From Clitopilus passeckerianus (Eukaryota; Basidiomycota; Agaricomycetes; Agaricales; Entolomataceae), in NCBI GenBank assembly GCA_944990035.1, contig CALYLX010000126.1, positions 1 through 64,000 on the forward strand: a stretch of 64,000 nt of DNA, in the 5' to 3' direction. Shown one piece after another: positions 1-64,000 of this stretch. The notes under the pieces were generated by a model. It worked only from the letters and a program-made list of their open reading frames with translations, had not been told where the DNA came from and did no database searches. A program made the translations under genes and the position numbers. Position 1 is the stretch's first letter, and each line of letters begins with the position of its first letter.

Positions 1-280
1 TGGAGACATAAACGACTGCCAATGAGTGGTGTGAAATTGTGGTATGAATGTCATCACTTACCGTCCAAAAGCACAAGATCGCCACCAAGTAGTGAGACTT
101 CGAATGCGTATTCGTCCCGAAGCGCCTCGATGAATCGCGAGCGACAATGATCAGTGACACCGACGAAGTGCATTGTTAGCAGAAATCCCGATCATGTGGC
201 CTTCGACAATCATAGAACAGGCAGTCAGGGGAACGAAGTAGGAGTCAGCGTCCACTACAGGAGAAACTGGGCAACCGACT
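1..280 (-). CDS. Partial gene running off the left edge, product unknown
   Basis: The minus strand is open and codon-like from about 275 down to 62. It has a plausible donor (gtaagt) at 55-61 and an acceptor near 16, after which the coding sequence leaves the window. The first part (about 175-275) reads ADSYFVPLTACSMIVEG and HMIGISANN. The second (62-173) reads TDHCRSRFIEALRDEYAFEV followed by SLLGGDLVLLD. The two parts lie in different frames, with no intron between them that I can find. An ATG at 173 could instead be the true start of the second part. I do not recognise the family. The gene lies downstream of NAT3 on the same strand. Confidence 0.3.
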
Positions 281-948
281 TGGAGTTATAGGCGGGACGT
301 TTTGGCCATTTGACAAAGCTTCGTCAAGGAGCGTGGCAGTAGGGACGACAATGCCTGGCCCGTGATGTCAAAGCGGACTTCTCAGGATACACAATCGTCT
401 TGAAAATGGTGATCCAGAATCCATAGCCGTTGGACGATTGGCTCTGGCCAGCATCTGACGTAGATGGACCACCAGGAACCTAAGATTTGAAAGTATCAAG
501 ATTGGCTCCGCAGTCTGAATATTGATTCAAAAACTTGGATTAAATGCACTGAGTAGAATATTCACCAATACAATTTAGACCTTCCTGTTGTTGGCTACGC
601 CAGTAAATGGACCCGTGGAGTGATTTAACCAAGACTGAAGTTAGGTCAGAGACATAGCCATACAGAGCGCTCCTAGAGATCGGACTAACGGACTGGGAAT
701 GATTCTCTGGAGGTTTCGGTTGCCACCCTCCACGTCCTTGAGCTCAGTTAGGAGAATCGCCGGGACAGTCGCGGGGCTTGGGATACGTATGCAGGGTCGT
801 ACAAGCCACGTTCCGCATCTTGCTTGCTTGAACCGGGTTTCACATAGTTTTCGCCACCGACGGTCCAAACAGCTGAGTGAAGATGTTGTATTAAGATTAT
901 ATTGTGTGATAACGATACAGATGCGGTGTTTTGTGATCAAAGGATGTG
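281..948. other. Spacer, no supported gene
   Basis: Only short overlapping ORFs occur on both strands, without codon-like structure or recognisable motifs. This stretch holds the 3' flank of NAT3 and probably the promoter or 5' exons of the partial gene to its left. Confidence 0.4.
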
Positions 949-1719
949 TTATGATACCTCCTGTGCGGAGACCATAACATCCCTTCCATTAGACCGTACT
1001 GAACGACGACTTGGGTCGCGTGATAGAGGCTTCCGCATATCTGTTCAGAAAACAGTGAGGACGAGGTCTAATGTTGAAGCATGGAGAAGAACCGACCGAA
1101 AGCATCCTCTTCATCCCTTCCGCCTCTGCCTATGCCTAAGCTCCCATAATACTCTCTCACTCTTCTATACACGCTATATCCCATGCCCTCATACATCTCA
1201 ATAGCAACCTCGTTATTGCACCTGACGTAGAGATCGACGAAGAAGCCCCGATAGAAGTGTCAGAAACAAGCTCCAGGAGGTCCATCATCTTGCGCGCAAG
1301 GGAGAGGCGTCGGTATTCGGGAGCAACAGTAATAGCTGTTACGTGTCCATGCCATTCAGTATTTTGCCCTTCTGCCTTGCCAATGACTGCCAGAAAACGA
1401 AGAGTTTAGCTTGATTAGATATTCGGGCGGGGATGCGACGCACCATATCCCATGAGTCGACCGCTGGGTGCTTCCTGCACACAGCACAGGTCTGGCCAGC
1501 GAGAAAGGTAGTTCAGGTAGAAGCCAATCCCATACTACATGTGGAGTTCAACATTTGTCCCCAGATTGGTGTAACCAGCACTCACAGTTTCTGTCCAGAT
1601 GTCCAGGTTGCTGAAGAAGTTTGGGTCAGTTCCCAATTTTGGACCATGTCAAGAGCCTAAACATACATGTTGTTGAACCTGAACATATCGGCGGCTTTGA
1701 ATGGGCGGAGGATGCTCAT
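949..1719 (-). CDS. NAT3: N-terminal acetyltransferase B catalytic subunit (Nat3/Naa20), with an apparent frameshift
   Basis: NatB acetylates N-termini that begin Met-Asp, Met-Glu, Met-Asn or Met-Gln, on the ribosome. The start is the ATG at 1719 (MSILRPFKAADMFRFNN), the usual Naa20 beginning. Introns follow, and exons then read LDIWTETYGIGFYLNYLSRW, then VIGKAEGQNTEWHGHVTAIT, then VAPEYRRLSLARKMMDLL, which is the GNAT acetyl-CoA-binding region. Further on come RGFFVDLYVRCNNEVAIEMY, YSVYRRVREYYGS and, after an intron of about 1041-1096, DMRKPLSRD and the C-terminus at 949. Between LELVSDT and YRGFF, near 1250-1258, the frame shifts by one base and no intron fits, so as given the reading frame is broken. 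Family identity is very secure. Whether the break is a real mutation or a one-base sequencing error in a short T run cannot be told from here. Confidence 0.85.
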
Positions 1720-1938
1720 CTGGGCAAGGTGGCACTGGACGCGATGACGAGGTGAGAGCAAGGTAGCAGCCAAAGTTTTGCTGCAGATGTCGTGGGAAAC
1801 CAGTTTTCTGGCAGGTCGCCTCGAGGTTTGCCATTGGGCTTTGGCGATGATAGCGACACTGACATGTAATCGTTCCTGGAAAGTGCAGTTCTGACATTGA
1901 GTTATACCCTTACATATGATACAGATTAATTATACAGC

Positions 1939-4900
1939 CTAAATAGTCAAAGGAGGAGGCTCCTCCACTACCTCCCTCTTTAACACCCTATCCAACTCCT
2001 CATCCCAAAACTCCCTTAGACTCTTAGCATCCTTGCAGAAACGCTCCAAATCCAACCTAATCTGCTCCGCAATAGCAGCAGGCTGCAGCTCCTTCCTGCC
2101 CTGATCATCCTCCCGGGACCCATCAAACGATTGGTCAAGAACACAAAGCCTTGTGATCCTCCAAGGATTTGAACGAATCCCATTCCTGACCGATGAACGA
2201 ACTGGGTATGGGTGTAAGGCGTGTGTCGGTAGGTGTAGACAGTGTCGACATGCGATGGGTAGAGACTTGAGGCTTCGACGTCAAGAACGTAGCCAAACTT
2301 CTTCAGCAGGGCATACTCGAAGTAGTGCTTGGTCTGCGTGCCCTCCTCTACCCGTTTATCCAAATCCAACACAATAGGTGGAGGTACGGCAAGGCGGATG
2401 GGGAAGCAGGATTGATAAACGTTGCGAGTCCGAATGTCGTAATTTGGCCAACGTAAGCTTCAGCAAGTTTGAGCCCATATCGGTCAATGAGTTTGGATAG
2501 GGAGCGGATAAGTTCATCAATGGACCGGGCAGTGGTGCCAATCCACTGCAATTCAAAGTGGAAAACAGTGCCTGGGTTATGGATGATGTCGTGGTGGAGG
2601 ACGACGGATTCGGCTTGGTTTGATTTTTTGAGGGTCAATGTCGATGACCATGCTTTGACTGAGGATAATCCGTTTTTTGCGCGTGTAGTTGCTCTGGGGC
2701 GTGCGACACTGGAGGGGTAGTAGCTACTCCGCGGTACCGGGTCGTCAGTCGTGTATCGCCTGAACCAGCCTTTAGGTGTCATCTCAATGCTGTACTCTCC
2801 CTTCAGTCGATAAAAGTAGTGCCTGGATGAGAGTGTGTTAGTCGATGCCATCCTTGCAAGTAACATGGATATCCGCACCCGTCCAGGAAGGTATGGTAGC
2901 CTCTGCAATGCTCCATCAATCCCTTCTCCAGCAACTTCACTCCCCACTCTGTCGCCTGGGCTCTTGAGGAAACATCCTGAACTCCCTAACCAACCATGAC
3001 ACGAAATCGTACCCCGTAAAAGAATTCGGGTACCGCGAATGGTGCCAGTGGTTGTTCTTGATTGGGACTCCATCATCCTCCTTCATAGCTTTGGCTATGG
3101 CGCCCAAACTCATTTCTGAGATTCCCGTTCGGACTTGACTTTCTTGCAATGGACCTGCAGCGTGGAGTTGATCAAGCTGGTCCATAAGCACAGGATCTCG
3201 GATGGATGCTGCTGGACCCAGCGTCGTCTGGAGGACTCGAACAGGCGGTAAGGGATGCGTTGCTTTCTCATCGGAAGGTTGCCATCGCAGTTTCGTGAAC
3301 TGTTCAGCAAGCTTGTCGACTCCGAGTATCCGAATTTCCTCTTCGCTGAGAGGCTCTCCCGATGGAGAGTTCATTGGATCGATTTCATCCGCTGAGGGGA
3401 TAACAACGAAGCGTGTGCGCCAGTACCGGAGGGATTCGCTGAAAATTTGTTCATATCCGGCGACTAACATGTCGAGCCTGTTCCACCCATAATTTTCAAG
3501 ACCATGAGTTTGGAAGGTGGTGGATAGTTCTGTGTAGCCACCTGTCATATATTTGCGTCAGCAAAGCAAAGGATGAATTGAACAATGCGGTTGTACCTCC
3601 GAGTTTGGGCCAAACCAGGAACTGGTACTCGAACGGCTTTGACGGTGGCATCCTCCTGACATAACGCCTAACCTGGATAATCTCTCCCATATACGAGATT
3701 CGGTGGATCTCATTCGTCATGCTCAGATATATTGGATCTGATGTTGAACGAACGAGGCTCTTTCAGGCGTTAGCCTCAGCACGTCTGCAGCACCGATAGG
3801 CTTTGCGACCATATCGTCATCAACCAGCAGTGGCTTGCCTCGGCGCGTTGGGGCTTTCGCGACTTCCAGGTTGCCACTGGAGGATTTTTGATGATGAATT
3901 GGAAGCCTTGAGCTAGACGGACTGCGACCATTCCTCGCATGACTGCAAGTGCCCACGCACGACGTTGGTCGTCTGAGTTTCGCATCTTGGGAGGCGGTTT
4001 GACGAGGAAAGAACGCATTTCGTTGGGGTCTAGCACGAAATCGTACGAGAAGACGTCGTATTGGGATTCGAGTTGGGATGTCGTTGGGAAGTACTCGACA
4101 GTCAAGGGGAGGCATGCAGGGATGGTGAGAAGATCCCACTTCATGTCATATTTGTGAAGGACTTGAGGATACTGATGCTGCCAACGTCTGGCAAGCGAGG
4201 ATTGTATATGAGACACGGAGGAGCTCGGCTGAGTTGGGTTACAAGCCGTGCTGGGAGATGAAAAAGCGACAGTGTGAACACTGGTGGTGCTCCTGCGTTT
4301 CCCAAAATTGACACCCATTTGTGAAGGTGGTGTGCCAACTGGCGATTGGCGGAGGTAGGAGGAACGAGTTGGCAAGACATTGTCGGCCTCGTAGCTCCTG
4401 CTCGGGAGAGCAGATGCATTTGTAACATTTTGCTTCTGGATAGACACGGGCATTGCCAATGGCGAACGGCTGATTTGCGCAGCTGCTGGCTTGGATATGC
4501 TCGGCATCCGGATGGGCGACGACGTTGACGGTGACTCCGCGACAAGCTTTTCAACGGGTGCAGGATGAGGCACTTTCTGTGTTGGAGTTGGTGGGATTGA
4601 CAGGGATGGAGATGCGGACACAGTTGTTGCAGTTGTTTTTGGTTCTGTCGGCACAGTCCTGAAGGGGTTCAGCAGCCATGACGGAGTGAGTTTGAGGCCA
4701 AGGATGCACGGGAAGCTTGAGGTGTGATAGGGGCCTTGGAGGAGATACTTCTCTGCGAAGCAACTGAGAGTGTAGACCGTAGTGATCGAATCGAAGATTG
4801 GGAGGGAGACCTGCTAAGGGTCTTGTAGACCGCAGCGTTCTTCTCGTGCGCGGTGGGTCCTCCTTGGGAAGGTCCACTATAATCTGCCGAGGGCTTCCTC

Positions 4901-6913
4901 AATCGGGGCAATCCTTGCCACTGAATTGCGGTGAGGCTCGTTTGTTCTCCACGGTAGCTCGGAGGCTTGAAAGCGATCCAATACTGTCGGTTACAGAGAT
5001 GGTTGGTTCGCGACTGGGATAAAATGATTTTGACTCCGGTTTGAGCGCAAAGATATCCACGTCGAACTGGTCTGCTTCATCCTTGGTAGGCGGTCGGTCG
5101 TCAATATCCTCCTTTGCATTCGCGCCCTCCGGTTCCGGCAAGAAAGGAACCTCGATACTTGAAAGCACATCAAGCTCCAAGAGCCCAAGCATCTGAATCT
5201 GGTGCATTTTTGCACGACCGATAAATCTGTCCCAAAATGATGAGCGCTGAAACGTGGCATGACCACATGATAAACTCAACATACCTATCTCGCCGAAAAG
5301 GCAGATCCGTTTGTTTATCCCAGAAAGTTATAGAAACCCAAAAGGGCTCCCACCAGAACGTCTTCATATCCTCCGGCTTTACGTTCTCTGCAACCTGGCC
5401 CCATAATGGGTCAGCAGGGTGATAGCCAAATTTGACTTCTTGATCAGTTTTTGGATCTGCACTTCTAAACGCAAAAACTGGGGTCTGATGGAGAGGCGGT
5501 TTGACCAGCGAAACGAGGTTCAACATAATCCCCTGATCGAGCAACCGGGTGGTAGTCAATCGTAGGAGGTCCTTGGAAACGTTGAAAAAGCCTGTCCCCG
5601 GGGTAATGACCATCATGGACGCGCCGGTGAGTGACAATGAGCGGTCGATGTAGTGCGTTTCCGCAGGGCCAAGGGCAAGATTGAGGGCTTCCAAGATTGG
5701 ACCGTCGTGTGCGAACGAGAGACGCCCGACCAGACGAACTTGACCAGGTGGCCCAATAGCTGGGGCATCTCGGTTCGTTTGGTGGTAATGGTGGGTAAGG
5801 AGAATGTCTCGCTGGAAGTCCCAAAAGGATGTCTTGAGGGAGACGAGGGTCGGTTTCCAGTCATTCACGACTTCGAGATCAGTGATGACCTTGTAGAAGT
5901 CCTTGTACCAGTTTCCGTAACAGTCCTGCCGGAGAGGACCAGCGGCATAGTCGATTTCGGATTCTTCATAAAAACGCGTGAAATCAGGACGATTGTGACG
6001 ATGTGGTTTGTTCCTGCTTTGCGCCATTTCTCGACGAGGGAGGGTAGGAAGGAATGAACAATTTTCTCATATGCCCTTTCTCCATCTCCAGCGAACTCCC
6101 AGAGCTCTCTGCAGACTTGGATGAACACCGTGACTTTGGCGGAGAGAGATCTGTAGATGGCTTTCGTTGCTGGGGTAATGCAGGCTGAGGAGACCTGGCG
6201 TTCACTGGTGAGTATGAGCAACGTGATATAGCCTTTTCATCTAACCTGTTTTCCGTCTATATGAATGTTCCTGATTTTGGCCACTATGCTGCCGAAGGTG
6301 ATCTCTTGTTCGATATGCACGCATTGGTTCACCAAGTATTCGCCAAGCCTCCACATGTCATTGCGACCCAAATACTGGTCCTGGAACACGAACTCCACAT
6401 AATCAGCTAGACATAAGTTCTTGTCAACCTGGAAATGGTCAATAACGAACAATGAACGAGGAGGGCAACCTGCCTTGGTTACAGTGACCTCATTATTATT
6501 CCTTAATTTGAACGCCTCTGCCATGGGCTTCGGGATCGAAATCTGCAGCAACGGAAGGAGAGAATATAAACCATGGGCATCTAGTGAGAAAGAATGAGGA
6601 AACATACTTGTAGCTGAGGTTTTGTGCCCCCATCATTCTTCGGTACAAAGAACAGAAACGAGCCATTAGGATCGTCTGAGTTGCTGCCCTTTACCCGTAG
6701 TAGGTCACCCTCATATACTCCGGGACACCAAGAGGGATTAAAGAGGACAGAGGTTGACTCTTTGACGTCGTGTACCCAAGCATTTAGATTCTTGGGTACG
6801 TTGAAATTGAGAGGTGCATGAACTGCTGGCGGGGGCCTCAAAATCGATTGTGCTGTGTTTGACCTCCTACGAGTAGAGTGAGGCTGCTGCGATGGTGCTC
6901 TTGAGGTCGACAT
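1939..6913 (-). CDS. IML1: Vacuolar membrane-associated protein Iml1 (GATOR1/SEACIT subunit, DEPDC5 orthologue)
   Basis: Iml1 is the GAP-bearing subunit of the GATOR1/SEACIT complex, which restrains TORC1 at the vacuole when amino acids are scarce. The ATG at 6913 opens MSTSRAPSQQPHSTRRRSN, a basic disordered leader, followed by LNAWVHDVKESTSVLFNPSW, typical of the Iml1 N-terminal domain. About ten exons follow. A DEP domain is visible near 2950-3080 (HHSRYPNSFTGYDFVSWLVR). The C-terminal domain reads TKHYFEYALLKKFGYVLDVE, then FVHRSGMGFVQILGG. The conserved end (LERFCKDAKSLREFWDEELD) lies in a different frame from that segment. It is joined either by a 44-nt intron (about 2095-2139) or by a frameshift. 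The stop is at 1939-1941. The total length fits a protein of roughly 1,500 residues. The exon boundaries inside were not all fixed. Confidence 0.9.
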
Positions 6914-7268
6914 GGCGAGCGTTTCATTCTAAGGCAGCGGGCCGTAGAGGCAACCTGCAATGCAGGCGGTGGGAACGATGCCAAAGGTGAACAGGCCAAA
7001 ACATGTGGCTGTGCTCGGCTCGGGCCGAGTTAGCCTCTTGTCTTTGACCACTTGAACTTGATGGTGACTTGAAGGAGCGTCGAGTCGTCTGGCTACTCAG
7101 CTGCTCGCCCAGAAGAGAAACAACATTGCATTGGACCCCAAAGGTCTGTGGATGTCCGCCTCGACTGCGATAAACATCAGGAAAATACTTGTGTGACTGT
7201 GGCGATCAAACACTACTAAGTAGAACCACCTCTGGCAAGGAGTTGTATCTCTCTTCCGTACCATCACC
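6914..7268. other. Divergent intergenic region between IML1 and the 7.3 kb gene
   Basis: This 355-bp spacer separates the IML1 start codon (minus strand) from a plus-strand gene. It should carry the promoter of IML1. No specific site was recognised. Confidence 0.4.
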
Positions 7269-8501
7269 ATGGCGTCCAAGAAACGCAAGATACCGGCCCT
7301 AGAGGTATAGAGCTGAGGTTGGCCTACCGCTTTATTGAACTTGCGCAAGACCTTAGCTGTTGAAGAAGTTCTCGGCGAGCAGGATAACGAGGCTGCAATG
7401 GCCATTCAGCAATCGAAAAATTTGTCCAAGGTGTGGACAATCTGCTTGCCCAGATGGACTCAAGGCTGAGTGGACCTAAGATATGGGAGCCGAAGCCCGT
7501 CACGATCTCTTCTCAGTTTTTACAGGCACTCGATTTTTCCGGTGCGACAGAGGGCACACTGCATGCGTTAGCCATAGATATCCAGTACGAGAATAGTCTC
7601 CGGCTCAAGTCCTGACCATCAACTACGCGCCGATAAAAGCAGTCAACTTGGTGCCGACAAGACATGGTCTTCCAAGACTTTCAATGTTCATCTGGCGTTG
7701 TTGGCAATCCTTGTCCCCAATAAGGTACGTATCTTCAAATCAAGCCAGCTATATGTGCTTATCGTAACATTGAATCACCGGAACGAAGCGAGCTCGTGCC
7801 AATGGATTGACGCCTTTTTCTTTCGTGTATCTGCTATGGTCCCACAAGGCGAGCGTATGGTCCTCAGTACCGAGCATATTGCGCCACCAGCCAACAGCCA
7901 CCCATCAACCTCGACAAGCCTATCAGGATTTACAGACTATATAGCCTTCATACAAGAGGAAAAGATCACGGATTCGCGCTTTCTTCGCCCTTCGAGTTTT
8001 CGCCTGCTGACCCAAAAGCTAGCCGCACACTTCGGCGACGCTCGGCTTGCGCTAGCCAGCACTAAAGCCAGGGGATTCTTCGTGCTAGAAGCCCAAAAGT
8101 TTGGGGGACTTATAGAACAACACATCCCGCAAGCTCTGTGCGAAATGTACGCGACTGCCAAGCAGCTTCAGTAAGCCCATTCATGCTCATGTGTTCCTTT
8201 ATCTCAACGACATTGCAGAAAACCAATAATTCGGGGTGCCTTTACCAACGGCAAGGAATGGATTTTCATAGTCCTTCATCTTAACGAAGACGGTCGTGGG
8301 GCCTCCTATATGACCTCAGGAGCCATTCGATGTCCTATCATGGGCTTCGGTGAACCCTAGAAGCCTTGGCCGGATGTGATCGCAGGCATTATTTCGCAAT
8401 GGGTGAGACGAATTGTGTGTACAATTAATTCACTCATTGATTTGTAGCTTCAAAACAGCGTCTCGGATATTGAGGATGATGATTGGTTCGAAAAGGTTTA
8501 A
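7269..8501 (+). pseudogene. Lineage-specific Agaricomycete protein of unknown function, probably decayed
   Basis: A run of exons shares a pattern I associate with a large mushroom-specific family of unknown function. Pieces include VDNLLAQMDSRLSGPKIWEP (from about 7432), then RADKSSQLGADKTWSSKTFN with VHLALLAILVPNK (to about 7725). After an intron come SCQWIDAFFFRVSAMVPQGE, HIPQALCEMYATAKQLQ and, after another intron, RGAFTNGKEWIFIVLHLNED. The end reads VSDIEDDDWFEKV with a stop at 8499-8501. The possible start is the ATG at 7269 (MASKKRKIPALE). Around 7610-7616 the frame must shift with no intron available, and GFGEP ends at an early stop before the last exon. I therefore treat the gene as damaged. 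Family function is unknown, and the description of the family rests on memory, not on a search. Confidence 0.5.
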
Positions 8502-10589
8502 GGAAACGTCAAATTTCGATTATGCTGTTTTGTGCATCGACCTCTTGATGTGCTAGCGCCGGCTAAGTTTTGGCTATTGGGGATCTTAATTGAAAATTCC
8601 CTGGCTTTGACTCAAGCTTCATGCCGCATGCTAGTGTGGCGCATCTCGTCGAAGACGTCGATCAAGGTCGATAAATTTTATTAGCCTCCATTCAATGCCT
8701 GACAATAAGTAGTATTAGGCCCTGCCTCGTTCAATGTCAACTAGAGCTTTGATTGGGCAAGGTGAAGGCATAGAGTCAGACATGTTCCGTAGGTTAAGTT
8801 TGCCGGCATCACGAAATCCTAGCTTGGCTGTGCCTATAGAACGTGGGCTCTTCCTGCCGGTGATGCATCGTAGGGCTGCTGCACTGATAGAACTTTGCTA
8901 AGCATGATCGGAGATTTGAATCATTTAAACTTCTCATGTAGGATGGCCTTTGTATGACTCCTTCAGGCCTGAGAAGACATCGGCATCCGGGCCAATTTAA
9001 GTCCCTGGCAAATGAATTTGACTAGAGAGCGTTACACCCATTTCTCCAAGGGAGATGACATCGCACGGAAGATCAATTGGCTTTTTCTGATAGACCGTTC
9101 TGGAACCAGGACCAGCAGAAGATGACAGTCAAACGACGAAATATCAATCTCAACAGCTCAGACATACTCGGTGTGCAATCAAGAAGGTGTCTTGATGGTA
9201 TCGCCATATTTCGCCTGATACACGCAGCCTCCACGACGCCTCGCCGGCTCTGAGAAAAACGCCTACAATTCGAGTCAGGCTGACAATAATATATCTATTT
9301 CTGCCTACGATCTTCTAGCTTTACATGCTCTCACGGTAATGAATTCGAACCGAAATTATGCATTCGGGCATTGTGGCTACCAATCTGAAATTTTGGCATT
9401 TTGCAGCTAGTAATAGCTGAGGATGATTTGCAACGTATTTATTTCACGACCTCGAGGCTCGAGGCTACTGTACACCCGTTCCCTATTTCGCAATACATGT
9501 GCCGAGCTTTCTGACTCTCTCCGAAAGAGTACACAATGGACTAGACATGGAAGCAATTTCGCCGGAACTGCGTTCTACAAAACTAGGCAGGCCACAAATT
9601 CCAACGATGAGCGGAATGGCATGGATCCTCGATGTAATTGTATTTGCCAGAAGGCAATCTACTCAATGTAGGCTCGAGATCCCGCTGTTCCAGAAATAAC
9701 GCGTCTACGACTTGTCACAATGAAATCTATAACTATTCACTGGCAGAGTCTTCTCTTCAGGCCTGAGTCGACCGTCCACAAACTTCGTCCCTCGGATATG
9801 CCACGTAATTTCTAGAAGAATATTCGGATGCCACCATAAAATGTTCCGAAAAATGGCCTGTAAGGCCTGGCACGGAAATATGAAGGCAGGTGTCTGAGTT
9901 TCGCTTGAGGTTTCTGGACGCCTACTACCACCCAATAGCGAAGTCCCGTAACGGGAGCCTGGCTAGAATAGTAGAATAGTGGTCAATTTGCCATTGTAAT
10001 CTGCTTGGCTCCTCCTAGCCTGGGAATATAAGGCGCTGGGTAAACAGGGGTTGGTGGGCACTGACGATTGACTGACAATGGCCCCCTGCCGAACGCCCGA
10101 ATATCGTTAATCAGATACACGCGGCTGTCCTCGAATTCTGATTTCCCCCCACAGGTCCCTGATATTGATCAACATCGTTTGATAGAATGAATACCAATCT
10201 CAACAGCTTTAAAGTACCTGATGGGTGCTACACAAATAGCTTCGGCTGAAAATCCCGATCCTCCACTTGAACCTAGTGGAGATCAACGCCTCGTCTCCTG
10301 CACTAGAAACTTTCCAGACTGTCTTGATAAACAACCTATGTGGAGCTAACCGAGTGAGAAGACCGGCAATTTCAAGGCCTACTGGGTGGTGAAGCGAAGG
10401 AAATGCATAAGGCGTTGCAATGGTTACAAATGGGCAACAAGTCAAGTTAAATCGGCAAATACATTGTGGTGCTGAATAAATTAAGAAAATGGTATGAGCA
10501 GTCCACTGGAACCGTAAGGTACGGCCGTAATAGGCTTAGAAGAGTGTATCTTGCGTCGACATTTTGACTCCAGTTCCTAGCTGCGAGTG
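8502..10589. other. Gene-poor stretch, no supported feature
   Basis: Two kilobases without a coherent reading frame on either strand. The short ORFs at 9423-9699 and 9705-9935 show no motif or exon structure. I saw no transposon ORF, terminal repeat or tRNA. It could hold old, unrecognisable gene remains. Confidence 0.4.
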
Positions 10590-11870
10590 TTACATGCAGA
10601 AGCGTAAAGGAGTCCAGTGCCACCATTTGGTCTCGGTTCGGTACTTGTGAGGCCAGTCCTTCTTCCATATTCGGCACTCTAGGTCTGCCAGAGTAAGGCT
10701 GTCCAACGCGCGTTCAAGATATTCGAGAGCCTCGTAGGCAGTTGGACGATCAGCAGGGTCAGTTTGAGTCATAGCATTCAGTAAATCGGAAAACCACTCC
10801 AGGCCATCGTATGCCTATATGTCACTGAATGGGTTTAGTGGTCAGATTCAGAAAAGTGGATAACGCACACTCATTGATTCCTTTAAGGCATTTCCTAGTT
10901 GATAAACGTCCATCTTAAAGGGGTCATACGGTACATCCATAGAACGCTCAGGAACTGTTTTATCCTGACCAACGATCCCAGTGTCCTTGATATTGATCTC
11001 CGCAGGGGGGTAACGGGAAGAGAGCCCGAAGTCAATGAAATAGTACTGGACCGGTCGAACCGACCACCGTTCGCGCCAGGAGAACTTGCTGTATAGGTCC
11101 CCGTTGTGAGTAAATTCTCGGGCAAAATGGATGCCTTTTGGAATCAGCTGAGTAATATCCATGCACATATTCAACAAACAGGCATCCCTAAGAACATCTT
11201 CAGTGAAACCCTGCCGCGTTGAGTTCAGAGCATACCGATGTGCAACGTTATGGCGGTGCATGAAGGCCAAACCCTGAGGAACTTGAGGTTGGACAAGCTC
11301 ATAAGAAAGAAAAACACGTGAGAATACCTTAAGAAACTGGTGAGAGGCTTCAAGAAACTCTCCGAATCGTCGAAATGGCAGGTTGTCGAAACACAGAAGC
11401 ATGGGCATCACGATAAAGACTTCCCCATCGGTTAGCGGGGACGAGAATGTGTCGAGAACAGGCACTGTGCGATTGTCGTTATTTCCAGGCTCCAATGAAT
11501 TGAGGTAGAGGCCCAAGGAGGATTCTTCAATGGAAACGCGCTTGATCACCACCTTCTTTCCGTCTTGTAGACGCGTCGCATCGATGACCACTTGGGATCC
11601 TGTATCAAACAAAGGCACTGAGATTGATATTACGACTGGTCGTTTCTAGTACCCACGAAGCTTGTGATTGTCTTCGGCATTGCCATCCTTAGGAGACTTA
11701 TCGTTGAGGCCCCAGGACGGGATCCAATCTGGATTGTAACGTGGCCGAAGTCTATAGCCCCTGGCTAACAGGAAGCCGAAGAGAGATACCCAGAAATGCT
11801 CAGCAGGCGATCTGAGCTCGTCAGGAGTATAGCGCGGCTCTGAGGTTTCTTTAGTAGCTCGTCTTCGCAT
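10590..11870 (-). CDS. Protein kinase-like domain protein
   Basis: The start is the ATG at 11870 (MRRRATKETSEPRYTPDELR). After an intron the N-lobe reads FDTGSQVVIDATRLQDGKKV, with the candidate ATP-binding lysine in KKVVIKRVS. Removing a 47-nt intron (about 11183-11235) restores the catalytic-loop motif NVAHRDACLLNMCMD. The DFG motif is in YYFIDFGLSSRYPPAEI. The C-lobe includes PFKMDVYQLGNALKESM and, after another intron, TQTDPADRPTAYEALEYLER. The protein ends KWWHWTPLRFCM, stop at 10590-10592. HRD and DFG are both present, so activity is plausible, although the glycine-rich loop is weak. Similar kinase-like proteins are expanded in mushrooms and have no assigned role. A C-terminal fragment of the same gene is duplicated at 28205-28604. 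Confidence 0.75.
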
Positions 11871-12360
11871 TGGGGTACCCTAAGAGAAAAACAGCTCTGC
11901 CGTTGACCAGATACGACCAGTCATGTCATGACAGGAGTGGCAGTACACCCGTGCGATAGTTCAACTTTCCGGGCCGAGGAGCGGGGTATCCAGGTTACTT
12001 CAACTTGGAATTTGGAAATGCTGTCATCCCTGAGGCCTGAGGCCTAACCCATCAGCATCATATTCAAACCTGTTATCCATAAGGCTATCAGCAAGCCCAA
12101 TATCCCTGATTCCGATACTCCATGAGTATTTTCCGCACTAATTCCCATATCTGAACAGGTGTGTATACACAACTGAGGGAGGACCGAATCTTGGCAAGAT
12201 TGTGAATGCTGTTGAAAGCCTCATGTCAATGCGACATGAGTCAATCCAGACGTCAAGAAGACCGCTTGCCTCTGGGTCCTATAAAAGCCCATGCTTTTTC
12301 GGCTGGTGATCTCACTTGCCTATCAGCACTCAACAGAACACCTGGTCTTTCTGAATCAAT
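11871..12360. other. Divergent intergenic region, no supported gene
   Basis: This 490-bp spacer lies between the start codons of the kinase-like gene (minus) and the 12.4 kb gene (plus). It presumably serves as a two-way promoter region. No site was recognised. Confidence 0.35.
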
Positions 12361-13902
12361 ATGGCACGCGTTCCTGAATCTGTTCAATCACTGAAGCAGG
12401 AGTTCGATGAAGGGGTTTCTAGGTCACGACGCCATGTCATGTCCGAAGAGCAGGACCAAAGCCTCAAAGAAGGCACCCTCGAGGTGTACGACGAGTACGT
12501 TGTGCTTTGATAACGACCTATTCAAGTTACAGATGCTAATCCGCCGTCAGGATAAAATCGAGAACTGAAAAGCGTCTCAAAAAGCAGACTTCTATGAAGA
12601 GCCTGACTGGCATAAAGAACAATATTCTCGGAGCGGCCGAACAGCTTGCCAGACAAACCATTTCTGACGGCGTATCGGACTTACACAGAGCCGTCCGAAA
12701 GTACGAAGTGAGTTAAATTACATGAATAACATGCAAGTCGTCATGAGGAATCAATCTAACCCGTTTGATCAGCGATTGTCTGAGGAGAAGAAGGGTGAAA
12801 GGGATCGCTCGCGGAGCGGCGTATCGTATGTCATCGAGAGCAGTATTGCTATATACGACGAAGGAGGCAGCTCACATATCTCTTCTTTTTCCATCAGGGA
12901 CAAGGGAGTTTCGCCCGCAGCGCCACGGGAGTGAGTCTTGACTATCCACTTTGGAGATGTTCGTTCTCGGGTTCCTCCACTGACTGATGGGCGATAGGCA
13001 CGGTTGTCCAGTTGCCGCCAATCCGGGCCAGGGAGTGACCTTAGGGGGCGGTTTTATCCCCGGCTGACCTGCAGTGAGTCATTCGTTCCGTAAAAAATAA
13101 ACTATGCTCTGACTGAGTGGGGAAACTGCAGTAAGGGATGGCCTGATGCCCCGCCGCTTGTCTCCAGTCAGGAGATGAATGCTCGAGCAGCGTCAGTAAC
13201 ATATATTTACGTTCTCATGCGTACTCAGACTGAACTCATCCCCTGTTTTTAGTCCATCGCCAGTGCCATCTGAGGCGTCAAGCAATGACCCGAACCTTCA
13301 ATACAGGAACAGTATTGACGATACCGCCGCGTGAGTAATTCGTAATTGCAAAGCTGGAACCTCCGACTTAACTTACGAGGCTTCCAGGTTTAAGAAAAGT
13401 TTGGCTCCGTTGTCAGTCCACTTCGGAACTCTGCACTCCGGGCTACCTTTATTAACAGAACCTCAGACCCCTACCCCTTCGTAAACGCCGCGATGGAGAT
13501 TCCGCCGCGCCCCAAGCCGCTGAATCTCAGACCGTCGGGTATGTAACTAGCGTTTAGACCTCAGAGATGTGCGACTCTGATATAGTCAGCAGCTCGGCCA
13601 ACGCTTTGGCGACTCAAGAGCCCCCTGCAGCAAATATGGGTAGGCTTCATGCACATAAGAGGACCGATACAGTTGCGACAGCAGACACCTTTGGCGTTGT
13701 TGGAGGCTGGAGGTCGAAAGTCCCCCCGGCGATCCGCGCAGATTCTAGGATGAGCGATGTCTCTGGCTTAAGTTCCCAAGAAGGCAGCAACTCCCAGCAC
13801 GGTTCCGTCGATCATCTGTCCGAGTCCCACTCGTCCGATGCCCTGGCCGAAAACTTGGAAGGAATGTCTCTCGATGAAGCGCGCGAAGCTCCTCAGAAGT
13901 GA
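12361..13902 (+). CDS. Hypothetical protein with many short exons, mostly disordered
   Basis: The ATG at 12361 opens MARVPESVQSLKQEFDEG. Successive small exons are separated by good GT-AG introns of about 50-70 nt. Exon 2 (from about 12550) reads KSRTEKRLKKQTSMKSLTGI then LGAAEQLARQTISDGVSDLH. Exon 3 reads RLSEEKKGERDRSRSGVS. Later exons include DKGVSPAAPRE, MEIPPRPKPLNLRPS and a last exon (from about 13559) with CDSDIVSSSANALATQEPP, ending EGMSLDEAREAPQK at 13902. One exon near 13065 has an in-frame stop in the simplest splicing, so some junctions differ from my reading or the gene ends there. The composition is charged and low in hydrophobic residues, with no membrane segment or domain recognised. 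Confidence 0.5.
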
Positions 13903-15139
13903 ATTGCAGACCTCAAGAATTCAAGTGGCACGAATCTGATATCTCTCCTATGGCCGTCTTTTCGCTCTCTCTCCTTTCTGTCCTCCGTATGGTTTTGCCT
14001 GGCGCCAAACTATCCGACTCATGTTCCCAAACCTCAAGAAAGCAACGAATTTTCGTCTGATACATGTTCTTATTTTCCTATCCCACCGAACCACCGAAGA
14101 TCAAAGGTCGTCTGGCTTTGTTTTCTCGACCCTGGGTTCCACTATTCCAGTTCAGCAAGATTTTGAACATGTCCTTCCTCAGGCGTACATATCTCGTCTT
14201 TCTCGTCTTTCCTCTTTTTCTTTTACCACCACCAGGGCCAACTAGCGCAGATATGCAGCAGCGTTGTCTTCACCAGCCTCAAGATCATTCCGAAGCACGA
14301 TACAACCCCGACTGGTTTTAGCTTTCCCGTTTCTGACATTTTTACACTTCTTACCTACATTTCTTCGCGTGTCTTTCGCTCTATCTAGCGGATCTGATCT
14401 TTACGAACGTCAAATTTCCCAGCTTTACGTTGCTATTTGCTCATTTGTACCACCATGTTTTTCGATCATTGTCATTGCAATTACAATGTTGTTCTATTTT
14501 AAAGATAGCGAGGGTTCTAAGCAAGGAGTTCAATCCTGAATTGAGATTGAAGGAGAATTCTCTTGAGATATCCTCTACTTTAGATGCTTCTTCGTAAAGG
14601 AATTCTTCAGGGACTTCATCGCTGGTGCAGCGGCGAGGCAGTCACGAACCGGAGCTTTGCTATTGATTGGCGATACGTTCAGAGAAGCTGCCTTCTGACT
14701 TACGATGCCAAAATCTCCGTGAAAACCCGAGATGTCTTTAGGCGGACGCAATTCAATGTCCTTCAAACTGATTGATGTTCCTTACACTGAAAGTTAATTA
14801 CACTGAAAGGTTTGATGGTGGTTCTTGCAGGGGTTATGAACCCAAACTTCTGTGAGGAAGATGTTCAAGTTGTTGCATCCCTTATGTAACGTCCAGCACG
14901 TTGCACCAGAAGACGTAGCCTGTAGGCTGAGGCTCAAGAATACAACCACGAGCACAAGAATGGCGATAAGGAAATTGAAGCTGTCAAAGGCGTGACGTAA
15001 AGCTGTGTGACACCAGGTTACGCGTTGCAGACGCATTTGGAGTCAGCAGCGCTAGAACTCTTGGAACTGTGCCCGAAGGGCCTTACGATACCTTTTTCTC
15101 TTCGACTTCCACGACGGCGACGACGAAGTAGAGGCCGAC
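13903..15139. other. Spacer upstream of the PNS1-like gene, no supported gene
   Basis: It contains pyrimidine-rich stretches (about 14060-14360) and short ORFs with no domain. These look like the 3' flank of the preceding gene and the promoter and leader of the transporter gene. Confidence 0.4.
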
Positions 15140-18100
15140 ATGGCGCAATCATTTGCTGCCTATGCCTCCCAATATCTGAACCGGCAACAGCCAGGTTCAT
15201 CTAGCATGGCCTCATCTCAGCCAATGTTCTTCTCCTTTACCACCGAGGGTGGCTCCCGGAATGGTCATGAGTCGGACGACGACCTGGATGATATGGACGA
15301 CCCACATCTACGAATTAGTGGGGCAAGCAGGTCGGGAGCTCATTACAACGACGAGCCAGACGACGACGACGACCCATATCTCCGCCTGGACGAAGACGAG
15401 CGAACCAGTCGGCAGGGCTTTGACTCCAAGTCAAGGAATCACCAGACGATGCCGCTCATCCCGTCGGATGATGAGTCTTCGAGCTCAGGAGACTCCCCGA
15501 AAGGCTGGTTGGCTCACTTGGCTTCGCCAATGATGAGACATACGAGGCCTCGATCACCCTCGCCCTCACCGACTGAATCTTCAGACTCTGAACCACCTCG
15601 AGACATTCTGGGTGACCCAGAAGCGATACGAATACACCCTTCCCAACCACCTCCACCACCTCAAACAAGTAGAGCCCCGGTGTCATTGTCTCTCACCGAA
15701 TCACTACTTCCCCGTGACGGTCGTTCTCGACCTCTCGATGTCTTTACCCTTCCTGATCCACGACACTCCTCACGGTCACGGCGGAAATATCATGATCATC
15801 TATGGACTGCATTATGGTGTACAGGCGTCGTAGTCTGTCTCTTCTTCTGCATACTCCTGCTGTTCATCACCCGCAAGCCCGAGAAGAAACCACGAGTACT
15901 ACCCTACACGACCCTGTTACACACCGTGCCGATGCTCACAATTCTGACGTTCCTGAGCGCCGTCGCTGCATACACGCATATCCTGCTCCTACGGATATTC
16001 GTCCAGCCTGTTATGATTGCAACCTCAGTATTCATCCCCGCCACCCTGTTTATTTCCGCCCTATGGGCCTTCATTGGAAGCTTTATGTGGGATGCAGACA
16101 CAGAACCGACTTGGGGAGAGACTGTCGGGTAAGTAATGCTCTATCCTTATCGATCCCTTTTCTCCGCACGTCCTGCGTAAATCACGCGGCTGCGGTCGTG
16201 ATGGAGAAGTGGTCATGACATGGGGCCTGAAATCTCCTACCTCATGATCGTCTTTGACATCGTTTATGATTCAACTAGCCTTTTTTGAGCTTCTTTTCGG
16301 TTCACGAGCAATAACTGACGGTGCTTTCCTAGGCTTCGGCTGTTTTCTCTCATCCCTCTGTTTTTCTGCATCCTTACAGCCCGGCGCCTAGTCCACCTAC
16401 CAAGGCAAATCCACACAACCTCCTCAACTCTCGCTCTTACGACTGAGCTACTCAAATCCGAACCTTTCTTGCTCGCATTATCACCTGCTATTCTCCTCGG
16501 CTCCCTTCTTGCGTCCATTCCCTTCCTGACGCTCATCTTCCGGCTACTGTTGATCGGATACACATTCAAACCTTCACCAAGCAGCTCAATCCTCGAGTGG
16601 CACGTGCATGGCTGGGCAAACTGGTGCATAGTCGGAGCTGCGGCTGTCTGGTTATGGACTTGGGGCGTCGCGAGGGGTGTATTGAGGATGACAACGGCTA
16701 GTGTCATAGGTAATTGGTACTTTGCAGAGTAAGCCATTTTCTCCTCGACTTAACATTCGTTTTCTGAGACCGCTTTATAGTCCAGATGCAATGCCGCCTC
16801 CACCAATGTCAACCCATACCCTTCATGCAGCGCTTACACGTTCCACCGGGCCTTCATTCGGAACGATTTGCCTTTCTGCACTGATTCTCACCATAATACG
16901 CATCCTTACTCTCATTGCTGTTCTTTTGCAACGTTTACCCGCGTACCTTCCTGTTCGGATGTTCTTCATGGTCGGAGGCATCCGTTTCCTCATTGGCTAC
17001 ATCGATTCCTTCACCACTGCACTGAGCAAGTATGCATTGGTGTATACTGGATTGACTGGCGATCCGTTCATGCCAAGTGCAAGACGAGCCCGAGCTTTGA
17101 CGAATGGAGTGGAGAACAAGTCTGGGAGGTTTGGCAAGAAGTTCAGCTCTGAACGTAGGTTGCTTCGAATTTCCGGATCTCAAACGTGGAACTGACATCG
17201 TTTTATGTAGCTCCTTTGGCAATGTTAACAGTGGCTCCGCTCACGCTCACGTTCCCATTTGCGTTGTCGACCTATCTGTTTGTTGCCCATACTTTGAATG
17301 CACCGGATCAAGCTCTTGGTGCTGCTTTGTTGGCGGGTGGTGTTACTGCTCTTGTTGGGCTGTTCTGCGTTGGCCTGGTCAAGGATACGTGAGTACATTC
17401 CACACGGTCGCATTGAAGTCCCCGCTGATCGGTTCTTAACCCTAGGGCTGATACCCTGTACATTTGTTACTGCATTGACAAGGACTCAGGACAGTGCCGA
17501 AAGGAAGAAGTCTTTGCCATTGTGAGTTTGACTCTTTGATGCGTACATGCTTTTACCTGGTGCTCATTGTATTTTCAATAGTTCGAATATGATTCTCCTC
17601 GCACACAGCAACGAGGTCGTGCCGGCGCTCGCACAGAAGCTCAACAACCTGAGCCTCATGCAGCAAGTCCCACACCAAGACCAGCACAGGTTGCACGCCA
17701 TCACAAGAAGCCAGGGTTCATTGAGCCACGACAGCAACCACCTCCCCAACACCAATACGTTCCGTCAGAGTCTATTTCGCGCTATCTACCCCGCCAACCT
17801 CTTTCTCCACCTTCACCATCAGTACAACCTGGTCTCTTGGAAGAAGACACCCCGGATCCGTTCGAGAGGAGTTATGCTCAGGATCATCCAGGCATGAATC
17901 CTACGCTCACGCCTGCAAATTTTGCGGCTTTGAATGCTCCATCATCCCCGCCTACCAGTGCACGATCAACGTCCCCACCTCCAGAGGAGTACCGGATGCA
18001 GACAAGTGCGGAGATGAATGTCAAGAGCTGGATCAGGAATCCTCCTGCTCTTGCTACTTCTACGAGTCAGAGTCAGCCTGGTCTGGAAGCGAGCCGGGCT

Positions 18101-18190
18101 ACGCAGAAAAGCAGTGAAAGCGATGACGAGGGAACTACAGGTGGCTCACAGTACTTTCCTGGATCAGGACTTTTTCGGCCTAGTCTGTGA
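15140..18190 (+). CDS. PNS1: Choline-transporter-like protein (Pns1/SLC44 family)
   Basis: A plasma-membrane protein of the SLC44/choline-transporter-like family. In yeast Pns1 has no firmly assigned substrate. The ATG at 15140 starts MAQSFAAYASQYLNRQQPG. A long acidic, Ser/Asp-rich cytoplasmic N-terminus follows (about 220 residues). Membrane segments begin near LWTALWCTGVVVCLFFCILL. Introns (about 16131-16333, 16731-16781, 17157-17211, 17391-17446, 17523-17581) separate further helices. The SLC44 signature ADTLYICYCIDKDSG lies at about 17448-17492. The C-terminal tail is about 200 residues, rich in Pro, Gln and Ser, ending FPGSGLFRPSL. The length (about 850 residues) is longer than yeast Pns1 because of the two disordered tails. 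Family assignment is firm, substrate unknown. Confidence 0.9.
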
Positions 18191-19392
18191 TGGACGGAAA
18201 AGCAAGGTCTTTGGATCTACCCTGCCACGACGGTGATACTGTCCGGATCTGCTGCTCGTAGACTGCGCTTTTTCCTTTCGGAGAGGTGACGCTCCCGGTT
18301 TCAGATCGGTTTGGAGGCAGGTATCTGGCGTTATCTGTCGTCATTCCGTTACTGTTAGCAGCTCGCCAGCGCATCTTCCGTGATGATGGCTGTTTTGTTG
18401 GACTTATTACCGTTATCGCTGCTATTCCCCTTGCATTCATAGATTCTGCATCTCATACTTACAATCTCCTCTAAGTACCTACGCAACTGTATATAGGATA
18501 GCTTTCTGACAATTTCTTGTACGATATTGAACCTCCACGTCTGTTACGAAGTTGATAATGGGGCGTTCTAAGTTATTCGTATCCTAGTTCCGCATCGCAT
18601 CGTTTTCACTCCAAGACAAGTTTCTTTTCGACATATCGAATCCACCTATGGACAGACAATCTACCCAGCCCTGACACTGACAGGTATCTTTCACCAAAAA
18701 ACCAACAATTTCCGCTATTTTTCGGCTTAGCGAGTCACATGATCAGAGTGACGCGCTTTGCTTACTCAGCGGCATTGAATGGCTTTGCACTTGCAGCCGG
18801 CCCGCCTTACCCCATCATTGACTGCCATCTCCTTTGAATGCGGTTGTGCGACCTTCGGACACATCCCACCGGAAAGCCCGCCCAGATTTCTCAACCGGGA
18901 GCAAAAATAGCTGAGTATCTTTCCAGCGGTTTGGTTCTCTGCAGCAGAGAAGGGGAATCTTCACAGGCAATTGAGAATGAAGGGCGCAAATCAGCGGTTG
19001 CGAGGTTTTTGAAGGGTCCAAAACACATTTTCCGGCGACTTAACTGAGATCGAGGCACAAAGACCTCACGACGCTCACCCATGAGGGAGATGATATTGAA
19101 GGAATGATCCAAGGAAGCTGAAGGACCTGAAGGGTTGCGGATGCTCGAGAGTACGGGCCTGGTAACTCCATTTGTATCACGACGCTCTTTCCATGCTGGC
19201 GGGGATGTAAGCGGACCCACCTCAAAAGCAGGCAGGACCTCGCCTTAACCCTTGATTACCATCATCGGAGGTATTTTCCAGCATCCATACTTATTGCCCG
19301 GTGCATGTCTCTTCGAATATCTCTGCATTGTAATTTCTTTGTCCCCTCTGGACCGACATTCTCAAGCAGAGGATTCCACCGCCTTGTTCAGC
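18191..19392. other. Spacer, no supported gene
   Basis: This is the 3' flank of the PNS1-like gene and the promoter region of the membrane-protein gene. Short ORFs on both strands (for example 18891-19220 minus) have no motif or splice structure. Confidence 0.4.
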
Positions 19393-20655
19393 ATGGCGAA
19401 TGTAACAGGAGCAATCCTTAACCCCGACACTCCTATGGCTTTTTTGCCAATGGAGTTGGCCTACCCTTATAAAGTTACGACATACGTCGAGATAGGTTCT
19501 CTCGGAGTGAGCGGTTGTCTTCCAATCTGTTCTGGATATTCTCTTACATTCGGACCATATAGGCACTATTGTGGGACATCCTCATCCACATCGACGCGGA
19601 TTATAAACTGCTATTCAAACAGAAGATTCAATTTCCCACTATCGTCTACTTCTTTTCGAGAGCGAGCGTCCTCGTCTACACCATCCTGAACGTTATCTTC
19701 CTTGGTGAGTGCAGAAAAATTTGCCAAGAATTGCCTATTGACCAACTACACAGTCGCACCACTTGGGCACCTATGCCATATAACGGAACGCACCTTCTGC
19801 GTACTTTATCATACGGCGACGGCATCTACTGCGCTGCTGTTCTTCCTTCGTGTCATCGCAGTCTACAACCGCGAACGGCCAATTTTCATCCTGTTCTTCG
19901 TCCTTTGGCTGGCAATTGTAGCCGGTTCATTGACTGCAGCCGCGGTCGGGGGCTCCCTCGTTATTGGACCCACGGCGTACTGCCTACCCAAGGAATTGAA
20001 CTCGGCCGTTAGCGCAGCTCCAATCGCTGTTACCCTGTTCGACACCTCCGTATTCTTGGCCATCTCTTACCGGCTCCTTATCGATGCATGGCAACAACGC
20101 GGCGAAAAGTTTTCCATGCGGGAGCTTCTGTCTGGAAAGACCTTGCCGCGGATACCTCGAGTAATGCTCCAAGATGGACAAGTCTACTACCTGTACGTTT
20201 CTTCTTAACATCTCTTCGGACGATGCTGACTTGGTGTTATCAGAGCATCCGTTGTCAGCAACATCATCGTGGTCATCCTTGCCTTCGTTGAGGAGCTCCC
20301 ACCGACCTACCGCTTCATGCTCGTGTTCAATTGCGTGCTGGTGAACATGATGGCAGGCCGTGTTTTCCGCAAGACAAAATTCGGCCTTGCACGCGAAGAT
20401 GTTATTGCTTCATCTTCAATCAAACGCACTGAGGCCTCAAAAACACTTGTTGGCCCCTCTGGTTCTTCCGACCAATCTCTCCCTGGGCCTAACGATTCCT
20501 CACCCCCGACTTTGAGGGACGCCCTTCCAGGAGACCCCAACGCACGCCGAACAAAGATAATACGAACCACCCTCTTATCCCTGGTGACAGTCATCCTGTT
20601 TGGGCTGCCTTTTATTTGCATATTCATGTGCCGGCAGCTGAAAGATCACCATTAA
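19393..20655 (+). CDS. Multi-pass membrane protein of a basidiomycete-expanded family (copy A)
   Basis: The ATG at 19393 opens MANVTGAILNPDTPMAFLPM. Four or more exons follow. The first helix pair region reads ALLWDILIHIDADYKLLFKQ then FPTIVYFFSRASVLVYTILN. Later come CVLYHTATASTALLFFLRVI, FILFFVLWLAIVAGSLTAAA, PIAVTLFDTSVFLAISYRLL and, after the intron at about 20192-20243, ASVVSNIIVVILAFVEEL. A further hydrophobic segment (LLSLVTVILFGLPFICIFMC) ends the protein. The topology is about seven helices, with the WD-x(n)-D-x-LL pattern before helix 2 recalling the DUF6533-type fungal proteins. Copy B (21534-22780) and a more distant copy C (42349-43686) share this layout. Function unknown; a receptor role is possible but unproven. 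Confidence 0.75.
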
Positions 20656-21533
20656 AACTCCCTCATACCATGACCGCCATCCGTCGGCATGTAAGTACCA
20701 GGGATATAGTACAACTCCGGCGGCTTCCTCTTTAAAACTGGAATCCCCCTGATGGTTTTGTGCCGTGAGCACTGAATCGTCTTGCCACCCAACTACATAG
20801 TCTACAGACGACCAATCGGAATCTATTTATTTCTTACAATACTCGTACCTGCCCGGCCCATCCGTACACTAATGGTAAATTAGGCTTATCTTTGTCGGCC
20901 GAATAATGGCCCCTGTACAACCACAATGTACCAAAATGTATCTATAATAAAATTCTGAATCTTCGCTTCCTGCGTTTCAGTAGGCTACCGAGGGGCAGCA
21001 CATGGTGTGGCTGGGCGGCCTGCAAGCAAGGCCAAATCCATCCAGGTCCGGAAGGCTCGGTGTTAACTTTGCTTCTGACAACCACCAGTAGCCGGCAATT
21101 AGGCCTCCTGATCTCCACCTGCTTTCAGAGATGCCGCCTGGCCGACAAAATAGACAAGAATCTGCATGAAGCGATGAGAAATAAAGTCCGAGATCATGGA
21201 GGATCATGGCTGCACAGTCGGAGCATTGCTTGACGACGTCGAGTCAATCGCAGCGGATCTGCAAGTTCGGCCAGTGAACTCTGCTCTCCCTCTCCGCCAT
21301 TTTAGACGTGGAGATCAGCCTGCAGGATTCAAGGGGTGGGTTCTTGGAGAGGCAGAACTCCGGAAGATCAGCTATCAACCTAGATGTTTTCGATGACATC
21401 CCAGGTCAAATCGGGCATGGGGATACCACTTGCAGGGACGGTAAGTATCTCCGGTTGTTAATAGTTCTCAACGCTTCATATTAATTACAGGGTTTGCCCG
21501 AGAGGTGGTTCCCCGTTTTCTCCATCGCCCAGC
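20656..21533. other. Spacer between two related membrane-protein genes, no supported gene
   Basis: No coherent reading frame. The tandem, same-strand order of copies A and B suggests a local duplication with this segment as the downstream promoter. Confidence 0.4.
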
Positions 21534-22780
21534 ATGGCAGACACCCTCATCCTGAACCCGACGACTCCAATGGCATACCTATTGCCTTGGATGGCAGATT
21601 TCACAACGTTGGCGTCCTACGTTGTGGTCGGAGTTCTTGGGGTATGTTCTTTACAACATTTTGACAGGGAATTGAGTGCTGACGCCTTCCACCACAGGCT
21701 GTCGTCTGGGATATTGCAATACATATCGACCAGGACTTTAAGCTCTTGTTCAAGTGCCCGTTATCCTTTAAGACCGGCATCTACTTTCTATCAAGGTGTG
21801 TCTCTTCCCCTCGCCTTCTTCAGGATCGGTCGCTAGACCCTTAGCAGGGAATCTACATTAATCTTTGCTCTCCTTAATACTATTATGCAAAGTATGTCGT
21901 CATGATCATTCTCCCGTCGAGACCCTGGCCTCACCGACCATCTACAGCTACACCAATGGATGGTTGCCCGACCATGCAGAACATTCTTCTGGCATTCTAC
22001 TACATCTCCGCCGGATCGACCGCCTTTCTGGCATATCTGTTGGTCTGCCAGAACCTCAAAAGTAGGGTCACAATCGCCCTGCTCTTTGTCTCGTGGCTAT
22101 CAGTGCTAGCCGGCGCAATTGTGCTCACCTTCGGTGTCACGAACGGATTCCCGATTGGACCCTCAGGGTATTGTTCTTACGGCTTTGTTGGTATTTCGTC
22201 AGCAGTAGCACCGACCACGTTCGCGTTGCACAATACGTTGCTTCTCTTGTTGAACGCCAGAGCACGAATGTCTAGTGGCGACGATGAGGATACCGGGATA
22301 ACAACAGCAAGCAAATCGCAGCAGCTGTTTATTCTCAGCACTCGAGCAGCGTACGAAAATGGACAATCGTTCTTCTTGTGAGCTGCAAACCAGTCCTGTC
22401 TATACCCACCAAGTCACTAATTTGCTTGTAGCATCTCCGTGCTTCTTAACTGGGCTATTGTCATATTCTGCTTCCTCCGAACCAATCCACCCAGCCTATG
22501 GTGGTCCTTCCTCACTCTCAACGTTGCAGTCCCGAACCTCCTCTTCTGCCACGTTCATCAAATGGGAACTCTTGACGCGTCCGAGCCTTCTTCAGGGAAC
22601 GACTCGAGAAGGAGAACATTAAACCTCGATGCGCCCATGACATTTGCAGATCCTGCAACTTTGTCGAAAGGGAGTGTGGACGACTCCGTTTGGACGCGGA
22701 AAGACCGTGACGCTGGGGATGATGCTCTTTTCTTGGACGGAGAGAAGCCACGAATATATAGTAAAGCTTTCCCTGTATGA
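21534..22780 (+). CDS. Multi-pass membrane protein of a basidiomycete-expanded family (copy B)
   Basis: The ATG at 21534 opens MADTLILNPTTPMAYLLPWM, parallel to copy A (both have ILNP-TPMA). After an intron with donor gtatgt at about 21641 the second segment reads AVVWDIAIHIDQDFKLLFKC, then TGIYFLSR. Later exons give NILLAFYYISAGSTAFLAYL, ALLFVSWLSVLAGAIVLTFG and STRAAYENGQSFFL. After the intron at about 22378-22431 the end contains SVLLNWAIVIFCFLRTNPPS and a polar tail ending RIYSKAFPV. The helix count is about seven, and the polar C-terminal tail is predicted to be cytoplasmic. Function is unknown. Shared first-exon sequence and intron layout with copy A support tandem duplication. Confidence 0.75.
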
Positions 22781-23034
22781 ACCACTTTCGGTGTTAAAAT
22801 CCATAACCTGTCGATAGACTACTGAATGTGGGCCTTGTGTGGGCCGAGATTGAAGCTCCTGGGGCTGAGATTTATGGCGCTCAATATTGGTATGATTTAT
22901 TGAGCTTCTAAGGAACAGCCTGTATTAAGCCTTCAGCTCAGTGAGCGGAAAACACCTGGACGAAGTTGAGTTGCCTGAATTTGACCGCCAGACCTCCTCA
23001 GCCACACAATCTCACCACGCCGCCCCCGCACCAA

Positions 23035-23118
23035 GGCGCTATAGTGTAGTGGTTATCACACGGGATTCTGACGACGAGATCATTTCCCGTAACCCCGGTT
23101 CGAATCCGGGTAGTGCCT
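23035..23118 (+). tRNA. tRNA-Gln (anticodon CUG) with a 12-nt intron
   Basis: The acceptor stem GGCGCTA pairs with TAGTGCC (one G-U pair), with discriminator T at 23118. The D stem is GTG/CAC. The anticodon stem CGGGA/TCCCG encloses the loop TT-CTG-A, with an intron CGACGAGATCAT at 23072-23083 one base 3' of the anticodon, the canonical position for nuclear tRNA introns. The T arm reads CCCGG-TTCGAAT-CCGGG. The mature length without CCA is 72 nt, as expected for Gln. The gene sits alone between a membrane-protein gene and a secreted-protein gene. Confidence 0.93.
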
Positions 23119-23350
23119 GTCTTTTTGGCCTTCTTGACTGTCATGGATGAATCTATTGCCCTCTTCACTATTTGACTGGCATATTGGGCAGGCATAAATC
23201 GGCATTTCGCAATTGCGTGCTATAATGACAGAAACGATCTTTAAACATGCTATTCATCCACAATCCCCGAATGCCAAAATCTGCCTTTTTGCCCTACAAA
23301 GAAATGTTATCTAGAGGTCAATAGGATGCAAGTTGAGGTTCATACCTTGG

Positions 23351-23602
23351 CTAGTCAAGATCCTCGAATAGGATATCAAGCGCACGTAGGATCAACGCCT
23401 CTTGGTCGAGAAATTCTCTACGTTGATAAAATCCTTGCGAACCTTTTCCAGTGGTGTGCATCCCGAATTGAGAGCTTCCGACGCCGGACGCCATCTGGTA
23501 GGCATTGGGAACAAATGCAGCTGCAGGTAACTTGGATTTGGCAGCTTTGACGAGGATTGCAGATGTGGCGCAGAAGAGAATGTAGATCAAAGCGCGAGTC
23601 AT
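23351..23602 (-). CDS. Small secreted protein (copy 1)
   Basis: 83 residues from the ATG at 23602. The start MTRALIYILFCATSAILVKA is a clear signal peptide. The mature part contains GVGSSQFGMHTTGKGSQGF, then QRREFLDQEALILRALDILF. The same block recurs in the larger secreted protein encoded at 24093-24773 (VGSPQFGTYITNSKGFGRRE, DPALLVRAAQ), so the two genes are paralogues in tandem on the same strand. No cysteine-rich or enzymatic motif is present. The RR in the shared block could be a kexin-type processing site. Function unknown. Confidence 0.55.
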   Translation of the reverse strand: MTRALIYILFCATSAILVKAAKSKLPAAAFVPNAYQMASGVGSSQFGMHTTGKGSQGFYQRREFLDQEALILRALDILFEDLD

Positions 23603-23857
23603 TCTCGGGAATATTTTATGTTGGCTGTGTCGTCCCGTGAGTGATTGTTCTTGTGCGTTTTCAGAACCAGCTGAAAGTTAGGTGTTCGCCTGACTTCGAT
23701 GTCCGTATTTATGAGCGAGCTGAACAGGAGTTACGCGGTCCGGGTCATCCTCAATCAGACATCGCTCATCAACGAGCATGATTATCATCTCTCGAGAACC
23801 TTTGCCCGGTCGTCAATCTACAAAGCGTTACCTGAAATGATGTAAATAGTCAACACA

Positions 23858-23888
23858 ACGCTATGAAACGCTATGAAACGCTATGAAC
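23858..23888. repeat. Short tandem repeat, three copies of ACGCTATGAA
   Basis: The 10-bp unit ACGCTATGAA is repeated three times head to tail between the two secreted-protein genes. It lies upstream of copy 1 in the direction of its transcription. Confidence 0.8.
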
Positions 23889-24092
23889 CGCGATAGCTGT
23901 TCGGCATACGGGAGCTCATGTAGGTCATGTTATCCTCGAGGAATCAGTGATTCGTTATTCGTAAATCCCGTAAGATAGGTGGTACAATAAACCTAGCAAA
24001 GATAAAGCAGGGTATATACAAGGTCATCATGACTCTGAATCTAACGTCAAATCGTCAGTTTCTTTTGTGGAAGCTCCATCAACTGAAAAGCC

Positions 24093-24773
24093 TTACCATT
24101 CATCAATGGAATCCAATGCGTTACTGAAAGTCCTGATCGCAAGCTGAAGCTCTTCATCCTCCAAGTCTCGTCCCTCCACCGCACTGGGCTGGGTACTCTG
24201 CGCCTGATTGACCTCTTCGCTTGTCGCGCCATCAGCCTTATCCTTCATGAGCTGCCCCTTGATGCGCTTCAGTTGGGCATAAATAGCAAAGGCCTTGATA
24301 GGGGAGAAGCGAGCCTCTAGGTCGGCAAGGCAGTCGCGAGATTCGACCTCAGCAACGACCTCGTGCGCCGTTGCTGGAGTAGGGTCGTGGGGTGGGATAG
24401 CTTCGACGTGCTCCTCCCGGTGGTTTTCTGCAGGTACCTCCACCAACTTCCTCAACTTCTTCAGCTTCTTCGTCCGGCTCTCCACTTCAGGTGCACTCCT
24501 ATAGTGAGATCGGGATCCACTAGCCTGGTTCGAAGGGCGCCGTGATCTTGATGCCTGGAAGTTGACTTGGGCAGCGCGGACAAGTAAAGCAGGGTCCTCC
24601 TGGACTTCGCGACGTCCAAAACCTTTGGAGTTCGTTATGTACGTGCCAAATTGAGGGCTTCCGACTTGGGAAATTTGGAAGGGCCTACTGGAGTAGGCGG
24701 TCGGTTTAGCAGAGGCGAGAGTAGCTCCAGCAATGCATGAGAGGGCAAGGGTGCTAACAGAGAGTTGCTTCAT
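24093..24773 (-). CDS. Secreted protein (copy 2), basic/charged C-terminal region
   Basis: 226 residues from the ATG at 24773. The signal peptide is MKQLSVSTLALSCIAGATLA (cleavage likely after SA). Residues of about 30-70 carry the block shared with the 83-residue neighbour (VGSPQFGTYITNSKGFGRRE then DPALLVRAAQ). The rest is absent from copy 1: a basic stretch (RTKKLKKLRKLVEV) and a predicted helical region (LADLEARFSPIKAFAIYAQL, KRIKGQLMKDKADG). It reads intronless. Function unknown; a secreted, lineage-specific protein is all the sequence supports. Confidence 0.6.
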   Translation of the reverse strand: MKQLSVSTLALSCIAGATLASAKPTAYSSRPFQISQVGSPQFGTYITNSKGFGRREVQEDPALLVRAAQVNFQASRSRRPSNQASGSRSHYRSAPEVESRTKKLKKLRKLVEVPAENHREEHVEAIPPHDPTPATAHEVVAEVESRDCLADLEARFSPIKAFAIYAQLKRIKGQLMKDKADGATSEEVNQAQSTQPSAVEGRDLEDEELQLAIRTFSNALDSIDEW

Positions 24774-25225
24774 CGTACGTGATAGGTTTGGTGAATGGTT
24801 TTTATGACAAGTTTTCAGGCCGGCTGAAATGAAGGACGAGCAGTTGGTGCGCGAGGGGCTCGAGGTCCTTGCTCAGAGCCTGCTGAGGAAAGGGAAGAGC
24901 GACTTTTTGTAATGGTCCAACTTTTGAATGAATTTTGATGTTGATAGGTCGAACTTCCCTTTTGGGATAGTTTTTCCGCCAATCATCGATGTTAGCCAGT
25001 CTCCTGTGTAAGCACCCTTTTGTCAGAGAGGTTAGCCGATTCGCGGCAATATTGCGCAATATTGTTTTGGGAAATATCATGATTCGACCTGAGGCCTGGC
25101 TGACAGAAGCACGTTTTTATCAATTGAGAAGGGCTCGTTATCTCACGTCTATCATAAGTTAGATTAAACGAAACATATTCTATGAATGAGAACTAACTTC
25201 GTGTCGAGATGAATGTCGCCTCGAG

Positions 25226-26853
25226 CTAGCGTGTTCCTCCTACCCCAGTGATGATCCCACACCCGAGCACCCAATCACCTTCTGCATCCCACAGTGCCGC
25301 AACCTGACCAGGCGCTACACCCTTCTCAGGTACATCAAATCGAATATTTAGGCCACGATGGTCTGTTGCCCTGGAACGCATGTCAATCCCGTGTGATGGC
25401 CCAGAAACTCGACATGGCACCGTCCCCATACGGTGACGAATCTTGGCCCGTGCAGATAGTCCTTGCTCTGTGTTGATCTCGGACGGTGGAGAGTCTGCCC
25501 ATATCCATGAGAAGTCTTGAACGCTGACAAAAGTACACTGGAGAGCATCATGGTCACTGAAATAAGTGTGAGCGAAGTCGCACAGATGCTGAAGATATGA
25601 ACAACTTACGGTCCTGGTACAACATAAATGACATTTGCTGCCGGATCTTTCTTCGCCACAAACATCTTTTCCTTCATACCTGGTATTTTGGCTTTCTGTC
25701 CAATTGTGAACGTCCATAACCCATTATGCTGACCAACTTCTTTCCCCGTTTCAAGGTCACATATTGGGCCTGGTTGATGAGGTATATAATTCGCTAAAAA
25801 CATCATTTAATGGTGCTTCATAAAACAGGAAAGAAGACACAAACCTAGGAATTTATTAAACTTGGCTTTTTCTCCGACAAAGCATAACCCCATGCTTTCG
25901 GCCCTCTCTGCAGTAGGAAGGCAGGCTTTGGCTGCAATCTCTCTAACTTCCGATTTCTTGAGGCCACCTAGAGGGAACAGTGCTCGGGCCAGGCCGTCTT
26001 CGGGAATCGAAGAAAGATAATATGCCTGGTCTTTAATTGGGTCGATGGCACTGAGGAGTTTCGGACGGGGTATACCATCTCCGGACCAAGCTTTACGCGC
26101 ATAGTGTCCTAAGAAAGGATCAGCAAAATTCTTTCAGCACCGTCAGGGATACCCACCAGTCGCAAACCAAGGTTTCAGAAGGGGATCGTCCGATGGGGAG
26201 GAAGGTAGGTGCTTCAAAAGCTCTCCAAACTTGATTTCCCTGCAGAAGATATCAGCTATTCTTCCAGTAATGATTGGGGAGCAACCTACGTACTTGTTAC
26301 ACCACACGTCTGGATTCGGTGTTACGCCTCTTTCCCAGTCATGCAAGGAGGGCTCGAATACATTGTTCCAATATTGTCGGGAGAGGTCAACCTGAGTCAG
26401 ACATTCTCATCTGAGCGTCGGGTAATCGCAATCGAAAACTGTGAGCGCACCATTGAACAAGGTATATCCAGCAATTTGCAAACTCGCTGAACGTCCTCCC
26501 AATCTTTCTCCCATTCACAACCTTTGTCCGTCCCTGACTCATCTCGAGTATCCCAGTTCCGCATAAATACAGCAGATAGATCATAGTCCTAGCGTTCGTA
26601 TAAGTGTCCGAAGCTTGCTAAGACGGAAAACCACAGCTTACTTGTTCGGCAAGTAATTTTGCCGCGACTGAAGAATCAACACCTCCAGACATTCCTACGA
26701 TGACTTGAACAGCTGTCAGCTTCCGCTAAGGCATTGTACGGAAAGATACATGCCTTTGTCTCCCTTCCTCGGCCATTTTGGTCTAGCTTGTGAAGCGTAC
26801 GTGCGCACAGAACGAAAGTACTGGGAAATGACGGAACGAGAGCAAAGAGACAT
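25226..26853 (-). CDS. SLM3: Mitochondrial tRNA-specific 2-thiouridylase (Slm3/Mtu1, MnmA family)
   Basis: It thiolates the wobble uridine (s2U34) of mitochondrial tRNAs for Lys, Glu and Gln. The ATG at 26853 gives [20 protein letters not shown], a basic, Ser-rich mitochondrial presequence. The first intron begins GC (gcatgt, about 26690-26737). Splicing there gives [20 protein letters not shown] with the PP-loop SGGVDSS. Downstream come [17 protein letters not shown] with the first catalytic Cys, [29 protein letters not shown] and [18 protein letters not shown] with the second Cys. The C-terminal barrel ends [20 protein letters not shown] and then [12 protein letters not shown]. The gene is divergent from the Mif2-like gene at 27012, only 158 bp away. 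Confidence 0.9.
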
Positions 26854-26871
26854 GCACGGCACAAATGCAAC

Positions 26872-26885
26872 CAAACAAACGCGTC
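26872..26885. promoter_or_regulatory. MCB-type element (ACGCGT core) in the SLM3 / Mif2-like intergenic region
   Basis: The 14-mer CAAACAAACGCGTC contains ACGCGT, the core of the MluI cell-cycle box bound by MBF in yeasts. An identical 14-mer stands at 28936-28949, upstream of full-length MIF2. It lies about 127 bp before the start codon at 27012. Regulation is inferred from the motif and its duplication only. Confidence 0.5.
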
Positions 26886-27011
26886 GCCATTTTGGAAATT
26901 AGACTCAGATCACAACTCTCGTTTAGTCTCCATCTACCAACTTCAAAACACGTAGGTTCTTGGCCAATTTATAAGAGTTGACTTCGTGGTAGTCTACCAT
27001 TATAGATAGCG

Positions 27012-27728
27012 ATGAACGACTCAGAGGTTTCCCGAACGATTAAGGAAATCCCTGAAGGGCCTCGATGTAATCGCGCGAGGCGCAACCCCACCTATCGCAG
27101 ATTCTCAAACGATCCAACTATTGGCCGACGGACAGGAGTCAAAATACCGCTCTTAAATGCTGATGAAGATGGATTCGAGAACTTTGAGGCCTTACTTCGT
27201 GCATACGACTCCGCACTTCAGGCTACACAACATACAAAGGAACTATCCTTCGGGTTACTGGAATGCAATATTGGCCGACCTACCGCTCAATTTGATCCCT
27301 TATTTACCTCAAATGACACCGGGGAACAGTTTCTTTCTTCGAGCCATGGAATTGGCCCTTCGGGCCCGACAGGTTATGCTTCAGGCGATACCCTCTCTGA
27401 ATGTCTTCGGCTACTTTTAGCCATGGAAATATGCGCGATGAGACACTTATCCCAGCACGAACAGATGGATATTGGTGAATACTGGGAAGAAAATTCTGGG
27501 TGTATGCGCTGCGAATCGAAGCCGCCTTCTCAGCCTGGATGTCGTCCTGGAAGCCCTCAGACCCCGGAATTGGTCTCGGACACATCAAGCTTGAATAACT
27601 CACTGCTGACTGATATGGATGCGTCAAGTTCTGTACAAAGCTTTCTCGTCGAAGATGATCACCTCGAACCCCTGGTACTGCGTGATGCCGCTAGCATGGA
27701 GTACCTCGCGATTTTGTATGAGCCATAA
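27012..27728 (+). CDS. Mif2/CENP-C N-terminal-domain paralogue lacking the CENP-C motif and cupin
   Basis: 238 residues, intronless, from the ATG at 27012. Residues of about 20-65 align by eye with the N-terminus of the full Mif2 encoded at 29102. Here the paralogue has YRRFSNDPTIGRRTGVKIPL then DGFENFEALL, where Mif2 has YRGDNPQVGKKTGVAVQQIE then DGFEPFEELL. In CENP-C/Mif2 this N-terminal block contributes to inner-kinetochore (Mis12-complex) contacts. The remaining 170 residues do not resemble Mif2; they are polar and Ser/Pro-rich, ending DAASMEYLAILYEP. There is no WW-containing CENP-C nucleosome motif and no cupin. It could be a truncated duplicate under new selection or a decaying copy, but the frame is open throughout. 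It is close (158 bp) and divergent to SLM3. Confidence 0.72.
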   Translation: MNDSEVSRTIKEIPEGPRCNRARRNPTYRRFSNDPTIGRRTGVKIPLLNADEDGFENFEALLRAYDSALQATQHTKELSFGLLECNIGRPTAQFDPLFTSNDTGEQFLSSSHGIGPSGPTGYASGDTLSECLRLLLAMEICAMRHLSQHEQMDIGEYWEENSGCMRCESKPPSQPGCRPGSPQTPELVSDTSSLNNSLLTDMDASSSVQSFLVEDDHLEPLVLRDAASMEYLAILYEP

Positions 27729-27941
27729 CTCGAAGGCTGCGTATTCAGCCCGTAAGGGAACTTCAGCCCTTTGGAGAATGTGCAGTTTGCTGATTTGGTG
27801 CACAGAAGCTCACCCACTTAGACGACATCTCAGCTCACGTTCTCTGGCTCCCCAATCTGACAATGAACTTGACTCAAAGGAGGGCAAGAGGGCATCTCCA
27901 ATGCATCGCCACAATGACACAAAAGCCACTCGAGCACGAAA

Positions 27942-28137
27942 CTACAAAGCATGATCCCAATAACTCGTCTTTCCTTCTAGACGCTCTACGAGCGTTGCTG
28001 TATCTTGCATATCCGGATCCCCGTTCCCCATTATAAAGGATTCTCGAACAACTCGTTTCAAATCGTATCGGCAATTATCCAACCCGTATCGCAACGCAAT
28101 TTCTTGGAAGAAGACATGAAGTACCTGCAAATAGCAT
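27942..28137 (-). pseudogene. Possible orphan terminal exon
   Basis: After an acceptor-like tttgcag, the minus strand reads VLHVFFQEIALRYGLDNCRY, then DLKRVVRESFIMGNGDPDMQ, and ends ERLEGKTSYWDHAL with a stop. The codon choice and the end look coding, but no upstream exon was found. It may be a gene remnant trapped between the two Mif2-related genes. Confidence 0.25.
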
Positions 28138-28204
28138 GTGTATTATAAAGTAATTGAGGCCTAATTAAAGCAGGAACGCAAAGCTAGAAACAAAGCCAGA
28201 AGAT

Positions 28205-28604
28205 TCTTAGAATGGCTGCAGAAGTGTAGGACCCACAAAGTGGACGAAAGAGCTATGGGTGCACCATATTGCCCCTTCAAAATAGACGTTTATCAGCTAG
28301 GAAATGCTTTGAAGGAGTCAATGAGCGTGCGTTCTCCGCGTTTAAAATCTGACCATCAAACCAATTAACCGACGTACAGGCATACGATGGCTTGGAATGG
28401 TTTTCTGATCTGCTGGATGCTGTGACACAAACTGACCCGGCCAATCGACCAACTGCCCGCGAGGCTCTGGAGGGCCTTGAACGCTCGTTGGATAGCTTCA
28501 CTCAAGCAGACCTGGAGCGTCGAATATGGAACAAGGACTGGCCTCTCAAGTACCGAACCGAGACCAAATGGTGGAGCTGGACTCCTTTACGCTTCTGCAT
28601 GTAG
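28205..28604 (+). pseudogene. C-terminal fragment of the protein kinase-like gene at 10.6-11.9 kb
   Basis: It encodes ERAMGAPYCPFKIDVYQLGN, ALKESM, an intron, then AYDGLEWFSDLLDAVTQTDP, ANRPTAREALEGLERSLDSF and KWWSWTPLRFCM with a stop. This matches the end of the kinase-like gene residue for residue in long stretches. The intron (about 28326-28379) is in the same place and its 5' end is also similar at DNA level (gtgcgtt). No HRD or DFG region precedes it, so it is a 5'-truncated copy in opposite orientation to its parent, inserted between the Mif2-like gene and MIF2. Confidence 0.8.
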
Positions 28605-29101
28605 AACTCGTAGCTGGGGATTTGAATTCAAGAGCCCGCGAGCAATACACCTACTTCAAAACGTCTTTGAGCCTGGTTCACCGTCCCAGCGTACTACTCC
28701 CGTATTACTATTAATTTCATCTACCGGACGCAATGGTGTATTGAGCAATCAAATCCTAATTGTCGTAGGTTTTTTCGAAGTTCGAACAATTGAGATGAGT
28801 TGGGAGGTTAGTTATTAGTGTCAGACTCATACAATCCGGATCATGCACGTCTTTGCATCGTAACGGCAGACTTCAATTTCAATGAGGATTGGAATCGACG
28901 CGCCCAGAGAGCAGGCCGGTCCGAGCAAGCAAACGCAAACAAACGCGTCTCGCGTCCTTTGTTTGATTCCCACGCGACCAGCCCTCCAATCATCTCTTGA
29001 GTTCGCCACACTTTGGGTAACTTCGGTCGACTTTACTTAAATTCATCAAAAGTTCCCAAACTTCCTCAAAGTTGGGCAAAGTTGGGCAAATTTTGTCGAA
29101 G
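28605..29101. other. MIF2 promoter and leader region
   Basis: This 497-bp region holds the MCB-type 14-mer (28936-28949) and a two-copy repeat caaagttggg near 29066-29085 just before the start codon. No gene was seen. Confidence 0.45.
28936..28949. promoter_or_regulatory. MCB-type element (ACGCGT core) upstream of MIF2
   Basis: CAAACAAACGCGTC, identical over 14 bases to the element at 26872-26885, about 150 bp before the MIF2 start codon. G1/S cell-cycle control through MBF is a reasonable inference for a kinetochore gene, but untested here. Confidence 0.5.
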
Positions 29102-31186
29102 ATGCCCTCATCTGCACGCAAGAGCAGCATAGGCGCCGCGCGCCGCGGCCTTCAAAAGGCACACATACCCTATCGTGGTGACAACCCTCAAGTAGGCAAG
29201 AAGACTGGCGTTGCAGTACAGCAAATCGAGAGGAAGTCGGATGGTTTCGAGCCATTCGAGGAGCTGCTTCAACAAGCAGATGACAAGACGCCTCCCCGGA
29301 GAGCAGTCAAGAAGCGGAAGAAGAGCATTGCCGTGGTACAGGAATACGATGAGGATGGCGAGATGTCAATGGAATTGGACGATAGTATGTTACGTTTCTT
29401 GATCAGCTGAAGCTCCGGGCTCACGAGCACCAACAGGTCCCATGCAATACTTTGAGAACGCACGGCAGCCTAGTAGCCCTTCCGACAGGAGAATGAGCAA
29501 TGGCCAGTACCTGTCTTCACGCACAGTATCACGCGTCTCCGAGGTCGATTTCGACTCCATACCCTCCCCACGAGCGCGTACATCTATGCGTAAATCTATG
29601 GGACGAAGCTCAAGTGTTGGGCCCTCGCACCTCTCGCGTGCATACTCCGCAGACGACATGGAGATTGATTCGGATCCCTTGCAAACTGGAGGTCATGAGC
29701 ACTCACCCGAAGTTATGCCTGAGGGACCAAGCTTCAGTCGGATGGACCAGGAAGACGATGATGATGACGACGACGATGTTGGTGGCCTGGAATACGATTA
29801 TGGTGCCCCTATGGATGATTACGATGACATGCCACCCATGCCACAGGATAGTCCACCTTCTGCAAAGAAAGCATCAGGGCAGCAAAAGAGACGCGGCGCA
29901 CTTTCGGATGTTCCAGAAGAGGGGGAGTCGGACGTAGAGGATGAGATTGCGAGAGGGCTATCGCAAGTGGACGAACAGGAGTTCTCCGATGATGAAGATA
30001 GGCACCAGGAGAGTCCAGAACCGGAACCGGAGCCAGTGCCACCAAAGAAGAAGGCAAAAGTCGTTCTTGAGGTACCTGTTAGAAGTCCTAAGACCTCACA
30101 GAGCAGATCAAAGAAAGAGAATCGACGTAAGCTCTCTTCTTTACACGCATATAGCCAATTCTAACAATTTTTTCTCTAGCCACCCGGGAAGGCGTCCGCA
30201 AGTCCAAACGTAAACACTATCCTCCACTTGAATGGTGGCGCGGCGAGAAGATTGTGTATGGGCGGAAATCCCGACATGGCGACGACCCGGATCCTGACAC
30301 CTCTGGTCCCATTCGCTGCGCTCCGATTGCAAAAATCGTACGGATACCCAAAGAGGAGCCAGAACCTCTGGGAGCAGCTAAGAAGAGAAGATCAAGAGGG
30401 AGGAGTAAGAGCAAAGTTCCGGATAGTGAGGTCAAGGTTGTTTACGACAACAACCCGGAGGAGGGTTGGGACGAGGAGACACCTCAGCATTGTGTTGTGC
30501 TGGATTTCACAACTAAGGAGGAGGTGCAACGACGTAAGCTCTCATCAGGAATCTTCTTTTGCAGTTGACTCATTCTGGCTTTCCTGAAGGCATTGCGATG
30601 ACTGCGAAGTCACTAGCTCTCAAACCTACGGCTGGTGGTAGCTGGTCATTCCAAAAGGTGTTTGGCGACGCCGATTTCTTTGCGGCTGGTATGCTGTCGA
30701 TTCCTCCTAAATCGAGGAAGGACACGAAAACCACGAAGGATAATACCTATGTACGGGCTCTCCTCTTCTGCTATCTGAAAAGTACTCAATGAAAGCGCAC
30801 AGGTCTTTTTGGTTGTCGAAGGTGCTGTAAACCTGAAGATTCACGAAACCAGCCTCGTTCTAGCCACCGGAGCGATGTTCATGGTGCCCAGAGGTATGAC
30901 TCCCTCACTTCGTGTCACCACTCAAAATGTTAACCCCCACTTAGGCAACTCATATTTCATTGAGAACATTGGCGACCGAGATGCCAAAATCTTCTTCACC
31001 CAAGCACGGAAAGTTGCTTCTGATGACCCAGAAGCCATCCAGGCGACTCCAAGACCCCTACAGCCGCCTCTCAGTGGACGAGATAAAGCACCTACCAGGT
31101 CGTCAAGCGCGGGTCCGGAAAGTCGCTCTGCTAGGGCCTTGTCGAAGATGCCTGCTCAGAAGAGAGCTATGTCGACGAAGGCTTGA
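29102..31186 (+). CDS. MIF2: Inner kinetochore protein Mif2 / CENP-C
   Basis: It binds centromeric CENP-A nucleosomes and recruits outer-kinetochore complexes. The ATG at 29102 gives MPSSARKSSIGAARRGLQKA, then the Mif2 N-terminal block (GDNPQVGKKTGVAVQQIERK). After a 52-nt intron (about 29385-29436) comes a long acidic, Ser-rich middle. After the intron at about 30125-30178 the CENP-C signature reads REGVRKSKRKHYPPLEWWRG, with the Arg and Trp-Trp residues that bind the nucleosome. The dimerising cupin follows: GSWSFQKVFGDADFFAAGML, KDNTYVFLVVEGAVNLKIHE, FMVPRGNSYFIENIGDRDAK. The junction near 30526-30566 needs a 41-nt intron; the obvious gtaagc donor would leave 31 nt in the wrong phase. The end is MPAQKRAMSTKA. 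Flanked on both sides by partial Mif2 paralogues. Confidence 0.92.
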
Positions 31187-31626
31187 GGTGTCGTTTTGGG
31201 AGCCGAGGGGTATGGTGCTGGGTCTTTTAGATAAATTATTGTATTTCTTTTCTCCAGAACTCTTCTGCTTATAACGTGTTACCTGCACGCTTACTCCTGG
31301 TTTATGCTGTTGCTATCGTTCCCACTGCTTTTTTCTAAACACATTTGTATTCTAGTCATTGACATGATTTATGAGATATGATCATATGTATCCTATTCTT
31401 TCCTGGTGACTCTGAAATAGTTCACCTTCTGAGCCATTGAGCTCAAGCCGGCGAAGACGGAGCCTCACTTCGATGAGCCCCATTTGTGTGATCTTGTGGC
31501 CAAAGCCGTGGAGTCCAAACAAAACGGTAGAACGCGCATGACATCTGCAGGACACTGCTTTCCGCCCAACAGCTACCACTCGAAAACTCCATTGCTTTGA
31601 CTATCATTCTATACGACGATACGAAC
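31187..31626. other. MIF2 / cupin-paralogue spacer
   Basis: 440 bp between same-strand genes, no reading frame supported. It must hold the MIF2 terminator and the promoter of the next gene. The exact 14-mer found upstream of the other two Mif2-related genes is absent; only an AACGCGC at about 31531 is similar. Confidence 0.4.
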
Positions 31627-32971
31627 ATGGAACCTGGAACTTCAATCAACATAGATGCTACCGGGTTAACACGAGAAAGCTCGAATTCAGAGCCGGAAAT
31701 GGGAAGTGCAAGGATTTCTCAAGACCAGGCCCCAGAGGCTCCGGAATCTCCATTGCTGGTTGACACAGAGATGACTCAAAGCAAACTCCAAGTAGCGGAG
31801 AATGACAAGGTTCAGGAGGAACTACCTATCCAAACGCCCGTATCTGAGCACTCTGCAACCCCTCCACCCCCACCGACCAAAAGCACCCTGCTCGAGTCAG
31901 AGCGGGTCGAACTTTCTCGGAAGATTAGCTCACAAGGGAAGGAGGAGGTACCAATGGAGGAAGAAGCACAAGTACCTGAGACGCCTGTTGCCCAGGTCGA
32001 GCCACAAGTACAAGAAAGCACAACTGAGCCTGGCCCATCGACTTCAACGACCACGAAGCGCCGACGGCCAAAATCAGCTATCTCTGGCTCATCTCTTGGT
32101 ATTGTTGACGATAACACACCGGTGCGAGGAGAAGTGCTCGACTTCCACTCATCCGAAATCGTCACCCGTCGTGAGTCCATCCGTCGCCTCGTGAAGGAAT
32201 CATGTGTTTAACTGAATGAACGTGTGCAGGACTAACATTCCCGTCAAAACTCATCTTCAGTCGACCTCATATACCATACCAAGAAGGCTGGGCGTTCCAG
32301 AAGGTGTTTCATGAAGACGAATTGATGGCCTCAGGGTTTTTGTTTCTTGAGGTTAATGGGAGGAAGCCAATAAAACACACGAAAAATAATACATATGTAT
32401 GTGGCTTGGCTCTTCCCCGTTCTCTCTTCATGTGCTTACGCTTCGATCACGTAGATGATGCTTGTGCTAGAAGGAGCAGTAGCCATTGAGATACACCGAA
32501 CAACCTATGTCCTATGTCCAGGCAGTTCATTCCATCTACCAAGAGGTTAGTATCCACTTCCTTCCCTCCATTTCCCAATGTCCTCATCTCCGTACCACAG
32601 GAAACACCTACTCCATATCCAACATCTCCAACCGCGAAGCCAAGCTCTTCTTCGTGCAAGCCGTCCAAACACCCCCACCCACATCCCAACGCAACGACAG
32701 CCTCCTCACCTCCCTCAAGCTCCTCGCCAAACCCACCACCCGCGCATCCATGCTCTTCCACTGGCTCGCACCCCGCATCATCTCGCGGTACCTCGAGCTT
32801 CGAAAGTTCTTGTTGGTTTGGTATCAGCAGAATCTGGCAAAATACGAACATCATTTGGCGGGCAGGAGGGCGTATTGGCTGTGTTTCATCTTGGGGCTGA
32901 TGGTTAGGAGGCTTCCTTTCATTGGGTCGCCTCCGATTCTGAATATCCAGTTCGTGAGGACGAGGCGATAG
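31627..32971 (+). CDS. Mif2/CENP-C cupin-domain paralogue with a new C-terminal extension
   Basis: The ATG at 31627 gives MEPGTSINIDATGLTRESSN, then about 150 polar residues unlike Mif2. After DDNTPVRGEVLDFHSSEIVT (Mif2 has DEETPQHCVVLDFTTKEE) the cupin follows: EGWAFQKVFHEDELMASGFL, KHTKNNTYMMLVLEGAVAIE, FHLPRGNTYSISNISNREAK. Two introns, after the NTY and within the PRG of the cupin, are at the same positions and phase as in MIF2, proving common descent. The Mif2 N-terminal block and the WW-type CENP-C motif are absent. The last 80 or so residues (from LLTSLKLLAKPTTRASMLFH, including RRAYWLCFILGLMVRRLPFI) have no Mif2 counterpart and are hydrophobic and basic. The cupin mediates Mif2 dimerisation, so heterodimerisation with Mif2 is possible but inferred. 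Confidence 0.8.
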
Positions 32972-33364
32972 TGCGGGGATACCCTTAGGCTTGGTGAACA
33001 TAGACTTATTTCTTACGCCTCCTGATTATTATTATGTTGATCTGAACGACTGTACTTCTGTGTATTTTTGACCCATTCTGTCTGTATGAATATAAAATTC
33101 CATTTTGAAACAGCTACTACTAGAACGAGGGGAAGCGAGCGAAGGGTATTATTAAAACGTTTCCATGGGTAAAGTGAAGAAAACACGAGCAATAAAAACT
33201 GCATATTCGAAAAGAGAGTATCAAAGGTGAGTAAAGTAGGGAGAGAAAGGAAACAAAGAGCTCGGGGGAGAACAAGATATATTTACACACATCCGGGAAC
33301 ACAGGCAATACTAGAATATCATAGTCCACCATTATTAGAGAACATAGAGCCCATCTTGACAAAA
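32972..33364. other. Convergent 3' spacer, no supported gene
   Basis: 393 bp between the stop codons of two converging genes. It should hold both terminators. No motif was recognised. Confidence 0.4.
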
Positions 33365-36300
33365 TCATCTACGTTGCTCCCTCACAGTTGCGGACCTTGC
33401 AGGCAGAGTAGCACTGGGCATGAACTCCGACCCAACTGCAGACGAAATGGGTGCAGAATCGAAGAACGATGCGCTCCGCATAGGCAAACTGGGAAGTGGC
33501 CTTGGAGCTCGTCCGCTTGTTGTAGCAGCTGAGGCTGGCGCGGCGGAGACTGGAGTCTTGGGCGGAACAGCAGGAGCAGTTACAGGAACTGACGGGAAAG
33601 AGTCATAGAGAGGGGTAGGGAGGCCCGAGTCAGGTTCATCACCCGACATATATGAAGGAGGCCTATTGGGCGAAGGAAGGAGCGAAGGAGGTCTATTAGG
33701 CGAAGGCAAGAGCGACGGCGGACGATTGGGAGAAGGCAAGAGCGACATTCCTCCCGGAGACTCCACATCTGCTTCAGACCCCTCAGATGGCGACATCGGC
33801 GAGAGAGGAAGGAATGAACGGCTAGATGCTGCGGTACCCGTCGTGCGTGTAGATGGCGGCTTCGACTGAGGTGGGTGTGGGCTGGGTGGGATATACACCG
33901 AGCTGGTGATATCAGCAGCAAACGCGGCGTCTAGACTGACTTCCGTCTCCTCAGACTTCTTTCCACCTGTAGTGTATATGGGGCTGGTCGGTTTGGCCGC
34001 GAATAACGCATCTATGTTGACTGGCGTAGCGGGAGGCGGAACGCTGGGTGGACCTTGTGGAGATGGGAGATTACCCCAGACAGAGCTCACCGGCCGGGTA
34101 GAGAAGTTCGGCTCGAAAGAGGTCGTTGTAGTGTAGAGCGAACTGTGCCTCCGGGGTGAGACGAGACGATCTGGTGGTGAGGCAGGACCGGAGCCAGGGA
34201 GCTCAAGGTGGGTAGAAGGGGACTCGATAGGTGGGATGAGAGCTGCAGCAGATTTGTTGACTTTGTTCTTGGCGATACGATCTGGAACATTGGAAGTCAG
34301 TCATTGTTGAAGGTCGTACCCACAGTTAGACATACCGATTGCTTCGTACGGGTTAACAACAGGCGCGTTAGCAGATTTCGTCCTTGACCTGCTGAACATC
34401 GAGCCTGCAAATGAAGCAGCCCGGCTCATAGGACTCTTCTTCGGCGACAGGACAGAAGAACCAGAAGACGAGACACCATTCTGAGTCGGGCTCTTTGCAG
34501 CTTCCTTCGGGTCATCGGAGGGGGTGATCGAAACTTCAAGGCCGGGGGGAGCTATAATTGAATAGTTATCCTCCGTTGAAGCCTCAGAAGCAGTCGAGGC
34601 ACTATATCTGGGGTGACCAGAAGCCGTCGTGTTGACAGATGTCTTCGAGCTGCTCGCGAGGCGCCTAATGGAGGAGAAGTAGCCTTTGGGAGACTTCGGT
34701 GATGTCTGCGAGGCTGCGGAAGAAGTATCAAGTGTCGATTCGCGAGCGGAAGCTACAGAGATCGAGCTCTGACTTGGGCGAGGGCCATTGAGAGTTCTCG
34801 AGCGAGTTGGCGTGGTCCTGCCTCCTTTGATGGAAGTTGAAGATTTGCTTCGGTTGACAGACGTTGTGGAAGCAGAGCTTGGAGCTGCTTTAGATTCGGT
34901 AGTAGCGGGGGCTGGGACAGGGGTCTGATTTCTTGCTTGTTCCGCCCCTTTCTTCTCTGCCTCTGTTTCCTTTGCCTTTTCCTCCTTCTTCTCGTCCTTC
35001 TTCGGAGCCTCAGCAGAAATATCACCCTGCCCAAGCGTAAACTCCAACAACGCAGCATCCTGCAACAACGACGACAGCTCTCCGAACCCAGGGCTCAACA
35101 ACGAAATTTCAGGGAGTGCAGAGGCCTCTGGCTTGGGAGTGCTAGCATTCAACGAAGAGTAGAATGACGAGGTTGAGGAGGCAGCAGGAACACTTGGAAG
35201 CTCAGTGACCTTCTTGTACACCTTCGCAGTGAATGTCGCAGGTTTGGACGAGGACTCCGAAATCGAGCGCGACTTCTGGTGTGCCGAGCCAGAGCCAGTG
35301 ACAGCGCCGAACTCGTCCACAGCTGCACTGGGCGTAGGAGGGAAATGCTCGTAATTCTTTTGCCCCAAGGTAGAGGGATGAGGTTGACCCGTGCCACGGG
35401 ACACCTGAGGTGCTTGGGTAGGGCTAGTTTCAAACATCGTGTTGGGCCTCGCGGCAGTACTGCGTGGAGTAGCGAGGAGGTTGGAGGAGGTCCCATTCGG
35501 CTTCTTGGTTGCTCCGCCCTTTGAAGCTGCCACAGAGGGTGCTGCAGTCTTGGGAACTTCCGATAACCCTGCTGCAGCAGGTTGCTTAGCCGCGACAGGC
35601 TGAACGGGAGCTGCAGTTTGAGGGGCGTCGGGGCCACGGAAGGACCTATACGGCAGCGGGCTGGTGAGCGGCGAAATTTGGCCGGGGAACATGTCCTGGA
35701 TGTTGGCGACAACCTTGCCCAGATCCTGAACCGCGTTGGCGAGTGAGAATGGTCCAATGGGTGAAGCCATTGGTGTTAAGTCATTCGTAGAGCTGGTGGT
35801 TTCGGATGGAGGGGCGACGATAGTGGGGACTTCCAAGGCCTTGTTGACTTCTTGGGCTGTCTTTGAAGTGGCTTTGGCTGTCGAAGCTGCTTCTGCAGGA
35901 GGCTGGATGTTGACCTGAGGTATAGCAGGCGAGGCATCAGCTGCAATGGGCTTTGGTTCTTCAGTCAGAACCACAGGAGCAGGTTGCTCAATCGTAGCCG
36001 CAGGTTCGACTTTATGAACAGCTTGTGACGGGGGAGGACTGGTAGCGGTGGGTGATTCCATTAGAGGCGTGGTGGGGCTGTTCAGAATAGTGGTAGGAAT
36101 ATCCAATCCATTGGTCTTGACCTGTTCACCAGACACGACGCCGGCGATTGGTGCATCTGACACTGGTGCCGTATTGCCATTGTCGGCACCAACAGCAGGG
36201 GAAGAGGTATTGCGAGAAGAGGGTAAAATCTCTCCTCTGAGTTCCGCCTGTTTCGCCATTTCAACGGCTGACCCCCAAGCAGTTCCTCGAGGTGTCGGCT

Positions 36301-36840
36301 TTTCCCCCTTCTTGTGCTCGATGGTGGAACCCAAAAAGGGAGAAACAGGCGACGTCGGGGAGCCATTAGTCGTTTGCAGGAGGTCAGGATTCTCTCCTTC
36401 TATAACTGATAGTGAAAACGACCGGGTTGTGTCGAATGGCGAGGCAGCACGACTGCCAGGCTGGCTCCCCGTCGGAATCTTCGCGGCACTTGGTATACGA
36501 TTTCCATATAACTCTCCCCTCCTTTTTTCCGGCCCATTCTCCGGCGGAGGAGGAGCACCGAGACCAAAACTACCCCTTGGGACTGGAGTGCCTCCCTTCC
36601 TTTCGAACCTAGCTATCTTGTCCCGTAAGCCAGCAGAATTTGGCACGTTGACAGCAGCAGCAGGTGAAGCTGGTGTTGGCGACACATTCCTTTGCTGAAG
36701 AGCAGCAATACGTTCTTTCAGGTTGCCTGGGGGTGGTTGGTTTCTTGATGACCTATTAACATATGAGAAAAAAAGCAGACATGTCAGTTGTCGGTGTCAC
36801 AAGAAATGTCAGAGAAAGCTGGGCAATACTGACATTTTAA
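33365..36840 (-). CDS. Large intrinsically disordered protein of unknown function
   Basis: Two main exons joined by an intron at about 34284-34337 (VNPYEAI then DRIAKNKVNKSAAALIPP), plus at least one small 5' exon whose sequence includes LKERIAALQQRNVSPTPASP. The first start codon was not fixed; an ATG near 36836 is the candidate. The N-terminus carries two similar short helices, LKERIAALQQR and LRDKIARFERKGGTPVPRGS, the latter followed by FGLGAPPPPENGPEKRRGEL. I have seen this type of segment in unnamed Agaricomycete proteins. Nearly all of the other 1,050 residues are Ser/Pro/Thr/Ala-rich without domains. Near the C-terminus LLPSPNRPPS is repeated three times. It might be a scaffold or cytoskeletal adaptor, but nothing in the sequence proves this. 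Confidence 0.72.
33658..33755 (-). repeat. In-frame 30-bp tandem repeat, three copies, within the disordered-protein gene
   Basis: Three consecutive 30-bp units each encode LLPSPNRPPS. The units are nearly identical at DNA level, so the array is recent and likely to vary in number between strains. Confidence 0.75.
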
Positions 36841-37125
36841 CGACGGATTGTTGTTAGAACAACGAATTGGCGTTAAGCGTAAATTGCTTGCAGTTACAGG
36901 CCGACCAGCGACCAGTACTAGATTCACCGACGCAAACACAGCAGGCGAAGGACAACCTTGGGATCAAACGCAAATGCACGGCAGGGCCAGCAGTGGGAAA
37001 CCCTTGCTGCAAACTTTTGATCAACACACAAACATCAAAGCCCGCCTGACAACCGACAGCCAACATTTCGTTTCCACGCAATTTCTACTCTATTATTACA
37101 AGAATTGTATACAATATCACAGAAC
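36841..37125. other. Spacer between the disordered-protein gene and TRF4
   Basis: About 285 bp, upstream of one minus-strand gene and downstream of the other. No feature was recognised. Confidence 0.35.
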
Positions 37126-39811
37126 TCAATCATAATCATCTTCATCATGTACCTCCTGATCTTCTCCTAAACCAATGCCTTTGGATACCCAATACGAACG
37201 CCGTTTGTCACTCGAAAGTTTGCTGGGGTTTTTTGAGGTCGACCTGGACCCATCCCCCGAATCGCTCGGACTCGCATAATGAGCTTCCTCGGCTTCACTA
37301 TCTGAACCAAGTTGCATATCTTCTTCGTCATCATCGTCGTCAGTCGTGAAAACCGTGTGCACGTCCTCCTGCTTCCCAGTCTTCTGCCGCTTCTTGGGTG
37401 GCTGCCGGCCGATGTTGTATCTCCCACCCTCGTCGTCCGAGTCTTCCACCATAATCACCTCCTTCTCTTCATCCTCTTCATCCTCATCCAAGTGTCGACG
37501 TTTATGGTCTTCCCTGCCGTCCTTCTCTTCCCCATGCGCTGCAGCCACGCTCACTCCCGGGGTGCTTGGCGATCTTGATGTGGTTGACGCTCCACCGCCA
37601 TTGGAGGACACGACCTCTGGCCGAGGCTTCACACCCAGCATATTATGCAGCGTCCTCTTGTCGTAGAGCTCCTGTACAAGCCTGCGATGATTAAGAGTCT
37701 ATCACAGCAGGATTAGCCAATATCCAATATGATCATTCATTGAGAACTCACCTCCTGCGTGATGCCCATAACACTCGACAGGATACTCATTTCATCGGGC
37801 TCAGGCTGCGAACGAAGGCTGACGGACCTGCCCTGCCGTCTGGATTGGATAATACCGGCTTGAAGCCACGCAGTTGTTGTCAAGATGTTGAATGCTCCAG
37901 CAAACGTCGTTTTAACTTTTGGGAAGGCATATGACCCCCTTGATATATCGTTCGCTGAAGGAAGAAAGTCATCAGTAAATATCCCCTAGATTCTCAGAGG
38001 CATCGCAAGAGGATCACTTACAAGGATCAGCCGGATCCTCAATCGACAACAACCCAGCCTTCTCATAACTATGCCACCCCCTCCTCTTCTTATTAAAATA
38101 CATCCCTCCCTCCCTCAACGATATCCCAACCTCCTCATAATTGAAATAAATCCCATAAAGCTCGAAGAACTCCATCAACAACACGCCCAGGTTCTTGTTG
38201 GGATCAATCTCCCCTCCCCGTATCTTCGGGTGCATCTGCAAGAAAGACACAGCAAGACAGACGATACTGTAGCTCCCCAGTCCGCCCGTGAACACCTCGT
38301 TCATACTTCGCTGACTGAGAAACGCCTTCGTCACCATGACCAAACTCCTCAAAGCGATGTTCCCATTCGCAGGTAAGCCAAGCCCATGCATATTCCCAAG
38401 GAAGCCGTTGATGATTCTCCCCGAAAGCAGACCGTTTTCTTGGTTGAGGCTGATGTCGACGTTGAACCTCCCGTGGGTAGTTATGAATTTGATAATTGGG
38501 ACTTTGGCTTTGGAGATGACGGTGACGCGGTCGGTGATGCCTGCTTTGCGGAGGACGTTGGCGAGGGCTTGGAGGACGGTGACTTTGTTGCTGTATGCCA
38601 TTGATTCGGAGAGGATGACGAGGTCTATATCACTGTGCTTGGAAGTTAGAAAGGAAGGGGTAGAGTGAACGGATAAACATACCCGAGAGGAAGATACAGT
38701 TTAGTTTCATAGCTTCCGAAAGGCAGAACGGAGGCGTCTGGGAACGCGCTCACGACGGCTCTGGTAATGAGAGATACAGTGAGGCCTCGTATCTCGTCTT
38801 CGACAGGCGAAGCAGATATCCAGTTTGTAAAGGCCTCAACCTCTTTATGCAACCTGAAGATGATTCTGTATTAGCAAACGTTGACTCTGGGAACTGGAGA
38901 TGGACTCACATTTCAGCGACATGAGTGCAGCTATTCCAATCGATGTTGGTCGCCCAGGGACATTTCCTCGAATTTGCATCCATTCGTTGCTTCTTATTGG
39001 CATAACCGTCCTCCAGGTCGAACACCATCTCGTATTTGCGATCCGAGCCATCCTCGCGGTCCCTGTCTGTCCGTGAAGACTTTCCTCGGTCCCACTCCCG
39101 TTCCTTTGCCTTCTCTTTCCCTTTATCTCGAGGCTTTTCGGCGTCCTTTTCCCTACGGCGTTCCCTCGACCTATCCCTGTCCCTATCCCGCCTCTCTTCG
39201 CGCGCATCCTCGTGTCGCGGCTTGTCGTCACGATCCCTACCCCCCTTCTCCCGCTTGTCGTATCGGTCGCGTTTATCATGCCGTTCGCTCTGCTTCCCCT
39301 TATGCCGATCACCATTCCTGCGACTGCTGCCCTCGCGCTCCCTTTCGTCGCCTATATGGGCTCTTCTGCTCGACCTTTCCCTCTCGCCATCATTTGACCT
39401 TGACCTTCTTCTCTTTGCAGGCCTATCCTCGTTTTCCTCATCTCTCGGCCTCGCCGACCTCGAATCTTTCTCCTTCTCCTTCTCCTTCTCTTTCCCTTTA
39501 TCCTTTCTTCGACTCGAGGATGACTCCTTCACGCTTGACTTCGTGGTTGTGTCCCCATAGGAAAGGTCCTCCACCGAATCAAAGTCAAACGCGATATAAT
39601 CCTGTTCAGGGTCAAAGCCTCTATCCTTCACTCCATTCTTGCTAGGCCCATCTTGAGCTAAAGGCGTGTTCGGAGTCGAGGCTCCTGAAGGACCACTATT
39701 GGACGCCCGAGCTTCTTTGCGTTCTCGCCGCCGACGCTCTTTTCGGCTTTCAGTCGGTTGAATAGGCGTGGGTTCAATTTCAAGGGGCGGTTTTAGGGAT
39801 ACAGTGTCCAT
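37126..39811 (-). CDS. TRF4: Non-canonical poly(A) polymerase Trf4/Pap2/Cid14 (TRAMP complex)
   Basis: It adds short poly(A) tails to aberrant nuclear RNAs so that the exosome degrades them. The first in-frame ATG is at 39811 (MDTVSLKPPLEIEPTPIQPT); coding-like sequence further upstream has no ATG. A long Arg/Asp/Ser-rich N-terminal region (about 260 residues, many RDRD/RERR runs) precedes CPWATNIDWNSCTHVAEM. The nucleotidyltransferase core follows, with VLPFGSYETKLYLPLGDIDL holding the GS and DxD catalytic motifs. Next come FNVDISLNQENGLLSGRIIN, the PAP-associated domain (NLGVLLMEFFELYGIYFNYE) and NDISRGSYAFPKVKTTFAGA. The acidic C-terminal tail ends EDQEVHDEDDYD at 37126. The RS-like N-terminus is much longer than in yeast Trf4. 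Divergent from the hydrolase at 40037. Confidence 0.92.
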
Positions 39812-40036
39812 TGAGGGGGATATGGCCGCGGCGAGCCGCTGAACAGGATTGAGCTCAACCTCACCTCGCAACTTTTTCTGAGATCATTGTTTATTTCCGC
39901 CTGGTTAGCCAAATATTGGCTTGCTTGATGGCAGAGGTGGCCGCGGCCGCGACCATTCAGACGACCACATGGATCTCTATCTCCAGAATTATGAACTAGA
40001 ATCAAATCCAAATAACCCTCTAAATTGTCAGCCACG
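39812..40036. promoter_or_regulatory. Short bidirectional promoter between TRF4 and the metallo-beta-lactamase-fold gene
   Basis: Only 225 bp separate the two divergent start codons (39811 minus, 40037 plus), so both promoters and leaders must share this segment. No specific binding site was recognised. Confidence 0.5.
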
Positions 40037-40933
40037 ATGATCCTACCCCCTCCTAATAATGCTCAAGCTTACTGCTGCGTCTCTGCCTTAGAAGGTGGCA
40101 TACTCAGGCTGCCAACAGGTTTGGCATGCAAAGATGCACCCCCAGATGCAATCATGGTCATGCCATGCCTCGCATTTCTACTTGTGCATTCTGAGACAGG
40201 GCACAAATTCTTGTTCGACCTGGGCATCCGCAAAGAATGGCGCAACTACCCCCCTGCCGCAATCGCCTATCTCAAACGCCGCCCGGATGGTGACATCGCA
40301 GTAGACCAGGACGTAGTCGAATCTTTGGCCAAAGGCGGGACACTACCTTCAGACATCGATACTGTCTGCATTTCACATGTACACTTTGATCACACTGGCA
40401 ATCCATCCCTTTTTACAACCAGTACATTCGTGGTCGGAGCTGAAACAGAGGGACTACTCAGGGATGGGTATCCTCAGAATCCTTCCTCCAGGTACGCCTC
40501 CGACCTACTCCCTAAAGACCGTACGAGGTACCTATCCAGTGACCAATGGAAGCCCATAGGGCCGTTCCCCCGCGCTCTCGACTTCTTCGGAGACGGGAGC
40601 TTATACATCGTCGACGCTCCTGGTCATATACCTGGTCACATCAACATCCTAGCACGTGCTTCTGCCGATGGGGGTTGGATATATCTTGCGGGAGATAGCA
40701 TCCACCATCGAGACATACTTGACGGCTGGGCAGAGGTAGCTGATCGCCATCCTGTACGCGGAAGCGCCTTCTGCCTTCACGAGGATAAGGAAGTGGCTCT
40801 GGAGACGATTGGGCGAATTCAGGAGCTTATGAAGATGCCACGCGTGCGGGTCCTCCTTGCGCATGACGAAGGATGGTACAAGGAAAATAAGGGAGGGGAC
40901 GCATTTTGGCCTGGAAGGATTCAGTCTCTTTAA
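40037..40933 (+). CDS. Metallo-beta-lactamase-fold hydrolase, N-acyl-homoserine-lactonase-like
   Basis: 298 residues, intronless, from the ATG at 40037 (MILPPPNNAQAYC). The binuclear zinc site is complete: HVHFDHTG at residues of about 114-121, a third His in DAPGHIPGH, the bridging Asp in YLAGDSIHH, and the final His in VLLAHDEGWY. The Phe-Asp-x-Gly start (FLFDLGIRKEW) and spacing resemble the AttM/AiiA lactonase group, and similar fungal proteins are annotated that way. The real substrate (lactone, ester or lactam) is not shown by the sequence. There is no signal peptide, so it is probably cytosolic. Intronless genes are uncommon among its neighbours. Confidence 0.9.
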   Translation: MILPPPNNAQAYCCVSALEGGILRLPTGLACKDAPPDAIMVMPCLAFLLVHSETGHKFLFDLGIRKEWRNYPPAAIAYLKRRPDGDIAVDQDVVESLAKGGTLPSDIDTVCISHVHFDHTGNPSLFTTSTFVVGAETEGLLRDGYPQNPSSRYASDLLPKDRTRYLSSDQWKPIGPFPRALDFFGDGSLYIVDAPGHIPGHINILARASADGGWIYLAGDSIHHRDILDGWAEVADRHPVRGSAFCLHEDKEVALETIGRIQELMKMPRVRVLLAHDEGWYKENKGGDAFWPGRIQSL

Positions 40934-42348
40934 GCCATCGCGTGTTGACGAAGTCATCTAGATGTAATAGAACATGGCTACTGATCACATCGAGCTGAAT
41001 CCAGTCCGACATTTTTGGGTTCGTATAAAATGAATCAAATCAACTCCATTCGAGGGTGATGTTCAAAGATCGTAAGCATTGGCCCTACAAGCTTCTCTGC
41101 GGCTCGGTCTTTGCAATTTCGAGTCCTTCTCCCGTCACTCGGCCGTGACCCACTAGTTCTTCACGCATTCTTCCGGTGGTACTGATAAACCCACCATGGT
41201 CCCTGTTTTGGGCTGCGCCATTATCGGCAAAAACCATCTTCACGAACGTGTTCGTGGTACCAAGGGAAATAATTAGCAGCGATTAGAAGGGTAAAGGGTA
41301 CATTTTCTCCGGGAATGTAGGCTTCCGATTTCGGAAACCCGGACAGAAACCGTAAATCGGCGGTAAAAATGGCGGCTTGCAGGATGAAAAGACATCTCTT
41401 GCGCGATTCGAGGCGCAAATCGTCCATTGGATGCGAACAACTTCAGGGAAGGCCAGAAATTTCAAAACATTTCTAACATTGCGCCGCTCCGTCCTTTCAT
41501 CCGAACGCAGTCATCCATGACGAAAGTCGGCCCGCTCTTACGATCTCTGACAGGTACGGATGACGATGTGGCGGAAGATGGTAGGTAATTCCTGTCCTTC
41601 CGGTAGGACCTGAATGGACTGAGCCGTATAACGCGCTCGTACCTTGTTGATACATCCGAGAAATCCGTATAAATATTTTTTCTGCCGATGGTTCGGACGG
41701 TGCTCGTTCAAGGCATGTGGAAAGGTCCTATGGATTCCGGTTGAGCTGGAGGAGTGCAAGTGGGCCTTGACCATCCCACTTGTGCCCGGCCCTCTGAAGA
41801 CCACGACGAACCACGAGGCTTGCGACCCTATCCTAGTGCTCCCTGAAATAGAGATGGTACCAAACGATGACGAGTGCGCCACGCGAGCAGAACCCCACGC
41901 TCCGGTGCCTGCCAGGCCGCTGGTCCACACCTTACGGCACGACAATACCCCCCTGGCGACGATAAAGCCTATCTGGCTCCACGAGGACCGTCTTAGATGG
42001 TGTATCACGGCTATGGTAACCGTAATAGAGTATGTGGTAACAGGTCATCCACAGGTCTCGTATTCAAGCATAAATATATCGTACTTAATACATATAAATA
42101 TGCAAACTGCTGGGGCTACAATCAAGAGGGTATGTCAGTCTAAGGACAATGCTACATCGTACGAGAAGAGGGCAATACAAGTCTAATAATTCATTCCACA
42201 CCGACGACCCATTTTTTTTTCACTGAATACAACCTAATATGCTGTTCCCTTCTCCTCCAGGGAGTTCCGGCCAAGTGCATTCACCTTTGGAATCTACAAA
42301 GGGGGAAGGCATCAGAACTTAATCTCTAAGGGGAAATTCTGGAAGAAG
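40934..42348. other. Convergent spacer, no supported gene
   Basis: 1.4 kb between two converging genes. Overlapping ORFs exist on both strands (41644-42186 plus, 41538-42008 minus), but neither has a domain, splice structure or recognisable protein character. No tRNA or repeat was found. Confidence 0.4.
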
Positions 42349-43686
42349 TTAACCCACATGTGTGCTTTCCTGGTCGACATCCAACTCAACAACCCTATGC
42401 ACTGAAATGCCTCCGTTAACATCATGTGCATTCTTATATTCCCCAAGAGGAATATCCCTGGTGAATCGGCGCGTGTTGCTTGGCCTGGTACCAGGATTAC
42501 TGAGACCCATCCGATTGAACGGCAAGGAACCTTGACCTCCTGATGAGGTTTCTCTTGAGTCGCTGGAGAAGGCATCGTATGCCATAAAGACGTTCCTGAA
42601 GACCGTTGTCGCGGCGATCGCGGACACGACCAATGCGAATGGGAGGGCAAAGATGTTCATCACAGGGTTCAGCCCGAGAGCAGCGAAGACTGTCTGGATG
42701 AGATTGGCACCGAATGCGGCGCAGAAATAGCCCTATATCCTCGTTAGAGACGATTAATCAAGATAGGCATGAAACTTACAATTCCATCTCGAAGCAACAA
42801 CTTCGCTAAGCTACTTGCCCGTCTTGAAGTGTACAGTTTGAATGCACAAAGACAGAGAATGAGGAAGTCGAACGCCATGGCTTAAGAATGACGAGATCTC
42901 AGTGACTTGTAGGAACGACGAATAGTGGGGTACTCACTGTAAGCAAACACTGCAACGAGCAGAGGCTTAGGTGCGGTTCCAATGACGGCGCAGAAATTTC
43001 GCTGAGGACTCCACACTGATTTGGAATATCTGAAGGCTATAAACGTTGGTCAGCCATGGGGTTCTATCTCCAGATGATACGCGTCGACGTACTCTGACAC
43101 CATAACGCAATTTGCCCAAGGAACAGAGCTCCAAGCAGACCCGAAACCTTGATGTCCCGGTGCCAGACGGCTCGAGTTCGAAGAATCAGAATTAACGAAG
43201 ATCCACAGGTCCCAATCGCGTCCGAAACTGCCAGTGGAGGAATCAAGGTCAGGGTTTCTACTCGACGAAGGACACGCGACAGCGTACTTTTTGATATCCA
43301 TACAACCTGCTGACAGGGAATCTCACTGATTGCGTTCAGATTCACGCCATACGCGAAGATATGGAGTAGCAAGCAGATCCGGACGATGAAGTAGAGGATC
43401 TAGACGGTACACAATGAATGAAGTTGGCCGGCAGTAGTTTATGTGAGCTAGGGGCGTACCATCGGCCATTTGAACTGACGTTTCCGGGTAATGATCGAAA
43501 TGTCGAAGTATAGTGTGCTCAGGACATCCCAAGCAGCCACCCCGCAGAGGACAAGGACAAATGCCGCATAGATCTCTGAATAGGGTTCAATTGAGTGAGT
43601 ACCTGTGGCTGACGGTTAACGGAAGAGTAATTCTACATACTACTTTCGCGGGCAATTTCGACGGGATCCAGCCAGTTCTTTGCCAT
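42349..43686 (-). CDS. Multi-pass membrane protein related to copies A and B (copy C)
   Basis: The ATG at 43686 gives MAKNWLDPVEIARES. After an intron (about 43570-43640) the helices read YAAFVLVLCGVAAWDVLSTL, YFDISIITRKRQFKWPMILY and FIVRICLLLHIFAYGVNLNA. The second-helix region (D-x(n)-RQFKWP-x-ILYF-x-x-R) follows the pattern of copies A and B at 19-23 kb. Further segments run through PPLAVSDAIGTCGSSLILIL and the last helices include IFALPFALVVSAIAATTVFR. The polar C-terminal tail ends HRVVELDVDQESTHVG. It has at least six introns. Similarity to A and B is topological and motif-level, so it is a distant relative. Function unknown. Confidence 0.65.
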
Positions 43687-44188
43687 GGATAGTAGGTGGA
43701 ACGAAGGAGGGAAAGGAAAGGCTGACAATGTGAAGAATGTATACAGGAGTTATATCCTCCTCCACCTTGGCAGCCAGGGTTGTGAATTGAACCGATCTAT
43801 CTGGGCTCTCGATCTGAGAAATATTACCGGGTTTTCCCTCCCCATGCTTTTGCAGTTTATGGCCAAAGGCGGCGAATAACCTTTCCACGCAGCGTCACAT
43901 TCTAGACGTCGTCGGCTAAATCCCTTGATAATATCTACATTTTGCCTGATGCCGGCTGACTTTGTTTCGGGACGACAGCCCGCATATGGAGATGTCCTGA
44001 TTTCGAGGTAATGACGACAGCCAACAATTTGCATTCTTGGATTCGTTCGTGGTTTGGATATCTGAGTACAGTCAAGCCTGGTACAACACTGATAATTCTT
44101 TGAACATACCGTGGATCGTGGATGCACAATTTTCAGATTATCTCTTTATCTCTTCGGCGGTCTGGATTCAACTTCGTAAAAGGCCCTA
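43687..44188. other. Spacer, no supported gene
   Basis: Promoter side of the membrane protein copy C and 3' side of the next minus-strand gene. Short ORFs only. Confidence 0.35.
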
Positions 44189-44815
44189 TCATTGAACAAC
44201 CTTGATTTCCCCCTGTTCGGATGAAGCTCGGCCGTTGGCGGCAGGGTCCTCATTTAAGAGAGCCATGCGAACAGAGATGGATGTTTCCAGGACGCTCTCG
44301 TCAGTGCCAATTGACCGTGCGACAAGCTTTGGGCTGTCCGCACAGACGAGATAACTTCCATCCATCTCGCTTTTAAACGCTAGCCTCGTCGAAGGATCTA
44401 AGCGATTCTCGACTCGAAACCCTGAAGGGAGCCTGGCTAAACTTGAAGGAAAATGAAAGCTCCACTTTGCATGATTTCCTTGCTCGGGAAAATACCCATC
44501 ACTTCGATCTCCTTTGGGATGACAGAATCTGACAGGGCCGGGCTGTCGAGGTCGTGGGCAATCCATTTGATAAACCCGTTTACTCGCCGGATCTCTCATC
44601 TGCGCTGTGAAGCACGGTTGCTGCAGGGAGTGGCGGATTGGACCCGAGCGGCGTGTGTAGGTGTAACAACTGCGTGGTAAGATGGTATATTTTACTCGCC
44701 TTACCAAGTGGAATGAGGTGAGCCTCTCAAAGTCTCGACTTTTCCAGACTACAGGAACTCTTTTGTCCAATGTTGCCGACGAGATACCAAAGATAGATGC
44801 AGTGAGGTCTCCCAT
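44189..44815 (-). CDS. Hypothetical protein, no recognised domain
   Basis: The ATG at 44815 gives MGDLTASIFGISSATLDKRV then KSRDFERLTSFHL. A good intron (gtaagg to ctgcag, about 44610-44694) follows, then QPCFTAQMRDPASKRVYQMD, FHFPSSLARLPSGFRVENRL and an end GRASSEQGEIKVVQ. Both frames and splice sites agree, which favours a real gene, but I do not recognise it. There is no signal peptide or membrane helix. Further 5' exons are possible. Confidence 0.4.
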   Translation of the reverse strand: MGDLTASIFGISSATLDKRVPVVWKSRDFERLTSFHLVRRVKYTILPRSCYTYTRRSGPIRHSLQQPCFTAQMRDPASKRVYQMDCPRPRQPGPVRFCHPKGDRSDGYFPEQGNHAKWSFHFPSSLARLPSGFRVENRLDPSTRLAFKSEMDGSYLVCADSPKLVARSIGTDESVLETSISVRMALLNEDPAANGRASSEQGEIKVVQ

Positions 44816-45561
44816 ATTTTTGCCGTCGGCACCCCTTTCACCAGGTACATCCGGACGTCGTGGGTGGTGGCAACGCGTGGCGACCAATCGGAAAAACGAG
44901 TAAATATTGAATAGGACCTTTGAAAGTTGCCCCGCAAAGTAGGGTCAACAGGATGGACCTGTTAGAGGTCATCCTTGAGGCTCAAGAGTCTTGAAATTGC
45001 CGCAAAAAGGTGAATGCAAGCCAGTTGGAAGGATCTGGCTGCCCTTGAAAGTAAGAGTAAGAAAGGATGACATAACCCGGCGCGGTGTGAGCCTACAGAT
45101 TTTTGTCAGTAGGCGCTGGCATCAGTCTTTGATCTCTTGCCATCACATGGGTTTCCGTCTTTCCTCTTTCTCGAAAAACTTGAGAAAATGATTACCAGTG
45201 CAAATGGTGTCCTAGACAACACATCCGAGTCAAGCCAACACTGACATTCATCACCACATTGGAAAATGCAGAATGTCAGACAGGTCGATACCACTGCAAA
45301 AGACACCAGTGGATTGAATACGCTCGTAAGGTTCAGGGCCTCTGACGATGCCTTCAACGTCCCTCAGTGTTCAGTGCACGCCATCATGAACTCCCTATCA
45401 TACGTGAGGGACTTGCATAGGTGCCTGAATTAAATATGTTGCCGGCAGGGATCACACTTACGCGTGAACCGTTCTGTCGCACTTCTAAGCTTGCCCAACC
45501 TTCCTTCTTAAGCTCGCATTCATCGCTGACATCCCATCGGCCTCGTCTTAGCCTGTCAAAC
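44816..45561. other. Divergent spacer upstream of the amidohydrolase, no supported gene
   Basis: About 750 bp between a minus-strand hypothetical gene and the secreted amidohydrolase. No element was recognised. Confidence 0.35.
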
Positions 45562-47159
45562 ATGAAGACGTCCACTCTCTTTTCGCTCATTCCTCTCACT
45601 TTTACTCTCTTTGCAGGTGCAGTTCTCGCTGACACTGACGCCACCAACGCGAATGTCACCGAAGTCATTCTCTCAAATGCTGCCGCAGGTACGGTAACCT
45701 TCCATCCATTCTAACATTCCGGAGACAGAAGTAACTCACACAGCAATTCCGTTCCGTTTCCCACTAAACAGACAATATCGACCTTAAGGCACTCAGCTTC
45801 TTGGACGATGCCCTGACCGAGATCCAAGCTCTCAACGACACAACCCCTACCCGTCGTCGTTCAGTCAGCTCACCACTCGGCCGCTTCGCACCCCGCCAAG
45901 TAGGATCCATAATCGACGTGCACAGTAAGTTTTGCCTCAGCAATCGACCACATCCCACCATCTGAACGTAACCTTCCCCTCTTCTTCCCCTTCCCAGCCC
46001 ACGTCGTCCCATCATGGTACAAAGCTCTCGTCCCCACCACCGGTGGCAACCCTACCCCAGACTGGGACATCGACTCCTACCTCGCCTTCATGGCCTCCGA
46101 GGGCATCTCCCACTCCGTCTTCTCCTTCTCCGCTCCCGGTGCAAACGTCTACCAGGGCCAGAAAATCCTCACCCTCGCCCTCGCCCGCCTCATCAATGAG
46201 CAATCCGCTGCCTACGCTCGTGCACATCCCGACAAGCTCGACTTCTACGCCGTCGTTCCTCTGCCCTATACCGCTGAGGCTATTATCGAGGCTACTTATG
46301 CCTTGGACTTCCTTGGTGCTGCAGGCATCTTCTTGACTTCGAATTTCGAGGGGATCTATCTTGGAAACGCCCAGCTCAGGCCGTTCTTCGATGCGATCAA
46401 CAAACGCAAGGGAAAGACGATCTTCTACATTCATCCTGGCACACCATACGTCAAGGTCAGCAACAAACTCGTAGAGGCGAACCCTACACCTTATCCTACC
46501 GGCAACATTGAGTTCTAGTAAGTCCCTCCTCTCGGTCGATAGATTACCAATAACAAGGTGCTGACTGCGATAACCCAGCTTCGAGACCGCTCGCACCATC
46601 ATGGACCTCACACTCACCCAAACCATTCACAACTTCACCAACATCAACTACATTATCCCCCACGGTAAGTCAACCCGGTCCAGCAGATCGTAACCCACTA
46701 ATCTCCCTCCTCAGTCGGCGGTGCATTCCCAGCCTGCCTCGACCGAATCCTCAAATCTGCACCCCAGATCTACGATTCCTCGTTGAACATCTACAACACT
46801 CGGTACGTCTCCCGTAATATCCCAACGAAAAGTCTGGATACTCACAGCTTCCCCGTACAGCTTCTGGTGGGACTCCGCCGGACCTACCTTCTACCACCAG
46901 ATCTCCGGCCTCTTAAGCATCGGCGTTCCCAAATCCCAACTCCTCTTCGGCACAGATTTCCCCTACGCACCTGGCTTTACTCAGGCTGGGTCTCTGGCTG
47001 CTCTGGTGAACTCGGTGTTGTTGAGTGCGGCTGAGAAGACAGCATTGTTTACTACAAACGCCAAAGCACTTTTTGGGTCGAAGATTAATTGTGAGTCTGT
47101 GCTCTTGCGGTCTGTGATTACGGAGGCTAATAGATGTTGGTTTCTTTTGCATAGAATAA
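45562..47159 (+). CDS. Secreted amidohydrolase-family protein (ACMSD-like TIM barrel)
   Basis: The ATG at 45562 gives a signal peptide (MKTSTLFSLIPLTFTLFAGA, cleavage after VLA). Introns at about 45690-45771, 45926-45997, 46517-46580, 46664-46713 and 46804-46859 interrupt the gene. The metal-binding HxH motif is in SIIDVHTHVVPSWYKALVP. A possible third ligand is the His in KTIFYIHPGTPYV, and the HVGG in INYIIPHVGGAFPACLDRIL is typical of the family. The final Asp is in SQLLFGTDFPYAPGF. The fold fits the 2-amino-3-carboxymuconate-6-semialdehyde decarboxylase / gamma-resorcylate decarboxylase group. These are usually intracellular, so the signal peptide is unusual. The substrate is unknown. The C-terminal intron near 47089-47150 leaves the last few residues uncertain. 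Confidence 0.85.
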
Positions 47160-47775
47160 GTAACCACACGCTCTCTCCTCCCCTGCCTTCGTATTCCGGT
47201 TTCTTCGACTCTCCTCTGGGAAACATACCCATGGCCATTTGTATATACACTCACACATATGGACCTGAAAGTACTATAGTCTAAGTACATAGTGTAATGT
47301 GTTTTTTCTCGTTATCGCTTTGTTGTTTATTCGGAATGAGAAATGAAGAACTTGTTGTAACATCTTGAGGCCACCAGGAAAATTCGAGGGCTAGAGATAA
47401 TATTTCTCAGATGAGTAGCTCAGGGTGGCGCAAGGTCTCCGCGACAACTCCGCGACGATTGCGAGTATTACGATCCCAATCTAGCCAGTAGACATCGATC
47501 CAATTCCCTTCTACCTCCCTTCCTTCTGCACGGACCTTTCCATTCCAGAAATCCAGAGCCATCTAGATGGTTCTATTACTAGGCGCTCATGTCCCAAAAC
47601 GAGATACAAAGTTAGTGGTACGTCAATAGTTTGTCACCAGACCGTCTTCTTTGCTACCAGTATATAGACCGATTGATAGATAGATAAGACTAGCATCCCT
47701 TCTTCTAAGGTGAACCTACCCATTTACTAATAATAATAACCTCCCATACGCCGTCGACGCTCTCCAGACTCCAAA
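47160..47775. other. Spacer, no supported gene
   Basis: 3' flank of the amidohydrolase and promoter of the small Cys4 gene. No feature was seen. Confidence 0.35.
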
Positions 47776-47985
47776 ATGAATGCCAACACCCCACCCCAAT
47801 TCGAAGTAGTGAAAATCTACCCCGCACGAGGCACATTGAAACAGTACCGCCTCGCTGCAGCCACTGCCTTCACGTGCAGTCGCTGCCAGAAGCAGAAAAA
47901 GGCGAAGCTGGTAGCCACTACTAATGGTGATTGGAAGGCGCTGACGTGTAATGGGTGTTATGGGGAGGTTCTCTCGAAATCTTGA
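47776..47985 (+). CDS. Small Cys4 zinc-ribbon-like protein
   Basis: 69 residues, intronless, from the ATG at 47776 (MNANTPPQFEVVKIYPARG). Two CxxC pairs 25 residues apart (AFTCSRCQKQKKAKL and ALTCNGCYGEVLSKS) would bind one zinc ion. The lysine-rich segment between them suits nucleic-acid binding or a structural role, but no function can be assigned. Its small size and compact motif make it a credible gene that automated annotation may miss. Confidence 0.65.
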   Translation: MNANTPPQFEVVKIYPARGTLKQYRLAAATAFTCSRCQKQKKAKLVATTNGDWKALTCNGCYGEVLSKS

Positions 47986-48670
47986 AATATCGGGAACGAA
48001 TTGAATGGGTAAGTGAAGCCTCCTGACTCGGACTTAGTGGTTAGACTGGATGCCGAATGCGGGGGCAGGCGCTGGTCCCTGTTATGAAGATGTCTTTACT
48101 ATACGCTATGATCCATGTTATTGCGGATGAGGACAGTTATTGCATTTGTATTGGATCATTCTGTGAATATGGCGAAATTGATCTTGTACATTCGAATTGA
48201 AATAGCGAATTACGGTGGTCATGGTATCGATAATGGATATCGGCAAAGATTTGGCAAAGATGATGATTGTTGAGGACAAGCTCGTCATCGCCACATGCAT
48301 GCGCCCTTCTGCCAGTTACGGCCATGAGCCATGAAATCTCCTCGAGTCTTTCCTCCTTCGGCTCGGAGTCAAACATGATAATATCTGGCTAACTAGGATC
48401 GAGAAACTTCAGCTTGTCCTGATTCTCTGAACGGGGTATCCCCCGTCAACCCTCCTGCCGCATTCTATTGAATGCCTCTTGTGCTTTCACCTTGGCGTTC
48501 ACCTACTACACTACCCACACCATGCTTCCTCCGTTGACAAGACGATTGGGGTGCTTGGTTCACCACCTATCCCTCCGGGACACCCCAATTCAGAGTGGTG
48601 TGCAAGATTCAGCGAGGTTGTGGAGACGATCAACTTGAAGGCTCTACGCCGGGATGAAGGGTAGTCACAT
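47986..48670. other. Convergent spacer, no supported gene
   Basis: 685 bp between the Cys4 gene and the stop codon of the minus-strand ABM-like gene. No feature was seen. Confidence 0.35.
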
Positions 48671-49357
48671 TCATCGAGAGAGGCAGGCGGAACGAACGAT
48701 CGCCCTCGCACCCTGTCCAACAGATTTGAACCAATCCCTTGACCTCGACTCATCCTCATCAAACCTCACCCTCCTCAACACCCTCCACCCCTTCCTCCAC
48801 CACTCCCACCCGCCCAACCCCTCCAAACCCCCATCCTCCAAAACAACCACCCTCCACTCCCACTCTCCCCTATACCCACGCTCATGCTTCCCCTCCACAT
48901 CCCACCCACTCGTAGTCCACCTCAACCTATCCCACACCTCCTCCTCCACAAACAATCCACCTCTCCCTGCCCAAGGCGGATCGATCCCCTCCCTCAGTAA
49001 CACAACTTCGCATTCATCGCATGATTCCGTGTCTAGCTCGATGTGAGTTAGCACTGTACGCACCGACCCCGGACCTTCTTCGTCCTGAGCGAAACACCCC
49101 AATTTCTTAGCTCGTCTCAGAAGCCTCCGATTCTGCCGACTCTTAACCCACTCTTTATAATCGTCTACGCTCTCCCACGGCGAGAATAAATACACGACCG
49201 CCCCGTCTTCCGAGTCATGGAACCAGTATAGGGGGTTACCCGAGAATGCGGATTGGAGACGGGAGCGGGAGGCGAGGAGGGAGGTGGTGCAGGGGGATGT
49301 TAGGGTGTAGGGAGGGAGGATGTGGAGGGTTGTTAGTTCGGTTAATGGGCTGTACAT
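48671..49357 (-). CDS. ABM-like alpha/beta-barrel domain protein (paralogue 1)
   Basis: 228 residues, intronless, from the ATG at 49357. The first 90 residues (MYSPLTELTTLHILPPYTLT, then SAFSGNPLYWFHDSEDGAVV, SPWESVDDYKEWVKSRQNRR) resemble a dimeric alpha/beta-barrel (antibiotic-biosynthesis-monooxygenase-type) fold with the W-S/E-D-Y/H-x-x-W helix. The rest is a Trp-rich, charged region ending near RRVRFDEDESRSRDWFKSVG. The plus-strand gene at 51599-52210 is a clear paralogue (same MP/SPxTELxTLxILPP start, same WESV motif, same WRVxxxVRV end). ABM-fold proteins can be cofactor-free oxygenases or stress-response barrels; no catalytic claim is possible. Confidence 0.7.
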   Translation of the reverse strand: MYSPLTELTTLHILPPYTLTSPCTTSLLASRSRLQSAFSGNPLYWFHDSEDGAVVYLFSPWESVDDYKEWVKSRQNRRLLRRAKKLGCFAQDEEGPGSVRTVLTHIELDTESCDECEVVLLREGIDPPWAGRGGLFVEEEVWDRLRWTTSGWDVEGKHERGYRGEWEWRVVVLEDGGLEGLGGWEWWRKGWRVLRRVRFDEDESRSRDWFKSVGQGARAIVRSACLSR

Positions 49358-49899
49358 TGCGGATTTTGGATTGAGGGGTGGGGTTGAAGGAGAGGGGAAG
49401 TTGAGAGGAGATTGGAGGTTGCTCTCCTTATCTATGTACTCTGGTGCTTGCCCCTATTTTGAATGGATATACATACGTCAACTAGACTTGAACCCACCGA
49501 TTTCCGTGAGTAGACGAAGGGGAAGTTGTCGTCGAGTTCGATGCTTCGAAGGCAGTGAGAAGATTTATCAGTACATTAGTCTCTGGTCGGCTTGACGGAG
49601 GAGGGTTGCGAGTTTGACGATGACATCATGAATCTGATGTTAGTACCCCTGTCCACTTCTCCTCTTGCCACCATCATCTCTCAAGCAGTCGAACCACAAT
49701 CTCGACAATCTCCGGCTTTGAAGTTCTGGAAACTGAATCTTCTGAATGGAATCTACTCTAGGTCGACGGTCCGGCCATAGAGCGAGTTATTATTGGTTTC
49801 TCGGACGATTGTCGGTACGCGAGTTCACGGACGGAGAAAATGTCGTGAAATGGTATAAATCACAGAGTTGGGTTGTTGGGATGGAAAGGTCGAGGTAGA
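49358..49899. other. Divergent spacer between ABM-like paralogue 1 and the esterase
   Basis: 540 bp holding the promoters of both genes. A TATA-like tataaat lies at about 49854-49860, roughly 40 bp before the esterase ATG. Confidence 0.4.
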
Positions 49900-51232
49900 A
49901 TGTTGGGTGTTTGTCTTTCCGCATGCCTTTTGGCCGCTGCGAGTACGGTTTCTGCGAAGCTTACGTGGGGAGATACGAAGTTCTTGTTCACATTTGGGGA
50001 TTCGTACTCGGCAGATGGTGAGTTGATTCTCTTTTTTTTTGGTTGCTTAGCTGATAATGTGACAGGATATAACATCTCTGCTGGCGTCGACTCTCCTGTT
50101 CCTGGCTGGGTATGTCGCTGCATCATTTCTACAGAGCCCAACTAAAGGCATACTAGACGTCATCCAACGGACCCAACTGGGTCCAATTCCTGGGTGATTC
50201 CTACAACATCACAAACACCAAAGTCTTCAACCTCGCTTCGGGCGGAGCAACCATCGATTCTGCACTCGTTGCTCCGTACCTCCCAACTGTCCTGTACGCT
50301 TCTTCGTCCATTGTACCTTTCAGCACCCTTATTCTCTCATTCCGAACAGGTCCATCGTAGACCAAGTCAACCAATTCAAAACCTACCTCGCCCCCAAACC
50401 CACCGGTGCGAAATGGGATAGCTCGAACTCCCTCTTCGCCATCTGGATTGGGATCAATGATGTTGGGAATTCTGCTGGCTGGGTGAGTGATCGATTGAAT
50501 GCATATGGCCGGCTACCTATCATTGGAGCTCATTTACAACCCTCAGTCGAATATTACAGGACACGAACCCCAGTTCTACTCCAAACTCATGAAGAGGCTC
50601 GATACACAAGTACGTGCTCTCACCTTCCTCTTCCTTCCTACCATCCACTCACCCTCATCCTTTTCTTCGCTACTAGCTCGAAGACCTCTACCACCACGGC
50701 GCCCGCTCCTTCCTCCTCCTAACAGTCCCACCCACCGACCGCGCCCCCCTCGTCATCCAACAAGGCCCCGCCGTCGTCGCCCGCTTCAAACCCCTCGTCC
50801 TCAACTACAACGCCCAGCTCTCCTCTACCGTTACCAGTTTCAAACGCCGGCACCGTGACCTCGACCAAGTGACGGTTTTCGATACGCAACCAGTGTTTAA
50901 TGCGCTGTTGGATAAGGTGGGGGAGTTGGGGTATGTGAATGCGACGGGGTGGTGTGAGGCGTATCAGAATGGGACGCCGGGGAGGAATACGCAGGTGGCA
51001 CCGTGTGCTCCGGTGTCTAGTTATTTGTGAGTTTTGGCTTTTTTGTGGGTAAAGGGAAGGAGGGGATGCTGATTGGGTTTTGTTGGGTTGTAGCTGGTTG
51101 AATTCGCTGCATCCGTTGTTTACGGTACATGAGTACGTTCTCTTGCTTCTTTCACCGATATTCTATGTTCGTAAACTCATCTCGGTGTGCAGTGTACTCG
51201 CCAGGTCGATCAGTGCGACTCTCAGTGCTTGA
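49900..51232 (+). CDS. Secreted SGNH/GDSL esterase (carbohydrate esterase family 16-like)
   Basis: The ATG at 49900 gives the signal peptide MLGVCLSACLLAAASTVSA. Block I is TKFLFTFGDSYSADGYN with the nucleophile Ser. After several introns come NGPNWVQFLGDSYNIT, VFNLASGGATIDSALVAPYL (block II Gly), LFAIWIGINDVGNSAGW (block III, GxND) and a long exon from about 50680 (FLLLTVPPTDRAPLVIQQ). The last exons give SSYFWLNSLHPLFTVHDVLA, with the catalytic His in LHPLFTVH. All four SGNH blocks are intact, so an active acetyl or glycan esterase is expected outside the cell, probably in plant cell-wall breakdown. A truncated pseudogene copy sits at 54640-55060. Confidence 0.9.
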
Positions 51233-51442
51233 GAGGCAGATGAGGGTATCGATATGGAGGTCCATCCTGTATTAATTACCGACAGCATTCATTTGGATGC
51301 CTAAATAAACTTTTCAGGTCATTTCATGACATCTGAACATGGAACGATCTGCCAAGTATCAAAATGACCTCCATCCTGCAGATTTGGGAAATACTCCTCT
51401 CTCCACGGAGCTTGACGGATTCGTACAGGTATAGATCTGCGC

Positions 51443-51478
51443 TGACGCGTCCCCACTTAAAGATGAGATGACGCGTCC
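51443..51478. promoter_or_regulatory. Duplicated TGACGCGTCC element upstream of ABM-like paralogue 2
   Basis: The 10-mer TGACGCGTCC occurs twice, at 51443-51452 and 51469-51478, 26 bp apart and about 120-155 bp before the start codon at 51599. It contains ACGCGT (MCB core) and resembles a CRE-like half-site. Two exact copies at this spacing look like a transcription-factor pair. The factor is unknown. Confidence 0.45.
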
Positions 51479-51598
51479 TTCCGTCCTTCCTTGTTGCTAC
51501 TTAAGCCTCAGCACTCAGCATCGCGACTAGCATCTATCCACTCAAGAGGTCGCTACCTCGAGCCACGCGCCACTGCACACCCACCGCACAGAATCATA

Positions 51599-52210
51599 AT
51601 GCCCATAACCGAACTCGCAACCCTCCTCATCCTCCCACCCTTCTCCACCACCTCTCCGGTGCTCACCTCCTTCCTGTCCGACGTCGCTCGTTTACAATCC
51701 TCCTGGTCTGGGTATCCTCTCTATTTCTTCCTCGACACGCAACCTTCAGCCTCGGACTCGGATAAAGGTGGAGAACAACCGGGAGTGCTTTATCTCATTT
51801 CAGGGTGGGAAAGTGTAAAAGCCCACGAAGACTGGATCGCGAGTCCTGAGAACCAAGGTCTACTCAAGAGAGCGGAGGAGACGGGGTGTATTGGTGTAAG
51901 GGGGTTGGTGCATTTGGGGATTGACCTAGACAACGAGGAGGCGGTGGGGGCGTTGGAGGGAAGTGGGGGTGGGTTGTTGATGGAGGGTGCTACTGGGGAA
52001 GAAGAAGGAGGCGAAAAGGTGAAGGTGGAGGAGAAGATCAAGGAGAATAAGGTTTGGTACGCGGAGGGGAAAGATGTGGAGGGGAAGAAGGAGGGGGTTT
52101 GGAGGGTGGTTTTGGTGAAGTCGGAAGGTGAGAAGGGGTTGGACTCTGGGGCGGAGAAGGAGAAGGAGGGGAAGAAGGGGTGGAGGGTTATGAAAAGGGT
52201 TCGGGTTTGA
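51599..52210 (+). CDS. ABM-like alpha/beta-barrel domain protein (paralogue 2)
   Basis: 203 residues, intronless, from the ATG at 51599. The start MPITELATLLILPPFSTTSP and the segments SSWSGYPLYFFLDTQPSASD, YLISGWESVKAHEDWIASPE and GLLKRAEETGCIGVR align with paralogue 1 (48671-49357). The C-terminal half has diverged into a Lys/Glu/Gly-rich stretch (EEEGGEKVKVEEKIKENKVW), then ends GWRVMKRVRV, matching the paralogue's WRVLRRVRF. The two genes stand on opposite strands flanking the esterase, which points to a local duplication with inversion. Function unknown. Confidence 0.7.
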   Translation: MPITELATLLILPPFSTTSPVLTSFLSDVARLQSSWSGYPLYFFLDTQPSASDSDKGGEQPGVLYLISGWESVKAHEDWIASPENQGLLKRAEETGCIGVRGLVHLGIDLDNEEAVGALEGSGGGLLMEGATGEEEGGEKVKVEEKIKENKVWYAEGKDVEGKKEGVWRVVLVKSEGEKGLDSGAEKEKEGKKGWRVMKRVRV

Positions 52211-52576
52211 CATAGGCCATTTGGAATATCGAATCTGCTAGGTGCTTGGCCTGTTCTTCCCATATACATTGCAATAAATTGAGGATGTAGGGGGAAAGTA
52301 TAATGTAGGTGGTGGTGAAAGGACAACTCGAAGGACTGTTAGATGATCAAGAGCTCGTGCTAGCTGGGCCATACGCGCCAGGGTCGAAGGTCGGTAGCTT
52401 AACGTGTAGTACCAATTCCACGCAACATTTCACTTCATTACTGCCTCGAAAGTAGAATATTCGTACAAATCCAAGATAAAAAGGATCCAAATCCAAGACC
52501 TCCTCATAAGATGCTCTAGCCCCTTTTGGTCTGCTCCTCTCCTCTCCTCCTGACTCCGAGTCCAAGTTTCGAAATC
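52211..52576. other. Convergent spacer, no supported gene
   Basis: 366 bp between the stop codons of ABM-like paralogue 2 and the AP-2 mu gene. No feature was seen. Confidence 0.35.
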
Positions 52577-54406
52577 TCAGAACTACAATTCAGAACAATC
52601 AGCATCCATCTCATGCTTACCAGTACAACTTGAACAAAGACTCACCCTAACTTGATATGTCCCACTCGCCTTCGTCAAATACCTAACCCACTTCACACTC
52701 TGATAATTACTCTTCTCAAACACCTTCAAGAACCTCACAATCAACCCCGAGGCGGTGAACATCAGGACTTCGAAGTCCAGCTCGATGGGTGGTCGTGCCC
52801 AGGGTTGGCGGTTGGTCGTGGAGGTGAGGGCAGCGGTGCCGGTGAAGGTGCATTCTTGGCCGCCTTGGATCCGTGGGATTCTAGATGAGGGGAGGGGAAG
52901 TTAGTGGGCGTTTCATGTGAGGGGAAGGAGTAGAAACGCACTTCCAAACAACCACATTTTCCGCAGGGACATACTTCGCCTTCCCATTCGCCACCTTACA
53001 CTCCACCGTCGTAGTATTCAAGGGCGTTGGTATCCGCATGATGACGTTCGTCGCTGAGAGCTTGTTCCCAAAGTTGGCTTTGACGCTGACGGTGTATGAG
53101 ACTTGGGACGTCCCGATCTCGTTCACGGTCGCTAGGACGCGGAGAGGGAGTTTGACGTTTGATGTTGAGCGGTATCTGTATCCGGGTGAGGAGTCTTAGC
53201 AAGAGAGAAACAAGAGGAACGGAACAAGAAAACGCACTTCATCAACTCAAACTCCCCATCAGGAGGAATAAAACTAATTGTCCTCGTCGCGTCGAAATCG
53301 TTCAACCGTACACACTGGTGGAACCTGCAGTCGTCCAGCTCAACTGCGTCTCCTCCTGCCCCAGCCCCGCCTGAGCCTTTGTCGATAACGAGTTTGTCGT
53401 TCAGTCCGAACTTGCACTCGGGTGTGCCGGATAGGTAGGCCCGCATTTGGATGTGACCGTCAACATCTGCTCGGAGGACCGTGCCTAGTTATTGGAAAGG
53501 AACATGTGCAGATTTAGCAGAGAGCGCAGTGTGGAGTAGAGGAAGAACGTACCCTTAGCACTCATGCTTAAATTAACAACCTCGACTACATCCACGAATG
53601 CCTCGTTCTTCTTGTACTTCACATCTCCACGTCTCCAGCTCGTTGCACCAGTTGCTTGGACAGTGATCTTGGAAGACTCTTCGACCGCAATAGCAGAGGA
53701 GACGACGGATTCGGTCGTTATGTATGACTTTAGGGTGTCGATTTCGCTGTTTTGGGGGTATCCAAAGTCGTTGATTTCTATATGGTGTGGGAGAGCGTGA
53801 GAGGGATAAACGAAAGATGGGTAGACAGGCGAACCATCTATGAGCTCATATATCAGTACAAAGTTGTTCTTGACCGCCTCTTCGTCGATCTTGCCGAAGT
53901 AAGACTTGGCGATGTTGATGAAGCGGTAGCTATATTCGAACACGAGTGCTGCGTTGGCGTTGTTTCTTTGATGATTACGAGAGTGAGAGGCGAAGGGACG
54001 AGGATATGAGGTTGAACGTACTTCGTTACTGCAACTACGTAGAGGTTGTTCACTCGGACGTGGAAGAAACTCGTTGAGCCTAGGGTGATGATAGGTGACC
54101 GGACATCGCTGTTGGATATGACCTGGATACGAAACACGTCCGCTATTGATCTCCTACAAAAAAGCAGCTATATCAGCCTCAGATAAAACAGGTTGAAGGG
54201 CTGTTATCACACTTGAAGTCTGGTCGGTACAGTCGTGAGATGAGGACCTATGTACGTGGGGTGAGTTTGGGTTGGCTCGCCAGCAATAGGCAACCGTTGT
54301 AGGGAAATCGAGTACCTCTCCTTTTTGGTTGAAGATGAAGAATGCCTGGTAGGTGAAATTGTTAGGACAGAGCTGGGACGTCGAGTGTCCGACTTACGGA
54401 GATCAT
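52577..54406 (-). CDS. APM4: AP-2 clathrin adaptor complex subunit mu
   Basis: The medium subunit of the endocytic AP-2 adaptor, which binds cargo tyrosine motifs and PIP2 at the plasma membrane. The start is a 9-nt first coding exon at 54398-54406 (Met-Ile-Ser), followed by [20 protein letters not shown]. The longin domain continues through [35 protein letters not shown] and [20 protein letters not shown], which fits AP-2 rather than AP-1 mu. The mu-homology domain starts [20 protein letters not shown] and contains [16 protein letters not shown] and [15 protein letters not shown]. It ends [20 protein letters not shown] then SGTYQVRF, with the last two residues on a small 3' exon (stop 52577-52579). 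All typical landmarks are present. The gene interrupts the SGNH esterase and its pseudogene copy. Confidence 0.93.
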
Positions 54407-54639
54407 GGTATCAATGTACTCAAAAACATCGGCAAAGATTGAGAGGAAGAAGTATTCGGCGCCATCCGACACGCTTCACATGCCACCACCACCATCCCCG
54501 CGAGACTCAAAGTCATTCCTGACAATCGTACCAGCCTCTGACTGCAAAAAGCCTTAAAACGATATCTTCCGAATGGAACATACTCTGCATTGAGGCAACC
54601 CGCCTGCCATAGAGGTGTAGGGACGGAAAGGTGGAGATA

Positions 54640-55060
54640 ACAGAAATTGGAAGCGGAAATGTTGGGCATTCGTCTTGCTACATGCCTCCTGGAAGCTGCG
54701 AGTACGGTTTCTGCGAAGCTTACATAGGGAGATATAATGTATTTGGGATTCTTATACGACGGATAGTGAGCCAACGGTATATAATTATTACTCTTTTGGA
54801 TTGTTTAGCTGATACTGCGATAGGCTATAATATGTTGCTGAAGTCGACTCTCCTAGCTGGGTATGTCGTCGTATCACCACTGCATGGCGCAACTCAAAAC
54901 ATGCTAGACATCACCCAATAGACCCAACTGGGTTCAATTCCTACGAGGATCCTTCAACATCATAGACATTGAATTCTTCAACCTCGCTTCAGAGTGGTGA
55001 AGCGTACCAGAATGGGATGCTGGGGAGCAAATTAGTCCGTGTGCGCCTGCGTCGCTTGAA
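54640..55060 (+). pseudogene. Truncated pseudogene copy of the SGNH esterase
   Basis: The stretch from about 54658 repeats the esterase signal peptide (MLGIRLATCLLEAASTVSAK against MLGVCLSACLLAAASTVSAK), but a TAG follows the shared AKLT, so the frame ends there. Downstream, pieces matching the NGPNWVQFLGDSYNI exon (about 54918-54990) are joined directly to a piece matching the late exon WCEAYQNGTPG (about 54995-55050). About 700 bp of the parent, including the GIND block, is missing. It lies in the same orientation as the parent 3.4 kb away. Stop codons, shifted frames and the internal deletion rule out a functional product. Confidence 0.85.
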
Positions 55061-55150
55061 TTGTGGGTATTTCTATTCTTCTTATGGCCGGGTTTTGGAA
55101 AGAGTGAGTTCTGACATGGGTTGGTCAATAGGGTGCAGAAGGCGGAATGG

Positions 55151-58100
55151 TCATGAGGGTTTGGGCCGCTTGCTCTGAAGAGTGGCAGAACAGTGTAAAT
55201 TTGCCCCTGCCTGTTTAATTGCTACTGCTTCAAGCAGAACTAGGATTTCCCGTTTATTGCTGCATCCGCTTTGAAGTGTGATATCGCGGGCCGTCAGAGA
55301 ATAAGGGGCAGGACAGTCTTCGCATGCCGTAGTCCGAGCCATCACGTCGACATGGGGGTGGTTCAAAAGGAGTCGAACAACAGACTCGTGTCCTGATTTT
55401 GCTGCAAGGTGGAGAGGTGTTCGTCCATGGCAGTCCCGGGCATTAACGTCTGTACGCGGGTGACCAAGCAGGAGCTGGACGACCTTTCTGCGTCCCCTTT
55501 GGCAAGCGAAATGAAGAGCAGTGCGGCCCCCGTTGTACACTGCAGCGACATCTACATGTGGATGCTTCAACAGACGCTGAACCACTCCTGCCTGACCTCT
55601 CTCAGCCGCAATGGTCAGCGCAGTCGAGCCATTGCGACTTCGTGCGTTGACCGCGATCTTTGAAGCGGCGAGGAGGAGTTTGACCACACCCTTGTGGCCA
55701 TGCATAGACGCGAACATTAAAGCAGTCCAACTATATGGCCCTGCTTTGTTGATCTCTATTCTCTTGGAGTCGAGGAGTATCTGTACGACGCCCTCGTGGT
55801 TGTTCCTGCATGCATACATGAGGGCAGTCCATCCATCTTTTCCTTCCTGATCGACCTCGGTTCGTGGGGCGTCAAGGAGAAGCTGTACAACTTCCTGGCG
55901 ACCCCGCTCGGAGGCTAGCATAAGAGCGGTCGATCCGTACTTGTCCCCAATGTTGGGGTTGGTGTGTGGAGAGCCAAGGAGCCGTTGGACCACATGCTTG
56001 TGACCGTTCTGAGAGGCAAGGATCAGTGCCGTCCACCCATAATTATTCTTGATGTTGGCATTGATTTGGGGGGAGTCAAGTAGTAATTCGACCACTGGAT
56101 CGTTACCGTACTCAGATGCAAGCATCAGAGCCGTCCACCCGTCATAATCCTGGGCGTTAACGTCGATGTGGGGGGAACCAAGGAGTAGTCGGACCACTGG
56201 CTCATGACCATGCTCGGATGCAATCATCAGAGCTGTCCAACCCCACTTATTCTTGATATTGCCATCGATTAGTGGTGAGCCAATGAGCATTCGGACCACT
56301 TCCTCATGGCCGTGATGAGAGGCTCGTGTTAGAGCGGTACCCCTCCTACTTCCATGATTTGCATCAATTGCAAATGAGCTTAGGAGCAAGCGGACCACTC
56401 GAACATGGCCGGCCTCAGATGCAGCCACGAGGGCAGTCTCTCCATCATTGTCCTGGAAATTGACTTCGATTGCTGGACTATCCAAAAGAAGCTTTACAAT
56501 TGGCTCGTGACCCTTTTCAGAGGCATGTAGAAGAGCCGTCATTCCCCAAAGATCTCGATAATTTATATCAATCCCAGTAGGCTCTTCAGCCATGGGCGGC
56601 GACTGGGCTGGGTGGCCCTCGACATGTGTGGGCTTATGACAGTGGGTGTCATAAGTAAGGAGCGTCTGGACAACCTCTACGTGGCCCATCTGCGAGGCGA
56701 TGATGAGGGGTGTTTCTCCTTCATTATTTGGAACGTTTACACCGATTTTATTGGTTCCGAGCAATAACTTGGCGGTTTGAGTACATCCACCCATGGCTGC
56801 ATAACCGAGAGGAGTCCATCCAAATCGTGATTGCTGAGGGTAAAATGTAGGGGCATCGATCAGCAGCGACAATAATCCATGGAGAGCTGCAAAGTGTGTA
56901 AGGCTGCCGAAATCGAAATATGCATGACCCCTTCGCAATGATGTTTTCACGTACAGGAGCAGGATTGTATGTCGTTGAGAGATAGTATGTCGAAGGCTAT
57001 CGGAAATACGACCATGATATTCCGAAACTGATCGAGAGGTGTGATGGCCAAGATAGCGGTGAGCATAGTCACCAAAGGGCCAGCAAGCGCCAAAAACTGG
57101 AGGCTGCCAGTTAAAATCTGCATTCAGGAGTTCGGCCCCAGAAATATTGATATAAACTATACAGGCCTCAGCAAGCATAGTATGCGGTTGACTGAAAATC
57201 GTCGTGTTTTTAGAAATGAAGAAATCGTGAGTTGTATAGTCTGGTGAACTTGATCAATGATTCATAACAGACGCAGGAAATGCTGCCACGCACGGATGAG
57301 CCGGACGGTCTCGTTTTGAGTTTCAATCGTTAACAAACCAAAGCAGACGGAGACCAGAGTGCTTTCGCTCGTCATAGCCTCGGGATCGAGCTCGGTAGAT
57401 GTCAAATTAACGGATAATGCGTGCAGTAATTCGTCGACTTTGAGAGTCCGGGCGGCATGGGTGACCCACAAGATGGCACGAAGAGCCAAAGACTGCTCTT
57501 CATCGTCTTGACTTTGGATGCGGCTTACGGTTAATTCGTACATGCCAAACAACGTCCTCGGGAGTCGGTCGATAGCATCTCGTAAACTCTTGATGGTAGT
57601 AACGCTTCTAAGAGCGGAAAGCTGAAGAGCAGCCAGGAGAAACCTGAATGGTACACCGTGTAAGACGATCGAACGAGGGAATATGATTGCGAACATACAT
57701 TCCATCGGAGGTTTTCTTGATCTTTTCAGTGATTTCTGTCATGATATCCTTGTTTATTAGGAGCGACTTCAGCTTCGGTAGACGATGAAGCTCCCGCCGG
57801 ATGAAGGTGTCGAAGTCCGCAGTCGGTGCCCGTAAGTTAAGACTTGCCGCCGGCAAGGGCAACGAAGTTGGTCGTGACGTCAAGAATAGAGACTGCTTGA
57901 GAGCGACGAGGAGCTCCACGATTTCATGACGAACATCGTCATGCAGCTCGTCTAGAGCATCCAATGCAATGAAGACTTGAGAAAACCTCTTGGTGGCGTG
58001 CTGTAGAGCTTGGTAGACCTCCGATTGCGAAGGCGTCGTGTTTTTCTTCACGCAGGGTTTGTACAGGATATCTGTGACGTGATCGAAGACGGGAGGGGAA

Positions 58101-58805
58101 TGCTCGACAAATTGCCTCAAAAGCGAACGCAAAATCTGGACCACAGAGAGTTGATCTTCGAACCGACAGTATACGAAAACGAGTGCGGTATTGGGACGCT
58201 CGGCAACCCAGTTTTCGAGATAGTTGACGACCACAGACCTAAATAGATATGCTCCGTCAGCATCTAACATGCCAAAATGCAGTGCTTCCTACGTTAAACA
58301 CGTCTTCCCGGCACCCGCTAGGACCGCGTCAGCGTGTGGCCAATAAATAAAGCCTGCTGAGAACTTACGTATTCCCGTTCCCCACAATGTGCTCCCAGGG
58401 ATCTTGAGCAAGTCTTGGAATTCCTTCGTCTCAAGGATCCACGTTCCGGTACCAGGAGTGACCTTTTCGTATGTATCCTTCTGGATTGCATGAAAGCTGA
58501 TGCTGGAGACCCAATTAGCGACCGTATGGATATCTATTCACAGCGACTTCAGATGAGCGAACGCGTTACGCCAAAGAACGATGCTTACCGGCAACAGGCT
58601 CACTAGCTTGTGGATGAGAATGATGCACTACATTGTTCGTGAACGAGAGGTTTCCTCCCACTGTAACGGTGCTTGACTGGAGTGTCGTTCCCGCATGGGC
58701 TGACATGGGGTGTGCCGCCTGTGTTGTAGGAACGCGATCACAAGTATGATCTAACTTAATACGCTTTGGATTGCGAGTGCTTTCAAAGGGTCTGGATGGG
58801 TGCAT
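55151..58805 (-). CDS. NACHT-ankyrin repeat protein (fungal NLR-like)
   Basis: The first in-frame ATG is at 58805 (MHPSRPFESTRNPKRIKLDH). An N-terminal segment includes STVTVGGNLSFTNNVVHHS. After the intron at about 58534-58588 come NWVSSISFHAIQKDTYEKVT and FQDLLKIPGSTLWGTGIPGA. The P-loop GIPGAGKTCLTS is rebuilt by two introns (about 58319-58366 and 58238-58291). NACHT features follow: NTALVFVYCRFEDQLS, QVFIALDALDELHDD (Walker B) and LFLTSRPTSLP (sensor). Splicing the intron near 57230-57284 gives VRLIHYTTHDFFISKN. About 14 ankyrin repeats of about 33 residues fill the C-terminal 600 residues, many nearly identical (GWTALMLAS, VVRLLLGSPHIDVN). Such fungal NLR-like proteins act in non-self recognition and regulated cell death, but a role for this one is inferred. 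Confidence 0.87.
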
Positions 58806-58966
58806 AATGGCGAGATAGTCGTTGCCGCGTCGGTGAAGTGAGGAGAGGGTAGTCTCATGGCTGTACACAGTTTTCCAGGCACTGCAGATGGCAGTCGGAC
58901 TCAGAGCGCAAAACTGTCCAGGTGTCCCGGCGAAGCGCTGAACCCCGGTGAGATCACATCGCTTTT
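58806..58966. other. Short spacer between the NACHT-ankyrin gene and the next minus-strand gene
   Basis: Its right end belongs to a segment that recurs at about 62660-62885. Confidence 0.35.
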
Positions 58967-59850
58967 CTATCGTACATCAGCTGAGCACAGGTACATCTTT
59001 CGTCGCATCCCACCTAGGCCTATTGTGCGCTGTACATGAGAAAGAATCGGTATCGCTATCACCACGAACGACCCATGCGGCTTAGGATATTTGTTATCTC
59101 CCCCTCCCAGTGGGTCTGGATCAACTCCACACTCGCGCAACACCACATCATATCTACAGCCTAGAATGGCAAAGCACGTCTTCATATACTCATGAAGCTT
59201 TTCACAATTCTGGTGAAGCATGGGCCGATTCCAGACTGGATCCCTATCCACCGCCACCACAAATTGATTAAATATCCGACCAATAGCAGGCGTGGACCTG
59301 TCGGATTCCATGTACCACATAATCTGCTTATATGCAGACGTCTCGAGGTAGCGCCCATCGTCGAGTATGCCAATTGCCGTACAGAAGTTGAGAGAGACAT
59401 AGGAAAATAGGGTAGAGTATATTATGCGTGAAAACCCAAGGTTCCAGCTCTGGCCCATAGTTATCAGGCTTCGTATTGGTGTATTGGGGTTACGGCCTAG
59501 AATTAAGAGTGGAGAAAGCTGGCTATTGAGGATAAGAACCTCTATCCTGCTCCCAATACCACAACTGTTGGTTCTGGTCGTTCGGGGCGTCCGTGTCATC
59601 GTAAGGAAAACTTTCGAATTCCTAATATCTGTCCCGCAGCCCATCAGAGAATATGAGGCCGTCGGCAAAAGGTTGAGGGTCCCCGTCGTATTTTTCCCTT
59701 TCCGCTGAAAATATTTGAGATCCTGCTCCTGGGATGGACGGTGGCCTGGCCAAAGGCCAGTAACGTGGGGAGTGAAATTGGGGTTATCGCGAACGAATTT
59801 GTAGTTTGACGCTAACTTGTTCCACGGGATGTTGTGCTCTTGATGCACGG
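58967..59850 (-). CDS. Hypothetical gene, exon structure unresolved
   Basis: The minus strand is open across most of this region. It reads IPWNKLASNYKFVRDNPNFT, PHVTGLWPGHRPSQEQDLKY and, in another frame, DAPNDQNQQLWYWEQDRGS. Later come YKQIMWYMESDRSTPAIGRI, FNQFVVAVDRDPVWNRPMLH and VVLRECGVDPDPLGGGDNKY. The frame changes imply introns, but I could not place them all, and no ATG start is evident (an acceptor-like tcccag precedes the first exon). The composition is that of a soluble protein and the family is unrecognised. DNA at its 3' end is duplicated 3.7 kb away beside the P450 genes. Confidence 0.35.
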
Positions 59851-60303
59851 CTGGGATGGATAGTCAATGCGGACGAGAAGTTGTCTGTGAACGTTTCTCG
59901 TGACCTGACTCAGACTCAGAGCCTCATTCTGCCACTCGTCGTCCATCGGACCCGTTCCCATCGCCATCGTATTTCAGTCTGATTATCCACCGTCGTACAT
60001 TTGTGCACCCGCATCACCATGAATGAGGCAACACTTTGCATGAAATTAGCCATACCGCACAATGCGGAACTTTGACGCCCAAGTATTTATGGGATCACCG
60101 AGTCCGTGGGAACGATTTAGCTAAGCGCCATTGTAGACGCCCATAAATGCTTCCGTTTCTTGGCAGACACTTGTCCGCCGCAGATCACCCTAACGGCCGC
60201 ACATGAAGGAATTGACACGCCCGAGTGCGGACCATCGAATATGAATACCAGTGCTATCCATGCCACTTAATACAACTCAAAGTTGCCGGATTTCACCACC
60301 AAG
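59851..60303. other. Divergent spacer, promoter of the first P450 gene
   Basis: 450 bp between a minus-strand hypothetical gene and the P450. No specific element was recognised. Confidence 0.4.
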
Positions 60304-62581
60304 ATGCCAGTATTCGACACAGTGACGATACGACTTGAAGACCTCTCCCTCATGCCAACCCAGCCTCTGGTCCTCATCGCAGCTGGCGTTTTCGTTTGGG
60401 CAGGGTACAAGCTCGCTCTTTATGGCCAGAGAGAACCTTACCTCCCTCCTGGGCCTCCAACGAAGCCGCTTGTTGGGAATATACTTATGTTGGCGAAGAA
60501 GGGTAGTCATTTTCAGTGAGTAATGGAATCATCTCCTTGCCTCAGAAGCTGACTGTTCTCCTCGCCCGCCCTCTTTAGGTTCGCAGAATGGGCCTCCCAA
60601 TACGGCGACATATTCAGCCTAAAGCTGGCGCACAAGACGCTTGTCGTCCTGAGCTCGTACGAAGCAATTCACCACGTAATGGAGAAGAACTCCGCCTTCT
60701 CTTCAGACCGACCTTCTGTGCATATCGAGGATCGGATTGGGGGGCAGAATAATAACGTCGCTCTGTACGTCTTACGAGTCTCTTCTTACTAGTCCTATCA
60801 TCTAACATTTTTCTATGTTCATTGTTCCATTAGGGCTCGATATGGTACGTACTCCTCGCACCAAGACCTATCTAGACTTTAACTCTCACATACCACTACT
60901 CGTACGACCACCAGGCGATAGATGGCGCTCCCTCCGGCGCGCAGCTCAACAAGTCCTCTCTTCTCACGCCTGCAGATCCCACCTCGGGATCCAACAAGCA
61001 GAAAGCAACCAACTTATGTACGATATTCTCAAGTCACCCGAGGTACGTCCTTCTCTGCAATACACTAATACCCCTGATACTACTCTGCTACCTAGGACGT
61101 CCGTACGCACCTTCGCCGTACCTCAACCTCCGTCATCAACTCCGTAATGTTCGGCCTCCGCTTCCCCACACCCTCCTCCCCCCTCTACCTCTCCTTTTGG
61201 CGAATGGTCGAGCTCGCCATGCTTCTCTCCTCCCCCACCGAACACCCGCCCGTCGATCTATTCCCCTTTTTGAAACATATACCTGAGAGGTGGGCAGCGT
61301 GGAAAGGAAAATGCAGGGAGTTGAAGGAGAAGCACGGGAGAGTGTTGGGAGAGATGTTGAAGCCTGTTGAGGAGAGGTTGGAGAAGGGGGTGGGGAATGG
61401 GGCGTTCATGGAGGAGGTATATACAAGGGCGGGAGAGTGGAACTTGGATCGTGATGCGTTGCGGTTTGTTTTCTCCCTTTGTCTGGGTCAGGATCTGTAC
61501 TGATTGACTCTTTCACAAATAGGTCATTCGGCTACGTGATGATGGTTGCAGGCGCCGAAACCACCTCGACATTCCTACAGCTATTCGTCCTCTGCATCGC
61601 TGCCCACCCGGAGGTTTTGCCGAAGCTGCATGAGGAGATGGATAGAGTCGTTGGGACCGATAGGGTACCAGAGTTGGATGATTTCGAGAATTTGCCGTAT
61701 TTGAAAGCTGTTGTTGCTGAGGTGCGTTTTGAGCCATTTATTACGAAACCGTTTTCCTGAGAAGGAATTCTGCGATTCGGTAGACCACCCGATTCCGACC
61801 CGTCCTCCCACTTGGCATCCCACATGCTGCAATTGAAGATATCCAGTACAAGAATTATGTTATCCCTAAAGGAAGTATCATCTTCCAGAATAGTTGTGGG
61901 CCCTTTTCCTCCTCACACATCTAGAGGAATGCGCTGATAGAGATTCTGTCGGCAGGGAGCACATTCCGCGATCCAAATCTATTCAAGGATCCAGATATGT
62001 TCAACCCCGAGAGGTTTATCGAGCAGCCAGAGCTGCATAAATATCCTGATTATGCGTTTGGGTCTGGGAGGGTAAGTCTTCCGTATGCTAGGGTCTTCGA
62101 GAAACAGAGTCTAACAGGCCTTTTAATTGATCTAGCGTGCATGCGTGGGCATACATCTAGCTCATAGCGCCATCGTGAGTACATCTTCTATCTGCGGTGG
62201 TTCAAAAGACGAGAGAGCTAATTATTACGGCGAACAGAAAATCAACGCGATGAACCTCGTATACTTCTTCAACATCTCCAAAGCGCTAGATGCGGACGGG
62301 AACACTATAGAGCCGAATCTTCATATCTGCAGAGAGGTATATTGATTCTTCCCTTCTCACTCCATTCGAATAAACGTCGTGGTATACTGACACTAATTGG
62401 CTCGTAGGGTCTTGTACAAACTCCTGAGGAAGTCAACGTCTCAATCAAGCCGCGTAGCGCACATCATGTGGAGGTGCTGAGGAAGGCGTTTAGAGATTCG
62501 GAGGAGGCGTTTACGCCGTTTGAGTATAATTTGGACGAGGAGGAGAGAAGGAGTGCGAGGGAGGTGAGGAAGGCTGCTTGA
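60304..62581 (+). CDS. Cytochrome P450 monooxygenase (copy 1)
   Basis: A microsomal heme-thiolate monooxygenase. The ATG at 60304 precedes a membrane anchor (PLVLIAAGVFVWAGYKLALY) and a proline hinge (LPPGPPTKPLVGNILML). About ten introns interrupt the gene. One exon of only 11 nt (about 60835-60845) is needed to read VALARYGDRWRSLRRAAQQV, the C-helix WxxxR. The I-helix has MMVAGAETTSTFLQLF. The ExxR motif (AVVAE-TTR) is restored by an intron at about 61723-61786. QNSWSTFRDPN follows, then FNPERFIEQPELHKYPDYAF and the heme loop FGSGRRACVGIHLA with the axial Cys. All key residues are present, so it is probably active, in specialised metabolism or detoxification. Substrate unknown. Related to OrdA-like basidiomycete P450s by overall style. 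Confidence 0.9.
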
Positions 62582-62639
62582 GTCGTGTGTATTGGAGAAA
62601 CTCGAAGTTATTTTTGGACTCTGTAATGACGAGCAAAGG

Positions 62640-62885
62640 TCAAAGCATAGACGAATTTAGTGTTGAACGCCGAGCGCTGAACCCCAGTGAGATCAATTGA
62701 ACTGTGCGATTTGGATTAGGCGCTGTATATGGGCTATTTTACACAGGTACAGAATTGGGAACGACCCATACAAGTTAGGATATTGCTAGTTTCTCCCTCC
62801 AACCAACCCTGCTCCACCCTCGCGCAAAACAACATCACATTTGCAGAGAACGGCAAAGCAAGCATCATTCATACGGCTCATCGCG
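62640..62885 (+). repeat. Diverged copy of the segment at about 58930-59175
   Basis: Matching pieces in the same order and orientation are gcgctgaaccc-gtgagatca, gcgctgta-atg, gaacgacccat, ttaggatat and ctcgcgcaa-a-ca-catcat, followed by gaa-ggcaaagca. The segment covers the 3' end of the minus-strand hypothetical gene at 58967-59850. Here it lies in the gap between the two convergent P450 genes and encodes nothing intact. Confidence 0.7.
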
Positions 62886-62934
62886 GGGAGAACTCTACAA
62901 CGTAAGAAACCCTCTAACCACATCTCCAAACTTC

Positions 62935-64000
62935 TCAAGCACCCCGCCTCATCTCCCTCGCCTCCCTCCTCTCCTCCTCCCCCAAATTATACTCAAACGG
63001 CCTAAACGCCTCCTCCGAATCTCTAAACGCCTTCCTCAGCACCTCCTCATGATGTTTGCTGCGGGGCTTGAGGGAAACGTTCACTTCTTCCGGACTTTGT
63101 ACGACACCCTAAAGCAGTGCCAGCCGATTAGCATTGACGATTACTGGAGTGAAAACGGTGAGAAAGGATCAATGGTGAACGCACCTCTCGACAGAAATGA
63201 AGATTCGGCTCTATGACGTCTCCGTTCGTATCTAGGGCTTTGGCGATGTTGAAGTAGTAGACGAGGTTCATCGCGTTGAGTTTCTATTCGCATTCGTCCC
63301 AATTAGCTCTCTCTTTCTCCCCAAACCACCACATAAGAGAGATACTCACAATAGCGCTATGAGCCAGATGTATACCGACGCATGCACGCTAGATCGAACA
63401 AAGGGCCGTTTAGACTGTAATTCTCGAAGGAAAATCCAGACATGCGAAAGACTTACCCTCCCAGACCCAAACGCATAATCAGGATACTTATGCAACTCCG
63501 GCTCCTCCACAAACCTATCCGGATTGAACCTCTCCGGCTCTTTCCATATATTCGAATCGCGGAACATGCTCCCTGCAAGACCAATCTTATCAGTTCCATT
63601 CCCCCTGACCTCCAGATGTATATGGGGGAAAATAAAGGGAAGGGAGACGTACAGCTATTCTGGAATATAATACTCCCCTTCGGAATAACATAATTCTTAT
63701 ACTGAATATCCTCAATCGCAGCATGTGGGACGCCGAGTGGGATGACGGGTCTGAATCGGGTGGTCTATCGTCCAAAGATCACACAAATCCCAATCAGTTC
63801 CACGAGGCCTTCCCTTCAACAGAAGAGAGAAACGCACCTCAGCAACAACAGCCCTCAAATACTCCAACCTCTCAAAATCGTCCAACTCAGGTCCCCTATC
63901 CGTACCCACGACTCTATCCATCTCCTCATGCAGCTTCGGCAGGACCTCCGGGTGGGCAGCGATGCAGAGGATAAAGATTTGTAAAAAGGTCGAGGTCGTT
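62935..64000 (-). CDS. Cytochrome P450 monooxygenase (copy 2, cut by the window edge)
   Basis: The C-terminal half of a close paralogue of the neighbouring P450, on the opposite strand, so the two genes converge. From the right edge it reads TSTFLQIFILCIAAHPEVLP, HEEMDRVVGTDRGPELDDFE, then the ExxR motif (AVVAE-TTR) rebuilt by an intron. RFRPVIPLGVPHAAIEDIQY, QNSWSMFRDSNIWKEPERFN and the heme loop FGSGRRACVGIHLA follow. The C-terminal exon includes EEVNVSLKPRSKHHEEVLRK, ending REMRRGA at 62935. Intron positions equal those of copy 1. No frameshift was seen, so it is probably functional. The N-terminal half, including the membrane anchor, lies beyond 64000. Confidence 0.9.

Follow-up and report, generated by a model that had tools for sequence, protein, structure and literature searches.

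CENP-C is usually described as one protein with three tasks, namely linkage to centromeric nucleosomes, dimer formation and attachment to the outer kinetochore. Loss of most of the inner kinetochore has been reported for 23 of 31 basidiomycete orders, with CENP-C the only known linker that is left (PMC7794384). CENP-C cupins form dimers in yeast and fly, the partners named for this domain are fly CAL1 and fission-yeast Moa1, and fly mutants without the cupin dimer are reported to lose CAL1 recruitment (PMC7110144). For the other end of the protein, RxxG has been given as the Mtw1-complex-binding consensus in the N-termini of yeast Mif2 and Ame1 (PMC7360964). It has also been described that the Caenorhabditis CENP-C gene, hcp-4, duplicates, partial duplicates included, and that the hcp-4 exons found in the hcp-3L8 fusion of C. 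afra lack the CENP-C motif (PMC9577544), and a report on fly paralogues mentions an older co-duplication of Cenp-C and Cid for the Drosophila subgenus (PMC12724597).

The window analysed here is a stretch of 64,000 nucleotides from one contig (C125) of the basidiomycete Clitopilus passeckerianus, in which a full MIF2 gene lies between two partial paralogues, termed LEFT and RIGHT (Table 1). The initial annotation had recognised three same-strand, Mif2-related genes whose flanking members divide the domains of Mif2 between them, and this layout is confirmed by coordinates, alignments, shuffled-sequence comparisons and Pfam. The haplotypes compared were C125 and a second contig, C33, of the 64.8 Mb assembly. 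The three genes occur in identical order on both, at a DNA difference of about 10% to the right of position 28253, and on each contig separate start and stop codons are found for MIF2 and for RIGHT, which argues against the notion that LEFT and RIGHT derive from mis-joined contigs or that RIGHT is merely the 3' part of MIF2. That notion draws on a third contig, C124, which is a mosaic (C125-like up to window position 28250, C33-like beyond) with frame breaks in MIF2 itself and in RIGHT, and it is very improbable. C124 was set aside as a third independent allele on account of its mosaic structure and broken frames, its rows were left out of the conclusions and its one-base deletion in a G run of LEFT was therefore not scored as decay.

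Table 1. Features of the MIF2 locus, with positions given in the window.
Feature	Position	Strand	Residues	Remarks
LEFT	27012..27728	+	238 aa	ATG 27012, stop 27726-27728; single open frame; N-terminal-only Mif2 paralogue
LEFT Mif2-like stretch	27108..27209	+	33-66	NDPTIGRRTGVK...DGFENFEALLRAYD; holds R-x-x-G
Remnant	28165..28604	+		Gene-like, repeated sequence that separates LEFT from MIF2; kinase-like by eye only
MIF2 (CENP-C)	29102..31186	+	606 aa	Six exons
MIF2 exons	29102-29384, 29437-30126, 30180-30533, 30590-30750, 30803-30893, 30945-31186	+
N-terminal block of Mif2, common to LEFT	29180..29281	+	27-60	K-K-T-G, versus R-R-T-G in LEFT
CENP-C nucleosome-binding motif of MIF2	30185..30262	+	327-352	REGVRKSKRKHYPPLEWWRGEKIVYG; CENP-C chain alignments
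MIF2 cupin (CENP-C_C)	30646..31003	+	462-546	Two introns inside; PF11699 1.8e-26
RIGHT	31627..32971	+	390 aa	Cupin-bearing CENP-C paralogue; four exons
RIGHT exons	31627-32170, 32230-32396, 32455-32545, 32601-32971	+
RIGHT cupin	32292..32659	+	203-287	Two introns inside; PF11699 (CENP-C_C) 2.9e-24, above cut-off
RIGHT C-terminal tail	32660..32968	+	288-390	Conserved; absent from Mif2; long helix predicted

The central gene belongs to the CENP-C/Mif2 family, with both the nucleosome-binding motif and the cupin present. The motif (REGVRKSKRKHYPPLEWWRGEK) is spanned by long alignments to CENP-C chains (7by0, 1.2e-11; 7on1, 9.4e-10) and gives weak matches to three short motif peptides (7bxt, 0.013; 4x23, 0.11; 6qld, 0.23), while a PDB search with the Mif2 N-terminus returned nothing credible. 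Between C125 and C33 the dN/dS of MIF2 is 0.04.

The right-hand gene is tied to CENP-C by its cupin, for which the nearest solved structures are those of Cnp3 (6o2d, 1.9e-11) and Mif2 (2vpv, 3.1e-9). Seven PDB matches were obtained with RIGHT, the six best being five chains named Cnp3, Mif2 or CENP-C together with 7on1_C, a yeast sequence whose stretch aligned to RIGHT resembles Mif2, and the seventh a generic cupin at E 0.26. Against the neighbouring Mif2, RIGHT reaches a local score of 317 (shuffle mean 41, with none of 300 shuffles reaching 317) and 44% identity over 129 aligned codons; identity over the aligned cupin is 49% with its own MIF2, 30% with S. pombe Cnp3 and 34% with S. cerevisiae Mif2. 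On sequence grounds, RIGHT arose when MIF2, either entire or in its cupin half, was duplicated at the DNA level, because all three introns of RIGHT, one before the cupin and two within it, match those of MIF2 in codon and phase (MIF2 codons 443, 497 and 527 corresponding to RIGHT codons 182, 238 and 268, in phases 1, 0 and 1, respectively). The dS between the paralogues is saturated, at 2.5 against an allelic dS of 0.28-0.29, and the duplication is therefore old. The remaining hallmarks of Mif2 were not detected in RIGHT: the nucleosome-binding motif is absent from its translation, with PDB matches confined to the cupin, and the N-terminal Mis12/Mtw1-binding block is missing from a protein whose alignment to Mif2 begins only at Mif2 residue 285. 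Between RIGHT and LEFT no similarity was found either (score 35, shuffle mean 35.6, reached by 155 of 300 shuffles). The description of this gene as cupin-only thus stands with regard to the cupin and the lacking nucleosome motif, and has to be amended for a head of low complexity (some 165 residues, judged by eye) and a conserved tail of about 100 residues that the gene adds.

The frame of RIGHT is intact on both C125 and C33, its dN/dS is 0.136 (0.08-0.21), and its differences are distributed over the three codon positions as 18, 13 and 68. For residues 166-390, which comprise cupin and tail, dN/dS falls to 0.063 (0.01-0.17), and for the tail, in which 102 of 103 residues are the same on the two haplotypes, it is 0.054. 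As judged from this allelic comparison, RIGHT is an old, maintained gene under purifying selection that is strongest in the cupin and the added tail. The initial annotation had named recent, decaying duplicates as the alternative, to be recognised by absence from related strains together with neutral dN/dS and missing transcripts, and RIGHT, intact and under purifying selection on two haplotypes, does not show this pattern.

With respect to what such a gene might do, RIGHT would be expected to act as a cupin dimer, either with itself or mixed with Mif2. As it is without the nucleosome-binding and the outer-kinetochore-binding motifs, it could arrive at the centromere only via Mif2 or via its own tail, and the tail would recruit or anchor something beyond the reach of Mif2 alone. 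A single-sequence AlphaFold2 model of the tail has a mean pLDDT of 60, with three 10-residue helix blocks at 77-82, and the tail contains a short hydrophobic stretch with a 19-residue hydropathy maximum of 1.40; the usual threshold for a membrane span is 1.6. On the other hand, the cupin could have a task outside centromeres, and cupin and tail may together have been co-opted into another role, for example as a nuclear or membrane-associated scaffold. This would agree with RIGHT lacking the two motifs by which CENP-C is positioned in the kinetochore, and with the new tail, in which the predicted helix and the hydrophobic stretch lie, being one of the most conserved features of RIGHT; however, generic cupins match the RIGHT cupin far less well than CENP-C does and the hydropathy peak stays below the membrane-span threshold, so that co-option away from the centromere is considered somewhat unlikely.

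The left-hand gene was claimed to keep the N-terminal block of Mif2 without the nucleosome motif, and both parts of this claim hold. Its residues 33-66 align to Mif2 residues 27-60 (34 residues) with a local score of 78, a value reached by none of 1000 shuffles (mean 38.6, sd 5.8, maximum 61), and when the assembly was searched with LEFT at E up to 1, six of the nine matches were LEFT itself on three contigs and the other three were copies of MIF2, at E 0.03-0.04. By sequence, the R-x-x-G in this stretch resembles the consensus given for Mtw1-complex binding by the yeast proteins Mif2 and Ame1, which makes it a candidate Mis12/Mtw1-binding block. LEFT has neither nucleosome motif nor cupin and matches no CENP-C family, nor any other Pfam family, above cut-off; its PDB search gave no credible relative and its AlphaFold2 model has a mean pLDDT of 33. 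A gene for Mis12, to which such an N-terminal block would bind, is present in the assembly, with matches on two contigs (C79 and C141).

It is the C33 haplotype that tells the two flanking genes apart, RIGHT being intact on both contigs and LEFT on C125 only. On C33 the open frame of LEFT has no ATG ahead of the Mif2-like block, and between the BLAST matches flanking LEFT this contig is 67 bases shorter than C125, a size also given by alignment, in which the difference appears as a deletion that removes the start codon, although the size of this 5' deletion is alignment-dependent, since one alignment pairs the first 27 residues with C33 letters at 33% identity rather than with a gap. Two frame-breaking one-base deletions follow at 27399 and 27562. 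The latter lies in a C run and may be an assembly error, because C33 also shows one-base homopolymer differences in a neighbouring open reading frame (36272, 36304 and 36523), and the former falls outside any run. Over all residues the dN/dS of LEFT is 0.71 (0.48-1.08), with differences of 35, 37 and 43 by codon position; for residues 28-238, with the badly aligned first 27 left out, it is 0.585 (0.37-0.98), which excludes 1, and lower values are found for residues 28-72 (0.21, Fisher p 0.006) and for a stretch near 125-169 (0.145). The divergence of LEFT from C33 (0.142 in a long alignment, or 0.16 from 115 of 712 sites in another) is lower than in introns (0.21-0.22) and than in the adjoining spacers (0.195 and 0.277). 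For stretches as short as these a low ratio is by itself no proof of function, given that a piece of the decayed remnant beside LEFT (28353-28604) has a dN/dS of 0.38. With its overall ratio and its broken C33 copy, LEFT comes close to the decaying duplicate named beforehand, though it retains some constraint in residues 28-238; most likely, it is a weakly constrained, decaying paralogue.

The remnant itself (28165-28604) extends for about 1 kb more on C124 and C33. It has no Pfam match and the PDB set gives two kinases at E 0.9; the eight matches to its sequence take in the remnant and its C33 and C124 alleles, a further site at 10.6 kb of the window along with the alleles of that site, and sites on C26 and C123. 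A gene model joining LEFT and the remnant was rejected, as the remnant recurs elsewhere and is longer on the two other contigs.

Taken together, an intact and constrained RIGHT and a broken, weakly constrained LEFT suggest a retained cupin paralogue and a probable relic rather than a matched pair of modulators, and it is fairly probable that the locus holds a tandem CENP-C family of which one partial paralogue has been retained and the other is probably being lost. The R-x-x-G block of LEFT would formerly have served to bind the Mis12/Mtw1 complex, and the gene would now be a segregating relic. The initial annotation had instead proposed that both partial genes could be competitors or modifiers of the kinetochore, for example in meiosis, dikaryon nuclear pairing or centromere drive; LEFT would then compete for Mis12/Mtw1 and RIGHT would act as competitor or partner in cupin dimerisation. 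The intact RIGHT and the purifying selection on it suit this proposal, as do the R-x-x-G block kept in LEFT, the constraint there and near 125-169, the upper bound just below 1 for residues 28-238, and the finding that an N-terminal peptide of yeast Ame1 that shares this consensus is a competitor of Mif2 for the Mtw1-Nnf1 pair (PMC7360964). The LEFT half is weakened by the C33 copy, whose frame is broken and lacks a start ahead of the block, by the weak overall constraint (dN/dS 0.71), and by the lack of nucleosome motif, cupin or Pfam family above cut-off, and modulation by both genes is quite unlikely. A bolder proposal, which we regard as unlikely, would make RIGHT a dedicated second cupin paired with Mif2. 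Mixed CENP-C dimers would then form the base of the kinetochore in this lineage, and the RIGHT arm, devoid of the motifs for nucleosome and outer kinetochore, would recruit a lineage-specific factor by its conserved tail, as a compensating hub where most of the inner kinetochore has been lost, tuned until recently by LEFT as a free outer-kinetochore-binding decoy. Under the favoured reading of a tandem family with one retained member, the long retention of a cupin-only paralogue, in a fungus left with CENP-C as its only known linker, would show that a gene of its own can encode the dimerisation part of CENP-C, and RIGHT raises the testable question of what a CENP-C cupin does alone.

Searches beyond the locus added little. 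No relatives of the locus proteins were found in DNA scans of viral contigs, a single match on a bacterial contig (L036) was rejected as probably due to chance (an eight-residue word in an unrelated-looking bacterial open reading frame), and an NCBIfam search gave nothing of use. CENP-N had no match in the assembly and none in the control genomes, so this search is uninformative. A histone search gave 33 matches.

A split or modulated CENP-C system of this kind was, in the initial annotation, not known to be described. Partial duplicates have been published in nematodes (PMC9577544) and flies (PMC12724597); in fungi, no partial CENP-C paralogue was found among the matches listed by a literature search with most subscription journals outside its scope. 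Compared with fungal Mif2/CENP-C (S. cerevisiae Mif2, S. pombe Cnp3), MIF2 of this locus is alike in nucleosome motif, cupin and N-terminal block, and the RIGHT cupin matches both Cnp3 (6o2d) and Mif2 (2vpv), whereas RIGHT consists only of a cupin and a new tail and LEFT only of the N-terminal block. LEFT also recalls Ame1/CENP-U, the second Mtw1-complex receptor of budding yeast, by an R-x-x-G as in the Mif2 and Ame1 N-termini (PMC7360964), but it is a relative of Mif2, is not known to have a partner on the chromatin side, and has a broken copy on one of the two haplotypes. In Drosophila, Cenp-C has likewise been duplicated with intron positions kept, with partial tandem copies in D. birchii, but the montium group is reported to have two intact paralogues, called very young (PMC12724597). 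In Caenorhabditis, duplicates of kinetochore genes are described as frequent and short-lived, which we count as a likeness, as are partial hcp-4 paralogues without the nucleosome motif; the partial copy of C. afra, on the other hand, is fused to CenH3 (PMC9577544), whereas RIGHT is an old, cupin-bearing gene that adjoins MIF2 in a fungus.

Within less than 6 kb of the + strand lie three genes, MIF2, which is the CENP-C gene, and its two flanking partial paralogues, here called LEFT and RIGHT, and the gene models, the cupin matches and a shuffle test of LEFT against Mif2 bear out the three-gene CENP-C array with partial flanks that had been proposed in the initial annotation. The exon models of MIF2 and RIGHT, for which GT-AG introns were chosen so that the frame stays open, are valid on both the contig carrying the window (C125) and a second contig (C33), with intact frames on each.

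Gene models of the CENP-C array (window coordinates)
Gene	Position	Strand	Model
LEFT	27012-27728	+	one open frame, 238 residues
MIF2	29102-31186	+	six exons, 606 aa
RIGHT	31627-32971	+	four exons, 390 aa

The assembly comprises 64.8 Mb in 160 contigs, and the locus is also present on C33, which carries a second haplotype, and on a third contig, C124. DNA divergence of C33 from the window is about 10% to the right of 28253, against about 5% in the interval 2580-26902. C124, a 74-kb contig, was set aside because of its mosaic structure, resembling C125 up to window 28250 and C33 beyond, and because its MIF2 and RIGHT frames are broken; it is either derived from a third, recombinant nucleus, and then contains sequence errors, or a chimera produced in assembly. 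The stretch at 60103-64000 is repeat-rich, with 74-88% identity to several regions of C33, some in direct and some in inverted orientation. A repeated gene-like sequence occurs at 28165-28604, between LEFT and MIF2, and at 10546-11861; it is decayed at the MIF2 locus and kinase-like by eye, but it has no Pfam match and the only relatives in the PDB set are two kinases at E 0.9. Its segment 28253-28604 has 8 matches in the assembly, self and alleles counted.

Mif2 itself carries a cupin of the CENP-C type (PF11699, 1.8e-26 in Pfam), and its nucleosome-binding motif falls inside long alignments to the CENP-C chains 7by0 (1.2e-11) and 7on1 (9.4e-10), three short motif peptides matching it at only 0.013 to 0.23. 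Past the cupin, residues 551-606 (window 31016-31183) are identical in protein between C125 and C33, with 14 synonymous and 0 non-synonymous differences over 56 codons, which is strong conservation for a low-complexity tail.

The cupin of RIGHT is likewise of the CENP-C type (2.9e-24, Pfam). RIGHT has seven matches in the PDB: the first six are CENP-C, five being so named and 7on1_C recognised from its alignment, and the seventh is a generic cupin at 0.26. Its introns, at codons 182, 238 and 268, correspond to the last three of MIF2 (443, 497 and 527) in phases 1, 0 and 1, and RIGHT therefore arose by DNA duplication and not as a reverse-transcribed copy, its source being either the whole of MIF2 or only the 3' half. 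The two cupins share 49% identity over the aligned core, and either shares 30% with S. pombe Cnp3. Since dS between RIGHT and MIF2 is saturated (2.5, against 0.28-0.29 between alleles), the duplication is old, without a date. Among the best candidates, the only ones scored, residues 181-390 of RIGHT gave 17 assembly matches at E up to 1, all at MIF2/RIGHT on the three contigs, and the cupin family gave 19, of which two lie elsewhere and below cut-off. The tail, residues 288-390, has no Mif2 counterpart, no Pfam or NCBIfam family above cut-off and, among the best-scoring candidates, no second copy in the assembly; a single-sequence model predicts, with moderate confidence (mean pLDDT 60), a 35-residue helix, and the hydropathy maximum of 1.40 over 19 residues indicates no clear membrane span.

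Selection was compared between C125 and C33 (Nei-Gojobori dN/dS, codon bootstrap ranges), and the two paralogues part here: RIGHT gives 0.136 (0.08-0.21) over the whole gene and LEFT 0.71 (0.48-1.08), or 0.585 (0.37-0.98) minus its badly aligned first 27 residues, with MIF2 at 0.04 (0.02-0.07). Within RIGHT, dN/dS is 0.171 (0.10-0.28) for residues 1-165, 0.063 (0.01-0.17) for 166-390 and 0.054 (0-0.24) for the tail, where 102 of 103 residues are the same on both contigs. Differences at first, second and third codon positions number 9, 10 and 98 in MIF2, 18, 13 and 68 in RIGHT, and 35, 37 and 43 in LEFT. For comparison, two ORFs in the next gene region have dN/dS of 0.085 and 0.03, three pieces of the tRNA_Me_trans-family gene to the left (one of them checked by Pfam) 0.12 to 0.33, and the decayed remnant at 28353-28604 0.38. 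The earlier reading of both flanks as possible competitors or modifiers of the kinetochore is half right: judged by its sequence, RIGHT is a cupin paralogue that has been retained and carries a new tail, and LEFT is most likely a decaying paralogue.

It has been shown that CENP-C cupins form dimers and that in the fly the cupin dimer is required for CAL1 recruitment (PMC7110144). RIGHT, whose sequence contains neither the nucleosome motif nor the outer-kinetochore motif, would pair with Mif2 as a mixed dimer, or self-dimerise and act via its tail. A role beside Mif2 is favoured because the cupin retains CENP-C character. If this fungus is an agaricomycotine, as the initial annotation assumed, Mif2 is likely its only conserved linker (PMC7794384), and a second cupin would then be of greater interest.

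LEFT matches no Pfam family above cut-off, and does not resemble RIGHT (score reached by 155 of 300 shuffles). Its similarity to the Mif2 N-terminus (34 residues, score 78) is beyond chance, none of 1000 shuffles exceeding 61. The interval between the BLAST matches flanking LEFT is 67 bases shorter on C33 than on C125; one alignment places this as a deletion removing the start codon, whereas the other, with 33% identity, distributes C33 letters across the first 27 residues. By either, the C33 open frame has no ATG ahead of the Mif2-like block, though an upstream exon may exist. A one-base deletion on C33 at 27399, outside any homopolymer, causes a frameshift with a stop six codons later, and another lies at 27562 within a C run. 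In a neighbouring 831-residue ORF three one-base homopolymer differences (36272, 36304 and 36523) between C125 and C33 point either to an intron that was missed or to errors in one of the two contigs, and single-base calls within runs are therefore unsafe.

On the other hand, evidence against plain neutrality comes from residues 28-72, the Mif2-like block, where 8 differences are synonymous and 6 non-synonymous (dN/dS 0.21; Fisher p 0.006, with p 0.60 for the remainder of LEFT). Low dN/dS is not confined to this block: it falls to 0.145 in a stretch near 125-169, and among 194 sliding windows ordered by dN the one at residue 28 comes 11th. Given these constrained stretches and a C125-C33 divergence of 0.14 to 0.16, below that of introns (0.21-0.22) and adjoining spacers (0.195 and 0.277), LEFT was coding during part of the period after the two haplotypes diverged. 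Its Mif2-like block contains R-R-T-G where Mif2 has K-K-T-G; in yeast an R-x-x-G consensus of Mif2 and Ame1 is required for binding the Mtw1-Nnf1 pair, for which an Ame1 peptide and Mif2 compete (PMC7360964). A Mis12 gene is present in the assembly, and LEFT might bind the Mis12/Mtw1 complex.

In the literature searched we noticed no partial or full CENP-C duplicate from fungi, and protein databases might hold many unnamed orthologues of RIGHT. Partial and full duplicates have been published for Drosophila (PMC12724597) and for Caenorhabditis, where seven hcp-4 duplicates are described in 32 species, one partial copy being a CenH3 fusion without the CENP-C motif (PMC9577544).
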